This document shows, piece after piece, positions 1 through 62,141 of a stretch of 62,141 nt of DNA. The translations under genes and the position numbers were made by a program. Each line of letters opens with the position of its first letter. Position 1 is the stretch's first letter. The stretch is from positions 1 to 62,141 of the forward strand of contig JAQVRQ010000004.1 in the NCBI GenBank assembly GCA_028700975.1. Reading direction: 5' to 3'. The notes under the pieces were generated by a model. The model did no database searches. It was not told the DNA's origin and saw only the letters and a program-made list of their open reading frames with translations. The stretch comes from Bacteroidales bacterium. GTDB lineage: Bacteria; Bacteroidota; Bacteroidia; Bacteroidales; UBA932.

Positions 1-2
1 AT

Positions 3-2006
3 GCAGAAAAGCAGGCAGTTCCAATAACTAAAAGTACTATTACCGTCGAAAACGGAAGGCTTACACCTGAAGTGATGCACAGTATGGGGAAACTATCAGA
101 TCCTCAGGTATCTCCTGACGGAAGCGAGATTCTTTATGGTGTAGCATATACAAGTATTCCTGAGAATAAAAATAACAGAGAATTATTTGTTATGAATACC
201 GATGGTTCTGACGTAAGGCAACTTACTAGCTCTGCCATCAGCGAAAACAACGCAAGATGGATTAACGATGGTAAAGAGATAGCCTACCTTTCGGGCGGAC
301 AAATTTGGATAATGGGCAAGGATGGCTCAAAAGCCAGGAAAATCAGTAATTACGAACCAGGAATCAACGAGTTTGAGTTTTCTCAGGATGGGAATAAAAT
401 ACTCTTTGTAAGCGAAATAAAAGCCGACAAAAAGGCTATTGATATTTGGCCGGATCTTGATAAAGCAAACGGCAGGATGTACTCAGATCTTATGTACAGA
501 CACTGGGACCATTTTGTAGAAAATATCCCTCACTCATTCATTGCAGACTTTGATGGGGTGAGTATTAATAATGTAACTGATATCCTGGAAGGTGAACCTT
601 ATGAGCTTCCAACTCTTCCTTTTGGAGGAATTGAGCAGCTCTCTTGGAGCCCGGATGGCTCAATGATTCTGTACTCTAGCAGAAAAGTTACCGGAAAAGA
701 TTATGCCTACTCAACTAATACAGATATATATCTTTATAATATTGAGGATAAGAGCCACGAAAATCTTACAGAAGGTATGCCAGGATACGATACAGACCCA
801 CTTTTTTCACCGGACGGGAAGAGCATCTCTTGGATCTCAATGGAGAGGGCAGGATTCGAAGCAGATAAAAGAAGAATATTTATAATGGATCTTGAGACAA
901 GGGTGAAAACCGAGTTGACAACAGATTTCCCATACAATGCAGAAAGTATCACCTGGCTTGCAGACGGGTCCGGCCTATATTTCACATCTTGCGTAAAGGC
1001 TCTTACAGGTGTTTATCACGTAAATCTTGCAGACAAGGAGATAAGGCAAGTTGTAGAGGGTCAGTACGATTTTGACGGAGTTCAACTTGCAGGAGAGAGA
1101 CTTGTTGGCACATATAAGAGTATGTCAATGCCAAATGAGATTGTGTCAATTAATCCTCAAGATGGTTCATTTAAGCAACTTTCGTTTGAAAACAAGCATC
1201 TGCTTGATCAGATAACAATGGGAAAAGTTGAGGAGAGATGGATTAAAACAGTCGACAATAAAGATATGCATATGTGGGTTATTTATCCACCAAATTTTGA
1301 CTCGACAAAAGTCTATCCAGCAATTCTTTTCTGCCTAGGTGGACCTCAAGGAACCTTAAGCCAGAGTTGGTCTTATCGTTGGAATTTCCAGCTTATGGCA
1401 GCTAACGATTATATAGTTATCCTTCCTAATAGAAGAGGAACCACTGCATTTGGACAAGAGTGGACAGATCAAATATCCGGAGATTATATAGGTCTGAATA
1501 TGCAGGATTATTTTTCATCCGTAAAGGAGATGAAAAAAGAGAAATATGTGGGTAAAGTTGGAGCCGTTGGAGCTAGCTATGGTGGTTATTCTGTTTTTTA
1601 CCTCGCAGGAATTCATAAAGGGATGTTTTCAGCATTCATTGCACACGCAGGAATTTTCAATCAGGAGCATATGTATATGACAACAGAGGAGTTATGGTTC
1701 CCGCATTGGGATAACGGAGGAGCTCCTTGGGATGACAATCCTGTTGCCAAAAGACATTACGCAAACTCTCCTCATAAACTTGTAAAAAACTGGGATACCC
1801 CTATCCTTATTACTCACGGAGAGATGGATTACCGAGTTCCGGTTGACCAGGGAATGGCTGCATTCAATGCTGCCAAAGCACTGGGAGTACCATCGGAATT
1901 ACTTCTTTTCCCTGGTGAAAACCACTGGATATTAAAACCTCAGAATAGCATTCAGTGGAACAGAGTATTCTTCTCTTGGTTGGATAAATGGCTTAAAATT
2001 AATTAA
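3..2006 (+). CDS. S9 family peptidase (prolyl oligopeptidase / TolB-like propeller), 5' truncated by the window edge
   Basis: Frame stays open upstream of the listed ATG at 72 (AEKQAVPITKSTITVENGRLTPEV-M...) to the window start; WD40-like repeats plus GASYGGYS nucleophile elbow and C-terminal HGEMDYRVP / ENHW. Confidence 0.9.
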   Translation, partial: AEKQAVPITKSTITVENGRLTPEVMHSMGKLSDPQVSPDGSEILYGVAYTSIPENKNNRELFVMNTDGSDVRQLTSSAISENNARWINDGKEIAYLSGGQIWIMGKDGSKARKISNYEPGINEFEFSQDGNKILFVSEIKADKKAIDIWPDLDKANGRMYSDLMYRHWDHFVENIPHSFIADFDGVSINNVTDILEGEPYELPTLPFGGIEQLSWSPDGSMILYSSRKVTGKDYAYSTNTDIYLYNIEDKSHENLTEGMPGYDTDPLFSPDGKSISWISMERAGFEADKRRIFIMDLETRVKTELTTDFPYNAESITWLADGSGLYFTSCVKALTGVYHVNLADKEIRQVVEGQYDFDGVQLAGERLVGTYKSMSMPNEIVSINPQDGSFKQLSFENKHLLDQITMGKVEERWIKTVDNKDMHMWVIYPPNFDSTKVYPAILFCLGGPQGTLSQSWSYRWNFQLMAANDYIVILPNRRGTTAFGQEWTDQISGDYIGLNMQDYFSSVKEMKKEKYVGKVGAVGASYGGYSVFYLAGIHKGMFSAFIAHAGIFNQEHMYMTTEELWFPHWDNGGAPWDDNPVAKRHYANSPHKLVKNWDTPILITHGEMDYRVPVDQGMAAFNAAKALGVPSELLLFPGENHWILKPQNSIQWNRVFFSWLDKWLKIN

Positions 2007-2013
2007 CAGAATA

Positions 2014-4821
2014 ATGAAAAAAATCATATCTATAGTACTGTTAGCTCTGTCAATATCTGCTTACGGACAGAAAAAAAACATTGACCACTCTGTATACGAT
2101 GATTGGAAAAGTGTTGGAAACGTTCAAATCACAGATAACGGACAATTCTCACTTTATCAGGTCAATGCTCAAGAGGGTGATGGTTACTTGGTGGCTCTTA
2201 ACCTATCAAACTTACAAAAAGAGAGTTTTCCCCGCGGAAACGGAGCTAGAATAACTCCAAATGGAGAGTTTGCCCTCTTTACAATTAAGCCTCTCTTTTC
2301 ACAGACAAAAGAGGCAAAAATTAAAAAGAGCAAGCCGGACCAAATGCCTAAAGATACGTTGGCAATATACAATTTAAAGAACAAAGATTTTAAAACATTC
2401 CCCTATTTAAAAGGGTTTAAAATGGCAAAGTGGGGTAATAAATATCTTGCCTTTCAAACCACTCCCCCTGCAGACACCTCAAAAGGGAAAAAGCCTGTAA
2501 AAAAAGATAAAGACGAGGGAAGCGATCTTTTTGTTTATAATTTAAATAGTGGCATCGTTGACACATTAAAATATGTAGCTGAATATGATTTTTCAAGGGG
2601 AGGTGACACACTCTTTTATGTGGCAAGGCCAAATTTAAAAGATTCTCTAAATAAACCCGGGCTATATATGTACAACCCGGCGAACAAATCAGTTATAACA
2701 ATTATTGAAACAACTATAAAGCAGAGTGTTAAACTACCCGAAGTTAGTGAAGACAATACTAAAATGGTTTTCTTTGCCAAGCTTGACACTACCAAAAAGA
2801 ATAAGGATAAAAATATATCTATTTTAGAGTTCAAGTCAGGAATGGAGAGTGCAAAAATATTACTGGACAACAATTTTGCATCGCTACCAAAAGGTATGAT
2901 AATAAGTGAAAACAGAGATCTCGCATTTAACAAAGAGGGTACACGATTATTCTTTGGAATAGCTCCCATTTTGCCTGAAAAGGATACTACAAATAAAGAC
3001 CCGGAAGTGGCAAAACTTGATATATGGCACTATGCAGAACCATATATTCAGCCAATGCAGCTTAGAAATCTTCAGAGGGAGATGCGTAAAAGCTATTTAA
3101 GTAAAATTGAGCTAGATGGAGACCCTAATTTTGTTCAATTAGCCAAAGAGGAGTACGAGAATGTAATTATACCTGCTAAATGGTCTTACAACAAAGGAAT
3201 TGCTGTAACCAATTACAGTTACAGGCTTGAATCACAATGGGATGCCAATCCAAAAAGAGACCTATACATAATAGATATTACAACAGGAGCAGCAAAACTG
3301 GTTACTAAAGGTGAATATATGAGTAGCTACTCCTTCTCACCCGAGGGTAATTTCTTTGTATGGTATAATAACAGTGATAAAAACTGGTATTCTCTAAACA
3401 TACCTGAGGAGAAAGTGGTATCACTAACTGAAGGGATGAACATCTCTTTTGCTGATGAACTTCACGACTCTCCATCTATGGCATCTTCATACGGAAACGG
3501 AGGCTGGACAGAAGAGGATAAAGCGATATTTATATACGACAGATACGATATATGGAAATTTGACCCAACAGCAAAGAAAAGTCCTCTCAATTTTACCGAG
3601 GGTAAAGGTAAAGCAGAAGGAATTACCTTTAGAATAACAAGGCCGGACCGTGATTTCAGAGACTCAGAACCTTTTGGAGAAAAATCCGAATTCATCTTTA
3701 CAGCATTTAATAATAAAACAAAAGAGAGCGGATTTTACTCCAAAGATCTTAAATCAAGAAAGCCCGTTCTGAAAGAATGGACTTTGGAGCCATTTTCATT
3801 CTCCTCTCTTAAGATGAGTAAGACCGGGAAAGAGCTTGTATATGTAAAAGCAAATTTTTCAAACTCACCGGATATATGGATTTCAAAAGAGAACTTTAAG
3901 AATCAAATAAAAGTTTCAGACATTAACCCGCAACAAAAAGATTATAACTGGGGAACTGTAGAGCTTGTAAACTGGAAATCAGCTACAGGAATTGAACTTG
4001 AAGGTCTTCTATACAAACCAGAAAACTTTGACCCGTCAAAGAAATACCCTATGCTGGTCTATTTTTACGAGAGGAATTCGCATCTCCTTTACTCATACAG
4101 AGCACCTGCTCCAAGTAGATCAACAATCAATATTCCATATTTTGTAAGTAATGAATATATTGTATTCATCCCGGATATTGCATATGAAATTGGACATCCC
4201 GGAAAGAGTGCAATAGATTGTATTGTACCAGGCGTTAAAATGCTTTGCGAGAACTCTTGGGTAGACAGTGATAATGTTGCTATTCAAGGACAGAGCTGGG
4301 GAGGTTACCAGGTTGCATATATGATTACTAAACCTGAAACCTTTAAATGGAAAGCTGGTGGTGCAGGTGCTCCGGTTTCAAATATGACTAGCGCATATGG
4401 TGGAATAAGATGGGGTTCCGGAATGGTTAGGCAATTCCAGTACGAACATACACAAAGTAGAATTGGCAAAACCCTTTGGGAGGCTCCCGAATTGTATATT
4501 GAGAACTCTCCTCTGTTTTTTGCAGACAAGGTTGAGACACCGCTTCTAATTATGCATAACGATGCTGACGATGCAGTCCCTTGGTATCAAGGAATTGAGT
4601 ACTTCACAGCCCTACGCAGACTAGGCAAGCCAGTTTGGATGTTGCAGTACAACAATGAAGTACACAATCTCTCCAAAAGAGTTAACGCAAAAGACTTGAG
4701 CATAAGACTTGCACAATTTTTTGATCACTATCTGAAAGGTGCTCCAATGCCTGTTTGGATGAAACGAGGTGTTCCGGCATCATTAAAGGGAATAGATTAT
4801 GGATATGATTTAACTGAATAA
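2014..4821 (+). CDS. S9 family peptidase, secreted
   Basis: Signal peptide MKKIISIVLLALSISAYGQ; GQSWGGYQ nucleophile elbow; HNDADDAVPW, NEVHNL. Confidence 0.9.
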   Translation: MKKIISIVLLALSISAYGQKKNIDHSVYDDWKSVGNVQITDNGQFSLYQVNAQEGDGYLVALNLSNLQKESFPRGNGARITPNGEFALFTIKPLFSQTKEAKIKKSKPDQMPKDTLAIYNLKNKDFKTFPYLKGFKMAKWGNKYLAFQTTPPADTSKGKKPVKKDKDEGSDLFVYNLNSGIVDTLKYVAEYDFSRGGDTLFYVARPNLKDSLNKPGLYMYNPANKSVITIIETTIKQSVKLPEVSEDNTKMVFFAKLDTTKKNKDKNISILEFKSGMESAKILLDNNFASLPKGMIISENRDLAFNKEGTRLFFGIAPILPEKDTTNKDPEVAKLDIWHYAEPYIQPMQLRNLQREMRKSYLSKIELDGDPNFVQLAKEEYENVIIPAKWSYNKGIAVTNYSYRLESQWDANPKRDLYIIDITTGAAKLVTKGEYMSSYSFSPEGNFFVWYNNSDKNWYSLNIPEEKVVSLTEGMNISFADELHDSPSMASSYGNGGWTEEDKAIFIYDRYDIWKFDPTAKKSPLNFTEGKGKAEGITFRITRPDRDFRDSEPFGEKSEFIFTAFNNKTKESGFYSKDLKSRKPVLKEWTLEPFSFSSLKMSKTGKELVYVKANFSNSPDIWISKENFKNQIKVSDINPQQKDYNWGTVELVNWKSATGIELEGLLYKPENFDPSKKYPMLVYFYERNSHLLYSYRAPAPSRSTINIPYFVSNEYIVFIPDIAYEIGHPGKSAIDCIVPGVKMLCENSWVDSDNVAIQGQSWGGYQVAYMITKPETFKWKAGGAGAPVSNMTSAYGGIRWGSGMVRQFQYEHTQSRIGKTLWEAPELYIENSPLFFADKVETPLLIMHNDADDAVPWYQGIEYFTALRRLGKPVWMLQYNNEVHNLSKRVNAKDLSIRLAQFFDHYLKGAPMPVWMKRGVPASLKGIDYGYDLTE

Positions 4822-4844
4822 TAACTATTTGAAAAAAATTTAGT

Positions 4845-4852
4845 TAAATTTG
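4845..4852 (+). promoter_or_regulatory. Bacteroidetes-type -7 box TAAATTTG
   Basis: Matches TAnnTTTG; 38 bp upstream of ATG 4891. Confidence 0.5.
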
Positions 4853-4890
4853 TGCAGGAGAGAGATACTCTTATAAATCATAACCATAAT

Positions 4891-7800
4891 ATGACCTGCA
4901 AGAACTTAATCAATATAACAAGACAACTGCTATCAATTGCAGTTGTCTTGTTCTTCTTTAATGCCTGCAAAGAGACTAATAGTGAGATCGTCAGCCCCTC
5001 AACACCTCAATCCAGGGTTATTGAAGGTAAGATTTTTAAACAGGATAGTCTTAAAAAAGCTGTGGTTGTAAAAGCCGGAACTCCCCGGGTTGTCGTTGTA
5101 AAAAAAGAACCTATAAAAAAGAGAAAAGGTAATATCATACAGGCCGGCACTCCTACAAAACTTAAAATTGAGAACTCAAATATAATCACACCGGGGAAAG
5201 AGGGAATCCCGATTCCCATTGTTACGGTAATAAATGAAAAAGTTGTAACCACATTACCCCCGGAGAGGATTGAAGCTAAAAATGCGTATTTCAGAGATAG
5301 AAATCCATTCAATTTTAGCTCTATTGGAAAACTTCAGGGTTTGAGACACGATCAGATTAGAGCAATGACTGAAGACACATTTGGGAATCTTTGGCTTGGG
5401 ACAGACGACGGACTTACTAAATATGACGGAAGGTATCTATACCACTATACAACTCAACAAGGGTTAAGCAACAGCTTAATACTTTCTGTTCTGCACGACT
5501 CAAAGGGAAACATCTGGGCAGGAACCTTTAGGGGTGGTGCAGTTAAATTTGACGGACAAGAATTTCATATATTCACATCAGAAGATGGGCTTCCAAGCGA
5601 CATTGTCAACTGGATAGAAGAGGATAGCTCAGGAAATATTTGGATGGCCACCGGTGGAGGAGTAGTTAAATATGATGGAGAAAGTATAACTGTATATACC
5701 GAGGAGAATGGTCTGTGTGATAATGACGCCCGGTTTCTAATGATCGACAGGTACGGAAAACTATGGATTACGACAAATCTTGGCGGAATATCCCGCTTTG
5801 ACGGAGAGAGCTTTACCAACTTCACAAAAAATGAGGGACTCCCCCAAGATGAAGCAACAGCTTTATGTGAAGATAGAAAAGGGAACATATGGATAGGTCT
5901 CTCCACAATGGGATTAATTAAATTTGACGGCTCCAGCTTCTATCTTTACAATAATGACTCCGGGCTTGAAGATGGTGGAATAAGAAGTATTATGGAGGAT
6001 TGGAGGGGAAATCTATGGATTGGAACTACAAGAAGCGGGCTATTGCAGTTTGACGGTAATAGTTTTATCAATTATAGTATTGATGAAGGCCTAAACTCTG
6101 AATACATAAGATGTTTACACGAAGATAGATCCGGCAACATTTGGATTGGTACCAGATCTGCCGGATTAGTCAGATATAAAGGTGACTTATTTACTCACAG
6201 AACCATCGATGACGGGCTAAGCAACAGCCGAGTTATGAGCATTTTGGAAGACACTAAGGGCACTCTCTGGCTGGGAACTTTTGGAGGCTATATATCTTTG
6301 ATAACAGATAGAAAAAACCAAAACGGAGACGTTTCTTACTCACTTTTTGGCCCAAATCAAGGGCTGAATAGTTCACGAATATATAGCATAATAGAGACAC
6401 CGGAGGGAAAAATTTGGCTGGGTACAGATGGAGGTGGCATCACCCAGTTTGATGGACAGAGAAGTATTACCTATACAACCAAAGAGGGACTTTGTGATAA
6501 TACCATACGAGATATAGCTCAAACTGCCTCCGGAGAGCTATGGATTGCCAGCTACGGAGGAGGAGCCTCACTTTTTAATGGTAAGAGCTTTTCAAATTAC
6601 TCCACATCTAATGGCCTTAGCAGCAACAATATTATGGCCATTCACGAAGATAGCAGAGGTATAGTATGGTTTGCTACAGATGGTGGAGGTATTACACTTT
6701 TTAATGGAGAAGAGTTTACTCATTACACAACAAATGAAGGTTTCTGCTGCAATGTTGTTTATAGTATAGCAGAGGATGACAATGGAGATATTTGGATCGG
6801 CACTGGAGGGGAGGGAGTTCTCAGATTTGATGGTGAAAAATTCACACACTATTCCATAAAAGAGGGGCTAAACAACGAATACGTCCTTTCACTTTTAAAA
6901 GATTCAAAAGGTAATATATGGGCAGGAACCAGATATGGTATAAATAGAATTTCAAAAGACCCCTCTCGAAATGAATATAAAATTAGGAGCTATAATTATG
7001 AAGAGGGCTTCATTGGAATGGGCTGTAATCTTGGAGCCATTGAAGAGCTATCAAATGGTGAAATTATTGTTGGCACAACTGATCGTCTGACAAAATTCCA
7101 CGGAGACAAGGAGCCTCAAAGTGGAGCTCCATTCACAATGCAACTTACAAATTTACTAGTATTCAACGAAGAAATACCTTGGGTCCAACTAAACTCGTTA
7201 AAAGACTCCCTTTTCCAACTTAAAAACGGCTTACTGCTTAAAAACATAAAAATATCCGGGATATCCAGATGGAATAATATTCCAATTGACCTTGAATTAC
7301 CCCACAAGCTAAATTATATAACTTTCAAATTTATTGCTGTTACACAGAATGAAATAGCCAAAGTTCGTTATGAGTATATGCTTGATGGGCTTGACAAAAC
7401 TTGGAATAATGCCTCAACTGTTACTGAGATACCATATGTTAATTTATCTCCCGGAAGATACTCCTTTAAAGTGAGAGCAACTTCAAGCGAGGGAAAGAGG
7501 AGCGAAGAGGTAACTTACAACTTTAGAATTAAACCTCCTTGGTGGCAGACTTACTGGTTCTATGTTCTACTGTTTAGCTTATTTATATTATTCTTCTACT
7601 TATTTATTAAATATAGAGAGCGAATTTTAAAAAGAGATAAAGAGCTACTTGAGCTGAAGGTTCAAGAGCAAACGGAAGAACTTCTACTTAAAAATAATGA
7701 ACTAGAGGTAATTAATATGGAGAAAGACAAGCTCTTTTCCGTTATTGCTCACGATCTGAGAGGTCCTTTTGGAACCTTCCTGGGACTTACTCAGATAATG

Positions 7801-8409
7801 TCTGAAGATTTCTCCTCTTTTACAGAAAAGGAACTTAGATCTTTTGCCGAAAATATGAACAGTACCGCAAAAAATCTATTCAATCTCTTGGAAAACCTCC
7901 TTCACTGGGCTAAAATGCAAAGACAAGCAGTTCCATTCAACCCTGTTGAAATAGAGCTAAAATACTCAATAATTGACAATTTGGGATGGGTTTCTGATTC
8001 AGCAAAGAAAAAAGGGATTAGTTTAATTATTGATATTCCTGAAGACTTAAAAATTGTAGCAGATGAGAGTATGTTGCAAACAATTATCAGAAATATTGTA
8101 AGCAATTCCGTTAAATTCACCCCGGAGGGTGGTGAGGTTTCAATAAAATCAATAATTACTGATGGGATTATTGAGATTATTGTAAAAGATAGTGGAATTG
8201 GAATGGATGAGGAGTTAAAAAATAACATATTCAAACTAGGGAATAAAAGTGGAAGAAGCGGTACCGATGGAGAGCCTAGTACAGGACTTGGTCTTATAAT
8301 TTGTAAAGAGTTGGTGGAATTGCATAAAGGCACAATACTTGTTGAGAGTTCCCCGAAAAATGGATCCAAATTCATTATTAGACTTCCAATAAAACAGGAA
8401 CGAGATTGA
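4891..8409 (+). CDS. Reg_prop/Y_Y_Y two-component sensor histidine kinase (no receiver or AraC domain)
   Basis: About 14 N-[IL]-W-[IL]-G-T blades, Y_Y_Y domain, TM, H-box AHDLRG, N-box NIVSNSVKFTP, DSGIGM, STGLGL. Start moved from 4852 (GTG) to ATG 4891 because the -7 box overlaps the GTG. Confidence 0.88.
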   Translation: MTCKNLINITRQLLSIAVVLFFFNACKETNSEIVSPSTPQSRVIEGKIFKQDSLKKAVVVKAGTPRVVVVKKEPIKKRKGNIIQAGTPTKLKIENSNIITPGKEGIPIPIVTVINEKVVTTLPPERIEAKNAYFRDRNPFNFSSIGKLQGLRHDQIRAMTEDTFGNLWLGTDDGLTKYDGRYLYHYTTQQGLSNSLILSVLHDSKGNIWAGTFRGGAVKFDGQEFHIFTSEDGLPSDIVNWIEEDSSGNIWMATGGGVVKYDGESITVYTEENGLCDNDARFLMIDRYGKLWITTNLGGISRFDGESFTNFTKNEGLPQDEATALCEDRKGNIWIGLSTMGLIKFDGSSFYLYNNDSGLEDGGIRSIMEDWRGNLWIGTTRSGLLQFDGNSFINYSIDEGLNSEYIRCLHEDRSGNIWIGTRSAGLVRYKGDLFTHRTIDDGLSNSRVMSILEDTKGTLWLGTFGGYISLITDRKNQNGDVSYSLFGPNQGLNSSRIYSIIETPEGKIWLGTDGGGITQFDGQRSITYTTKEGLCDNTIRDIAQTASGELWIASYGGGASLFNGKSFSNYSTSNGLSSNNIMAIHEDSRGIVWFATDGGGITLFNGEEFTHYTTNEGFCCNVVYSIAEDDNGDIWIGTGGEGVLRFDGEKFTHYSIKEGLNNEYVLSLLKDSKGNIWAGTRYGINRISKDPSRNEYKIRSYNYEEGFIGMGCNLGAIEELSNGEIIVGTTDRLTKFHGDKEPQSGAPFTMQLTNLLVFNEEIPWVQLNSLKDSLFQLKNGLLLKNIKISGISRWNNIPIDLELPHKLNYITFKFIAVTQNEIAKVRYEYMLDGLDKTWNNASTVTEIPYVNLSPGRYSFKVRATSSEGKRSEEVTYNFRIKPPWWQTYWFYVLLFSLFILFFYLFIKYRERILKRDKELLELKVQEQTEELLLKNNELEVINMEKDKLFSVIAHDLRGPFGTFLGLTQIMSEDFSSFTEKELRSFAENMNSTAKNLFNLLENLLHWAKMQRQAVPFNPVEIELKYSIIDNLGWVSDSAKKKGISLIIDIPEDLKIVADESMLQTIIRNIVSNSVKFTPEGGEVSIKSIITDGIIEIIVKDSGIGMDEELKNNIFKLGNKSGRSGTDGEPSTGLGLIICKELVELHKGTILVESSPKNGSKFIIRLPIKQERD

Positions 8410-8416
8410 AAAATTG

Positions 8417-11400
8417 ATGAAGCAAGTTCTGGTATATCTGTTTATCCTTTCAGTTACACTTGTCTCCTGTAAAAGAGAGAGTGCGACAAATGAGTCGCAT
8501 CTACAACCTGCCATACTTACAATTAAAGGATATGTTGTTCCATCTGATTCTGTATTACCTCCCGATACTACCCGTATCAAAATCCCAAATGGCGTACCTG
8601 TGAGGATGTCACCCCCTTTTGCACTAAGTACAAACCAAAGCAACATCCCTCTCTCTCTGAAAATCAGCAAAATGATAACTACTACCAGACATATTGGTGC
8701 TGGCGAATACAAAATTCCAAGTGTAGTTCAATTTAATGAGAGTAAAAAAATGGTTGGGTTTCCTGTTAGAGTTCAAGTAAAAGAGCCTCTTTATAAAGAG
8801 ATTAATCCCGGAAGTTTTTTCTATTACAACACTACACAAGGGCTACTACACGATCAAATTAGGGCATTGGCTCAAGATTCCATTGGTAATATATGGATAG
8901 GAACAGACAGAGGGTTGTCAAGATACGATGGAAAGGACCTCTATCATTTTACAGAGAATCAAGGTCTGGTAAATGAACTGATAAATGTACTATTTATTGA
9001 TTCCAAACAAAATATTTGGATAAGTACATATGAGGGAGGTGTTACAAGGTACGATGGTAAGTATTTTACCAAAATATCCACTCAAGAGGGCCTGCCCCAC
9101 GAACTGGTAAATTGTATCTTTGAAGATAGACATAACAGAATTTGGTTTGGAACAAGAAGAGGCCTTGTTATGTATGAGGAGGATAAACTTACAATATTTA
9201 CGACAGAAAACGGACTTTCTGCAAACGATGTAAGATCAATTATTGAAGATGGGTCCGGGAAAATGTGGATTGCTACATACGGAGGTGGTATCTCTATATA
9301 CGATGGAGATAGTTTCTCTGTTTTCACTACAAAAGAGGGGCTTATTCAAGATCATATCTCCCTTTTATTCAGAGATAGCAAAAACAATATCTGGATAAGT
9401 ACTGCCTTTATGGGTATAATAAAATATGATGGAAGAGCACTAACATCATACACAACCAAGGAGGGACTTGGTAATAACTCTATTAGAAGTATCCTTGAGG
9501 ATAGGGATGGCAATATGTGGTTTGGCAATTCAAATGGAAATCTCACTCGTTTTGACGGAAGTGCAATGAGAGTTTACGGGAAAAGTGACGGACTTGTCGC
9601 TGAGGCTATAAGAAGCTCCCTGCAGGACAAAAACGGGAATATATGGTTTGGTACAAGAGGAGCAGGACTTGTGAGATTTGAAGGGAGATTATTCTCACAT
9701 TACACAGAACAAGAGGGACTTACAAGTGCCCGCATATCAAATATCAATGAAGACCACAACGGCAAGCTGTGGATAAGCACTTTTGGTGGTCATATTAATA
9801 TTTTGACTGAAGGAGTATCAAATAGTGTGAAAAGACAATATATTCAACACTTTGGTCCTGAATCCGGTTTTAATAATAGATTTGTTTTTAAGACTGTAAC
9901 AGACTCGGAGGGAAGGATATGGATTGCATCTGATTTCAACGGATTAGTAATGTATAATGGCTCTAAGTTGTTTAATTATGATGAAAAATCCGGTATACCA
10001 GGAAAGATTGTAACGCTTGTAGAAACGGACAACTCCGGAAGAATCTGGCTCTCTACAATGCGAACTGGAATTTCTCTGTTAGATGGAGATAAACTTATTA
10101 ACTACAGAATTAGAAATGGAATAAGTGGCAATCATTTAAGAAGCTTTTTACAAGACAGTAAAAATAATATTTGGCTTGGTACAGCAGGCGGAGGAGTTAC
10201 AAAATTTGATGGTAAATCATTTATCCATTTCAACAAGAAACACGGCTTCTTTACAGACACAATAAATGATATTATTGAAGATAACAGGGGTATTATATGG
10301 ATGGCAAGCGTAGGGAGTGGATTAATCAGATATGATGGTGAAAGCTTCATAAGATATTCAGAAGAGAGTGGTCTTAAAAGTAATGCGCTATCAAGCATCA
10401 TCCAGGATAGAAAAGGAGACCTGTGGATAGGTACAAGATATGGCCTATATCAAATTAAAAAGAGAGTTCTGGAGTCTATTGATACTATTAACAGGGGAAT
10501 TTCGCTGAATAGCTATGGAGTTGAACAGGGATTTATGGGAATGGAGTGTAGAAAAGAGGCTCTACACGAGGCTTCTGATGGTACAATCTGGATAGGAACA
10601 GAGAATAGATTAACGGCCTATCACGGCGGAAGCACTACAGAGAACGAGATACCTCCATCATTACAAATCACAAACATTCAACTTTTTAACGAAGATGTCC
10701 CTTGGAGTTCAATTTGTGCTTATCCAGACAGCACTATTACCCTGAAAAACGGAATAAAGATTAATCACATTAAAATCAAAGATGTATCAGAATGGTACGC
10801 AATCCCCCAAAATTTAAAACTAAACAGAAAATCTAACTACATCACATTTCAGTTCATTGCAACAACTCACTCTAAGACTAGCAAAATAAAATACCAGTAT
10901 ATGCTTGAAGGGCTTGACAAGAACTGGAGCTCATCAACGGAAAGAACAGAGGTCTCATACGGCAATCTAAAACAGGGCAATTATACCTTCAGAGTTAAAT
11001 CTCTAGCGGGAAATGGACTAGAGAGCAATGAATCTAGCTTCTCATTCAAAATTAAGCCATCCTGGTGGGAGACAATATTTGTTCAAATACTAGTAATCCT
11101 ATTGGTTATATATTTATTACTTAAGTATATCCGGCACAGAACTAAAACACTAAATAAAGAAAAAGAGCAATTGGAAAATAGGCTCTGCGAAACAAGTGCA
11201 GAGCTTGAAAAGAGCTTGAAAAGAGCTCAAATTTTAAACCACGAAAAAGAGAAAGTGTTTTCAATTATTTCAAATGATTTAAGAGGGTCAATTAGTAGCT
11301 TTTTGGGAATAACTAAAACAATGAAGTCTGCCCAATCAATTAACAACCTTTTAGATAACCTCCTTCAATGGTCTGCTATACAACAAAACAATATCCTCTT

Positions 11401-11875
11401 TAATCCGGAAAAAATTAATATTAATGATGCTTTTCTGAATGATTTAGGCCAACTGACTGAACAGGCAAAAGAGAAGGAGATATCAATTACACATAAAATT
11501 CCTGTAAAACTAGAAATTGAAGCAGACCTAAAAATGTTGAGTACTATTTTTAGAAATTTAATCTCAAACTCTATTAAATTTACGCCAAGAGGCGGTGCTG
11601 TTAACATTAAAATTGATACAAAATCAAAAGAAGATATAAGTATCATTATTACGGATAATGGCATTGGAATGACTCAAGATACTATAGAAAACATCTTTAC
11701 ACTAAATATAGAGACGGGAAGAAGCGGTACTGAGGGCGAACCAAGCACCGGATTAGGCTTATTAATCTGTAACAATCTTATAAAAAAACACTCCGGACGA
11801 ATAGAAATTATCTCCGAAATTAAAAAAGGGAGCAAAGTTATTGTAACACTTCCTAGGAGGCAGGATGGAAATTAA
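8417..11875 (+). CDS. Reg_prop/Y_Y_Y sensor kinase paralog with degenerate H-box (NDLRG)
   Basis: Same architecture as the upstream gene, about 14 blades, Y_Y_Y, TM, HATPase motifs NLISNSIKFTP, DNGIGM, STGLGL; phosphoacceptor His replaced by Asn. Confidence 0.85.
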   Translation: MKQVLVYLFILSVTLVSCKRESATNESHLQPAILTIKGYVVPSDSVLPPDTTRIKIPNGVPVRMSPPFALSTNQSNIPLSLKISKMITTTRHIGAGEYKIPSVVQFNESKKMVGFPVRVQVKEPLYKEINPGSFFYYNTTQGLLHDQIRALAQDSIGNIWIGTDRGLSRYDGKDLYHFTENQGLVNELINVLFIDSKQNIWISTYEGGVTRYDGKYFTKISTQEGLPHELVNCIFEDRHNRIWFGTRRGLVMYEEDKLTIFTTENGLSANDVRSIIEDGSGKMWIATYGGGISIYDGDSFSVFTTKEGLIQDHISLLFRDSKNNIWISTAFMGIIKYDGRALTSYTTKEGLGNNSIRSILEDRDGNMWFGNSNGNLTRFDGSAMRVYGKSDGLVAEAIRSSLQDKNGNIWFGTRGAGLVRFEGRLFSHYTEQEGLTSARISNINEDHNGKLWISTFGGHINILTEGVSNSVKRQYIQHFGPESGFNNRFVFKTVTDSEGRIWIASDFNGLVMYNGSKLFNYDEKSGIPGKIVTLVETDNSGRIWLSTMRTGISLLDGDKLINYRIRNGISGNHLRSFLQDSKNNIWLGTAGGGVTKFDGKSFIHFNKKHGFFTDTINDIIEDNRGIIWMASVGSGLIRYDGESFIRYSEESGLKSNALSSIIQDRKGDLWIGTRYGLYQIKKRVLESIDTINRGISLNSYGVEQGFMGMECRKEALHEASDGTIWIGTENRLTAYHGGSTTENEIPPSLQITNIQLFNEDVPWSSICAYPDSTITLKNGIKINHIKIKDVSEWYAIPQNLKLNRKSNYITFQFIATTHSKTSKIKYQYMLEGLDKNWSSSTERTEVSYGNLKQGNYTFRVKSLAGNGLESNESSFSFKIKPSWWETIFVQILVILLVIYLLLKYIRHRTKTLNKEKEQLENRLCETSAELEKSLKRAQILNHEKEKVFSIISNDLRGSISSFLGITKTMKSAQSINNLLDNLLQWSAIQQNNILFNPEKININDAFLNDLGQLTEQAKEKEISITHKIPVKLEIEADLKMLSTIFRNLISNSIKFTPRGGAVNIKIDTKSKEDISIIITDNGIGMTQDTIENIFTLNIETGRSGTEGEPSTGLGLLICNNLIKKHSGRIEIISEIKKGSKVIVTLPRRQDGN

Positions 11876-12638
11876 CAATCAGAGAGAGATCATCTCCACT
11901 AATTTCCTTTAAGGTTATTCCATTATCCCCACTTTTACATTTGTTGTAAAAAAGGTCAAAACTCTCTTTATCATTAAACCTAACAACAATTACCGAAGGA
12001 TTTCCATCTCTCGCAAGAATCCACACTTTATAAGATGGGATATTATCAAAAAGATACATAAAAGTGGAAATAGAATTGGAAAGCGCTAATGGACCAGAAG
12101 CATACTTAACAAGATTGGAAAATTTATCTTCATACTTAATCTCATTTAATAGCTCGTCTGGTATACGTAACTCTTCAGCTTGCAGATTTTGAGCAGTACA
12201 AACTTTTTTTAAATAATAATCTGCTAATTCATAAACCGAACTTTGCGCCCCTTCTGACCTTATCTGAGAGACTATTGATATATAAAAATTGCCGGCTGCT
12301 AACTGATACTGAGCAGGAGAGGTACAATCGTATCTAAACAAGTGATCAGCAGGATTACACCTAAAAGTGTGCTGAGAATAAATACCAAATGCATTCTCCG
12401 GAGTATCCATCTGATAAATCTCAACTGAAAATCCTATCCCTTTATATTCTATGTCAATAGCATTCAGAGTCTGAAAGCCGTACTCAAGGTAAAGCTCACT
12501 TCCTCCGTTCATAAACCCATAAAGTGCCTCTCCTTTGAACTCCCTTTCCCTATTAATAATTATCTGTTCATCAACAGGAGTTTGACCTTGCAAAGAGATG
12601 CTCAAGAGTATCACGAGTGTTATAAAAACTACTCTCAT
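11853..12638 (-). CDS. DUF6599-like secreted protein
   Basis: Signal peptide; GEALYGFMNGGSELYLEYGF...VEIYQMDTPENAFGIYS pattern. Confidence 0.6.
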   Translation of the reverse strand: MRVVFITLVILLSISLQGQTPVDEQIIINREREFKGEALYGFMNGGSELYLEYGFQTLNAIDIEYKGIGFSVEIYQMDTPENAFGIYSQHTFRCNPADHLFRYDCTSPAQYQLAAGNFYISIVSQIRSEGAQSSVYELADYYLKKVCTAQNLQAEELRIPDELLNEIKYEDKFSNLVKYASGPLALSNSISTFMYLFDNIPSYKVWILARDGNPSVIVVRFNDKESFDLFYNKCKSGDNGITLKEISGDDLSLIVNFHPAS

Positions 12639-13789
12639 AACCTAGACTCCAGTAATTCAATTTTATCTCTAGATCCCACTCCTAATTGTAGCTCCTCAGC
12701 CAAATCAATGAACCTGGAGGCTTCAGGCCTGTCTACTTTTTGAATGCCCTCCTCTACTCTTTTGGCGATAATTACATCGTGACCTATTCTGTCTACAGCA
12801 ACAGGATCCGAACCAACCAATAGCATATTATAGTTGCATATAAATTGAGGCTTTGCAGATGGTCCACCATCAAAACAACCAATTAGTCCATCAACAATAT
12901 TCAATACAACTTTATCTCTTAATGGCGGAAATGCACAAACATAAGCGCAGGTTTCGTGCCATAACTTTGAGTGCAATCTGCTTGTATTTGTTACAGAACC
13001 AAATGCTAGATTTTTCAAACATAGAGTTGTAGTAGGACCTGCATTTTTCAGAATTGGAAGATTAATAATTTTTGTAACTCTCTCTGTTACAATTTTAGTA
13101 AAATAGGAGTTTTTACCCTCATTAACCATATAAGGTATTGTATATGAGTCATACTTTCCTTCAACATCTGCGTAAAAAAAATGTTTTTCATCTATCCTGC
13201 TTTCAGAATAAAGTTTACCCTGGTTATCGTAAAACCCTCCTTTAGAATCCATACACTCTGTACCTGTAATCTCAATCCCTGGATAATTCTCACTATTATA
13301 ACCGGTTTCGTGAAGCTGCATCTCTCGTCTATCCCAAATAACAATATTTTTTCTGGGAACACCAGACTCTTCAAGTTGTCTTATTACTGCTCCAGTTACT
13401 GCGTGTGAAGTTGTAAGCAATTTGCCTGCAACAGGATTTACTTTTAGCCCGATAATATCTTTTGGACTTACAAATTTCCTCCACGCCTTTTTAAGATTTT
13501 TCTCACCGGTTAGTTTAAGCATACTCTCTTTAAGCATACTATATGCTCTTTCTGGAGATGGGAGAGTATCTACAACAGAATTCTCATCAATAACCTTTAC
13601 AACTCTACCTGGATACAATCCAGGCATAGAATGTTTTGTTCTTGGTACAGCTAATGCATCTGCAATGTTTGTTGCCGGTTTATCATCTGTGTAAAACAGA
13701 GAGGATTTATCAGCAGCATTAACAACAGGTCCTAGTGCAAGACCTGCTCCCCCTATTGAGAGATATCTGAAGAAATCTCTTCTTTTCAT
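12635..13789 (-). CDS. DUF362 domain-containing protein with Tat-like signal
   Basis: MKRRDFFRYLSIGGAGLALG Tat-like leader; KVNPVAG, NAGPTTTLCLKNLAFG, GSDPVAVDRIG. Confidence 0.8.
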   Translation of the reverse strand: MKRRDFFRYLSIGGAGLALGPVVNAADKSSLFYTDDKPATNIADALAVPRTKHSMPGLYPGRVVKVIDENSVVDTLPSPERAYSMLKESMLKLTGEKNLKKAWRKFVSPKDIIGLKVNPVAGKLLTTSHAVTGAVIRQLEESGVPRKNIVIWDRREMQLHETGYNSENYPGIEITGTECMDSKGGFYDNQGKLYSESRIDEKHFFYADVEGKYDSYTIPYMVNEGKNSYFTKIVTERVTKIINLPILKNAGPTTTLCLKNLAFGSVTNTSRLHSKLWHETCAYVCAFPPLRDKVVLNIVDGLIGCFDGGPSAKPQFICNYNMLLVGSDPVAVDRIGHDVIIAKRVEEGIQKVDRPEASRFIDLAEELQLGVGSRDKIELLESRL

Positions 13790-13807
13790 AATATATTGTT
13801 TATGTGG

Positions 13808-15280
13808 TTAGTTCAAGTTCCACTCAGTTCCCTCTTTGGTATCCTTTATTTGAACACCAAGATCAGTTAGTTTTTGGCGAATTAAATCACTAGTGCCAAA
13901 ATCCTTATTTAGCTTAGCCTCCCTTCTCATATCCAATATTAGCTCAATAACTCCGGATAGTATGTTTCCATTTGATGACAGAGCCTTTTCATCAACAAGA
14001 CCAAGTATGTTTCCAACTACATCTTGAAGAAGTTCAGACAATATATCAATATCATCCGGATGGAGTAAACCACCCTTCTCTTTAACAGTGTTAACAATTC
14101 TTACAGCCTCAAATAACTGAGCTATGGCAATAGGAGTATTAAGATCATCACACAAAGCTTCATATACGCTCTCCTTTAAAGAGTGAAGATTTTCAATTCT
14201 CTCTCCTAATGAAGAGGATTTCAATTTTGCAAGATCCTGTCCGGCAAGAATCAATCTTTTAAGCCCTTTTTCAGCAGCCTGAAGAGCTTCATTACTGAAA
14301 TCTAAAGTACTTCTGTAGTGTGCCTGAAGTATAAAGAATCTTATAGTCATTGGAGAGTATGGCTGTTCAAGAATCTTATGAGAACCGGTAAATAACTCTT
14401 CAAGCGTAATAAAATTCCCCAGAGATTTACCCATCTTTTGGCCATTTATGGTTATCATATTGTTGTGCATCCAATACTTAACTCCACCATTACCTCTTGA
14501 AGCTGTATTTTGAGCAAGTTCACACTCGTGATGCGGAAATAGCAAATCCATTCCTCCTCCGTGAATATCAAACAAATCTCCAAGATATTTTGCAGACATT
14601 GCTGAACACTCCAGATGCCATCCCGGAAAACCTTCACTCCAAGGTGATGGCCATTTCATAATATGTTCAGGGGATGCTTTTTTCCAAAGAGCAAAATCAA
14701 AAGAGGACTTTTTATCATCTTGTCCATCAAGATCTCTTGTATTTGATATCATATCATCCAAAGAGCGCCCGGAGAGGAGACCATATTTATGGCTGTTATT
14801 ATATTTATGAACATCAAAATAGACAGAGCCATTACTGATATATGCAAATCCCTTTTTAAGTATATTTTCAACTAGAGAAATCTGTTCAATTATATGACCG
14901 GAGGCTCTCGGTTCAATATCCGGAGGCAAAGTATTAAGTAATTTCATTGCCTCGTGATATCTTAATGTGTAGTGTTGAACAATCTCCATCGGTTCCAATT
15001 GTTCAAGTCTTGCCTTTTTTGCTATTTTATCCTCTCCTGTATCCGAGTCATTTTCCAGATGGCCAACATCTGTAATATTTCTAACATACCTCACTTTGTA
15101 ACCCAGCTTTCTTAAAAGACGAACAAGTATGTCATATGTTACACCCGGCCTCGCGTGTCCTAAATGTGCATCACCATATACAGTAGGTCCACAAACATAA
15201 ATCCCCGCCATCCCGGGATTAACTGATTCAAACTTCTCTTTCTTTCTGGTAATTGTGTTGTAGATGTGGAATTCTCTCAT
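13808..15280 (-). CDS. cysS: Cysteine--tRNA ligase
   Basis: [15 protein letters not shown] start; [16 protein letters not shown] and [10 protein letters not shown] motifs; start moved from 15340 to 15280. Confidence 0.95.
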
Positions 15281-15300
15281 AATATCCGAAATTTTAACTA

Positions 15301-15327
15301 AGCGAATGCCTCCTAAGAGGCATCGCT
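15301..15327. other. Stem-loop between ssb and cysS
   Basis: AGCGAATGCCTC-CTAA-GAGGCATCGCT, near-perfect inverted repeat with a single bulged A. Confidence 0.5.
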
Positions 15328-15355
15328 GTTTAATCCACAAAAGTACAACAAAAAT

Positions 15356-15700
15356 CTATTCAATTGTTGCAGGTTGATGATGTTTGATTGTTGAAGCAAC
15401 TATCTCATAAGTTTGCCTCTCAACACCGGCCTTTGTCTGATAGTTAACAGGCTTAATTCTGCCAGTAACAGAAAGCGTACTCCCCTTCTTTATTGATGAG
15501 AAATCAGGCATATTTCTCCCCGTCCAGGCAACAATATTATGCCAAACGGTCTCCTCCTGCCACTCCCCTTTTCTGTTCTTATAAGCCTCATTTGTTGCGA
15601 GTGATAGCCTCATAACACGCAATCCGTCTTCAAGGGAACTAATTCGTGGGTCAAACCCTACGTGTCCCCTCAACTCCACACGATTAATTGATTTTTCCAT
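15356..15700 (-). CDS. ssb: Short single-stranded DNA-binding protein
   Basis: INRVELRGHVGFDP, SLATNEAYKNRKGEWQEETVWHNIVAW, G..L.V.GRI; OB-fold SSB signature. Confidence 0.88.
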   Translation of the reverse strand: MEKSINRVELRGHVGFDPRISSLEDGLRVMRLSLATNEAYKNRKGEWQEETVWHNIVAWTGRNMPDFSSIKKGSTLSVTGRIKPVNYQTKAGVERQTYEIVASTIKHHQPATIE

Positions 15701-15794
15701 TTTGACGATGTTTATTGATTCGTAGACAAAGTAACATCCATAAAATGAAAGTAATATGAGGATAAATGTTTATAATCGGATATAAGTACTTGAA

Positions 15795-16415
15795 TTATTT
15801 TGTATATTCAATACTATTCCTCTCAATTATCTTGTACCTCTCATTAACATATGTAACCCTGGTAATACTGCACGGAAAGAAAAAGCCCTGCATCTTCCAA
15901 TATTCGTCTATAGTATATCCTTCAAAATATGCCATCATAAGTCTCAGTACAACTGCGTGACATACGACTAGAACTCTCTCTCCTCTATGTTTTGTAAAGA
16001 GTGGAATTACAAAGCCTAGTGATCTACGCTGAACCTCTTCAAATGACTCTCCACCGGGCCCGGGTGCAAAGGAAGAGGGTATTGAAGAGAAGGCCTCCAT
16101 TCTTGCCGGTTCATCTTCAGCAGCTTTAAAAAAAGATCTCCCTTCAAGATCTGCTAGATTAATCTCTTTAAGCTCAGGGACCAGATTAACAGGATCAATG
16201 CCTGTCTCTCTTTGTATTATTGTTGCTGTTCTTTCTGCTCTTAAAAGTGGGCTTGAATAGATAGCGGTAATACTTTTATCTCTTAGGTAGGCCCCTAAAA
16301 TTCTTGCTTGTGACAGACCCATCTCTGTTAATGGAGAATCCTTTTGCCCCTGCATCTTCCTAGCCACATTCCATTCAGTTTGACCGTGTCGGGTAAATAA
16401 TATTTCTGTCATCAT
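15795..16415 (-). CDS. Histidine phosphatase family protein
   Basis: LFTRHGQTEWN RHG motif; VVCHAVVLR second His. Confidence 0.9.
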   Translation of the reverse strand: MMTEILFTRHGQTEWNVARKMQGQKDSPLTEMGLSQARILGAYLRDKSITAIYSSPLLRAERTATIIQRETGIDPVNLVPELKEINLADLEGRSFFKAAEDEPARMEAFSSIPSSFAPGPGGESFEEVQRRSLGFVIPLFTKHRGERVLVVCHAVVLRLMMAYFEGYTIDEYWKMQGFFFPCSITRVTYVNERYKIIERNSIEYTK

Positions 16416-16429
16416 TTATTATATTGTTA

Positions 16430-16437
16430 CAAAGATA
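16430..16437 (-). promoter_or_regulatory. -7 box TATCTTTG (minus strand)
   Basis: CAAAGATA on + strand, 15 bp upstream of the histidine phosphatase start. Confidence 0.45.
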
Positions 16438-16512
16438 AGAAATCACATTTTCAGAATGGTACATTTTTTTAACAGAATCGTTTAATCTCTTTCACCTAGA
16501 GGAGTGGTTTAT

Positions 16513-16520
16513 TAAATTTG
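16513..16520 (+). promoter_or_regulatory. -7 box TAAATTTG
   Basis: TAnnTTTG, 10 bp before ATG 16531. Confidence 0.45.
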
Positions 16521-16530
16521 AAAATAAAAA

Positions 16531-16881
16531 ATGGAAAGATATTGCAGAGAGTGTGGAAAATTAATTTACGGAAGAAGCGACAAACTATACTGCGATGATA
16601 GTTGCAGAAACTCGTATAACAACTCAAGAGAGAGAGAGTACAGGATTGAAATTGAGGCTATAAACCAATCATTAAAAAGGAATTTTAAAATTCTTAAAGA
16701 GTTAACAAATAGGGGTAAACGAAGGGTCTCCAAAGAAATTCTCACTTCACTTGGATTTGATTTCAGATATTTCACCTCTATCAGAAGAGAAAAAGGAGGT
16801 AAAATAGTGATGCAATGCTATAATTACTCATATGTAAACGGTTCAAATGGTAGTGTTTACATATCTATAAAAAATAATTGA
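16531..16881 (+). CDS. Small protein with N-terminal treble-clef/zinc-ribbon-like Cys4 motif
   Basis: CRECGKLIYGRSDKLYCDDSCRNSYNN (CX2C...CX3C). Confidence 0.65.
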   Translation: MERYCRECGKLIYGRSDKLYCDDSCRNSYNNSREREYRIEIEAINQSLKRNFKILKELTNRGKRRVSKEILTSLGFDFRYFTSIRREKGGKIVMQCYNYSYVNGSNGSVYISIKNN

Positions 16882-16901
16882 ATTTGAAGAAAAATATTGC
16901 A

Positions 16902-16909
16902 TACATTTG
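16902..16909 (+). promoter_or_regulatory. -7 box TACATTTG
   Basis: TAnnTTTG upstream of ATG 16961. Confidence 0.4.
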
Positions 16910-16960
16910 GAGCATAATAACAAAGCAAATTTTGGATTTAATAAATTAATTATCAATAAA

Positions 16961-17854
16961 ATGAAAAAGTTTTTCATTCTAATCACATTTGTAATTGCAA
17001 TTATCTCACTATCATCTTGTGTTGAGAGATCTGCAAAGTACAAGAATCTATTGGCACAGCTTGATTCGCTGGGATCTGCTCACGCTGTTAAGAGCGCCGA
17101 GTTTGAGGAGGTTTTTGCAACACTTAATGAGGTAGAGGAGGGGCTGCAGTCTATCAGAGAGGCCGAGAACATCCTGGTTCTTCAGTCTCAGCAAGGTGGT
17201 GCAGAGATTCAGGAAAACTCAAGAGAGCAACTAAAATCTGATGTAGCCGCAGTTGGCGAGGCTATTAAGAGCTATAAAAAGCAAATTGAGAAGCTTAAAA
17301 ATGACAATCGCATCCAGTCGAATCAATTTAAGAAAAGGCTGGCAGCGCTAACAGCTGAACTGGATTCTAAGTCTGAACTTATTGAAGATCTTGGAAGACA
17401 ACTAGCAGAAAAGGAGAGACAACTAATTGTTAAGAGCCAACAAATTGAATCACTGGACAAAACTGTTACTACCCTCAAGAGTGAAGTGACCTCTCTTAGC
17501 CAGGCAACTGCTTCTCAGAAGGAAACAATAGCAACACAAGAGGTTCAAATTTATTCCGGCTATTATATAATTGGATCTAAATCTGAACTTATCTCGGCAA
17601 ATGTTATGTCAAGGGGAGGATTATTTAAATCTGCCAAAATTTCTTACCAGGCGGAACAATCGGCATTCATAAAAGTAGACATAAGAGAGGTTAAGGAGAT
17701 TCACACAAATGCAGAGAGAGCAAAAGTTCTATCTGTACATCCTACCGGCACTTACGCATTTGAAGCTGATGAGAATGGTCTGCAAGTTCTTAAAATTTCC
17801 CAGCCAACAACTTTCTGGGAACAAACAAAATATCTAGTAATTCAAACACTCTAA
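16961..17854 (+). CDS. Coiled-coil lipoprotein
   Basis: MKKFFILITFVIAIISLSSC lipobox; long heptad-rich region; start moved from 16907. Confidence 0.7.
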   Translation: MKKFFILITFVIAIISLSSCVERSAKYKNLLAQLDSLGSAHAVKSAEFEEVFATLNEVEEGLQSIREAENILVLQSQQGGAEIQENSREQLKSDVAAVGEAIKSYKKQIEKLKNDNRIQSNQFKKRLAALTAELDSKSELIEDLGRQLAEKERQLIVKSQQIESLDKTVTTLKSEVTSLSQATASQKETIATQEVQIYSGYYIIGSKSELISANVMSRGGLFKSAKISYQAEQSAFIKVDIREVKEIHTNAERAKVLSVHPTGTYAFEADENGLQVLKISQPTTFWEQTKYLVIQTL

Positions 17855-17862
17855 ACTTTTTT

Positions 17863-19974
17863 ATGAAAAAATTCGGAACAGTTATTGCTGCCATCTCTGC
17901 ACTATTTTTAATTAACTCTTGCAATACAAAGATGACAGATAAAAATCCTTTACTCGTAGCTTCTGAAAATCCTTTCGAAGCTCCTGCCTTTGATAAAATC
18001 AAAAACGAACACTATAAACCTGCTTTTGAAGAGGCAATCAAAGAGGGAAGAGCACAGATTGACTCAATTGTTACTAATCCTGAAGAGCCTACTTTTGAAA
18101 ACACAATAGTTCAAATGGAGTACGCCGGAAGAAGACTTAGTGGCGTAGCCTCAATATTTTTCAACCTTAATGAAGCAGCAACAGACTCTGTAATGCAGAG
18201 CCTTGCTTTGGAGATATCACCTCTTCTTACAGAGTATTCAAACGATATAATGCTTAATGAAGAGCTCTTCAAAAGAGTTAAAACAGTTTATGACAACAGA
18301 GAAAATATTGAGCTCAATACTGAAGAGGCAAGACTTCTGGAGGAGACTTACAAAGGTTTTGCAAGAAATGGAGCAAATCTTAATCCACAGGAGAAAGATA
18401 GATTCAGAGAAATAAACAAAGAACTCTCACATCTCTCTCTCCAATTTGGTCAAAATGTTTTAGCTGCAACCAATAAATTCTTCATTCACATTACAGACTC
18501 TTCTCAACTTGTGGGGCTGCCATCATTTGTAATTGAATCCGGTGCTGCTGAAGCTTCAGAAAGATCTCTTGAAGGATGGGTTTACACTCTTCAGGCTCCT
18601 AGCTATGGCCCATTTTTACAATACAGTGAAAACAGAGAAATTAAGGAAAAACTTTGGAAAGCTGCTAATACTAAAGCATATAAAGATGAGTTCGACAATT
18701 CAGATATCGTTAAAAAAATTGCCGCTTTAAGAATTGAGCGTGCCAATATTCTTGGATTTGAGACTCACGCAGATTATGTTTTGGATGTAAATATGGCTAA
18801 GAGCTCTGAAACAGTTAACACATTCCTAGCAAATCTCCTTAACAAAACACTGCCTTATGCAAAACAGGAGGTAGCAGAGATTCAAAATTATGCTAACTCT
18901 CTCGGTTTTCAAGGTACATTGATGCCTTGGGATTTTAGTTACTACTCTGAGAAATACAAAAATGAGAAATACGCTTTAAATGATGAACTACTTAAACCAT
19001 ATTTCAACCTTGAAAGTGTACAACAAGCTATTTTTGCTCTTGCAGATTCATTATATGGACTAAAGTTTGAAGAAAATTCTAAACTACCTGTTTATCATCC
19101 GGATGTTAAGGCTTATGAAGTTCACGACTCAGATGGCAGATTTCTTTCACTTCTGTATATGGATTTCTTCCCAAGAGCCAGTAAACGAGGTGGTGCGTGG
19201 ATGACAACATTCCGTGATATGTACGTTGAGAACGGAATTGAAAAGAGACCTTTTGTATCAGTAGTTTGCAACTTTACCAAACCCACAAAGGAGACCCCAT
19301 CACTATTAACTCATTATGAGTTTAATACTCTGTTACACGAGTTTGGTCACGCACTTCACGGTATTCTTGCTGAGGGTAAATACCCATCTTTGACTGGAAC
19401 AAATGTAGCACGTGATTTTGTTGAGCTACCATCCCAGATTATGGAAAACTGGGCTGTTAAAAAAGAGTTCCTATCTTCATTTGCCAAACATTATCAAACC
19501 GGTCAACCTATACCTGAAGAGTTGATTGAAAAGATTGTAGCTGCAAAAAATTATCTTAGCGGATATTCAAATGTTAGGCAGCTTACATTTGGTATAAACG
19601 ATATGGCTTGGCATACCCTTAAGACTCTTCCTTCTATTGATGTTGAGAGCTTTGAGAAAAATGCTGTTAAAATGACTCAGCTACTTCCAAATATTGAAGG
19701 AACCTGTTTCTCCCCATCATTCAGCCATATTTTTGCCGGTGGATATTCAGCAGGCTATTACAGCTACAAATGGGCAGAAGTTCTTGAAGCTGACGCATTC
19801 TCACTTTTTGAAGAGAAGGGAATCTTCTCAAAAGAGGTTGCATCATCCTTCCGTAAAAACATCCTATCAATGGGAAATATTGAGGAGCCGTCCATCCTTT
19901 ACAAAAATTTCAGAGGTCGAGATCCTGAACCAGAAGCATTACTGAAAAAATTCGGAATGACCGGTAATAATTAA
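17863..19974 (+). CDS. dcp: M3 family metallopeptidase (peptidyl-dipeptidase Dcp-like)
   Basis: LLHEFGHALHG (HEXXH), lipoprotein leader, overall M3 pattern. Confidence 0.9.
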   Translation: MKKFGTVIAAISALFLINSCNTKMTDKNPLLVASENPFEAPAFDKIKNEHYKPAFEEAIKEGRAQIDSIVTNPEEPTFENTIVQMEYAGRRLSGVASIFFNLNEAATDSVMQSLALEISPLLTEYSNDIMLNEELFKRVKTVYDNRENIELNTEEARLLEETYKGFARNGANLNPQEKDRFREINKELSHLSLQFGQNVLAATNKFFIHITDSSQLVGLPSFVIESGAAEASERSLEGWVYTLQAPSYGPFLQYSENREIKEKLWKAANTKAYKDEFDNSDIVKKIAALRIERANILGFETHADYVLDVNMAKSSETVNTFLANLLNKTLPYAKQEVAEIQNYANSLGFQGTLMPWDFSYYSEKYKNEKYALNDELLKPYFNLESVQQAIFALADSLYGLKFEENSKLPVYHPDVKAYEVHDSDGRFLSLLYMDFFPRASKRGGAWMTTFRDMYVENGIEKRPFVSVVCNFTKPTKETPSLLTHYEFNTLLHEFGHALHGILAEGKYPSLTGTNVARDFVELPSQIMENWAVKKEFLSSFAKHYQTGQPIPEELIEKIVAAKNYLSGYSNVRQLTFGINDMAWHTLKTLPSIDVESFEKNAVKMTQLLPNIEGTCFSPSFSHIFAGGYSAGYYSYKWAEVLEADAFSLFEEKGIFSKEVASSFRKNILSMGNIEEPSILYKNFRGRDPEPEALLKKFGMTGNN

Positions 19975-21533
19975 AATTTCAGACCTAGGTTTACCGAAAT
20001 AATCGATTTTGACAACCCTTTTCTTTGATATTGCCTTATAGTGGCATCAAGGAAAAGGGTTGTTCCTTTCTTCTCGTTGAGTGAATATCTGTAACTTATT
20101 CTGCCTCCATACAGATATCTTTTACTGGTTTTAAAGAGGAAATCCTCTTCAAGCAAATTATCTGACATATACAGATTACCGGTTAAAAATGGATTCTCTT
20201 CTGATAGCATCTCTCCTCCCCCTTTGTATAGACCTCCAAGTATAGTAATATCTAATAGAGATTTTTTACCTGCTTTAAGGTTTCTCATAGCAGATATTTC
20301 ACCACCGCCAGTGTAGTAATCCTGGATATATTTTGATGGATAAACAATAAACTCACTAGAGAACCTCCCAAAATTCCCTGTCAAAGAAAATCTCCATTTA
20401 GGGTTCCATTTACTACCTCCAATCTCTACAGCATACAACCCTTTAAAGTTTTCTGTCCTGTCGTAATACCTAAGTGTTTTCCCATATTCAAACCAGTTCC
20501 AGGTATTGGATTCATTCTGTACAGGCTCGTATATATTCTCAATTTTGTACGATAGTCTCTCTAATATTATAGCATTCACCGTAAACGAATGACGCAAATT
20601 GTCTGAATTATAATCAACTCTCCCTTTAAAATTGTATTGAAGCCCCTCCTCCAAAGAGTATCTTCTGAGAAGATTATTATCGTCATAATTATTCCCCAAT
20701 CCATATTCAACATCAAGCTCTCCAAAAAGATTAACTCTATCAGCTGAGTAGGAGGCTTGTATAGCAGCACCGAAAGAGTCGGAGAAATAACCTCTATTTA
20801 AATCTGTTGAGGTTGTAATACTCTCTTTCATATACATCCAGCCTCCCTGAAAATTATATAAATGCTTACCTGAAAAATTACCTAAAAAAGCATACTCTAC
20901 CCTCTCTGCATTATATCTATACAGGAGATTTGCCCCAATAATTAAATTATTAGTTTGAAAAATAAGTGAAGGTCTTAACTCAACTGAAGATAGTATATTT
21001 TTATTCCTTCCGTCTGTTCTCTTGGCAGCCGTTGCTGTCTCATAATCAAAGCCTACCCCTGTTGCCAGTGATTGATTAATTTTATAACCCGCAGCTCCCG
21101 AAATCCTATAGCTCTCTCCCAAAATCCTCCCCGGAATAGAATCTGTCATCATATTGATTACACTATTTGGGTAAATTGTACCAAGCCAAGCCTGATTTCT
21201 CCTTTCAAAATGTGTGAAATTAAAAGAGCCGTAAAAGAAAAAGTCGCCATAAGATACATACGATCTTGTTAATGCAGATAGACTTAAATTCATCTCAGGC
21301 TGATTATAGTTTCTATCGGTGCCCGAATAGCCCTCAACCCTGCCTGCAACTTGTGAAAAATCTCTAAAATCTTTAAAGACTAATCCGGCTGCATTATTCG
21401 AAGATAACCAAGGGTATAGTGTGGCAATTCTTTCAAAAGTATAGAGGCTTTTTCCTTCATTCTCTGCCTTCAGATTCAGAAAGATAAGTGAGGTTAAACA
21501 AAGAGCTATAATCTTATATGATCTATTTTTCAT
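19971..21533 (-). CDS. DUF6850-like outer-membrane beta-barrel protein
   Basis: Signal peptide; alternating aromatic beta-barrel pattern ending in ISVNLGLKF; adjacent to DUF4876 and TonB receptor genes. Confidence 0.65.
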   Translation of the reverse strand: MKNRSYKIIALCLTSLIFLNLKAENEGKSLYTFERIATLYPWLSSNNAAGLVFKDFRDFSQVAGRVEGYSGTDRNYNQPEMNLSLSALTRSYVSYGDFFFYGSFNFTHFERRNQAWLGTIYPNSVINMMTDSIPGRILGESYRISGAAGYKINQSLATGVGFDYETATAAKRTDGRNKNILSSVELRPSLIFQTNNLIIGANLLYRYNAERVEYAFLGNFSGKHLYNFQGGWMYMKESITTSTDLNRGYFSDSFGAAIQASYSADRVNLFGELDVEYGLGNNYDDNNLLRRYSLEEGLQYNFKGRVDYNSDNLRHSFTVNAIILERLSYKIENIYEPVQNESNTWNWFEYGKTLRYYDRTENFKGLYAVEIGGSKWNPKWRFSLTGNFGRFSSEFIVYPSKYIQDYYTGGGEISAMRNLKAGKKSLLDITILGGLYKGGGEMLSEENPFLTGNLYMSDNLLEEDFLFKTSKRYLYGGRISYRYSLNEKKGTTLFLDATIRQYQRKGLSKSIISVNLGLKF

Positions 21534-21541
21534 TTTAGTAA

Positions 21542-22771
21542 TTATTTTGCCAGAGAGGGTCTGTTTCTAACTTCAAAATCCAACAATGAGTTGTTGGTGT
21601 CCATATAGATAATTCGCTCACCATTTTCACTAACAACCACTTTTTCAATTTTCCTGTGAACGCTCTCTCCACTACCAAGACCAGAGGTTTTAGCATAACC
21701 ATTATCAATTTCCGGCCTTAATCTTTTTGAATCAGTTGTCTCTCTGAAACACTCGACACCATCTATAATTAATTGTTTATCTATCATTAAACAGTCAAAA
21801 ATTCTCCTTTCCGGTTGATTTGGATGCCAAGTATAGGTGTCTGCTACAAATTGGTCAGGAGTCTTACCGCCAAGTGAAAATAGAAAAAATGCCGGACTGG
21901 TTTGAGAGAAGCTGAACTGAGATGAAGAACCAACTTTCCAAAAACAGGTTAACCTTTTAACACCAGGCTCAGGGACTGTTTGACCTTTTGTAAGAACAGG
22001 ATCATAAACAGCCCAGTAACCAGATACTCCCAGATTAACCCCATTTGGAGATATTGTTGTATGGTCTATTGCATTCATTGAAATAACAACCTCCTCTCCC
22101 GGTTGAATAGGATTATCAAATCCTCTTCCCGGGAAAATCCACGCCATAGATACTGCCGGTATAGAATCCCTTAATTCCGTCGTACCTGGCTTAATCCAAG
22201 GAGAAGTTCTGCCTGCACTTGGTGCATTATATGGATCTGCCATACCAAAGCAGAGCGAGTCTAGATATGCTATTTCGTCTGAATTATTATATATTATTAC
22301 GTGCTTATCATATGCATAATTTTTCCCTGTATTCGGATTAACTGCACCTCCGTAGTAGGCCTCCTTGATTATAATTTGGCTGGTTACAGAAGCATTAAGA
22401 GGTATCTTCACACTCTTTACATCTGAATCTTTAGGAGAGACCCTGATTTTACTTAAAGAGCCATTAAATATATATATTACTCCGCCTGGTTCAGCGTGTT
22501 TAACCACAGCAGTTGCATTATATGATCCGTGAGAAACTCTTATTGATGCCTTCCCATTAATATCTGTTTTCCCTTTGAACTCAAGGCCGGATATTGGATC
22601 GGTAAATATTAGAGATACCCCTTCCGGGTTGTATTCATACCCTGATGGCATCTGAACCTCAACCTCAATCAATGAGCTCAAAGACTCTTCAGTAAAGGCA
22701 CTCCGTCTTACCTCCTTTATACAACCAGCTAGAGTGAGTGAAAAAATTATTATAAACAAAACTCTTTTCAT
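21542..22771 (-). CDS. DUF4876-like lipoprotein
   Basis: LTLAGC lipobox; IIIKEAYYGGAVNPNTGKNYAYDKHVIIYNNSDE pattern. Confidence 0.7.
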   Translation of the reverse strand: MKRVLFIIIFSLTLAGCIKEVRRSAFTEESLSSLIEVEVQMPSGYEYNPEGVSLIFTDPISGLEFKGKTDINGKASIRVSHGSYNATAVVKHAEPGGVIYIFNGSLSKIRVSPKDSDVKSVKIPLNASVTSQIIIKEAYYGGAVNPNTGKNYAYDKHVIIYNNSDEIAYLDSLCFGMADPYNAPSAGRTSPWIKPGTTELRDSIPAVSMAWIFPGRGFDNPIQPGEEVVISMNAIDHTTISPNGVNLGVSGYWAVYDPVLTKGQTVPEPGVKRLTCFWKVGSSSQFSFSQTSPAFFLFSLGGKTPDQFVADTYTWHPNQPERRIFDCLMIDKQLIIDGVECFRETTDSKRLRPEIDNGYAKTSGLGSGESVHRKIEKVVVSENGERIIYMDTNNSLLDFEVRNRPSLAK

Positions 22772-22782
22772 TACTCAGTTTT

Positions 22783-25647
22783 TTAAAAGGTTAGCTTAAG
22801 CTCTGCTCCAAAATAAATATCGGTGTTAACTCTTGATCCCGGAGCATCCGGTCTGGTATTTAACTTTAATATTGGTCTTGAATTTGTGAAATTATTTGCA
22901 TAAAAGGATAGAGAGGCAATGTCTCCAATCTCCTTAGTAACTCTTAAATTAGCCATAAAATATGGTCTGTAGCCCGATTTCTGAAAATAGTAGGGCTGAT
23001 TTGATGATAAAATAAGAGTCTGCAATCGCCTCCTTAAATCTGCATCTGAAGTTGTATAATAATCACTAAATGGCCTTACATTTCCACTAAAGTCCAAATA
23101 AAAATCAGGATCTCTGTACATTATCTCCTCATTTCGCATATCTCCCCAATCACCAAAAACCCTGTTACCTTCACTATCCAGTTTATAAACTCTCTCTTTA
23201 TCATATATATTCCATCTTTCATTCATCCAGATACACTGACCAATTAGTGAAACCACAAGTCTCAATGATGGGATATTTGTAACAAGGTGTAGAGTTGATG
23301 TAAACCTCCTGTTTCCATCTCCAATAGTTAAAAAATTTGATTTGGATTCGTATATCCCAACATATGGAAATTTTTCTCTTGTATTAATTGGGTCTACATT
23401 TGAAATATACTCCCGTCTTAAGCCAGGAGAGCTTTCAAGCTGGTGAATATAAGAGCCGGTTAACAGAACAGATGTATTTAAAGCCTTTATTCTACCAAAG
23501 TCAACCTCATACTCAATCCCCCATTTTTTTGTCTCTCCTCTATTATCCGGTGTTGAGTATTGCTTAAATTCATTGTGAGTTGAATAGCCCAGTTCAATAT
23601 ATTCACCATTCTCATCCTTTACCCATACTCTTCCATCCCTGAATATCGGGGCAGAATCAGGATTGGAGACTGAGTTATAGTAATCATATGATGATGTTAC
23701 ATAAGAGTAATTATCAGTTATTCCATTAGATAGTTTTTCATTAAACCAAGTTATCCGGACATTGGTCTCTGAAATGCTAAAGTCAACTCCCAATTCAATA
23801 TTTCTTGATCTTGCAGGCTCGAGTTCATATTGCAATCGATTGTCAACAACCTCTGTACTTATAACAACAAGGGATTCACCTGTTGAAGAATTTCTATACT
23901 GGAAAAGTGGATTATCAATATATATAGGAGATGGATATAACAACCCAAGTGATGGCAATTTATGGAGTAATCCCCATCCACCTCGTATTGACAACGATCT
24001 AATAAATCTACTATTATTGTTTGGAAGTATTGAATAGTTGAAATTTGTACGAGGATCTACAACAGGAGCGTAACTATAGCCCTTTATAAGCATTTTTGTA
24101 AATCTAACTCCTGCACTTACCTGATAGTCTCTATTCAATAATTTCCCATTTACCCTCTCCTCTGCAAAAAGGCTAAAGTCGTTCATATATGGAATTTCGT
24201 AATAATTCCTCTCTCTAAAATATTGAGGTGAAGATCCATTGTAGTAAGTACCTCTACCATTATTCCCTTTACTATTGAACTCAAACCCAAGCACACTCTT
24301 AAAGAGAGAGCTACCAACCTCCTTATTAAGATGAGCAGAGAGCTTACCACTTAAATATAGAGGAATATCTTCGTTTCTTCGGTCGAATTCATCTAGCTCG
24401 CCTGTATACCAACCCTCAGCAATTCCGCTTGTTTTTCTCTCTGTTGTGGGTAGTGGTAAACCATTATTGACAGAATACTTCTGATAATCCTCCCTCCCAA
24501 CTCTTCCTGAAAAATTGTAATTTAATGAGGTTATCCAACTCCTCTTAAGTTGCCAATTACCATACATAGTGAGAGATAAATTCGCCTCCCGCCGCTTTGT
24601 AAAATCACGCATTGAGACATCAGGGTCAATAAGAGAGTTATTTCCAACAAGATAACCACTTAGATAAGCGTTGAATCTTAAAGGCGAAGATCCCCTGATA
24701 AAAGTATTAGAGTATGTCAACCCTAAAGTGGCTCTGTTATAAATATCAACAGGTGAGCGAGCATCTTTGTAAGCTCTTGCGTAATCTGCATCTATATTTA
24801 AATTCCCTGACTCATTACCTAGATAAAAGCCTTTACTAAACGAGATTGCCTTTGTTCTTGGATCTGCCTTTACTCTTATTTCAAAAGGAGTTCTCCCCGC
24901 TTTTGTTTTGACCAAAACAGCACCAGCGGTAACATCACCATATTCAGCAGAAAGAATCCCTTTTAGCACCTCAACAGACTCAATGTTATCTGTGGAAAAC
25001 TTTCTGTAATCAAGTGTATTAAATAGTTCTGAAGTTCTTTCTACCATAATAGATGCCTCATTTGAAACCCTTGAACCATTTATTAAAAGCGCAACCCCTC
25101 TGGCATTGTTATTACCTGGATCGTATATTGATCTGATTGTTATATCGTTCTTACTTGTAAGTGTTGGATTTGAAGTTAATGAGCCTGGAAGAAGTTGCAT
25201 TATATCTGTAAGGCTAGAGGGCTGCAAATGTCTTATTGCAGTTGTGCCAATAACAGATGATGTATTGATAGCTTTCCCTGTCTCTGCCGTTACAATAACC
25301 TCCTCAATTTCCAGATTATCCTCTTTTACTTCAATAATGAGACTCTCTATATTACCTGAAATCTCTAGTTTGATAGAGCGTGCAACATAACCTAAAGAAA
25401 AAATATCTAATGTATATACTCCCTTTGAAATCTTTTCAAATCTGAATAGGCCATTCTCGTTTGAATACTCCCAAATATTTAATTCTCTTATTACAATATA
25501 TGCATTTGGAAGAGACTCTTTAGAATCCTCTCTAATAATGTTCCCTTCAATAATAAAACCTCCCCTCTCTCTTCCTTGTGCTGGCAACAGAAATGGAATA
25601 ATAATTATAAACAAACTAAGGAACGAGCATTTTAAACTATTTATCAT
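22783..25647 (-). CDS. TonB-dependent receptor with CarboxypepD_reg-like N-terminus
   Basis: IIREDSKESLPNAYIVIRELN.. N-domain, plug VEVLKGILSAEYGDVTAGAVLVKTK, barrel ending YFGAELKLTF. Confidence 0.92.
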   Translation of the reverse strand: MINSLKCSFLSLFIIIIPFLLPAQGRERGGFIIEGNIIREDSKESLPNAYIVIRELNIWEYSNENGLFRFEKISKGVYTLDIFSLGYVARSIKLEISGNIESLIIEVKEDNLEIEEVIVTAETGKAINTSSVIGTTAIRHLQPSSLTDIMQLLPGSLTSNPTLTSKNDITIRSIYDPGNNNARGVALLINGSRVSNEASIMVERTSELFNTLDYRKFSTDNIESVEVLKGILSAEYGDVTAGAVLVKTKAGRTPFEIRVKADPRTKAISFSKGFYLGNESGNLNIDADYARAYKDARSPVDIYNRATLGLTYSNTFIRGSSPLRFNAYLSGYLVGNNSLIDPDVSMRDFTKRREANLSLTMYGNWQLKRSWITSLNYNFSGRVGREDYQKYSVNNGLPLPTTERKTSGIAEGWYTGELDEFDRRNEDIPLYLSGKLSAHLNKEVGSSLFKSVLGFEFNSKGNNGRGTYYNGSSPQYFRERNYYEIPYMNDFSLFAEERVNGKLLNRDYQVSAGVRFTKMLIKGYSYAPVVDPRTNFNYSILPNNNSRFIRSLSIRGGWGLLHKLPSLGLLYPSPIYIDNPLFQYRNSSTGESLVVISTEVVDNRLQYELEPARSRNIELGVDFSISETNVRITWFNEKLSNGITDNYSYVTSSYDYYNSVSNPDSAPIFRDGRVWVKDENGEYIELGYSTHNEFKQYSTPDNRGETKKWGIEYEVDFGRIKALNTSVLLTGSYIHQLESSPGLRREYISNVDPINTREKFPYVGIYESKSNFLTIGDGNRRFTSTLHLVTNIPSLRLVVSLIGQCIWMNERWNIYDKERVYKLDSEGNRVFGDWGDMRNEEIMYRDPDFYLDFSGNVRPFSDYYTTSDADLRRRLQTLILSSNQPYYFQKSGYRPYFMANLRVTKEIGDIASLSFYANNFTNSRPILKLNTRPDAPGSRVNTDIYFGAELKLTF

Positions 25648-26783
25648 TGTTGTAAAATTTTATCATTAACTATAGCTCTTAATCCTCCAAGCATTACAAT
25701 TTGAGATGCAACAATAATTATATATTCGGGCAAGAAACCCTGTATTCCGTTCAGCCAAATCACTAAAGAAGAGAGAGAAAATGCCATTAGAAGAATAATT
25801 AGCAACCTTAAAAATCTGGCAACTTTCGTTGAAAAGGGAATCAATCCAAGAAGAAGCGCATATAGAGGATTGCACCAAAGCAGATTATAATTTGAGTGAA
25901 GTTCTATGTGATCAGTTAAAATGATTATACCTAAAAGCGTAATTCCCAGAAGGGCATAAAAGAGAAGCGCTGCAAATTGAATAAACCTCAAAGATTTAAA
26001 AAACCTGGAGAGTAACAAAAGAGATAATATTAGAATTGAGAAGAAAATAGGAGATAAAAGAAAAGGAGTGTTTTTTGGTTGTATTTCATCATTTTTGGTC
26101 AATAACTTGTTCTCTTTTGTAATACTCTTAAGCCCATCAAAAAGTTTATCCGGAAGAAACATACCCTCCCAAAGGGATATTTCACGATCCAAATTTGAAC
26201 CAAGGATTAGGTTTATCCCTGCCCTTGTCCATTTTGTCTCCTTTACATAACTGTTAATTAAATCTCGGAAGTTCTCACTCTCAAGTCCCTCAGGAAATGC
26301 TATATATGGGTTAAGTAAATCCCTTAATTCAGTCGTGCAATTTTTAAAAAGAAATGAGTAGAGATAATACCTGTTCTCAGGTTTGTATAAAAATGTTAGT
26401 TTCTCAATTAACTCACTTTTTTGAAGAGGAGAAAGATCCAACTCTTGCTCATAAACTCCTCTCCCCTCATAACTATACTGCCACAAAAAATCAGCAGTAT
26501 TCTGAATACCAAGCATATAATTTAGCTTCCCTTGGATAAATTTCAAATAAAAATTTGGAGTATTAAAATCAAATAGCCCAAAGTTGAAAACAATATCCAT
26601 TGCCAAAGAATCATCCTTAACCCTTAAAGCACTGTGGCCAAATGTAGAGTAGAGTTCACTACCCGCCGTGCAAGTAATCAAAGAGATTTTTGAATTCTCA
26701 TACTTTGTCGCTTTAAGCGATCCGGAAAACGACAAAAGGGCAATGACAAGCAGCGAGAAGAGTCTGAATCTATTCCTAACCAT
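25644..26783 (-). CDS. DUF4105 domain-containing membrane protein
   Basis: SLITCTAGSELYSTFGHSALRVKDDS; FLFKNCTTELRDLL; C-terminal TMs. Confidence 0.8.
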   Translation of the reverse strand: MVRNRFRLFSLLVIALLSFSGSLKATKYENSKISLITCTAGSELYSTFGHSALRVKDDSLAMDIVFNFGLFDFNTPNFYLKFIQGKLNYMLGIQNTADFLWQYSYEGRGVYEQELDLSPLQKSELIEKLTFLYKPENRYYLYSFLFKNCTTELRDLLNPYIAFPEGLESENFRDLINSYVKETKWTRAGINLILGSNLDREISLWEGMFLPDKLFDGLKSITKENKLLTKNDEIQPKNTPFLLSPIFFSILILSLLLLSRFFKSLRFIQFAALLFYALLGITLLGIIILTDHIELHSNYNLLWCNPLYALLLGLIPFSTKVARFLRLLIILLMAFSLSSLVIWLNGIQGFLPEYIIIVASQIVMLGGLRAIVNDKILQQ

Positions 26784-28384
26784 TATTTTCTTTTTCTAAA
26801 TCTGAATGAATTAAGATAATTTGGAGCTCTTCTTTGTTTTGTTCCTTGTTCAAATGCATATGCTATTCCAAGTAACTTATCCTCACTCCAAGCTCTGCCA
26901 AAAAACGATACCCCTACCGGAAGCTCAGCAATAAATCCCATTGGCACTGTTATATTCGGATAGCCCGATATAGCAGCAAAAGAGGAGCTGCTACCCAAAA
27001 AATTATCTCCGTTAATAAGGTCAGTTTTCCAGGCCGGCCCCCCTGTAGGAGCCATTAATGCATCTAGTTTGTGCTCATTCATAATCCTGTCTACCCCCTC
27101 CTCTCTCGTCTTCTTCTGCATAAAAGCCAGAGCTTCCGAATATTCTTTATCCTCAAGCGAGCCCATTTGAGCAGCCATTTCCAGTAATTGCTGATCAAAA
27201 AACTTTAACTCAACTGAATCATTTTTATTGAATTCTATCAACTCTTCAATCGTTTTCACCGGTGCATTATCTCCCAATGACGCAAAATATTTCTCCAATC
27301 CATCCTTAAATTCGTAAAGCATAACTTTAAAAGAGGCCGAACTTACTCCAGCTCCAAGAGGATAGTTAATCTCCACAACCTCTGCACCTGCACCCCTCAA
27401 GAATGAGACAACATCACTCATAAGAGAGTCAACCTTGAAATGAAATCCTGAAATATTTGTTAAAAGCCCTATCCTCTTACCTTTTAGAAATTCGGCATCA
27501 AGAGCAGAAGAGTAATCCTTTAAAAACCTTGCGTCTGAGGTCAGTGTCATAGAGTCAAGAGAGTCTGTAGCAGCAAGGGCTCCCAGAACAATAGCGGCAT
27601 CCTCAACACTTCTTGTCATTGGCCCAGGCGTATCCTGAGTAAATGAGATTGGAATAATTCCTGTACGACTTACAAGACCTACAGTAGGTTTTAACCCAAC
27701 AATTCCATTATTGTTAGAAGGGCAAACTATAGAACCTTTTGTTTCTGTACCAATTGCAAATGCGCATAAATTTGCCGAAACGGCTACAGCAGAACCTGAA
27801 CTAGACCCACAAGGATTTCTATCTGTTACATAAGGGTTTCTCGTCTGGCCTCCCACTCCGGACCAGCCACTTGAGGATAGGTTTCCCCTAAAGTTTGCCC
27901 ACTCACTCAGATTAGATTTTCCAAGTATAACAGCACCAGCCTCTCTCAAGAGCTCAGCAATTTTGCTATCCCTACCAACATAAGAGTGTTTGAGAATAAG
28001 TGCTCCGGCTGTTGTAGGCATAGAGTCTTTTGTATCAATATTATCTTTAAGAATTACAGGGATTCCGTGCAATGGACCTCTCTCTTTTCCCTCCGCAAGC
28101 TCTCTATCTAAGGCCTCTGCAATTTTTATTGCATCGGGATTTATTGAGATTATTGAGTTAAGCTTAGGCCCATTTTTGTCAAGTCTCTCAATTCTCAACA
28201 AATAGTCTTCAGTAACCTTTTTGATAGAGAATTGTCCATTTCTGAAACCCTCACCCAATTCACTAATTGATATCTCTTCTAGATAGGATGTATCCCTTTT
28301 GCCCTCACTAAATGAGCAGGAATGAATCAGAGCTGATAGAGCCATCAATAATGAAAGCAAATAGATCTGTTTTATCTTTTTCAT
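26783..28384 (-). CDS. Amidase family protein (amidase signature), lipoprotein
   Basis: GIPVILKDNIDT, GKSNLSEWANFRG, NPCGSSSGSAVAVSANLCAFAIGTETKGSI; start moved from 28408. Confidence 0.93.
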   Translation of the reverse strand: MKKIKQIYLLSLLMALSALIHSCSFSEGKRDTSYLEEISISELGEGFRNGQFSIKKVTEDYLLRIERLDKNGPKLNSIISINPDAIKIAEALDRELAEGKERGPLHGIPVILKDNIDTKDSMPTTAGALILKHSYVGRDSKIAELLREAGAVILGKSNLSEWANFRGNLSSSGWSGVGGQTRNPYVTDRNPCGSSSGSAVAVSANLCAFAIGTETKGSIVCPSNNNGIVGLKPTVGLVSRTGIIPISFTQDTPGPMTRSVEDAAIVLGALAATDSLDSMTLTSDARFLKDYSSALDAEFLKGKRIGLLTNISGFHFKVDSLMSDVVSFLRGAGAEVVEINYPLGAGVSSASFKVMLYEFKDGLEKYFASLGDNAPVKTIEELIEFNKNDSVELKFFDQQLLEMAAQMGSLEDKEYSEALAFMQKKTREEGVDRIMNEHKLDALMAPTGGPAWKTDLINGDNFLGSSSSFAAISGYPNITVPMGFIAELPVGVSFFGRAWSEDKLLGIAYAFEQGTKQRRAPNYLNSFRFRKRK

Positions 28385-28397
28385 AATTAAATATAAT

Positions 28398-28961
28398 TTA
28401 CTTACCAATCCTCCAACGAGACATCAGAGACCTTGTTTTTGGAAAAATCCCTCTCTGCTTCACCCTTACATCCTCCACAACAAAAAAGACGTCGGGATCA
28501 AATTCGGTAATAAGTTTCTCTATCATTTTCATCTCTTTCCGCTCAATAACTGTCTCAATAATTTCAATTCTCTCAACAGAACCCGTAGCTTCAAGCAGAG
28601 TTGCTCCATAATTATTTCTGTTAAAAATAGAGACTAGCTCTCTCCCATTTTTTCTTGTGTAAATCCGGCATAGAATAATCCCAAAAGCTATCCTCTGTTC
28701 AATAAGAATTCCCACAAAATTACCCGCTGCATAACCTCCTGCATATGAAATATAAGCAAGCATATCATTGGCCCTTGAGAAGATCTCTGAAATTACAACA
28801 ATCCAAATAAGAACTTCAAAGAAACCAATTAAGGGCGCTTTGTACTTCTCACCTTTTGAAACAAAAATAATTCTCAAAGTTCCAAGGGAAACATCAATTA
28901 TCCTTCCTAAAAAAATTATTATTGGAAGAAGATATGGATATGTATCAAGAAAGTCAAACAT
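28398..28961 (-). CDS. DUF2179/DUF5698 (UPF0316-type) membrane protein
   Basis: RIIDVSLGTLRIIFVSKG...PLIGFFEVLIWIVVI; C-terminal YitT-like cytosolic domain. Confidence 0.8.
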   Translation of the reverse strand: MFDFLDTYPYLLPIIIFLGRIIDVSLGTLRIIFVSKGEKYKAPLIGFFEVLIWIVVISEIFSRANDMLAYISYAGGYAAGNFVGILIEQRIAFGIILCRIYTRKNGRELVSIFNRNNYGATLLEATGSVERIEIIETVIERKEMKMIEKLITEFDPDVFFVVEDVRVKQRGIFPKTRSLMSRWRIGK

Positions 28962-28975
28962 ATATTCAGTTTTAG

Positions 28976-29827
28976 TTAAGTTTCCAAATTTAGTAATAAT
29001 TTAAAAGCTATTGAGAGGGAATCTGCTACATCCCCTGCAATCATAGCCTCCTGTGTAAATTCAGCAGCCGCAATTTCACCAGCCAATCCGTGTATATACA
29101 CACCACAAGCAGCAGCCTCCATTGGCGCAAAACCTCTTGCCAAAAGCCCGAGTATCATACCGGTAAGCAGATCTCCACAACCAGCCGTTGCCATCCCTGG
29201 ATTACCTGTTGAGTTCACCAGTATCTCTCCTCCCGGAGCTGATATAGTTGTTGACGCACCCTTCAGGACTACTATTACACCATATTTTTCTGTAAATATC
29301 TGTTGATCCTTTATCCTATCTTCACGGGTGATATGCCTCTCTGTTAATCGGTCAAACTCACCGGGATGCGGAGTTAGAATTGTCCCAAAAGGAATTATCT
29401 CCAGTAACTCTCTGTGATCTGAGAGAATATTGAGTGCATCTGCGTCTAAAACCATTGGGGTAACAGCCTTTAAAAGCAGACTTTTTAAAACTCCTGCCGT
29501 TTCCGGTGCTCTGCCGATTCCAGGCCCTGCCCCTATCGCAGAGTAAGAATCAATTAAGGGCAAAACAGAAATATGACTTTGGTTTGAATCAATTGAGCAC
29601 ATAGCCTCCGGAAGAGATATCTGCAATGTCCCATATACCATTTCCGGAGAATGAACAGTTAACAGACCAGCTCCAGATCTTAGAACCCCTTTTGCTGCAA
29701 GAAGTGCAGCTCCACCCTTACCGGCCGAACCTGCCAAAAGCAATGCGTGGCCGTAATCCCCTTTATGTGAATCTGCTTTTCTCTCCGGAAAGAGGCTGGA
29801 AACAAACTCACTAGTTATCTTTTTCAT
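28976..29827 (-). CDS. nnrD: NAD(P)H-hydrate dehydratase
   Basis: KGDYGHALLLAGSAGKGGAALLAA, LTPHPGEFDRL, NPGMATAGCGDLLTGMI. Confidence 0.9.
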   Translation of the reverse strand: MKKITSEFVSSLFPERKADSHKGDYGHALLLAGSAGKGGAALLAAKGVLRSGAGLLTVHSPEMVYGTLQISLPEAMCSIDSNQSHISVLPLIDSYSAIGAGPGIGRAPETAGVLKSLLLKAVTPMVLDADALNILSDHRELLEIIPFGTILTPHPGEFDRLTERHITREDRIKDQQIFTEKYGVIVVLKGASTTISAPGGEILVNSTGNPGMATAGCGDLLTGMILGLLARGFAPMEAAACGVYIHGLAGEIAAAEFTQEAMIAGDVADSLSIAFKLLLNLET

Positions 29828-29843
29828 CTCATTGAAAAATTAG

Positions 29844-31358
29844 TTAAAATTTTTTAAAAAGAAGATCCTGGAAATCATAACTAAAGTCCGTTAAAGGAGA
29901 TACAGCCTTCATTGTAAATCCATCAGGAAGACCTTCACTATCAAGAGAAAACATTATAAAGGCATCTGCATTAAGAGAGCGATCATCCCATTTTACAATA
30001 AATGTATTTCCCTTATAAAAATTCACCCCTCCACTTAAAGATGGAGATCTGGAAGAGGAGAATCTCAAACCCTCTCTGGACAACTCAATTTTAACACTCC
30101 CCAGCCAATTATCTACATACGTACCACAAAAGCTCTCTAGATAAGCTCTTTCCATCTCTCTCTCCGCCTTATCAACCACTTTCTGAACCTCTGACATCAC
30201 TTTTAACTCCTCAGCCAGCGCCCTTTCAAGTCTCATTTTATTCTCTGCAATCCTATCTCTATCCTTAATCCCCAGATAGCTGTCAAGAATTGTATTTGTA
30301 ATTGAAGAGAAAGCCTCAGAAGATTGTTGATTTGTAAAAACAACAATACCCAGTTCAAGTTCAGGAATCATAGTAACCTGAGTTAAAACTCCGGAGAGTC
30401 CTCCTGTATGAGTTACCATTTTGTACCCCTCAACATCACTCACTCTCCAACCCAGTGCATAGGAAGAGAAATGGGTTTTATAAGTAGTAGCTCCTTTTAC
30501 AGGAATAATTGTATGGGGTACCCAGGTATCCTCATACTCTCTTGTCCTCATTTGTGCCGATACCCACTTAGCCATATCTGACACACTACTATAAATACCC
30601 CCGGCAGCATTGGCCATAGGATTCAGTTTCATCTCAATTACCTTTACCACTCCATTTACAGGAGCGTGAGGATCAATTATATTACTTTTATCTTTTAACC
30701 TATCGAATGAGGTAGCACTTCTCACCATTTTAAGAGGAGAGATAATACGCTCCTCTACAAACTCCTCCCAACTCTTACCCGAAACTCTGGCTATAACCTC
30801 CCCTGCAACAATATACATTAGATTGTTATAATTATACTTTGTTCTAAATGGCGAATCTGCCTTTAAAAACCTCAAATTAAAGATTACATCTTTTGCCGTA
30901 AAGTCAGAACCATCAGGCCATATCATAAGGTCACCTGCTCCAAGACCTAAACCACCCCTGTGTGAGAGCAAATCTCTTATTGTAAAAGCCTGTGTAACAT
31001 ACGGATCATATAATCTAAACTCCGGTATTATATCACATACACGACTATCCCATTTTAACATACCATCTTTCACCAAAATTGAAAATGCAGCACTTGTAAA
31101 TGCCTTGCTATTTGATGCAATTGCAAAGAGTGTATTTTCATCAACAGGAGCCTTAGTATCCAAAGATGCCAAACCATAACCCTTCATATGAACAATCTCC
31201 CCATCTTTTACGACAGCTACTGCTATACCCGGCACATTAAAAGTACTCATAGCTCTTTTAGTAACCATATCAATCAAGTTACCCTCAATAGAGAATGATA
31301 ATATTGGCAATAGAAATAAGGCGATAAGACTAGATAAAAATTTTAAAACTCTTTTCAT
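29844..31358 (-). CDS. Serine hydrolase (beta-lactamase family) with C-terminal DUF3471-like domain
   Basis: SNSKAFTSAA (SxxK), YNN, HTGG motifs. Confidence 0.88.
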   Translation of the reverse strand: MKRVLKFLSSLIALFLLPILSFSIEGNLIDMVTKRAMSTFNVPGIAVAVVKDGEIVHMKGYGLASLDTKAPVDENTLFAIASNSKAFTSAAFSILVKDGMLKWDSRVCDIIPEFRLYDPYVTQAFTIRDLLSHRGGLGLGAGDLMIWPDGSDFTAKDVIFNLRFLKADSPFRTKYNYNNLMYIVAGEVIARVSGKSWEEFVEERIISPLKMVRSATSFDRLKDKSNIIDPHAPVNGVVKVIEMKLNPMANAAGGIYSSVSDMAKWVSAQMRTREYEDTWVPHTIIPVKGATTYKTHFSSYALGWRVSDVEGYKMVTHTGGLSGVLTQVTMIPELELGIVVFTNQQSSEAFSSITNTILDSYLGIKDRDRIAENKMRLERALAEELKVMSEVQKVVDKAEREMERAYLESFCGTYVDNWLGSVKIELSREGLRFSSSRSPSLSGGVNFYKGNTFIVKWDDRSLNADAFIMFSLDSEGLPDGFTMKAVSPLTDFSYDFQDLLFKKF

Positions 31359-32316
31359 TATTATTATTCTTTAATATTTCACACTCAAGATCTCTTCTGA
31401 AATTATCCACCCTAAGCTTGTACTCTCCAATATCACTACTCATCTCAGCAATTAGTCCCGAGAAGAGAATTATCAAGGAGTAGAGAGCAGATGGCTCCCA
31501 GGGTAATAAAGCAATCTCCACTACAGCCCTCTCTAACTCCTTATCCGAGAAGGTAATTAAGTCCAGTGAATCATATTCAAAAGAGTCTCTGGCGTCTGTA
31601 GCAAAATTAGCTATATCACTGAAATCCAAATCAGATTTATGGTAAAAACTAAACTGAAAATACCCAAGTTGACTATCGTACCCAAATGATATTAGCTCAG
31701 TTTTATCAGTGTCAAGATAGTAATTAATCTCCTCTTGCGTCTCTCTTTTTATTGTCTCAAATGGCGAACTATCTGATAAATCCGCACTTCCACTAGCAGA
31801 ATATGTTCTAAACAAACGGTGCGTATCTATAACCTCAGAGTTTGGCCTCATACCAATTAGAACTCTATCATTCGCATCACTTCCACTACCACCCCTTCTG
31901 CAATCAATAAATACCCCTGCACCACAATGATTCGCCAACAACCTATTTCCTACAATCCCACTATCAAGACCCTCATAATCCACAGATTTATCAATTATCT
32001 CTGAGAAACCTCTGTAAATACTATATCTTGATGGCATATAACCCACCCTTAAAATACCATTTGCACTATAAAAAGAGGTAATTCTAACAGTTTTACTATC
32101 TCCAAATCTTAATGATTTTGCTTGATTATCAAATAAAATTCTATTCGAAGGTTTTTCAATAAAATTCAAGTAGCCAGAAAAATCGTCAATACTATCTGTA
32201 ATAAAATTAAGAGAGCGGTTCTTTATCCTGTTAATTATGCCCTCTGAATCAAATTTGGAATTTAGCAGCTCAAAAAATGGAATCTCTTCTGAATAGACTT
32301 TTGCTCTCTGGATCAT
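31330..32316 (-). CDS. Hypothetical protein with divergent Nudix-like core
   Basis: FETIKRETQEEINYYL resembles the REUxEExGU part of a Nudix box without the canonical spacing. Confidence 0.45.
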   Translation of the reverse strand: MIQRAKVYSEEIPFFELLNSKFDSEGIINRIKNRSLNFITDSIDDFSGYLNFIEKPSNRILFDNQAKSLRFGDSKTVRITSFYSANGILRVGYMPSRYSIYRGFSEIIDKSVDYEGLDSGIVGNRLLANHCGAGVFIDCRRGGSGSDANDRVLIGMRPNSEVIDTHRLFRTYSASGSADLSDSSPFETIKRETQEEINYYLDTDKTELISFGYDSQLGYFQFSFYHKSDLDFSDIANFATDARDSFEYDSLDLITFSDKELERAVVEIALLPWEPSALYSLIILFSGLIAEMSSDIGEYKLRVDNFRRDLECEILKNNNNEKSFKIFI

Positions 32317-33260
32317 TGTTTGCGTGGTCCGTGTAATGGTTTAAAAGGAATTATTAAGTTAAAAACGGATCCGCCACCCGGGTTGGGCTCAGCCCATATT
32401 TTTCCGCCCATTAACTCGGAATAGGATTTTGCAATAGCCAATCCCAGCCCGGCTCCATCATACGTTTTAGTATAAGACATATTCACCTGGACAAACCTGT
32501 TGAATATTGATTCAAATTGCCCGTCAGGAATACCCACACCTGTATCTGTTATAAAAAAGCGAACAAAATCTCCATCTCTTATGCAACTTATCTTAATTTC
32601 ACCCTCAATTGTATACTTAAGAGCATTTTTGATAACGTTGGAGAGTACACAGATAACCTTCTCCCTGTCCATAAAAAGTTGAGATACTTTTTGACTCTCT
32701 CGGCAAGGTATAATTTCAAACTTTAAACCCTTTTCCAATGCTTGGGCTTCAAACAATTTTTTTATTGTCTCCAAAAGCTCCAAGATATTTTCAGATGTAT
32801 AATTAAGCTTAACCTGTCCTGAATCTACCATAGAAATGCTTACAATATCATTTATAAGCTCAAGCATCCTATCTCCGCTCTTTTCTATAATTGAAATATA
32901 GTGTAACCTCTCCTCCTGGGTTAAAGATTCATCCTTAAGAAGCTCCGCAAAACCCATAACTCCATTCATTGGAGTACGAATTTCGTGACTCACATTAGCT
33001 AGAAAGCCGGATTTAAGTTTATCGCTCTCAAGTGCTCGCTCCTCAGCCTTTCTGAGTTTTTGGAGATGATTCCTAAGGAAAATATAAAAAAGTAGCGTAG
33101 TAACTAATACATAGAACAATCCTTTGTACGTTTGAAAATGGCCGGCCACAACAGGATTCGGAGCCCAGAGATCAGTAAGCTCATCAGAAAAAAGAATCCA
33201 TCCACTTCCTAGAAGAAGATAGACCAAAGTAATTCCGTATTCAAAGCGGAACTTAGCCAT
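32313..33260 (-). CDS. Membrane sensor histidine kinase
   Basis: Two N-terminal TMs, FLANVSHEIRTPMNGVMGF H-box, NVIKNALKYT, DTGVGIP, GAGLGLAI; start likely at MAKFRFEYG (33260). Confidence 0.9.
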   Translation of the reverse strand: MAKFRFEYGITLVYLLLGSGWILFSDELTDLWAPNPVVAGHFQTYKGLFYVLVTTLLFYIFLRNHLQKLRKAEERALESDKLKSGFLANVSHEIRTPMNGVMGFAELLKDESLTQEERLHYISIIEKSGDRMLELINDIVSISMVDSGQVKLNYTSENILELLETIKKLFEAQALEKGLKFEIIPCRESQKVSQLFMDREKVICVLSNVIKNALKYTIEGEIKISCIRDGDFVRFFITDTGVGIPDGQFESIFNRFVQVNMSYTKTYDGAGLGLAIAKSYSELMGGKIWAEPNPGGGSVFNLIIPFKPLHGPRKQ

Positions 33261-33316
33261 AGAACTTGGATTTGTCTGCAATATAATAAATTATATGCTA
33301 ATAAAAAATGATTATA

Positions 33317-33937
33317 TCACAGAATCTCATCAATTGTCAATGAAAGCTTTTCATAGCTGATGAATCCCGCAAGACGAGCGTTTTTACCAGATAGAGAACT
33401 CATTATATATGTGGGAAATAGGTCCACTTCAAGATTTGATGCCAAATTAAGATCATCCTCAAAGAGCTCTTTTCCCTTACCTACGAGATCCCTTTCAAAA
33501 TCTATTAAGTTTAGACCGGAAGCCTCTGCTGCAAGAAATAGATTTTCCCTTTTGGCAATATTAACTCTTTTATGAAAGAGCATCTCTCTCATTATAAAAT
33601 AAAACTCCAGACCCCTCTTCTCCCCTTGTAGCATAGCAGCTCGAAAAGCAATTGATGGAGGATAGGAGGAGGAGGGGGGGTCAATTTCCCATACCGCACC
33701 ATCTATCTTAAATCCAATCTTCTCTGACGCCTCCGGCCAATGCTTACCAACAATTGCTGGACCCTCGGGATTGTCTGAAAACATCGTCCAGTCCGGCATA
33801 AGACCTCCCATCCTGTACTCAATAGAAAAGAGGCTGCCCCTATCCCTTTTCAGGCGAGTAAGAATGGGCTCACTACCCCAGCAGTAAGAGCAAAGGGGGT
33901 CAGAAAAATAGATAATATGAACAGGTTTTCCATTCAT
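33317..33937 (-). CDS. DsbA-family protein, SpxH/FrnE-like
   Basis: YFSDPLCSYCWGSEP (CXXCW) and FPTYI cis-Pro region. Confidence 0.75.
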   Translation of the reverse strand: MNGKPVHIIYFSDPLCSYCWGSEPILTRLKRDRGSLFSIEYRMGGLMPDWTMFSDNPEGPAIVGKHWPEASEKIGFKIDGAVWEIDPPSSSYPPSIAFRAAMLQGEKRGLEFYFIMREMLFHKRVNIAKRENLFLAAEASGLNLIDFERDLVGKGKELFEDDLNLASNLEVDLFPTYIMSSLSGKNARLAGFISYEKLSLTIDEIL

Positions 33938-34347
33938 TTTTTTAAATTTTCAATATGTAGCTTATATCTGAAATCAAGTTCCATAATATGGTCAAGCCAC
34001 CATTTTACAAGGAAATCGCATACCATTTGAGGGTCTGTAGGCTTTAAGTCAGTATAATTATGATTAAAGAGAGCCACCTTTTTTATATAATAGTTGTGAG
34101 CTCTTTTGTGCGCCGCAAGCTCAGGATAATTATTCTGCCTCATAAATCTCTCCTCCTCTCTGAAATGAACCAGACTATAATCCGTAAGTTTTGATAATAA
34201 CTCCGCAAGATGGGTCGATTTGGAATTAAGATCCATCTCAAAAATAAAACTATTTATAATCTCAAAAATCTCCTTATGCTGAAGGTCAATTCTTCCTTCG
34301 TTAACAGAGAGCTCCTCACTCCAGGTGATTTTACTACACTTAACCAT
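33934..34347 (-). CDS. Bacteriohemerythrin
   Basis: RIDLQHKEIFEIIN, HFREEERFM, HKRAH, WWLDHIMELDFRY di-iron ligands. Confidence 0.9.
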   Translation of the reverse strand: MVKCSKITWSEELSVNEGRIDLQHKEIFEIINSFIFEMDLNSKSTHLAELLSKLTDYSLVHFREEERFMRQNNYPELAAHKRAHNYYIKKVALFNHNYTDLKPTDPQMVCDFLVKWWLDHIMELDFRYKLHIENLKK

Positions 34348-34411
34348 AATAATAACTTTCTCTTCATCAAAAGTACCACTTTTTTGTTAATATAGAGAAA
34401 ATAGAGTTGTT

Positions 34412-35047
34412 ATGAAAGAGCAGGTATTATACAATATGAGAAAAGACTATTCACCCGAACCATTAATTCTGGAGAAGCTCTCTAAATCTCCTTTGGTTGA
34501 ATTTGGGAAATGGTTTGAAGAGGCAGAAAAAACTGAGAACCAAGAGATAAACGCGATGATACTCTCCACTTGCAAAAATGGAGAATTCCCATCATCAAGA
34601 GTTGTATTGCTCAAAAGATACTCAAATGAAGGATTTGTATTCTTCACAAACTATCATAGTCGCAAAGGAGAGCAGATTGATAGCAATCCAAAAGGTTCTA
34701 TACTATTTTTCTGGCCGCAGACTATGAGACAAATTAGAATTGAAGGGGAGATTTCCCGAATCTCATCTACTGAGTCAGATGAGTATTTTGCGAGCAGACC
34801 TGCAGAAAGCAGAGCATCAGCCATTTTATCAAAGCAGAGTAAACCACTTAACGATAAAGAGAGGTTCGATAATGAGGTAAAAGAACTTTCAAATAATAAA
34901 GAGCTTAAAAGACCAAATAACTGGGGTGGATATATACTAAAACCCGTTTATTTTGAATTTTGGCAAGGCGCAACTAATCGTACTCACGACAGATTCTCGT
35001 ACACGCCTACAATAAACGGATGGATGATAACAAGGCTTTATCCGTAA
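34412..35047 (+). CDS. pdxH: Pyridoxamine 5'-phosphate oxidase
   Basis: RVVLLKRYSNEGFVFFTNYHSRKGEQI; FEFWQGATNRTHDRFSY. Confidence 0.93.
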   Translation: MKEQVLYNMRKDYSPEPLILEKLSKSPLVEFGKWFEEAEKTENQEINAMILSTCKNGEFPSSRVVLLKRYSNEGFVFFTNYHSRKGEQIDSNPKGSILFFWPQTMRQIRIEGEISRISSTESDEYFASRPAESRASAILSKQSKPLNDKERFDNEVKELSNNKELKRPNNWGGYILKPVYFEFWQGATNRTHDRFSYTPTINGWMITRLYP

Positions 35048-35060
35048 ACATTAATAGCAC

Positions 35061-35756
35061 CTATCCTCTGTAACTAACATCCTCTAAGGATCTTCTGGAT
35101 TTAATAATTATCTCTCTTTCATTTAACTCAATAAGACCATCTTTTTCAAAACTTTTTAGAAGTTTTACAGCACTCTCAACAGAGACAGCTGCAAAATCTG
35201 CAATGTCTCTTCTGGAGAGTAGTTGAAATATATCCGGATGATCTTGTCTAAGAGAATCCAAATAGAGTATAGTCTCAGCCATCCTGCCATTAGTTTGTTT
35301 ATACAAAAGAGAGCTCAAAGAGAGATATAGGTTGGAATTTTGTTCACAATATCTTTTGATAATTTCCATCCCAAACCTGCCATTCCCCTCAACAACAGAG
35401 ACTATAGCCTCCTTCTCAACAAGAAAAGCGTGGCAGTCAGTTATAGCAGCAACAGAATAACCATAAATATTTTTATTAAAAACAGAGGATAGACCAATGA
35501 ATTCTCCCGGTTGCACTACTCTCATATTGAAAGATTTCTGACCTGGGCCCTCAATATATTGTCTGCACAGACCATTTACCACAAAAAGAGTATACGAAGC
35601 AAAGGCCCCCTGTTTAGCAAGAGTATCTCCCTTTTTAAAGAGGACCTGTGTACGACTTGACTTTACAAGCTCAAGCTCTTTTGGGCCAAGAGACTGAAAG
35701 CAAGGAGCTTGTATATCGCAAATATAATCTTTGTCGCTTTCTTTAATTGTTTTCAT
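35061..35756 (-). CDS. Crp/Fnr family transcriptional regulator
   Basis: cNMP-binding fold and C-terminal HTH (SRRDIADFAAVSVESAVKLLKSFEKDGLI); start at MKTIKESDKDY (35756) rather than 35801. Confidence 0.88.
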   Translation of the reverse strand: MKTIKESDKDYICDIQAPCFQSLGPKELELVKSSRTQVLFKKGDTLAKQGAFASYTLFVVNGLCRQYIEGPGQKSFNMRVVQPGEFIGLSSVFNKNIYGYSVAAITDCHAFLVEKEAIVSVVEGNGRFGMEIIKRYCEQNSNLYLSLSSLLYKQTNGRMAETILYLDSLRQDHPDIFQLLSRRDIADFAAVSVESAVKLLKSFEKDGLIELNEREIIIKSRRSLEDVSYRG

Positions 35757-35786
35757 AATGCAAAAGTAATCCTTTTCAATTAAATA

Positions 35787-35802
35787 ATTGAGGAACATCA
35801 AT
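35787..35802. promoter_or_regulatory. FNR-like dyad ATTGAggaacaTCAAT
   Basis: Contains TTGA-N6-TCAA, the geometry of the E. coli FNR box (TTGAT-N4-ATCAA). Confidence 0.5.
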
Positions 35803-35809
35803 CCTTCAG

Positions 35810-35823
35810 TTGAGGAACGCCAA
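35810..35823. promoter_or_regulatory. Second FNR-like box TTGAggaacgCCAA
   Basis: Shares the 9-mer TTGAGGAAC with the first box, 22 bp downstream. Confidence 0.4.
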
Positions 35824-35833
35824 CTTCCATTTC

Positions 35834-35864
35834 TTGTATCAATTTACATCTACCCCTACCTTTG
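35834..35864 (+). promoter_or_regulatory. Promoter TTG-N20-TACCTTTG
   Basis: Bacteroidetes -33/-7 elements, 39 bp before the ATG of the thioredoxin gene. Confidence 0.55.
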
Positions 35865-35903
35865 CACCATAATTATTAACAACATAACTAAAAGAAAAAA
35901 ATT

Positions 35904-36257
35904 ATGCTTTATACAAACCTTAAACACGTAGAGTCTGCTGAACAGCACGCACAAATTTTGAAAGACAATGAGAATGTAATGATTATATGCGGAAGAATGG
36001 GACCGATGTGTATTCCTGTATATGGAATTGCTGAGGAACTGGAATCCAACTACACTCACGTAAAATTTTTTGATATGGAGTTTGACAACCCAGAATCACA
36101 CGTTATTCGCAACCTTCCTGAAGTTAGAGGTTTTATGGGAATTCCGTTTACAATTTACTACAAAAACGGCAAAGTAGTAAAAGCTACATCCAGCATTCAG
36201 ACAAGAGATCAGGTAACTTCAATTCTTGATAAAGAGTTTGGCTCACCAATAAAATAA
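35904..36257 (+). CDS. Thioredoxin-fold protein with atypical CX6C motif
   Basis: VMIICGRMGPMCIPVYGIAEEL; GIPF cis-Pro site; VKFFDMEFDNPE; next to trxB. Confidence 0.8.
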   Translation: MLYTNLKHVESAEQHAQILKDNENVMIICGRMGPMCIPVYGIAEELESNYTHVKFFDMEFDNPESHVIRNLPEVRGFMGIPFTIYYKNGKVVKATSSIQTRDQVTSILDKEFGSPIK

Positions 36258-36271
36258 TTAAAGAGAGGACA

Positions 36272-37204
36272 ATGAACAACCACTACGATGCAATTATAAT
36301 AGGAGCGGGCCCTGCAGGACTTACTGCAGGGATCTACCTCTCAAGAGCAAGAGTAAAAACTCTTATTCTAAATGAGGGTACAGTGGGAGGACAAATGGTC
36401 CTCACACACGAAATAGCTAATTATCCCGGAGTAGAGAGCATTAGCGGTTACCAACTTGCGATGATAATGAAAAAGCAGGCGGTAAGCTTTGGCTGTGAAA
36501 TAAAATCCAATATTATTGTAAAAGATATTGATACAGGCGATAAAATTAAGTCCATTATCCTTTCAGATGGAACAAAATATACCTCAGATGCAATTATCAT
36601 AACCACCGGAGGTCGTTCCAGGACAATTGGAGTGCCTGGCGAAGAGAAGCTTAAGGGAAGAGGTATCTCATATTGTGCTACCTGCGACGGAGATTTTTTC
36701 ACAGACAAAGAGATAGTTGTAGTTGGAGGGGGTAACTCTGCCCTTGAAGAGGCAGTATCGCTAACAAAATATGCCTCTAAAGTAACAATTGTACATCAGT
36801 TTGATCACTTCCAGGCATTACAGCATTATGTAGATGAAGCGAAGAAGAATCCAAAAATTCAATATATAATGGAATCTACTATTGACGCGTTTCACGGAGA
36901 CGAAAAGCTTGAAAGCGTTGACATCAAGAATCTTAAAACAGGCGAAGTCTATAACTTTAAAACTGATGGCACATTTGTATTTATTGGATATGTACCAAAT
37001 ACCGAATCTCTTAAAGGCAAGGTTGACCTCAATCAGTGGGGAGAAATAATTGTTAAGCCGGATATGTCTACAAGTGTTGAGGGAGTATTTGCAGCAGGAG
37101 ATAGTATAACAAAAAGATTCCGCCAGGTAACAACAGCAGTAAGCGACGGAACAATTGCCGCACTAGCAGCTTCCGCATATATAAACGAATTGAAGAAGAG
37201 TTAA
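36272..37204 (+). CDS. trxB: Thioredoxin-disulfide reductase
   Basis: IIGAGPAGLTAGIYLSRA, CATCDGDFF redox motif, VVGGGNSALEEA, AAGDS. Confidence 0.94.
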   Translation: MNNHYDAIIIGAGPAGLTAGIYLSRARVKTLILNEGTVGGQMVLTHEIANYPGVESISGYQLAMIMKKQAVSFGCEIKSNIIVKDIDTGDKIKSIILSDGTKYTSDAIIITTGGRSRTIGVPGEEKLKGRGISYCATCDGDFFTDKEIVVVGGGNSALEEAVSLTKYASKVTIVHQFDHFQALQHYVDEAKKNPKIQYIMESTIDAFHGDEKLESVDIKNLKTGEVYNFKTDGTFVFIGYVPNTESLKGKVDLNQWGEIIVKPDMSTSVEGVFAAGDSITKRFRQVTTAVSDGTIAALAASAYINELKKS

Positions 37205-37209
37205 TTTAG

Positions 37210-38220
37210 CTATTTACAAAATTCCCTGATAAGCTCATCTGCTGCACTTTCACCATATGAGGCTGCTCTTCTCCAGTCATCACAAGCTGCACTCTTCTCT
37301 CCCAGATTATTAAGTGCTACCCCTCTGTTAAAGAAGGCAAGCGCATTTACAGGATCTAACTCAAGAGCCTCATTATAATCTGAGAGAGCGCCGTGCAGAT
37401 CTTTTATGCTATATTTTGATATGCCTCTGTTGACATATGCATTAACTAGAGATGGTTTAATCTCAATCGCCTTTGAAAAATCGGATATGCTCTCATTGAA
37501 TTTCTCCAGTTTTTGCCTTACCACCCCTCTGTTATAATATGCTACAAGCATCTCCGAATCTAGCTCAAGAGCTTTTGAATAGTCCTCCTCTGCCCCTTTA
37601 AGATCATTAAGCATACTTTTGCACAAACCCCTGTTTACAAAAGCAACCTCATCTGAAGGACAGATCTCCAGTTCCCGTGTGTAATCAGATATTGCTTCGT
37701 AATTATGCCCAAGTTTTCTATGGGACTCAGCTCTTGAATACCAAGCATCAGGAAATTTTGGATCTAAAGCGATACATTTGTTAAAATCTGCTATAGCCTC
37801 TTGCTTATAATCCATCATTAAAAGAAGGCTCCCTTTGCCAAACCAGGCCCTAGAGTGTAATGAATCAATTTGTATAGCCCTTATATAATCATCAATTGCA
37901 TCCCTGTATCTCTCCTGATACTCTCTTGAAAGAGCCCTGCTGTAGAGTGCCTCTGCGTTTTCAGGATTTAATTCTATCGATTTTGTAAAGTCATACTCTG
38001 CCTTCTCATACTCTTCAAGAATAAGGTAGGCAGCACCTCTATTAAACCAAGCAGCTGCAAGTTTTGGATCTAACCTTACAGCATTTGTGTAGTCTGCGAC
38101 AGCTCCCAGATAGTCCTCTTTAGCTTGTTTATCTACACCCAAATTATAAAATTGGTTAGCGGACTGTCCTAGAAACATTACTGGGAGCAGTAAAGCTAAA
38201 ATCAATGAAACGGTTTTCAT
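37210..38220 (-). CDS. Tetratricopeptide repeat protein, secreted
   Basis: Signal peptide; about 8-9 TPR units (AWFNRGAAYL.., A.SDYN.AIEL.P). Confidence 0.92.
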   Translation of the reverse strand: MKTVSLILALLLPVMFLGQSANQFYNLGVDKQAKEDYLGAVADYTNAVRLDPKLAAAWFNRGAAYLILEEYEKAEYDFTKSIELNPENAEALYSRALSREYQERYRDAIDDYIRAIQIDSLHSRAWFGKGSLLLMMDYKQEAIADFNKCIALDPKFPDAWYSRAESHRKLGHNYEAISDYTRELEICPSDEVAFVNRGLCKSMLNDLKGAEEDYSKALELDSEMLVAYYNRGVVRQKLEKFNESISDFSKAIEIKPSLVNAYVNRGISKYSIKDLHGALSDYNEALELDPVNALAFFNRGVALNNLGEKSAACDDWRRAASYGESAADELIREFCK

Positions 38221-38275
38221 TGCCCATTTGTTTTCAGAAAGTTATATAAAAAAACTATGCACCCTGCAAATTAGT

Positions 38276-38283
38276 TATCTTTG
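38276..38283 (+). promoter_or_regulatory. -7 box TATCTTTG
   Basis: TAnnTTTG upstream of ATG 38318. Confidence 0.4.
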
Positions 38284-38317
38284 TTGAAAAAATAAATATG
38301 GAACCTAAAGAGAGTAA

Positions 38318-40666
38318 ATGAAAAGAGTACACATCACATACACATTGACATTTATAATCTTAGTACTTGCAGAAATTTCCTCTCCAAATATCTCCTTGGG
38401 ACAACAGAAAACAACTGCTAAAGAGAGAGAGAACATAAGGACAATTGAGATTGACGAGCTCGTTGTCAGGGGAGGCAGAGTGAAGTACAGAAATAAAGGG
38501 AACCCAGCGGTTGAACTCATTGACAGCGTTGTAGCATATAAAGAGAGAAATCGAAGCACAAATTTCAACTCCCTTAAATATCAAAAATATGAAAAGATTG
38601 TCTTCTCATTTACAAACGTAAGCGAAAGAATTCAGTCAATGAAGCTGCTAAATAAATTCAGGTTTATCTTTGATAATATGGATACTACCAGAAGTCCCGG
38701 CAGAGCAGTTCTTCCAATGTACATTCGTGAAAGACTTTCAGACTTTGCATACGATGGAGATAGTAAAATTGCCAATGAAATAGTCCGGGGAGAGAGGATG
38801 GTCACTTTTGAGGAGCATATGGACGAACAAGGATTGGGAGAGTGGTTAAACTATCTGTACGAAGAGGTAGATCTTTATGAGAACAATATTCTTTTTCTCA
38901 CAAATAAATTCATAAGCCCCATCTCTCCATCTGCGCCCACATTTTACAGATACTATATTACAGATACAACTACAAGTGATAATGAGAGGTGTACAAGACT
39001 TTTTTTTACCCCGAGAAACAAAACAGACTTTCTGTTTCAAGGATATCTTTACATCACTATGGACGGAACTTATGCTGTAAAAAGAGCTGAAATTGAAGTG
39101 AATAAAAATATCAATCTTAACTGGATAAAAGAGAGCAGAATAGTCCAAGAGTTCAAACGCACCGGCGAGGGAGGATGGATACTTGACAAAAATGAGACAT
39201 CAATTGATCTTGGATATAACAAAAGCGGGCTTGGGATCTTTGGTCAGAGATCCGTTTCATACAGAGACTATACATTTAATCAACCAATCCCTAGAATCTA
39301 TCTTGCACAACATAATCCAAGAGCAGATTCTGTATTTTCAAAGGGAGAAGAGTTCTGGAGCAATAACAGACATCAGGAGCTATCCAAGTCTGAAAAGGGT
39401 ATATATGAGACATCGGACTCATTAAAAAAGATGCCCACATTCAGAAGGATAATGAATTTGACAAGGATAATTCTAGCCAGTTATCACGATTTTGGCAAAT
39501 TTGAGCTTGGCCCTATGAGTACTTTCTACAGTTATAATCCCACAGAGGGCTCCAGAGTGAGAGTCGGAGGAATGACAACTACAGATTTCAGTAAAAGAGT
39601 CAATTTAGATGGACATATTTCATACGGATTCAGAGATAAGCAGTTCAAATACAAGCTTGGGACAACCATATCTTTAACAAACAGAAGTATTTATGAATTC
39701 CCTGTAAGAAGCTTGAGATTTAGTATCCAAAAAGAGACTAAAGTTCCGGGAGTTGAGCTCTATTTTGTTCACGAAGGGAGTGCATACCTATCAATAAGCC
39801 GAGGAATTGACGACAAGTTATTCTACAACAAAAGTATCAAAGCAGAGTATTTTCACGAATTTGAAAACCATTTTTCATACAAACTTGGGTATAACTTCAC
39901 AAGGCAAAAACCTGGCGGTAGCCTTGATTTTGGAGAGAGTAGCAAGATTGATATTGGAGAGGTAAGCTTAGACCTCAGATATGCACCAAATGAACAATTT
40001 TACCAGAAAAGAACCTTTAGAACCCCAATAGCAAACAAATACCCAATTTTACAATTGAACTATACTCTTGGGAATAAAATACTCGGCGGTGATTTCAATT
40101 ATCATTTTATCAGATTCAACGCTAGCAAAAGATTTTATCCTTCAGTTATTGGATACACAGACGCTGTTTTTGAAAGTGGATTAGTACTTGGTAATCTCCC
40201 CTTCCCTTTGCTTGAAATGCACAATGCAAATCAATCATATATCTATCAAGCAACCACCTATAACCTTATGAATTTCCTGGAATTTGTAAGCGATAAATAT
40301 GCATCACTTTTTGTTGATCACAACTTTAATGGTTTCTTACTGAATAAAATTCCTCTCATTAAACATCTTGGCCTAAGAGAGATTGTCACATTTAAGGTAT
40401 TATACGGCGGGCTTAATGACCATAACAATCCAAATATCCGTCAATCATCTCCTGCTGCAGAATCCTGGTTAATGCCCCTTCCAAAAGACAAAGATGGCAA
40501 TCCTGCAACATTTACTCTGGACAAAGGACCCTATATTGAAGTTAGCGTTGGAATCGGTAATATATTTAAACTCCTGAGAGTAGACCTTGTAAGGAGAGTC
40601 ACATATCTGGACAATCCAAATATTACCAAATGGGGGGTAAGGTTTAGACTAAAATTTGATCTGTAA
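38318..40666 (+). CDS. DUF5686 family protein
   Basis: AVELIDSVVAYKERNRSTNFNSLKYQKYEKI; C-terminal barrel ending in WGVRFRLKFDL. Confidence 0.8.
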   Translation: MKRVHITYTLTFIILVLAEISSPNISLGQQKTTAKERENIRTIEIDELVVRGGRVKYRNKGNPAVELIDSVVAYKERNRSTNFNSLKYQKYEKIVFSFTNVSERIQSMKLLNKFRFIFDNMDTTRSPGRAVLPMYIRERLSDFAYDGDSKIANEIVRGERMVTFEEHMDEQGLGEWLNYLYEEVDLYENNILFLTNKFISPISPSAPTFYRYYITDTTTSDNERCTRLFFTPRNKTDFLFQGYLYITMDGTYAVKRAEIEVNKNINLNWIKESRIVQEFKRTGEGGWILDKNETSIDLGYNKSGLGIFGQRSVSYRDYTFNQPIPRIYLAQHNPRADSVFSKGEEFWSNNRHQELSKSEKGIYETSDSLKKMPTFRRIMNLTRIILASYHDFGKFELGPMSTFYSYNPTEGSRVRVGGMTTTDFSKRVNLDGHISYGFRDKQFKYKLGTTISLTNRSIYEFPVRSLRFSIQKETKVPGVELYFVHEGSAYLSISRGIDDKLFYNKSIKAEYFHEFENHFSYKLGYNFTRQKPGGSLDFGESSKIDIGEVSLDLRYAPNEQFYQKRTFRTPIANKYPILQLNYTLGNKILGGDFNYHFIRFNASKRFYPSVIGYTDAVFESGLVLGNLPFPLLEMHNANQSYIYQATTYNLMNFLEFVSDKYASLFVDHNFNGFLLNKIPLIKHLGLREIVTFKVLYGGLNDHNNPNIRQSSPAAESWLMPLPKDKDGNPATFTLDKGPYIEVSVGIGNIFKLLRVDLVRRVTYLDNPNITKWGVRFRLKFDL

Positions 40667-40670
40667 TAGC

Positions 40671-40678
40671 TATATTTG
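40671..40678 (+). promoter_or_regulatory. -7 box TATATTTG
   Basis: TAnnTTTG upstream of ATG 40704. Confidence 0.4.
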
Positions 40679-40703
40679 AACCTACATCAAATAACTATGC
40701 TTA

Positions 40704-41795
40704 ATGAGATCAATTATTGTTAAGAGACTTTTTATAGCCACTATTTTAGTCGCACAGTTAATGCCCAATTTAGCTATATCTCAAAATCTGTTTACACTAG
40801 ACAATTACAGAATTCCACTCAATCAAAAATCTGCAATTATTGGAAAAGTACACAGACCATCTAATAACATAGAAAAATCTGCAAAGGTCAATTACAGCAT
40901 AATAATAGATACAGCCAATATTTTCCGGATTAACAACAATGGTGAGATTATGCTTCGTAGAGGTGTATCATTGACACCCGGAGAGCCTTTCAGATACTCA
41001 GTTACAATCTCAATAAAAGAGAAGCGAGGTGACAAAAGAGTTGAGATCAAAGAGATTGAATTAGTAAAAGATGAGTTCCTAAAAAATATGGTCGTTGCAC
41101 ACAGAGGAGCCTGGAAAGAGTCTATAGCACCTCAAAACTCAATACTAGCCCTTAAAAATGCTATGAAAATTGGGTGTTCCTGGAGTGAATTTGATCTATG
41201 GATGTCTGCAGATGGTGTCCCTGTATGCAATCACGATCCATCAATAAAAGGGCATATGGTAGAGTCATCACCCGCATCTCTTCTAACCTCTGTTGAATTG
41301 GCTCCGGGGGAGTACTTACCCACTTTAGAGCAGTACATAAAATGCGCAATGGAGCAGAATAAAACAGGACTTGTTGTTGAGATTAAACCTTCTGGTATTA
41401 GCCCGGAAAGAACTCTGGAACTAACTGATAAAGTTGTAAAAATGACACACGATCTTAAGGCCCAAGCCTGGGTATCTTATATTAGCTTTAGCTATGAATG
41501 CCTTGAGCGGGTTCTTGAGCTGGATCCACTCGCAAAAACGGCTTATCTGGGAAGTAACAAGAGCGTTGAAGATATCAGCAGCAGTGGTATGTGGGGCGTT
41601 GATTTCAATATAAGCCTGTTCAAAAAAGACCCTTTACTCGTTTCAAAAGCAAAAGAGAGAGGTTTAACCGTGAATGTATGGACAGTAAATTTGAAAGAGG
41701 ATCTAAATACGATGATTGATATGGGAGCAGATTTTATTACCACAAATGAGCCTGAGCTTTTATTCAAAATACTAAAAGAGAGAGAAAATAAATAA
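40704..41795 (+). CDS. Glycerophosphodiester phosphodiesterase family protein
   Basis: VAHRGAWKESIAPQNSILAL, EFDLWMSADGVPVCNHD, VNVWTVN, GADFITTNEPE. Confidence 0.92.
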   Translation: MRSIIVKRLFIATILVAQLMPNLAISQNLFTLDNYRIPLNQKSAIIGKVHRPSNNIEKSAKVNYSIIIDTANIFRINNNGEIMLRRGVSLTPGEPFRYSVTISIKEKRGDKRVEIKEIELVKDEFLKNMVVAHRGAWKESIAPQNSILALKNAMKIGCSWSEFDLWMSADGVPVCNHDPSIKGHMVESSPASLLTSVELAPGEYLPTLEQYIKCAMEQNKTGLVVEIKPSGISPERTLELTDKVVKMTHDLKAQAWVSYISFSYECLERVLELDPLAKTAYLGSNKSVEDISSSGMWGVDFNISLFKKDPLLVSKAKERGLTVNVWTVNLKEDLNTMIDMGADFITTNEPELLFKILKERENK

Positions 41796-41807
41796 AATTC
41801 AATTGAA

Positions 41808-42662
41808 ATGAAAAGAGTGATAATATCTATAATAGTTTTAATGCAATTTGCTGTGTCAGCCTCTCTTAATGGGCAAAATCACAAAGTATACAGCGAAAGC
41901 AAAGACAGAGAAATTTTTGCAAACTACATCTCTGTTATGAAGGGTAAAGAGAATCTTCCAATTGAAAAATTGATGGTTGAGACAGCAAAGTTCTTTTTAT
42001 CTGTTCCATATGTTGCACACACTCTTGAACTAGAGCCTGAGGGCCTTGTAATTAATCTACGAGGCCTGGATTGTACAACATTTGTTGAAACTGTGATTGC
42101 ACTATCCAAAACTATAAAAAGTGGTGAACCCTCATTTGAAAAATTTGGCAACAATCTGGCACTTGTTAGATATCGAGAGGGGAAAATCACCGGATACCAA
42201 GACAGACTCCATTACACAACAGACTGGATGTATGAAAATGAAAAGAAAGGGCTCATTACTAGAGTAATTCACACTCCTCAATGGACTAAACTTAATGTAG
42301 ATCTGAACATAATGTCTTCAAATCCGGATAAATACAAACAATTATCAGGAAACGAAGCTCTTACGTCACTAATAAAAGATAAGGAGAGGGAGATTACTTC
42401 GAGAGAGCACCTATACCTTCCTGCTAATAAAATTGAGAAGAACAAACATCTATTTAAAAGCGGCGATATAGTTGGTTTTACAACAAATATCAAGGGAGTT
42501 GATGTTAGTCATATGGGGATTATCTATAAAGAGGGCAGCCACCTATCATTTATTCACGCCTCTCTTTCGCACAAAAAGGTTCTTGTTAACAGAGAACCCC
42601 TTTCTGAATACATTAAAAAGACAAAAGGAACAGGGGTTGTTCTGGCAAGGGTTAATGAATAA
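41808..42662 (+). CDS. DUF1460 domain-containing protein (NlpC/P60-like amidase)
   Basis: GLDCTTFVETVIALS; DVSHMGIIYKEGSHLSFIHAS. Confidence 0.85.
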   Translation: MKRVIISIIVLMQFAVSASLNGQNHKVYSESKDREIFANYISVMKGKENLPIEKLMVETAKFFLSVPYVAHTLELEPEGLVINLRGLDCTTFVETVIALSKTIKSGEPSFEKFGNNLALVRYREGKITGYQDRLHYTTDWMYENEKKGLITRVIHTPQWTKLNVDLNIMSSNPDKYKQLSGNEALTSLIKDKEREITSREHLYLPANKIEKNKHLFKSGDIVGFTTNIKGVDVSHMGIIYKEGSHLSFIHASLSHKKVLVNREPLSEYIKKTKGTGVVLARVNE

Positions 42663-42663
42663 A

Positions 42664-44202
42664 CTATTTTTTAAATATCGCTCCAAGAATCCCTCTTACT
42701 ATTTGAGTACCTACACTTCTGCCAATACTGGTAGCAGCAGATCCTAATGCTTTATCAAGTGCAGATTTTGAATTTCCCCTTCTTTGAGTTGAGTTGCTCC
42801 TACGATATTCCCTGTCAAATTCTTTCTCTCTCTTTAAATCCTCCTTCTTTCGCTGCAACTCTACTTCTAACTCCTCAGCTGCAAGGCGCTCAACTTCCAC
42901 CCTTTTCTGCTCAAGTAGCCTTTCGTCAGTAATCCTTTCATAGGCCGACTCCCTGTCAAAGTTTCTCTCATACATTCCATATAGCCTGCTCTGTTTTATT
43001 ATGATCTCCCTTTGCTGAGGAGTTATCATACCTATCTGGCTCATAGGGAAGAGCATTTTTGCCCTCTCTACAACAGATGGAGCACCCTTATCGTCCAGAA
43101 AAGAGACGAGGGCCTCGCCAGTTCCCAGTTCAAGAATAGCCTGCTCTGTATCAAAAGCCGGATTTGTCCGAAAAGTTTGAGCTGCTGCTCTCACCACCTT
43201 CTGATCCTGAGGTGTAAATGCTCTCAAAGCGTGTTGAATTCTGTTTCCAAGCTGTCCAAGAATCTCAACAGGTATATCAGCCGGGGACTGAGAGATAAAA
43301 TAGACCCCCACCCCTTTGGACCTAATTAGTCTAACAACAAGTTCAACCTTCTCTTTAAGAGCCTTAGGAGCATCTTCAAACAACATATGAGCCTCGTCAA
43401 AGAAAAAGACAAATCTTGGTATTGGAAGGTCACCCACCTCAGGTAATTGATCATACAGTTCAGACAAAAGCCACAAAAGAAATGTTGAATATAGCTTAGG
43501 AGCCATCATAAGTTTATCGGCTGCAAGAATATTCAATACCCCCTTGCCACCCTCCATTTGAATAAGATCAAACACATTAAAAGCCGGCTCTCCAAAAAAT
43601 TTATCTGCACCCTGACTTTCCAGTGAAAGAAGAGCACGTTGAATTGCTCCAATACTAGCTGTTGAGATATTACCATAAATTGATGTGTACTCCTTTGCAT
43701 TTCTGGATGTCCAATCCAACATCGCCCTCAAGTCCTTAATATCAATAAGCAGAAGTTGCTTCTCATCGGCAATTCTGAATACAATGTTAAGCACCCCCTC
43801 CTGAGTTTCGTTCAAGTTCATAAGTCGTGCAAGTAGAAGCGGACCCATCTCTGAAATAGTAGTTCTCATAGGGTGCCCCTGCTCTCCAAAAACATCAAAA
43901 AATCTCACAGGTGCCCCTGTAAAAACAAGAGAGGCTGGATCCATTCCAAACTCCTTAATTCTGTCACCGATAAACTTATTAATAGCACCTGTCTGACTTA
44001 CACCTGATAGGTCACCCTTCATATCTGCAAGAAAACAGGGAATACCCAAATTACTAAAAGACTCAGCCAGCACCTGGAGAGAAACAGTTTTTCCTGTCCC
44101 GGTTGCTCCGGCTATAAGGCCGTGTCTGTTTACCATTTTGGGATTCATATAGAGAGGAGACGCGGCGTGTGCTACATACAATTTGTTATCTATATCACTC
44201 AT
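42664..44202 (-). CDS. HerA-like helicase (DUF853)
   Basis: [15 protein letters not shown] Walker [13 protein letters not shown] Walker B; start [13 protein letters not shown] at 44202 (ORF-track start at 44403 runs into the repeat region). Confidence 0.9.
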
Positions 44203-44335
44203 AATAGCTCTAGATTTTATTGAGTTAAATATACAAATAATAAATCTAATCCTTCCCCGGTCAATCGCAGCCCCTCCAGAACCAGAAATCCGGCCAAAGG
44301 CCGTATAAACTGCGCAGCACCATATAAATCCTCGC

Positions 44336-44371
44336 AATGCGATTTTCATCCACAATGCGATTTTCATCCAC
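44336..44371. repeat. Tandem 2 x 18-bp repeat AATGCGATTTTCATCCAC
   Basis: Perfect copies 44336-44353 and 44354-44371. Confidence 0.9.
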
Positions 44372-44640
44372 AAATCTACGGACTGCACACTACCCCCCCG
44401 CACGACTGTAACAAGCTGAATAAGTGATCATTAACACTTTAACCGAGGGGTTACCCCTCGGTTAAAGTGTCAAGTCGCACAAAATAAACAAGTTGCAGCC
44501 GTCCGTGATTCAATATTTCTGGCAGATCTTACTGTATGCCCTTTCACAGAGTAATCCGCATAACTGAAGGAGTCTCCGCCACAGCGAATGAAGTGAGCGA
44601 GGAGGAAAAACTCCGGAAGTTGTGCGGATACTCGGTGAAT
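44367..44640. repeat. Long direct repeat, copy A (274 bp)
   Basis: Near-identical to 44712-44983; one substitution seen at 44380 versus 44725 and a short indel/substitution cluster near 44532. Confidence 0.92.
44434..44470. terminator. 37-bp perfect hairpin, copy A
   Basis: ACACTTTAACCGAGGGGT-T-ACCCCTCGGTTAAAGTGT, 18-bp arms; role as terminator is inferred. Confidence 0.6.
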
Positions 44641-44650
44641 ACAGTAAGAT
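44526..44650. repeat. 125-bp imperfect palindromic element bounded by 12-bp inverted repeats
   Basis: ATCTTACTGTAT (44526-44537) / ATACAGTAAGAT (44639-44650), with inner arms ATCCGCATAACT / AGTTGTGCGGAT. Confidence 0.6.
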
Positions 44651-44662
44651 TGACAGATATAA

Positions 44663-44714
44663 ACTGAAGGAGTCTCCGCCACAGCGAATGAAGTGAGCGA
44701 GGAGGAAAAACTCC
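44663..44714. repeat. Third copy of the 52-bp core ACTGAAGGAGTCTCCGCC...GGAAAAACTCC
   Basis: Other copies at 44563-44614 and 44906-44957. Confidence 0.9.
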
Positions 44715-44983
44715 ACAAATCTACTGACTGCACACTACCCCCCCGCACGACTGTAACAAGCTGAATAAGTGATCATTAACACTTTAACCGAGGGGTTACC
44801 CCTCGGTTAAAGTGTCAAGTCGCACAAAATAAACAAGTTGCAGCCGTCCGTGATTCAATATTTCTGGCAGATCTTACTATACCCTTTCACAGAGTAATCC
44901 GCATAACTGAAGGAGTCTCCGCCACAGCGAATGAAGTGAGCGAGGAGGAAAAACTCCGGAAGTTGTGCGGATACTCGGTGAAT
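44712..44983. repeat. Long direct repeat, copy B (272 bp)
   Basis: Offset 345 bp from copy A. Confidence 0.92.
44779..44815. terminator. 37-bp perfect hairpin, copy B
   Basis: Identical to copy A hairpin. Confidence 0.6.
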
Positions 44984-45162
44984 GAGTTTGAAATCATTTT
45001 TTATTTACACTTTAAGGTTTGACTAAGTTTATTAAACACACATAGTACACTATTTTACTTATTTATATAGTTTTTCTTTATTTACACTACGTTTTTGATG
45101 TTTGATTTTTTTAATTATCTTGCGACCCTGAAAAACTGAGCAATTAAAATTCATCGATCTGA

Positions 45163-46704
45163 ATGATACTACACGAGCAATTCATTAGAATGGCCAAGAG
45201 CAATCCCTCAAAATTGGCCATAATTGACAGAACCCTTGACAGAAGAGTCACATATTCAAAAGCTCTTATTGGGGCAATTATTTTAAGCAAAAGATTCAAA
45301 AAGTACGAAAAAGGCTTTGTAGGGATAATGGTTCCTACATCAGCCGGCTGTGCATTGGCTACTCTGGGAGTGCTAATGAGCGGAAGAACTCCGGTGATGA
45401 TTAATTACTCAACTGGTGCAGAGAGTAATGCAAGATACGCACAACAAAAATGTGGCTTAACTACAATAATAACCTCAAAGGCACTGCTGGACAAGTTGGG
45501 TTGTCCCGTGATTGAGGGTATGGTATTTATGGAAGACTTAATGGCAAGCATAGGGACTGGCGAAAAAATCCAAGCTGCACTCATTAGCAAACTTCCTACC
45601 TCTGCAATAATTAACCTTACCTATAAGGGAAAAGAGGATGACGTTGTTGCTATGCTATTTACCAGCGGCAGCGAGAAAGATCCAAAGGCAGTTCCACTAA
45701 CAAACAAAAACATTTCATCAAATATTGAGAGCTTCGGTAGTTATGTAGGAATATCAGATAAGGACACTATTCTGGCAAATCTTGTCTTTTTTCACATTTT
45801 TGGATTGACCGTAAATCTCTGGGTGCCATTTTACTATGGCATAACAATGATAACATATGCAAATCCGCTTGATTTTCAAACAGTGAGCAAAATTGCACGA
45901 GAAGAGAAGCCAACAATGATGGTAGGAACGCCCAGTTTTTTCTGGGGCTATCTCCATAAATCTGAACCCGGTGATTTTAAATCTGTAAGGATTATGGTAT
46001 CAGGAGCAGATAAATGTCCCGATGCACTACGAGAAGGCTATATAAAGAAGCACGGAGTCACCCTGCTTGAGGGCTATGGAGCGACTGAAACTTCACCAGT
46101 AATCTCTGTAAACTCACATCAATTCAACAGACCCGGAAGTACAGGCAAGCCTATACCAGGCGTGAAAGTTAGAATTGAACATCTTGAAAGCGGAGAGGAG
46201 TGTAAAGCGGGAGAGGTGGGAAAGATACTCGTTAAAGGGCCATCTGTAATGGGAGGATATTTCAGAGACCCTGAACAAACATCTGAGGCTCTTAAGGATG
46301 GCTGGTACAACACAGGAGATATGGGCTATTTTGATTCGGATGGTTACCTCTTCCACTCAGGAAGATTTAAGAGGTTTGTAAAAATTGGCGGAGAGATGGT
46401 CTCACTTGTTAAGGTAGAGAATACTCTTGAAAAGCATCTTCCTACAGGGGTATCTTGCTGTGTGGTAGATGTTCACGACCAAGTAAGAGGTTCATCAATT
46501 ATTGCAACTGTAACAATAGAGGTCAATAAGTCAGAAATTCTAAAAAAGATGGGCGAGGAGCTACCTAATATCGCACTGCCAAAACATTTTATTGTAATTA
46601 GGGAGCTTCCGATGATGGGGACAGGGAAAATCGATTTTAGGAGTGTCTCCAAAATAGTTCAGGAGATATTTGATAATCCAGAAAAACTTGACAAACCTGA
46701 GTAA
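45163..46704 (+). CDS. AMP-binding acyl-CoA/acyl-ACP synthetase (Aas ligase-domain-like)
   Basis: MLFTSGSEKDPKAVPLTNKNI, GYGATETSPVIS, GWYNTGDMGYFDSDGYL, GTGKIDFR. Confidence 0.9.
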   Translation: MILHEQFIRMAKSNPSKLAIIDRTLDRRVTYSKALIGAIILSKRFKKYEKGFVGIMVPTSAGCALATLGVLMSGRTPVMINYSTGAESNARYAQQKCGLTTIITSKALLDKLGCPVIEGMVFMEDLMASIGTGEKIQAALISKLPTSAIINLTYKGKEDDVVAMLFTSGSEKDPKAVPLTNKNISSNIESFGSYVGISDKDTILANLVFFHIFGLTVNLWVPFYYGITMITYANPLDFQTVSKIAREEKPTMMVGTPSFFWGYLHKSEPGDFKSVRIMVSGADKCPDALREGYIKKHGVTLLEGYGATETSPVISVNSHQFNRPGSTGKPIPGVKVRIEHLESGEECKAGEVGKILVKGPSVMGGYFRDPEQTSEALKDGWYNTGDMGYFDSDGYLFHSGRFKRFVKIGGEMVSLVKVENTLEKHLPTGVSCCVVDVHDQVRGSSIIATVTIEVNKSEILKKMGEELPNIALPKHFIVIRELPMMGTGKIDFRSVSKIVQEIFDNPEKLDKPE

Positions 46705-46727
46705 AAAGGTGCAACAATTTATTTCTT

Positions 46728-46763
46728 AAATCGTCTTTGTAATTATGAAGACGATTTTTTTAT
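46728..46763 (+). terminator. Terminator-like hairpin overlapping the start codon of the next gene
   Basis: AAATCGTCTT-TGTAATTATG-AAGACGATTT followed by a T run. Confidence 0.6.
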
Positions 46764-47836
46764 ATTTAACTTGTATCTTAATACTCACATCTAGTTTAGT
46801 TTACAGCCAGAATCCAAATTTGGAAAGCTATTTAAAATCTCTCAAAAAAGAGGGAGAAGAGCCTGTATCGTTTGTTTTAAACAAACTTAAAGAATACGAT
46901 TTAATAATATTCGACGATGCACTCCACAACTCAAAAAATCCTTTTGATTATTACCAAACACTTATACAATCTTCATCCGGAGAAATAGACTATGTATTTA
47001 TTGAAGTTTTTGGAATATCTGCTCAGGAGCAACTTGATTCATTTATATACAACTCAGTATCTGACACATCAATACTTATAAAAGCATTTCAAGACGACTT
47101 TAGCGGTAACGGCTTAAGGTACAAAACATACCTGGACCTGCTTGAAACAATAAGAGTTCACAATATTTCACAATCAACTCAAAACAAAATCAGGGCAGTG
47201 GGTGTTGACCTGCCTATATGGTGGGAGGCTATTAATACCAGAAAGGAGTACGACATTTTTCTTACCTCTTTAGCCTCACGTGACTACTTTATGTATCTCT
47301 CTATTATTGAGAAAATGGATAGATTTACAACCGGAAAAAAGGGGATATTCCTTACTAACACGAGACACTCATACAAAAATATCCGACGAAAAGATGGCGA
47401 ACCATATTGGAATACCGGAACCTTTTTTACCCATTTTAATCCTCAAAAAAGTTATTCAGTCCGTTTTCACAATCTTCTTCTGAACATTACTGGAAGTAAC
47501 AACATTACCGAGAAGAAATCTGCACAAGGATTAGATAGGATTACATATAATTGGGTTCAACCCGATGAGGGAAGATGGGAGGAGGCTTTTATTGAGAATG
47601 GAGAGAAGAGTGTTGCAATACCAATAAAAGGTAACATTTTCGGAAACACAAAATATATTGGAAACCATATGCTTGATGTCTTGGAGGGTGAAAAAATGGA
47701 GAATGCCTGGGATGCCGTCATATTTCTTAAACCTGTAAAAAAACTTGAAAGTAGTGAAAAAACAAACTTTATGGTAACACCAAAATTCGAAAGAGAGTTA
47801 GAGCGAAGAAGACTGATAATTAATGGAAAGATTTAG
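46745..47836 (+). CDS. Secreted EreA/ChaN-like (TIKI superfamily) hypothetical protein
   Basis: Signal peptide; IIFDDALHNSKNPFDYYQTLIQ...YVFIEVFG pattern; second His in TNTRHSY. Confidence 0.45.
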   Translation: MKTIFLYLTCILILTSSLVYSQNPNLESYLKSLKKEGEEPVSFVLNKLKEYDLIIFDDALHNSKNPFDYYQTLIQSSSGEIDYVFIEVFGISAQEQLDSFIYNSVSDTSILIKAFQDDFSGNGLRYKTYLDLLETIRVHNISQSTQNKIRAVGVDLPIWWEAINTRKEYDIFLTSLASRDYFMYLSIIEKMDRFTTGKKGIFLTNTRHSYKNIRRKDGEPYWNTGTFFTHFNPQKSYSVRFHNLLLNITGSNNITEKKSAQGLDRITYNWVQPDEGRWEEAFIENGEKSVAIPIKGNIFGNTKYIGNHMLDVLEGEKMENAWDAVIFLKPVKKLESSEKTNFMVTPKFERELERRRLIINGKI

Positions 47837-47887
47837 GTTTTTCCGACTCAATTTTGTAAATTGCATTTAGTTGAGGAAAAAACAAAA

Positions 47888-48226
47888 ATGATGATGGACA
47901 AATTGGTATTTAACGTTGATAAGAGCATTTTTGAAAACATCTCATCCGGAATGCAAAAAGCTTTTGTTTCACAAGTAAAGCCATCTGAGCTGCATAAATA
48001 TTTTATCCTTACAGAGGAAAAAAAGATTGATATCAGATACTTTAATGAAATTGAATTCTCACACGATAACAGATTATGCTCTTTTAAAATTGGTTATGCA
48101 GAGATAGATTTTCTAATTCCAAATGAACTAATCGACTCCGGAATTGAAGATCTTACTGAATTTTATAATTACGAACATATGCCTCCTATAGAGATTGTTT
48201 TTCAGCTAAAAGAGAGGCTTACTTAA
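47888..48226 (+). CDS. Small hypothetical protein
   Basis: Intact ORF; start moved from 47861. Confidence 0.55.
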   Translation: MMMDKLVFNVDKSIFENISSGMQKAFVSQVKPSELHKYFILTEEKKIDIRYFNEIEFSHDNRLCSFKIGYAEIDFLIPNELIDSGIEDLTEFYNYEHMPPIEIVFQLKERLT

Positions 48227-48257
48227 ACAGCCTTTACAAAAATAGAACAACAATACA

Positions 48258-48920
48258 CTAGCCCTTTTCAGCAATAAGTTGAAGGGCTTTTTTATTGACT
48301 ATCTCTAGATTTCTCCCGGAAATTGTTATTATCCCGTCTTTTTGGAAGTCCGACAAAGTGTTAATAATACTCTCCTTTGAATAGCCTAGTGTAGCAGCCA
48401 TCTCCTCTCTTGTAAAAGGGAGAATAAGACTATTGTTTCCAAAAAGCCTTACCACATTTAACAGTAGCATAGCCAATGCTCCATTGGCATTTTTATGGCT
48501 CAAGGAGATTAAAGAGTGAACAACGCCGTTTGTAAGCTCAGACATCATTGCCACAATATAAACAGCAAAATTCCCATTCTCTTCAATTAATTTTTCAAAA
48601 ACATCCCTGTCAAAAACTCTAACCTTAGAGGGAGTTATTGCAATTGCAGAAAATTCAAGTCTCTTCTTTACAAAAGAGCACATAAGCCCTATAAAATCTC
48701 CTCTTACAGCAAAGCTAAATGTTGTATCTCTCCTTCCCTCCTCAAGATTTAACTTAGCCATCCCCTCCTCAAGAAACATTATCTGGGAGGCAAGGCTACC
48801 CTGTTTAATAATTGCCTCCCCCTTATTATATTCCAACAAGACGGATGATGTCAGAAGTTTTTCAAACTCAAACTCTTTCAAGCGACTTGTCCAGGCATAA
48901 ATATCATTTGGCACAATCAT
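48258..48920 (-). CDS. Crp/Fnr family transcriptional regulator
   Basis: cNMP-binding fold; HTH LPFTREEMAATLGYSKESIINTLSDFQKDGII. Confidence 0.88.
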   Translation of the reverse strand: MIVPNDIYAWTSRLKEFEFEKLLTSSVLLEYNKGEAIIKQGSLASQIMFLEEGMAKLNLEEGRRDTTFSFAVRGDFIGLMCSFVKKRLEFSAIAITPSKVRVFDRDVFEKLIEENGNFAVYIVAMMSELTNGVVHSLISLSHKNANGALAMLLLNVVRLFGNNSLILPFTREEMAATLGYSKESIINTLSDFQKDGIITISGRNLEIVNKKALQLIAEKG

Positions 48921-48945
48921 TAATCCTTTTGTTAAATATCTAAAG

Positions 48946-48959
48946 ATGTAATATTACAT
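48946..48959. promoter_or_regulatory. 14-bp perfect palindrome ATGTAATATTACAT
   Basis: In the Crp/Fnr-OsmC divergent spacer. Confidence 0.45.
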
Positions 48960-48988
48960 ATTTTTTGATTAAAAACTGCAACTCTCAA

Positions 48989-49002
48989 ATAGTGGTCACT
49001 AT
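48989..49002. promoter_or_regulatory. Dyad ATAGTG-GT-CACTAT
   Basis: 6-bp arms, 2-bp spacer; upstream of the OsmC -7 box. Confidence 0.4.
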
Positions 49003-49014
49003 ATTTTACTTAAG

Positions 49015-49022
49015 TAAATTTG
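49015..49022 (+). promoter_or_regulatory. -7 box TAAATTTG
   Basis: TAnnTTTG, 26 bp before ATG 49049. Confidence 0.45.
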
Positions 49023-49048
49023 CAGAACTACCAATAAATAAAGAAAAT

Positions 49049-49492
49049 ATGGCAGATTCAAGATTCAGGGTAAAAGCACATAGTGAAAGCCCAACAAAAA
49101 CAATTGTAAAAGCTAGACAATTCGAAATAGTTATAGATGAACCGGCAGAACTGGGAGGAACAGACCTGGGAGCAAATCCGGTTGAGTATGTCCTTGCTGC
49201 ATTTGCAGGATGTCTAAACGTAATGGCTCACGTAGTGGCAAACGAAATGAAGTTTGAGCTAAGAGGAGTAGAGATAGATCTTTACGGAGATCTTAACCCT
49301 GCAAGACTATTTGGAATGAGCTTTGATGACAGAGCGGGTTACAAGCAGATTGTAGTAACTCTAAAGCCAGACACTGATGCAAATGAGGCAACCCTTGCTG
49401 AATGGGCTGAGAAGATTGAGGACAGATGCCCAGTAAGCGACAATCTACAGCACACTACACCAGTAAAAGTAGAGGTTAAGAAACAAAAATAA
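49049..49492 (+). CDS. OsmC family protein
   Basis: GANPVEYVLAAFAGCLNVMAHVVA; ..DRCPVSDNL; start moved from 48965. Confidence 0.92.
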   Translation: MADSRFRVKAHSESPTKTIVKARQFEIVIDEPAELGGTDLGANPVEYVLAAFAGCLNVMAHVVANEMKFELRGVEIDLYGDLNPARLFGMSFDDRAGYKQIVVTLKPDTDANEATLAEWAEKIEDRCPVSDNLQHTTPVKVEVKKQK

Positions 49493-49515
49493 GCAGTTGA
49501 CAAAATTAACCCCCA

Positions 49516-49553
49516 AACCCTGCCGTTTAATTCCGGCAGGGTTATTTTTTTTG
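49516..49553 (+). terminator. Rho-independent terminator after OsmC
   Basis: AACCCTGCCG-tttaattc-CGGCAGGGTT followed by ATTTTTTTT. Confidence 0.85.
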
Positions 49554-49587
49554 TAAATTGCACCAACAAACCCCATAAACTACAACA

Positions 49588-50706
49588 ATGAAAAAACTTC
49601 TCAATCTAACTCTGATTTCATTTATTATCTCCCTATTAATTCCAAATACCGCAAAAGCAGAGAGAGCAATATTAGACTCACTGCTCCCGGTTAGAGGATT
49701 CTGTATTGCTCTTCCTACTCCTGACAGGATGGACGAGTTTATTAGTTTTATTGAAAATGAACTTGCCCCCAGAAATGTAAACACTTTAGTACTAAGAGTA
49801 GAATACAAATATAAATGGAAAAGCAGACCTGAACTTATTGACACACTCGCACTCTCAAGAAGAGAGGTAAAAAAATTATTAAAGGTATGTGAAAAGCACA
49901 ATATTAAAATGATCCCTCTTATTGATCTGCTTGGACATCAATCCGGCAGAGGGGGACTTAATAAATTACTCTCTACATATCCTCAATTTGAAGAGACTCC
50001 TATGGAGCTGAGTAACGACCCTGCCAGACTTCCTATGAACGGCTTCAATATGAGAAGCTACTGCCCTAATCATCCTGATGTTCATACTGTTGTATTTGAT
50101 GTTATTGATGAAATTTGCGACGTGTTTGAATCTGACACATTCCACGCAGGTATGGATGAAGTTTTTGACATAGGCAACGATAAGTGTCCGCGTTGTGCCG
50201 GAAAAAACAAGGCAGAACTATTTGCACAAGAGGTATGGACTATACGAAATCATCTAGCCTCAAAAGGGAGAAAAATGTGGATGTGGGGAGACAGACTACT
50301 TGACGGAAGAACCATCGGACTTGGAAGATGGGAGGGTAGCTACAATAACACGCATCAAGCAATTGATATGATACCTAAAGATGTTACCATTTGCGACTGG
50401 CATTACGAAAGAGCAGACGTAACCGCTGCACTCTTTGCAATGAAAGGAATTGACGTGATGACATCTCCTTGGAGGAACCCACAGGCAGCCGTCCTTCAGG
50501 TTGAGGATATGGTAAGATTCCGCCAGAACACTGCAAAAGTTATGAGACCAAGATTCAGAGGTGTAATGCACACAGTTTGGTCAAACGTTGGAACATTCCT
50601 GGATGGCTTTTACGGAAAAACTACTGATAACACACAGGGCGACCAGACTCCTTGGGAGGCATTCAGAAAGATGTACGACCGAATTGCCTTATTACCTCAA
50701 GAGTAG
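49588..50706 (+). CDS. GH20-like glycoside hydrolase (beta-N-acetylhexosaminidase family)
   Basis: Signal peptide; TIM-barrel with IDLLGHQS and DTFHAGMDEVF (H..(G)xDE). Confidence 0.7.
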   Translation: MKKLLNLTLISFIISLLIPNTAKAERAILDSLLPVRGFCIALPTPDRMDEFISFIENELAPRNVNTLVLRVEYKYKWKSRPELIDTLALSRREVKKLLKVCEKHNIKMIPLIDLLGHQSGRGGLNKLLSTYPQFEETPMELSNDPARLPMNGFNMRSYCPNHPDVHTVVFDVIDEICDVFESDTFHAGMDEVFDIGNDKCPRCAGKNKAELFAQEVWTIRNHLASKGRKMWMWGDRLLDGRTIGLGRWEGSYNNTHQAIDMIPKDVTICDWHYERADVTAALFAMKGIDVMTSPWRNPQAAVLQVEDMVRFRQNTAKVMRPRFRGVMHTVWSNVGTFLDGFYGKTTDNTQGDQTPWEAFRKMYDRIALLPQE

Positions 50707-51946
50707 TGGTATCTGTGGCAAAGACCGAATATAACCCCTGAGGCTCCTGAGCAGGATCACCGGTATAGGGATCTCCCTTTTGCCAGATAAATCTTCCTGA
50801 TAGAGTATCCGCAAAACCTCCCCAACCCCAAAAATTTGCTCCGGCAAGAGCTCCTCCCACAGAGGAGCTCTTTTTAATATTATCAATTATGAAGCTGAAA
50901 TATTTATCTCTCGCCCCCACTGTGCTACTCCTATTAAAAGCGAATCCATCTCTGGGATAACCAAACTCCTCAAGAACTATCGGTTTACCGAGTTTTTCAG
51001 CAACACCAATATGAGAATTAATGTATTTGCCTGTTTCAACAATAGAATTGGCAACCATTTCATTAACACTCTCTTTTGTTGCCCAACCCCAATTGTAAGG
51101 CCATATATGCATATTAAGATAATCAATATGCTCAGAAGAGTGAATCCTTTCGTATAGATCCATATCAACCTCGCAGCCGTAAAGACCTTCACTACCTGTC
51201 GAGACCATATGATTCTTATCCAACGATTTAATAAGTTGAGCAACTCCGGTAACCCACTTACAAAAAGCCTCCTTCCCCTCATCAGAGAAGGCCCTCGGCT
51301 CATTTGCAACTTGCCAGGAGAATATCGCAGGATCTTCTGAGTAGGAAACTCCGGTAATAGAGTTGTCCCGTGAAACAATATACTTAACGTGATTATCAAA
51401 CATTATTTTAGAAGAGTCACATAACACAAACCTGCTTACGTAATCTCTGAAAGGATGCCAACCATCTATCGCTGGAATAGGAGCTTTATCTGCGCCGGAC
51501 CACATAAGATATTGTGAATACCCCCCTGACCACTCCCAGGAGTTACCCAGATATAGAACAGCCATCATATCTCTTTTCCCCAGCTCAACCATTAGCCTGT
51601 CAAGCCCCCTTAAGAGGGTATCATTATATATCCCCGGATCAGGTTGAAGTATAGGTTCAATCTTTGAGTGGACACCTCGGTCCCCTTCGGCTCCTACAAG
51701 CACCCTAATATTATCCACACCCATCTCTTTAAGAAAATCAAGTTCTTTAAAAAGTCGCAAAGTGTCTCCACCTTCGCCCTCAGAAGCGAGAATAGAGGCA
51801 TACCACATATTTGCACCCATAAAATAGTAGGGCTCATCATTCACAATAAACTGCGCCCCCTCCACCCGGGCAAACGCTACCTCTTTTTTAAAGTGTGTGC
51901 AGGCACTCAAACCATAAAGAATGACGAACAGAATTAAAGTCCTCAT
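50663..51946 (-). CDS. GH5-type beta-mannanase-like glycoside hydrolase, lipoprotein
   Basis: LYGLSAC lipobox; FSWQVANEPRAF acid/base Glu and GKPIVLEEFGYP nucleophile. Confidence 0.88.
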   Translation of the reverse strand: MRTLILFVILYGLSACTHFKKEVAFARVEGAQFIVNDEPYYFMGANMWYASILASEGEGGDTLRLFKELDFLKEMGVDNIRVLVGAEGDRGVHSKIEPILQPDPGIYNDTLLRGLDRLMVELGKRDMMAVLYLGNSWEWSGGYSQYLMWSGADKAPIPAIDGWHPFRDYVSRFVLCDSSKIMFDNHVKYIVSRDNSITGVSYSEDPAIFSWQVANEPRAFSDEGKEAFCKWVTGVAQLIKSLDKNHMVSTGSEGLYGCEVDMDLYERIHSSEHIDYLNMHIWPYNWGWATKESVNEMVANSIVETGKYINSHIGVAEKLGKPIVLEEFGYPRDGFAFNRSSTVGARDKYFSFIIDNIKKSSSVGGALAGANFWGWGGFADTLSGRFIWQKGDPYTGDPAQEPQGLYSVFATDTTTLEVIRQFGRTSF

Positions 51947-54468
51947 AATTTTTTCGTGATTTTTATCAATCTTTCACCGGCTCCAATAGAGTATCCTCCT
52001 GAGCTTAAAATTATTCTCCCAAAGGTATCGGCAAGAATAATAAGGGGAGATGGAGCCTCCTCTTTTATGCCGAGTCCGGATAGCGCTGCGTTTAGCAAAT
52101 TACTATTTTTGTCCGCAATAAATATAAAATTGTCCGGAAAAGCTATTTCGGAAACTCTCTCTTTAGCCAAGCTAAGAGAGCTCATATCCGGATAGAGAAA
52201 GAAAACCGCTCTTCCCCAATCTTTAAACTCCTCCTTATACTTAATAATATCTGATAAAATATGGTTTCCCGGCTCGTGATTATGTTTTAGAAAAACAAGA
52301 ATAAAATAACCTCTTCCAGATTTTTCAATTATTGAAGCATCTACACTCATATTACCCACAACACGCAGATCCTCGCTATCCTCTCTTAGGATAAGTGGAA
52401 TTACACTCTTTTCACCAGCTTGAATATTAAAATACTCCATCCTGGTTAGAATCTTCCCATCTGCCATCCTTGATCCGCTTGTCAAAAGATAGTAGCCTGG
52501 ATCCAGTTCAACACTACTTCCATAATTAAAGAGAGCTCTCCACGAATTAGTTCCTTCAAAACCCTCTCTATTCCTAAAGGATAAGACTTTAAATCCAAAG
52601 TCATCAATTCTGGATATTGTAAAATGAGTTTCAAAACGTGGATCATCTACTGTTTTGCCATTATAAATAAGAGATAGAGAACCTTTAACAATATTTGTAT
52701 TATCGCCCCCTTGGGCACCAGAAGTAAAGCGGGCTCGCTTCCACTCTCCATTAAGAGCATACTCTGGCACAGATGTTACAGGATTGAGCCTGGCAGCTAT
52801 TCCAAATGTCCTGCAAAGTGCAATAAAGAAGAGGTCTCTAGAGTAGTTATCTGCTACCCCCAGCCTCCAAACCCCAGCGGGCGAAATAGGTATGGATTGT
52901 GGATTATATCGGTTTTCAATCTTTACAGAGGCGCTCAGTTTCTCAATTGCAAAAAGATTGCCCTCAAGAGAATCAGCTCCCGGAATATTTTTAAAAAACC
53001 CTCTCCAGGAAGAGAGAAGCTCCCGACCAATTCTTGGAGATATAATATACGGGTCAGTAACGCTATCATCAATATTATTAATATGATCAATAAGAACTTC
53101 CGATGGCGTATCCTTGAAGTCCTTTACTGAAAGAGAGGCCAAAATTGATTCACATATAAAGCTTTTACTATCCGGGACTACATTTAGAAACTTCTCAATT
53201 TCCGGACGATTCCCCTCAGAACTCTTTAATCTGGAGATTCTTATTGAATCTTCATTCATAAGACGAATTTTATTTGTCTCAATCTGTTCTTCAGTCACAT
53301 ACCTTTTAACAACACCCTCAACAGGCGGGATAATATCAAATTCAGAAGTGAAACTATCTCCAATTCTCCTATCCAAAACAATCTCAGTTGTCAAATTCTC
53401 CTCTTCAGGAGAGATAACGATAAAGCCAAACATATCACCCTTCATCACTCTTGCTAAAACATCCCCCCTTCCCAAGGTTACATTTACAACACCTTTTGAA
53501 TCACTCTTCAACTTTACAGCAGGCCAAAACTCAGCATAATTGTAAATACAAAACTCTACTGTTGCCCCCTTAACCAAATTCCCCTCTTTATCTTTTACTA
53601 GAAGTGAGATTTTTGACACAGGAGCATAATTTGAGGTAACATTAATCTCAGTATATACATCTGTTTGTTCAATAATCTCCTCGGGACCTGAGTATCTACC
53701 AAAAACCTTTGTATGCATTAGGAGTGCCCTAGTAGCCGATGATGTGAACCAAGCCATATCCAGAACCGGTTCAGGCTCGCAGGCACCAATGTAACGCCAC
53801 TTTCCATTTGCAAATGCCTCAACCCAAGCGTGATTATCGTCTGTATGCGCCCATCGCGGAGTATAAACCAGCCTAGCTGGAATGCCTACTGATCTTAATG
53901 CCGCAACAGTAAAAACCGACTCCTCTCCACACCTACCCTCTCCGTTCCTCATCGTTGCCAATGGTGATGAAGTCCGTTCATCACTCGGAGAGTAAACTAC
54001 ATATTGATGACACCAGTGGTTTACCTCAAGAATTGCCTTTTCAATAGAAAGACCCTTTATTCTTGGCATAAGCTCCCTGTTCATAATTACTCGGGAGCTG
54101 TCTAGGCTCTCATTGTTGACTCTTAAAGGAAGAACAAAGTGTCTGAATATCTCTTCAGGTATCTCCGGCCCCCATTCGGTACTATATTTTGACGCTATTG
54201 CTGTTTTAGCAGCATCCACATAAAGCGAAGCATCATAATCACTTATATCCCCCAAAGGCATATAAGCATACAGAAATTTAAGAGCTTGTTTCAGCTCTTT
54301 GTTTTTAACAGTATCAACAACAAGAAAGAGGCTCCGGTCATTGACCGAAAACCTCTTTTTTGAATAGTCTCTATCCAGTTGATCTTCTGAACAAGAGACA
54401 AGAAGTAGTGTTGATGAAACTAATAGAAAAAAAGTTAGGGTTTTAAGGATTTTCATTGTATTCTTCAT
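51943..54468 (-). CDS. Transglutaminase-domain lipoprotein, multidomain
   Basis: LVSC lipobox; GEGRCGEESVFTVAALRSVGIPARLVYTPRWAHTDDNHAWVEAF; second degenerate copy and C-terminal thioredoxin-like fold. Confidence 0.85.
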   Translation of the reverse strand: MKNTMKILKTLTFFLLVSSTLLLVSCSEDQLDRDYSKKRFSVNDRSLFLVVDTVKNKELKQALKFLYAYMPLGDISDYDASLYVDAAKTAIASKYSTEWGPEIPEEIFRHFVLPLRVNNESLDSSRVIMNRELMPRIKGLSIEKAILEVNHWCHQYVVYSPSDERTSSPLATMRNGEGRCGEESVFTVAALRSVGIPARLVYTPRWAHTDDNHAWVEAFANGKWRYIGACEPEPVLDMAWFTSSATRALLMHTKVFGRYSGPEEIIEQTDVYTEINVTSNYAPVSKISLLVKDKEGNLVKGATVEFCIYNYAEFWPAVKLKSDSKGVVNVTLGRGDVLARVMKGDMFGFIVISPEEENLTTEIVLDRRIGDSFTSEFDIIPPVEGVVKRYVTEEQIETNKIRLMNEDSIRISRLKSSEGNRPEIEKFLNVVPDSKSFICESILASLSVKDFKDTPSEVLIDHINNIDDSVTDPYIISPRIGRELLSSWRGFFKNIPGADSLEGNLFAIEKLSASVKIENRYNPQSIPISPAGVWRLGVADNYSRDLFFIALCRTFGIAARLNPVTSVPEYALNGEWKRARFTSGAQGGDNTNIVKGSLSLIYNGKTVDDPRFETHFTISRIDDFGFKVLSFRNREGFEGTNSWRALFNYGSSVELDPGYYLLTSGSRMADGKILTRMEYFNIQAGEKSVIPLILREDSEDLRVVGNMSVDASIIEKSGRGYFILVFLKHNHEPGNHILSDIIKYKEEFKDWGRAVFFLYPDMSSLSLAKERVSEIAFPDNFIFIADKNSNLLNAALSGLGIKEEAPSPLIILADTFGRIILSSGGYSIGAGERLIKITKKL

Positions 54469-54763
54469 TCAACTGCTTTTCGTTATGCGAGCGAATTTTT
54501 CTTACTTTCTCTCGCTCTTCATTAATAAAGTTCTCTGCAAACCCAATAATTGCGACTAACACAAAAGCGGCTGAAATCCAAATATAATAAGTCCAATCCG
54601 GCCCATCTCCTTTAGCTTGCTGCTTTTTTGCAAGATCCCGCTGAACAATTGTATTACCTGCAACTGTCTCTACACTATTTGTAGAAGTAGCATCCAGAGG
54701 CATACAAAAGATAAAAAGCAGAAAAAATACCGTAATTTGCCTTTTCATAAAAGGATTATTCAT
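54443..54763 (-). CDS. Small single-TM hypothetical protein
   Basis: Signal peptide plus internal TM; 26-bp overlap with downstream gene. Confidence 0.55.
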   Translation of the reverse strand: MNNPFMKRQITVFFLLFIFCMPLDATSTNSVETVAGNTIVQRDLAKKQQAKGDGPDWTYYIWISAAFVLVAIIGFAENFINEEREKVRKIRSHNEKQLNEEYNENP

Positions 54764-54838
54764 CTAGTTGTCTAAAATTAATCCTCTTATTTATAAAAAT
54801 AAGCAAATATTGGTGTATACCCGATTCTTCCCCTATTT

Positions 54839-55648
54839 TTAATCCTCGCTCAAAGCCGCTCCTATCGCAGTCGCATACTCGGCATCCTGTGGAAATTCAA
54901 ATTTAATATTGTACATTCTTGATATCCCCTCAAGCACTCTCTGCCCTATCTGATTTCTGCTCCCGTTACCGGTGACCAAAACACAATTAGCGTGTCTGCT
55001 CCTTGCTGCAAAAACAGATATTACACCTATAACCTGGAACACCATATTCATAATACCCATTGCAATATCCTCTTTCTCTGCAGTATCCAGCATTTTACCA
55101 AAATTTGCAGCAGTTGCAGATTTGTCCAAAAAGCTGATATCCTTTTCAGATATATCACCAATCAAAAGATCCACCTGATCCAAATCACCCTTCTCTGCAA
55201 GTCTAATAATATTATCAAAAACTGATGTCTTTATAAGCTCTTTGGAGAGGCCTGTAATGGTACCTCCTCCAACTCCTGTACCGCCGAGGTGGAGAATCCT
55301 CTCATTTGATGCCTCAATAATTGATGTTCCTGTTCCAATATTTGCAATAATAACAGGATCCCTCTTTGCCAGAAACATTCCTCCAAGACCAATTGCTTTA
55401 ATTTCATCAATCTTATGTGTAGTAATCCCAAATATCTCCTTATTGATATTCACAGAGCCGGCACCTGTTATTATTATTTTTTCAATTGATGAGATATCAA
55501 AATTATTTTCAAGAATCATCTTCCCAAGAGCACCGGTAGCAGATGTTACTGAATCAAAAGCTCGTGTTTTAACAGTGGTAAGGATCTTACCCCCCTCTAC
55601 AGCAACCGCCTTTGTAGTGGTGCTTCCTATATCAATGCCTATTATCAT
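54839..55648 (-). CDS. coaW: Type II pantothenate kinase
   Basis: MIIGIDIGSTTTKAVAVEGG, ANIGTGTSIIEA, HLGGTGVGGGTITGLSKEL. Confidence 0.85.
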   Translation of the reverse strand: MIIGIDIGSTTTKAVAVEGGKILTTVKTRAFDSVTSATGALGKMILENNFDISSIEKIIITGAGSVNINKEIFGITTHKIDEIKAIGLGGMFLAKRDPVIIANIGTGTSIIEASNERILHLGGTGVGGGTITGLSKELIKTSVFDNIIRLAEKGDLDQVDLLIGDISEKDISFLDKSATAANFGKMLDTAEKEDIAMGIMNMVFQVIGVISVFAARSRHANCVLVTGNGSRNQIGQRVLEGISRMYNIKFEFPQDAEYATAIGAALSED

Positions 55649-55707
55649 TGCTTATTAAAAGTTAGAAAATACTTGTCAAATATAGTAAAATCAATTATAC
55701 TCACTAA

Positions 55708-56787
55708 TTATTTCAGCACCCAGTCGTGAACAGAGAGAGGCTCTTTATTACCAAGAAAGTGTGTAGTAATCTTGTCAATAATATTATGACCTGTTGCACT
55801 ATTTGTAAAATAAACCAAAATTTTTTGTGGTTGATCCTTGCTCTTTGGAGCAATTATAAAAAAGGCTTTAAAATTTCCGTTATCACCCCAATGAAAGGCA
55901 AGATTACCCAATTCACCATTTTTTTCAATACCTATACCCAGCCCCCAGAATATATTTTTATCACACTCCCTCTCCCTATCGGGGTACCTAACAGCATTAA
56001 CAACAGGAGCGAATATAGCATCTCGCTCTTTTTCACCAAGAAATTTCCCCTCTCTCAGAGCCATAAGAAACTTCATATAATCATTGGCCGTTGTTCGGAG
56101 AGTATAGGCCGAGTTTGCTCTTGGAAAAGAGCCGGCTCCTCTGTTAACACCCTCTCGTGTGTAGCCAGAAGTTGCCAGGGAGTCATAATTATCTAGCCAA
56201 ATATATGAAGTTGAATGCATTCCAAGAGGTTCAAAAACCTCCTCTCTTGCAATCTCCTCCAACCCCATTCCTCTAATATTCTCAACAGCTCTCTGAAGAT
56301 ATGCATAAGCCTCTCCGGAGTATGTAAAAGCAGAGTCAGGTCTAAACTTAAAAGTTATCTTAGATGATGGCCATTCAGACGAGCTGGGAGATAGAGTCCA
56401 GTTTGGCAATCCGCTTTTGTGACTTAGAACAACTCTTGCTGTAAGTCTGGATGCAAATTCACTATTCTCAAATCTTCCTGCATCGGCATAACTGGTAAGT
56501 GGCTCATCAAGGTCAATCTCTCCGAGGGAAACCATCTTCATTACAATATAAGCAAATAGAGGTTTGCTTAAAGAGGCAGCCTGAAAAACAGTGGAAAAAT
56601 CATCTCTGCTTTTTATACTATCAATCGTAGATATTTCGTATTGATACAAATCTTTCCCTTCACTATAAGCAATTTGGATAAGTGGAATTCCAGCTTGGGA
56701 AGCTATATCTTTGATTCTCTCTTTGGAGTCAATCCCGTTTGAGTTAACGATAAAAGTGGCGATAGTTAAAAACAGATATTTAAACAT
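55708..56787 (-). CDS. Serine hydrolase (beta-lactamase family)
   Basis: AASLSKPLFAYI (SxxK), YSGEAYAYLQ (YxE/N), HWGDNG. Confidence 0.87.
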   Translation of the reverse strand: MFKYLFLTIATFIVNSNGIDSKERIKDIASQAGIPLIQIAYSEGKDLYQYEISTIDSIKSRDDFSTVFQAASLSKPLFAYIVMKMVSLGEIDLDEPLTSYADAGRFENSEFASRLTARVVLSHKSGLPNWTLSPSSSEWPSSKITFKFRPDSAFTYSGEAYAYLQRAVENIRGMGLEEIAREEVFEPLGMHSTSYIWLDNYDSLATSGYTREGVNRGAGSFPRANSAYTLRTTANDYMKFLMALREGKFLGEKERDAIFAPVVNAVRYPDRERECDKNIFWGLGIGIEKNGELGNLAFHWGDNGNFKAFFIIAPKSKDQPQKILVYFTNSATGHNIIDKITTHFLGNKEPLSVHDWVLK

Positions 56788-56844
56788 TGGATGGATATTT
56801 GACCATAAAGTTATATATTTTTACAGGAGTTAAACTAAATCAAA

Positions 56845-57507
56845 ATGAAGGCAATCATAATTGGAGCAACAGGTCTTACAGGTGAAAAGATATTAAAACA
56901 ACTCATTGAACACCCGGGGGTGGATGAGGTGAGGACATTTCAAAGAGTGGATTCGGCATACAACCACCCAAAGCTCAAAGTGTTCAAAACAGATCTAATA
57001 GATATTGATAGCATAAAAGAGCAAATTACAGGAGATGTTTTATTCAATGCTATGGGTACAATAATCAAAAAAGCCGGAAGTAAAAAAGAGCAACAAAGAG
57101 TTGATAGAGATATACCCATTGCATTTGCAAAGGTAGCTTCTCAGAATGGAGTAAAATTGATGCTTAACGTATCAAGTATAGGGGCTTCAATGACAGGTGG
57201 GTTTTATCTAAAAACCAAGGCCCAAATGGAGGAGGGTACCTCCTCTGCAATGAATGGAAGGGTAATACACTTCAGACCCTCAATTTTGCTGGGAAAGAGA
57301 AGAGAGTCGGACTTTAGAATGGCAGAGAAAATATCATCTATAGTTATGAAAATTGTCTCTCCGCTACTGATTGGCTCCCTGTCAAAATACAGGGGAATGG
57401 ATACTGACATCCTTGCCAAAGCTATGGTCAATACATCTTTAAGCAGAGAAAACTTTCAAAAGATATTTTACTATAACGATATCGTAAAAATTTCAAATCC
57501 AGGGTAG
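56845..57507 (+). CDS. NAD(P)-binding oxidoreductase (HTATIP2/atypical SDR-like)
   Basis: AIIIGATGLTGEKILKQL Rossmann motif; NVSSIGAS, RPSILLGKR. Confidence 0.88.
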   Translation: MKAIIIGATGLTGEKILKQLIEHPGVDEVRTFQRVDSAYNHPKLKVFKTDLIDIDSIKEQITGDVLFNAMGTIIKKAGSKKEQQRVDRDIPIAFAKVASQNGVKLMLNVSSIGASMTGGFYLKTKAQMEEGTSSAMNGRVIHFRPSILLGKRRESDFRMAEKISSIVMKIVSPLLIGSLSKYRGMDTDILAKAMVNTSLSRENFQKIFYYNDIVKISNPG

Positions 57508-57527
57508 TATAATTACACTTTTTATTG

Positions 57528-57535
57528 TACATTTG
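57528..57535 (+). promoter_or_regulatory. -7 box TACATTTG
   Basis: TAnnTTTG, 25 bp before ATG 57561. Confidence 0.4.
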
Positions 57536-57560
57536 GATTAATCAATAAAAATAGCTGGTT

Positions 57561-58874
57561 ATGAAAACATTAGCCGGTAAGATTATTCAGCTGTTACTAG
57601 CTGTAGTTTTATTACTTTCACTCATAGGGTGCGAAAAAGATTCAACCTCATACTCAATCCAAATTCTTCACGAAGTTATCCCGGGGAGTAAACATCACGG
57701 TCCAAACGGAACCTGGTGGGGTTACAACCAGAGTAAAATTGTAAGAAAAGGGTCAAATGTCTTTATGTATGTAATAGAAAATGATAATCTTGACATCAAC
57801 CCAAACCCAAACGCCTCTAACCCATCAAAAATTGTACTCTACGGCAAATACGGAGAGGGACCCTGGACAAAAGGGGCATCGCTTAATACATCAAGGCCTG
57901 GCAATATTCTCATAGACTCTCAGGGAGCTGTTCATCTAATTGTTTTTGAGCCAACTTATACCTCTCCAGACGAAAACGGCTCATACGGCAGATTGGTTCA
58001 ATACGAATTCACAGGAGCTCAGCAAGGCGATCTTAATACATACAATAGAACGATAATTGTTGATAATGATGGATTCAAGGATGGAGAAAATGTAAACATT
58101 CGCATTGGTGCGTCAATCTCAAGCGATGATAATATTGCAATATCATACGGTCTCTTCAAATCTGTAAGACTATGGCATAAAAAAAGGGGCGAGAGTCAAT
58201 GGATTATGGATTATTGCGGAAGCTCACTGGAGACAGACTACTACTATCCCTTTGTAGTCTCATCTACAAATGGATATTTTGTTTTTGCCGTACAGGATGA
58301 GTGGACAGGTCCAAGCTCGCCTGTACAATACCAAATGAACAGATATTTCGAGAAAAGGGGGGCTGCACAGTGGACAAGCTCAATTATTGCAGATTACAGA
58401 ACTCATAGTTTGGCCACTACAAGAAGCCAACTAGTTGAAAACACAGATTTAATGGAGGACAACTCAGGAAGAGTTCATTTGATATATCAGACAAGATTAG
58501 ACCCGATAGATCAATGGAAGAACACCTTTTATCAAGAGATTATTAACTCCGGAACAAAAACATCAAACACAACAGCCGGCCCCGGATCAAACGGATCCTG
58601 GATGAGATTGGCGGAGGCCGGTGGTGAGATCTACTACCTATGCAGCGCCTGGGACAAACTATACATAAGAAAAGGTGCAAATGGGAAATATATAAAACTG
58701 GATGTCCCATCAGTTGACGGAATGTATATTTACACCAGCGCCTCAAGAGGAGGCACCAGCAGAAACGAGACATATCTTGATATTCTTATGCTTTGCGGAA
58801 ACAGCACTTCATACCCCAATGCAAAGAATTACTATGTGAGAATTTTAAAATCTGACTTAGAAAAACTAGATTAA
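57561..58874 (+). CDS. BNR/sialidase-like beta-propeller lipoprotein, hypothetical
   Basis: LLSLIGC lipobox; repeated NILIDSQGAVHLI / DNSGRVHLIYQ blades. Confidence 0.6.
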   Translation: MKTLAGKIIQLLLAVVLLLSLIGCEKDSTSYSIQILHEVIPGSKHHGPNGTWWGYNQSKIVRKGSNVFMYVIENDNLDINPNPNASNPSKIVLYGKYGEGPWTKGASLNTSRPGNILIDSQGAVHLIVFEPTYTSPDENGSYGRLVQYEFTGAQQGDLNTYNRTIIVDNDGFKDGENVNIRIGASISSDDNIAISYGLFKSVRLWHKKRGESQWIMDYCGSSLETDYYYPFVVSSTNGYFVFAVQDEWTGPSSPVQYQMNRYFEKRGAAQWTSSIIADYRTHSLATTRSQLVENTDLMEDNSGRVHLIYQTRLDPIDQWKNTFYQEIINSGTKTSNTTAGPGSNGSWMRLAEAGGEIYYLCSAWDKLYIRKGANGKYIKLDVPSVDGMYIYTSASRGGTSRNETYLDILMLCGNSTSYPNAKNYYVRILKSDLEKLD

Positions 58875-58881
58875 TCCCAAA

Positions 58882-59646
58882 ATGAAAAAACTATTTTCAA
58901 CGATAGCATTAAGTTTTATGCTTCTATTGTCTGTGTCATTATTTTCACAGACAATACCTAAGACGATGAACATTTATGAAAAGAACGGAACTGTAACCAA
59001 AATACCGCTTGACAGAATTGAAAAAATAACCTTTGACGGCCCTCAAATTACATATACAGAAAATGTTGTAAGAGATGGAGACGGCAACATTTATCAGACC
59101 GTAAAGATTGGTCACCAAGTATGGATGGCATCAAATCTGAAGACAACAAAATATATTGATGGTACACCTATAAATAACATCCGGATTGGAGAAGAATGGA
59201 TAAAAACTAAATCAGGGGCCTATTGCTGGTATATGAATAACTCTGACAATAAAGAGGTCTTTGGTGGACTCTATAACTGGTATGCAGTTGCAGAAGACAA
59301 AATTTGCCCAAGAGGTTTTCACGTTCCAAGAAAAGAAGAGTGGGGAGCACTGATAGGATATCTTGGAAGCAGAGAGGCAGGGGCAAAACTTAGAGTAGCA
59401 GGAGATCAATATTGGAAAGATAGTCAGCCTCAAACAGATAACTCAAGCGGCTTTAGCGCTCTCCCAGGAGGAGTAAGACACGCAAATGCGACCTTCCAGG
59501 GTGAAGGGACTATTGCAAGATGGTGGGCTATTGATCCAAGAACCCCTGATGAAGGTGAAGCCGTAATCTTATACAACAATGGCAGTGCCGTGATTCATCC
59601 AGCTAGAAAAATGATGGGCTTTTCTGTACGCTGCGTAAGAGACTAA
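58882..59646 (+). CDS. FISUMP (Fibrobacter succinogenes major paralogous) domain protein
   Basis: DGNIYQTVKIGHQVWMASNLKTTKYIDGTPI...GLYNWYAV...CPRGFHVPRKEEW...GFSVRCVRD. Confidence 0.9.
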   Translation: MKKLFSTIALSFMLLLSVSLFSQTIPKTMNIYEKNGTVTKIPLDRIEKITFDGPQITYTENVVRDGDGNIYQTVKIGHQVWMASNLKTTKYIDGTPINNIRIGEEWIKTKSGAYCWYMNNSDNKEVFGGLYNWYAVAEDKICPRGFHVPRKEEWGALIGYLGSREAGAKLRVAGDQYWKDSQPQTDNSSGFSALPGGVRHANATFQGEGTIARWWAIDPRTPDEGEAVILYNNGSAVIHPARKMMGFSVRCVRD

Positions 59647-59648
59647 CT

Positions 59649-60794
59649 CTACTGTTTGTAAACAGCAATCGCCTCTTTAAGCTTCTCCCAGTAGCCCTCG
59701 GTTCTCTCAACAAGTTCAAGCGAGAAGAGGCAGACTCCCTTTGACCCTCCATTTTTAGCATAATTGAAGAACTCGTTAATTCTCTCTTTAGGAACGTGTC
59801 CAACAAAAAGTCCTGAGGTTAGGCGTGCTTTGCTCCCACTGCTCTTCAACGCCTCAACACCCTCTCTGGTTGCCCTCTCTATATCCTGGTCCTCCCAGTC
59901 GTAGAACTTGTGATATATCATAGGTAGCAGAACATCTACGTTCTTAAAGTTTGCCCAGTCCTGTCTTACAAGTTTTTTTGACTCTTCAGGGGATGCAAAG
60001 ACTGCCGCAGAGGATACTTTTCCGTGTGCCTTAATCTCTTTGGCAACCTCACTTGCCATATTAGCAAGGGCATCCCATCTATACTGCATCCACTGCTCAT
60101 CTGCAGTAGGGTCTTCAATATCCATCGGATCCACCCCTGTTAACTCCTTATATTGCTTTCTGCACTCATCGCAATAACAGAAATCCCAAAGAGGGTAAAC
60201 CCTATCCTGTACAACATTTCTTGATTCGTGGAGTCCGTAAGGAAGAATTGCATCGGGGTACCTGATAAAGTCCAAATGAACCCCTGCCAATCCCTCAATT
60301 TCAGCCAGCTCGGCAACCCTATCCTTAAGATATTCTATTGCCTCCGGTCTTGATGGGCAGAGCCATCTATAATGCTCTCTGTTGTATAATTTAATATCCA
60401 GACAAGACTCTCCTTGTGCGTTTACCTGATACCAATCCGGATGAGCATTTCTGAGGCTCATTTCTGTTCTGTTTGTTGTCCACATCCAGGCGTGAAGCTC
60501 AATATTGTATTTCTGAGAATATTCAAGAGCTCTTTTTACTATGAATATAGCTGCACTGTCTCTGAATGATGTAGAGTCACCAAGTACCTCGGGATAGCCT
60601 CCGTGACACTCCAGAATAATTGCGTCAATACCTGCATCAGATGCATTTTTAAAATAGTGCTCCCATTGATCAGGAGACATTGTGGTTTTGCCGGACATCC
60701 AGGCCCAAACTTTCTTATCGGCACTATCCTGCCTTCCACAAGACAATATAAGAGAAGATATTAGCAAAACAAAGGGGATTATAAGTTTCTTCAT
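59649..60794 (-). CDS. Family 10-like glycosyl hydrolase (GHL10/DUF187), lipoprotein
   Basis: LILSC lipobox; WMWTTNRTE, GVHLDFIRYPD motifs. Confidence 0.85.
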   Translation of the reverse strand: MKKLIIPFVLLISSLILSCGRQDSADKKVWAWMSGKTTMSPDQWEHYFKNASDAGIDAIILECHGGYPEVLGDSTSFRDSAAIFIVKRALEYSQKYNIELHAWMWTTNRTEMSLRNAHPDWYQVNAQGESCLDIKLYNREHYRWLCPSRPEAIEYLKDRVAELAEIEGLAGVHLDFIRYPDAILPYGLHESRNVVQDRVYPLWDFCYCDECRKQYKELTGVDPMDIEDPTADEQWMQYRWDALANMASEVAKEIKAHGKVSSAAVFASPEESKKLVRQDWANFKNVDVLLPMIYHKFYDWEDQDIERATREGVEALKSSGSKARLTSGLFVGHVPKERINEFFNYAKNGGSKGVCLFSLELVERTEGYWEKLKEAIAVYKQ

Positions 60795-60798
60795 ATTC

Positions 60799-60806
60799 CA
60801 AATTTA
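60799..60806 (-). promoter_or_regulatory. -7 box TAAATTTG (minus), 4 nt from ATG
   Basis: CAAATTTA on + strand. Confidence 0.45.
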
Positions 60807-60860
60807 ACAATTTTGATCCAAAAAGCTGAACAAATTATTGAATAAAGCGTTTGAAAATAT

Positions 60861-61604
60861 ATGATGGGGCACACAAAGAGAGGAGCAGCAGGAGATTCAT
60901 TCAAATGCGAGGCAAACGGATTAAAAGAGCTTGCTAAAGCAGATGCTTTACCTGTTGCAAAGGTAATCTCATATGGTCCAAATTTCATCACTACCGAGTA
61001 TATCGCGGCTAACCAACCATCTAAAGATTTCTTTAAAAAATTTGGAATGGGGCTGGCGCTTCTTCATAAATACAAACAGAGTGAATACGGTTTTTTCGAA
61101 AACAATTTTATTGGGGCCACCCCTCAGCTAAATTTGGCAACAGAGAAAGAGAAGAGGAGCTGGAGTGAGTTTTTCTTTAATAAAAGAGTACTTTTTCAAT
61201 ACCTTCTTTTGGAGCAGAACGGACTTTTAACAGAAAATATAATAACCGGATTTCGCAAGCTCGAGAGAGTTTTGCCTGCCATTTTAGATGGTGTAGAAGA
61301 GGAGGGAGCATCTCTGCTTCACGGGGATTTATGGTCCGGGAACTATATATGCAACACTCGGGACAAGGCAGTACTTATTGACCCGGCAGTCTATTATGGC
61401 CATCGGGAGACAGACCTGGCAATGACAAGGCTTTTTGGATATTTCCCCTCAGATTTTTACAAAGCATATAATGAGGAGTATCCTCTTACAAATGGGTGGA
61501 GAGAGCGAGAAAAGTTATACCAGCTATATCACCTGATGAATCACCTCAACATTTTTGGCACAAGCTACCGTCCGGAAGTAGAGAGATTGCTCTCGTCAAT
61601 TTAG
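60861..61604 (+). CDS. Fructosamine kinase-like protein, N-terminally short
   Basis: FKCEANGLKELAKADALPVAKVISYGPNFITTEYI; LLHGDLWSGNY; VLIDPAVYYGHRETDLAM. Confidence 0.8.
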   Translation: MMGHTKRGAAGDSFKCEANGLKELAKADALPVAKVISYGPNFITTEYIAANQPSKDFFKKFGMGLALLHKYKQSEYGFFENNFIGATPQLNLATEKEKRSWSEFFFNKRVLFQYLLLEQNGLLTENIITGFRKLERVLPAILDGVEEEGASLLHGDLWSGNYICNTRDKAVLIDPAVYYGHRETDLAMTRLFGYFPSDFYKAYNEEYPLTNGWREREKLYQLYHLMNHLNIFGTSYRPEVERLLSSI

Positions 61605-61614
61605 CACAATATTG

Positions 61615-61622
61615 TATATTTG
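61615..61622 (+). promoter_or_regulatory. -7 box TATATTTG, 5 nt from ATG
   Basis: TAnnTTTG directly before ATG 61628. Confidence 0.45.
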
Positions 61623-61627
61623 CTTCT

Positions 61628-62141
61628 ATGAAAAAAGTATTGGAATTCCTGAATAATCTTCAAGAGAATAACTACAGAGAGTGGTTTGAAGAACACAAAA
61701 CCGAGTACAAAGAGGCTCAGGCTATCTTTAACCAAACAGTTGATAAACTAATTGCCGGCATCTCTGAATTTGACCCCGCGGTAGCTAAACTATCTGCCAA
61801 GAATTGCACTTTTAGAATTTACCGAGATGTACGGTTTTCAAAAAACAAGGCTCCATACAAAACCCATATGGGAGCATTTATATCTCCTTATGGCAAAGGA
61901 GGAGGTTATTCCGGATACTATTTTCATATTGAGGCCGAGGGTGCTAATTATATAGGAGGCAACATCCTGAGCACAGGTGTTTACAGACCGGAACCGGCTG
62001 CACTTAAAAGCATACGCGAAGAGATTTTCTTAAATGGAGACCAATTTCAAGAGACCATATCTAAAGCGAACAACTTCAAAATCGAGACCGGTGAAACATT
62101 AAAAAGGGTACCCGGCGGATACCCCTCAGAATTCAAATATG
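61628..62141 (+). CDS. DUF2461 / TIGR02453-like protein, 3' truncated by the window edge
   Basis: MKKVLEFLNNLQENNYREWFEEHKTEY...RDVRFSKNKAPYKTHMGAFI; absent from the ORF track because no stop lies in the window. Confidence 0.85.
   Translation, partial: MKKVLEFLNNLQENNYREWFEEHKTEYKEAQAIFNQTVDKLIAGISEFDPAVAKLSAKNCTFRIYRDVRFSKNKAPYKTHMGAFISPYGKGGGYSGYYFHIEAEGANYIGGNILSTGVYRPEPAALKSIREEIFLNGDQFQETISKANNFKIETGETLKRVPGGYPSEFKY

Follow-up and report, generated by a model that had tools for sequence, protein, structure and literature searches.

A Reg_prop sensor-kinase paralogue with a shortened DHp hairpin and a replaced phosphoacceptor histidine, encoded beside a canonical kinase in Bacteroidales

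Known pseudo-histidine kinases and the K1-K2 gene pair

The phosphoacceptor His is missing from about 1% of sequenced histidine kinases, and Gln and Asn are among the residues found in its place (PMC5361649). Partnerships between a kinase and a pseudokinase have precedents in FasBC (PMC12675982), DivL-CckA (PMC4211667) and ChrS-HrrS (PMC9491836). DivL of Caulobacter has a histidine kinase fold in which the phosphoacceptor is replaced, and it regulates another kinase (PMC4211667, PMC5361649). In group A Streptococcus, FasB and FasC are encoded by adjacent sensor-kinase-like genes, one product being a proposed pseudokinase, and the two form a heterodimer (PMC12675982). RetS of Pseudomonas aeruginosa inhibits GacS via a heteromeric DHp-DHp interface (PMC12148439), and in Corynebacterium a pseudokinase form of ChrS, one of two paralogues, alters output through HrrS (PMC9491836). 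Both pseudo-histidine kinases, as in DivL, and kinase/pseudokinase partners encoded side by side, as in FasBC, are already known; we found no described case of a Bacteroidota pseudo-histidine kinase in the open-access literature. Few His-less kinases have been studied, and little is known of their origin.

The window analyzed here is a stretch of 62,141 nucleotides from a Bacteroidales genome (G000). It carries two paralogous genes on the same strand, K1 and K2, which a first-pass annotation had placed 7 bp apart; we confirmed this spacing, with the spacer at 8410-8416.

4891..8409, plus strand: K1, canonical Reg_prop sensor histidine kinase, 1172 aa, H-box AHDLRG (translation, Pfam)
8417..11875, plus strand: K2, predicted Reg_prop pseudo-histidine kinase, 1152 aa, SNDLRG at the same site (translation, Pfam, orthologues)
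8834..10636, plus strand: propeller region of K2 with the Reg_prop repeats, conserved better than the rest of the protein; limits approximate
11525..11860, plus strand: K2 HATPase_c domain, residues 1037-1148 (Pfam), with the N, G1, F and G2 box residues retained

The two proteins share 39% identity along their full length. Pfam identified Reg_prop repeats, Y_Y_Y and HATPase_c in both, so that the common layout first proposed holds for these domains, but 12 and 13 Reg_prop stretches, not 14, passed the threshold individually in the pair; the 14-blade reading of the propellers is based on similarity to PDB entries 4a2l and 3v9f. HisKA was detected in K1 above the cut-off (29.3 bits) and was absent from the Pfam matches of K2 even at E values up to 1. 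Reg_prop propellers joined to Y_Y_Y also form the sensors of the Bacteroides hybrid two-component systems (PDB 4a2l, 3v9f, 3ott), as they do in K1 and K2. However, both proteins stop after HATPase_c, and Pfam found neither the receiver nor the AraC-type DNA-binding domain that follows the ATPase domain in the hybrid systems. At the N-terminus, a lipobox-like motif, [L/F/I/A]-x-[S/A]-C, ends a hydrophobic stretch in each of the 24 family members whose N-terminus could be read (L099 is ambiguous), encoded in the window within 4891-4970 for K1 and 8417-8500 for K2. These N-termini suggest that sensor kinases of the K1/K2 type may be lipid-anchored, in addition to crossing the inner membrane once further on.

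Losses in the phosphorelay region of K2 and their order

We compared the H-box, the DHp hairpin and the preceding linker coil of K2 with those of K1, using the following positions.

7750..7752, plus strand: K1 codon CAC for the phosphoacceptor His
11273..11275, plus strand: K2 codon AAT (Asn) at the phosphoacceptor position
7801..7860, plus strand: K1 DHp hairpin tip, H+17 to H+36, without a K2 counterpart (MAFFT alignment)
11323..11324, plus strand: K2 junction at which 20 DHp residues are missing (MAFFT alignment)
11135..11272, plus strand: K2 linker coil from the membrane to the H-box position, 46 aa, fast-diverging in sequence

Both H-box sequences and their codons proved to be as first annotated. 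The H-box residue and the LLxN motif are 45 residues apart in K1 and 25 in K2, which turns an initial estimate of about 20 missing residues into exactly 20, although MAFFT places this gap in the hairpin only to within several residues. The linker coil of K2 has kept the length and heptad register of that of K1. Measured against 38 other kinase cores, K2 departs from positions conserved in at least 92% of them at the H-box His (position 71) and Pro (position 76) and in two conservative changes, A170S and F259V. The phosphoacceptor is His in 38/38 of the other aligned cores outside the short-DHp clade described below, and is replaced by Asn in K2 and by Gln in the orthologue from G101, the replacement that defines a pseudo-histidine kinase. 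The HATPase boxes had been called intact, and we found every N, G1, F and G2 residue in K2; all catalytic-site consensus residues of the ATPase (CA) domain are retained in four genomes. We also considered an alternative acceptor in the K2 DHp, a His 8 residues before the Asn, and rejected it since this residue is missing from G101 and G078.

Orthologues of K2 were present in three other genomes of the genus, with 67% identity in G101 and 62% in both G078 and G157 (L011 is the same strain as G101 or very close to it, and L012 corresponds to G157). An order-wide search of 393 genomes returned no further close homologues, and the short form is known from only four genomes representing three clearly distinct lineages. 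Every orthologue has a shortened DHp, the distance from phosphoacceptor to X-box being 22 residues in G101 and 21 in each of G078 and G157, compared to 25 in K2 and exactly 45 in 24/24 other kinases of the set. The five sister second genes (G049, G153, G155, G156 and G090) have HDLRG and the full 45-residue DHp. The short-DHp genes form a clade with 100/100 support, identical when the linker and DHp columns are left out, on a stem branch of 0.69, longer than those of the two sister groups (0.37 and 0.40).

The H-box reads SQDLKG in G101 and THDLRS, with the His retained, in G078 and G157; not every member of the clade has become a pseudo-kinase. The first-pass annotation had held that a His at this position in orthologues of the second gene would reduce the finding to a lone mutation or a sequencing error. 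Such orthologues exist in G078 and G157, but their DHp is shortened in the same way, and G101 has Gln. A His retained on a shortened DHp points to His loss as a later step and not to a sequencing error, and the pattern across the clade indicates that the DHp was shortened first, on the clade stem, with the His lost afterwards. Since AAT in K2 and CAA in G101 are each one base from a His codon and two bases from each other, two separate losses are the simpler reading, and the His was probably lost twice, independently. Taken together, the initial prediction of an ATP-binding pseudo-kinase is well supported by the missing phosphoacceptor in two independent assemblies, the shared loss of the hairpin tip and the ATP-site residues kept in four genomes.

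AlphaFold2 models built with 42 family sequences gave a shortened hairpin for K2 (helices 5-82 and 87-107; confidence in the DHp is low, 51-68 in blocks) and a full hairpin for K1 (helices 5-88 and 96-127). The K2 model matched the structures of HK853 and DivL (TM-score 0.66 for DivL 4q20). K1 aligned with HK853 without gaps through the DHp. Residues A268, A271, T275, V294 and D297 of HK853, named in PDB entry titles as those of a rewired interface, correspond to H+8, +11, +15, +34 and +37. With the gap placement uncertain by several residues, V294 (H+34) maps inside the K2 gap and D297 (H+37) to its edge, such that some of the response-regulator interface positions named in these titles would be missing from K2. 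In this respect K2 differs from DivL, whose DHp is complete and still docks DivK~P and whose ATP binding is weak, whereas 20-24 hairpin residues are missing in the short-DHp genes and K2 has kept its ATP-site residues. The sensor of DivL is PAS and not a propeller, and K2 has a paralogue next door.

Constraint on K2 and its relation to K1

Pairwise dN/dS among G000, G101 and G078 could not be used because synonymous sites were saturated, and we instead compared the amino-acid divergence of K2 with that of K1 over these same three species (column-bootstrap intervals in brackets). Relative to K1, divergence was 3.73 (2.38-7.60) in the linker coil, 1.94 (1.30-2.96) in the DHp, 1.28 (1.06-1.57) in Y_Y_Y, 1.08 (0.92-1.28) in the CA domain and 0.82 (0.71-0.92) in the propeller. 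In the sister second genes, which retain the His, the DHp is nearly unchanged (0/73 differences between G153 and G090, 1/73 between G049 and G156), and relaxation is therefore limited to the relay, and to genes of the short-DHp clade. The K2 frame is open at full length in four genomes, and the whole gene gave a dN/dS of 0.089 between G078 and G157, a value that speaks mainly for the sensor half because the signalling halves of these two are nearly identical in DNA. A fast linker and DHp, a CA domain on pace with that of K1 and a slower propeller characterize K2, we propose, as a pseudo-histidine kinase, a receptor that is maintained although its relay is disabled; with its sensor and ATP-binding parts intact, K2 is probably a receptor put to new use rather than a damaged gene. 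The losses of parts, their order and the continued constraint on the sensor and ATPase domain are read directly from K2 and its orthologues.

K1 and K2 are adjacent in all three genomes in which this could be tested (G000, G101 and G078), and K2 was never seen without K1 where the flank was complete; with the 7-bp gap, this is an arrangement of adjacent paralogues of the FasBC type. Outside the short-DHp clade the pair is not always adjacent, as the first and second kinase genes of G049 (C5 and C8) lie on different contigs.

We put at even chances the reading that K2 is a maintained, receptor-type pseudo-histidine kinase that joins its operon partner K1 in a mixed membrane complex and modulates it there. 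The periplasmic propeller of K2 would still bind ligand and its ATPase domain ATP, but the tip of the DHp hairpin is gone, and with it some of the surface expected to dock a response regulator; the window genome and one relative lack the phosphoacceptor as well. With tip and His gone, K2 is very likely unable to carry or pass a phosphohistidine of its own. It could then lend its ATPase domain to the His of K1 in trans, or hold K1 less active; we infer both the complex and the sign of the effect on K1. A mixed complex is the leading idea because of the adjacency, the 7-bp gap, the equal coil length and the same heptad register. However, K2 has diverged most in the linker coil and DHp, regions that evolve slowly in K1; this counts against an obligate tight heterodimer and therefore holds the K1-directed reading at no better than even, leaving an independent receptor as a lesser but real possibility.

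On this last account, K2 would be a homodimeric pseudo-kinase receptor acting on a partner other than K1 through conformation or ATP binding, with DivL-like logic. The linker and DHp of K2 no longer track those of K1, the retained coil length and heptads would permit a homodimer, and in G049 the second gene is not beside the first; we nevertheless consider this unlikely given the strict K1 neighbourhood in the short-DHp genomes, and no candidate partner was seen. Rather unlikely, too, is the more specific proposal that K2 serves as a second receptor and is dedicated to donating its ATPase, the CA domain phosphorylating the His of K1 in a hetero-complex made asymmetric by the short DHp. If true, two different propeller ligands would be combined at one His, and the relatives would record the order of steps toward such a partner, the docking tip going first and the phosphoacceptor second.

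It is improbable that K2 still transfers phosphoryl groups, whether from a displaced DHp acceptor or, in G078 and G157, from the retained His. That His and the retained ATP-site residues would allow it, but no other conserved DHp His exists, the one at -8 being missing in G101 and G078, and the hairpin tip at which a response regulator would be expected to dock is gone. Progressive loss in the linker and DHp and the long stem branch of the clade (0.69 vs 0.37 and 0.40) might also suggest a gene on its way out with a decaying signalling half, which we regard as quite improbable against full-length open frames in four genomes, a dN/dS of 0.089 and a CA domain and propeller conserved at least as well as in K1; a pseudogene was rejected on these grounds. 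Although the window genome is a draft metagenome-assembled genome of 86% completeness, errors of sequencing or assembly can be dismissed, as can a lone point mutation, since the short DHp is common to independent assemblies and another of them also lacks the His.

Compared with the described partnerships, K1-K2 resembles FasBC in gene arrangement, but FasC depends on its His and can do without its kinase domain, whereas K2 has kept the kinase domain and lost the His. The fas operon also holds the response regulator gene fasA, while no receiver domain or response-regulator partner was found on the 62-kb K1-K2 contig. RetS is a hybrid kinase that uses a full DHp as its interface, unlike the shortened, fast-evolving DHp of K2, and the frameshifted ChrS pseudokinase is of laboratory origin and lost its CA domain, not its His. 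K2 is set apart by having a Reg_prop sensor and a retained ATP site but no hairpin tip, and by an order of loss that can still be read. The short-DHp clade, in a small group of uncultured Bacteroidota, catches the transition to a His-less kinase beside an active-looking paralogue, the series running from full-length sisters through short-DHp forms with His to two short-DHp forms that lost it by different routes. It allows testing of which function goes first and which is kept.

Transcription and flanking sequences

Upstream of K1, we identified one promoter-like element.

4845..4852, plus strand: TAAATTTG, which fits the Bacteroidota -7 promoter element TAnnTTTG; found upstream of K1 in five genomes; putative promoter

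In G078, G153 and G090, a terminator-like hairpin lies just upstream of the promoter-like TAAATTTG, and the two elements together suggest a separate K1-K2 transcript. Co-transcription of K1 and K2 is plausible because of the 7-bp gap, the adjacency in 3/3 genomes and the promoter-like element in five.

Within the signal-peptide coding region of K1, positions 4917-4952 hold a perfect hairpin of 14 bp with a T-rich tail behind it. It is retained in L011 with a U-A to U-G change, with fold z-scores of -4.9 and -6.2, and G078, G153 and G090 have in its place the different hairpin upstream of the promoter-like element. No Rfam family matched the 5′ region of K1 at threshold; the 4917-4952 hairpin could possibly be an attenuator or a displaced terminator. 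At the other end, the 3′ end of K2 overlaps convergently with the 3′ end of a minus-strand DUF6599 gene at 11853-11875, and likewise in L011 and L012.

In the window (72-4821) and in L011, K1 is immediately preceded by two prolyl-oligopeptidase (S9) family genes, and the end of the second one is recognizable upstream of K1 in G078, G153 and G090. A sensor ligand linked to peptides is, at present, a speculation.
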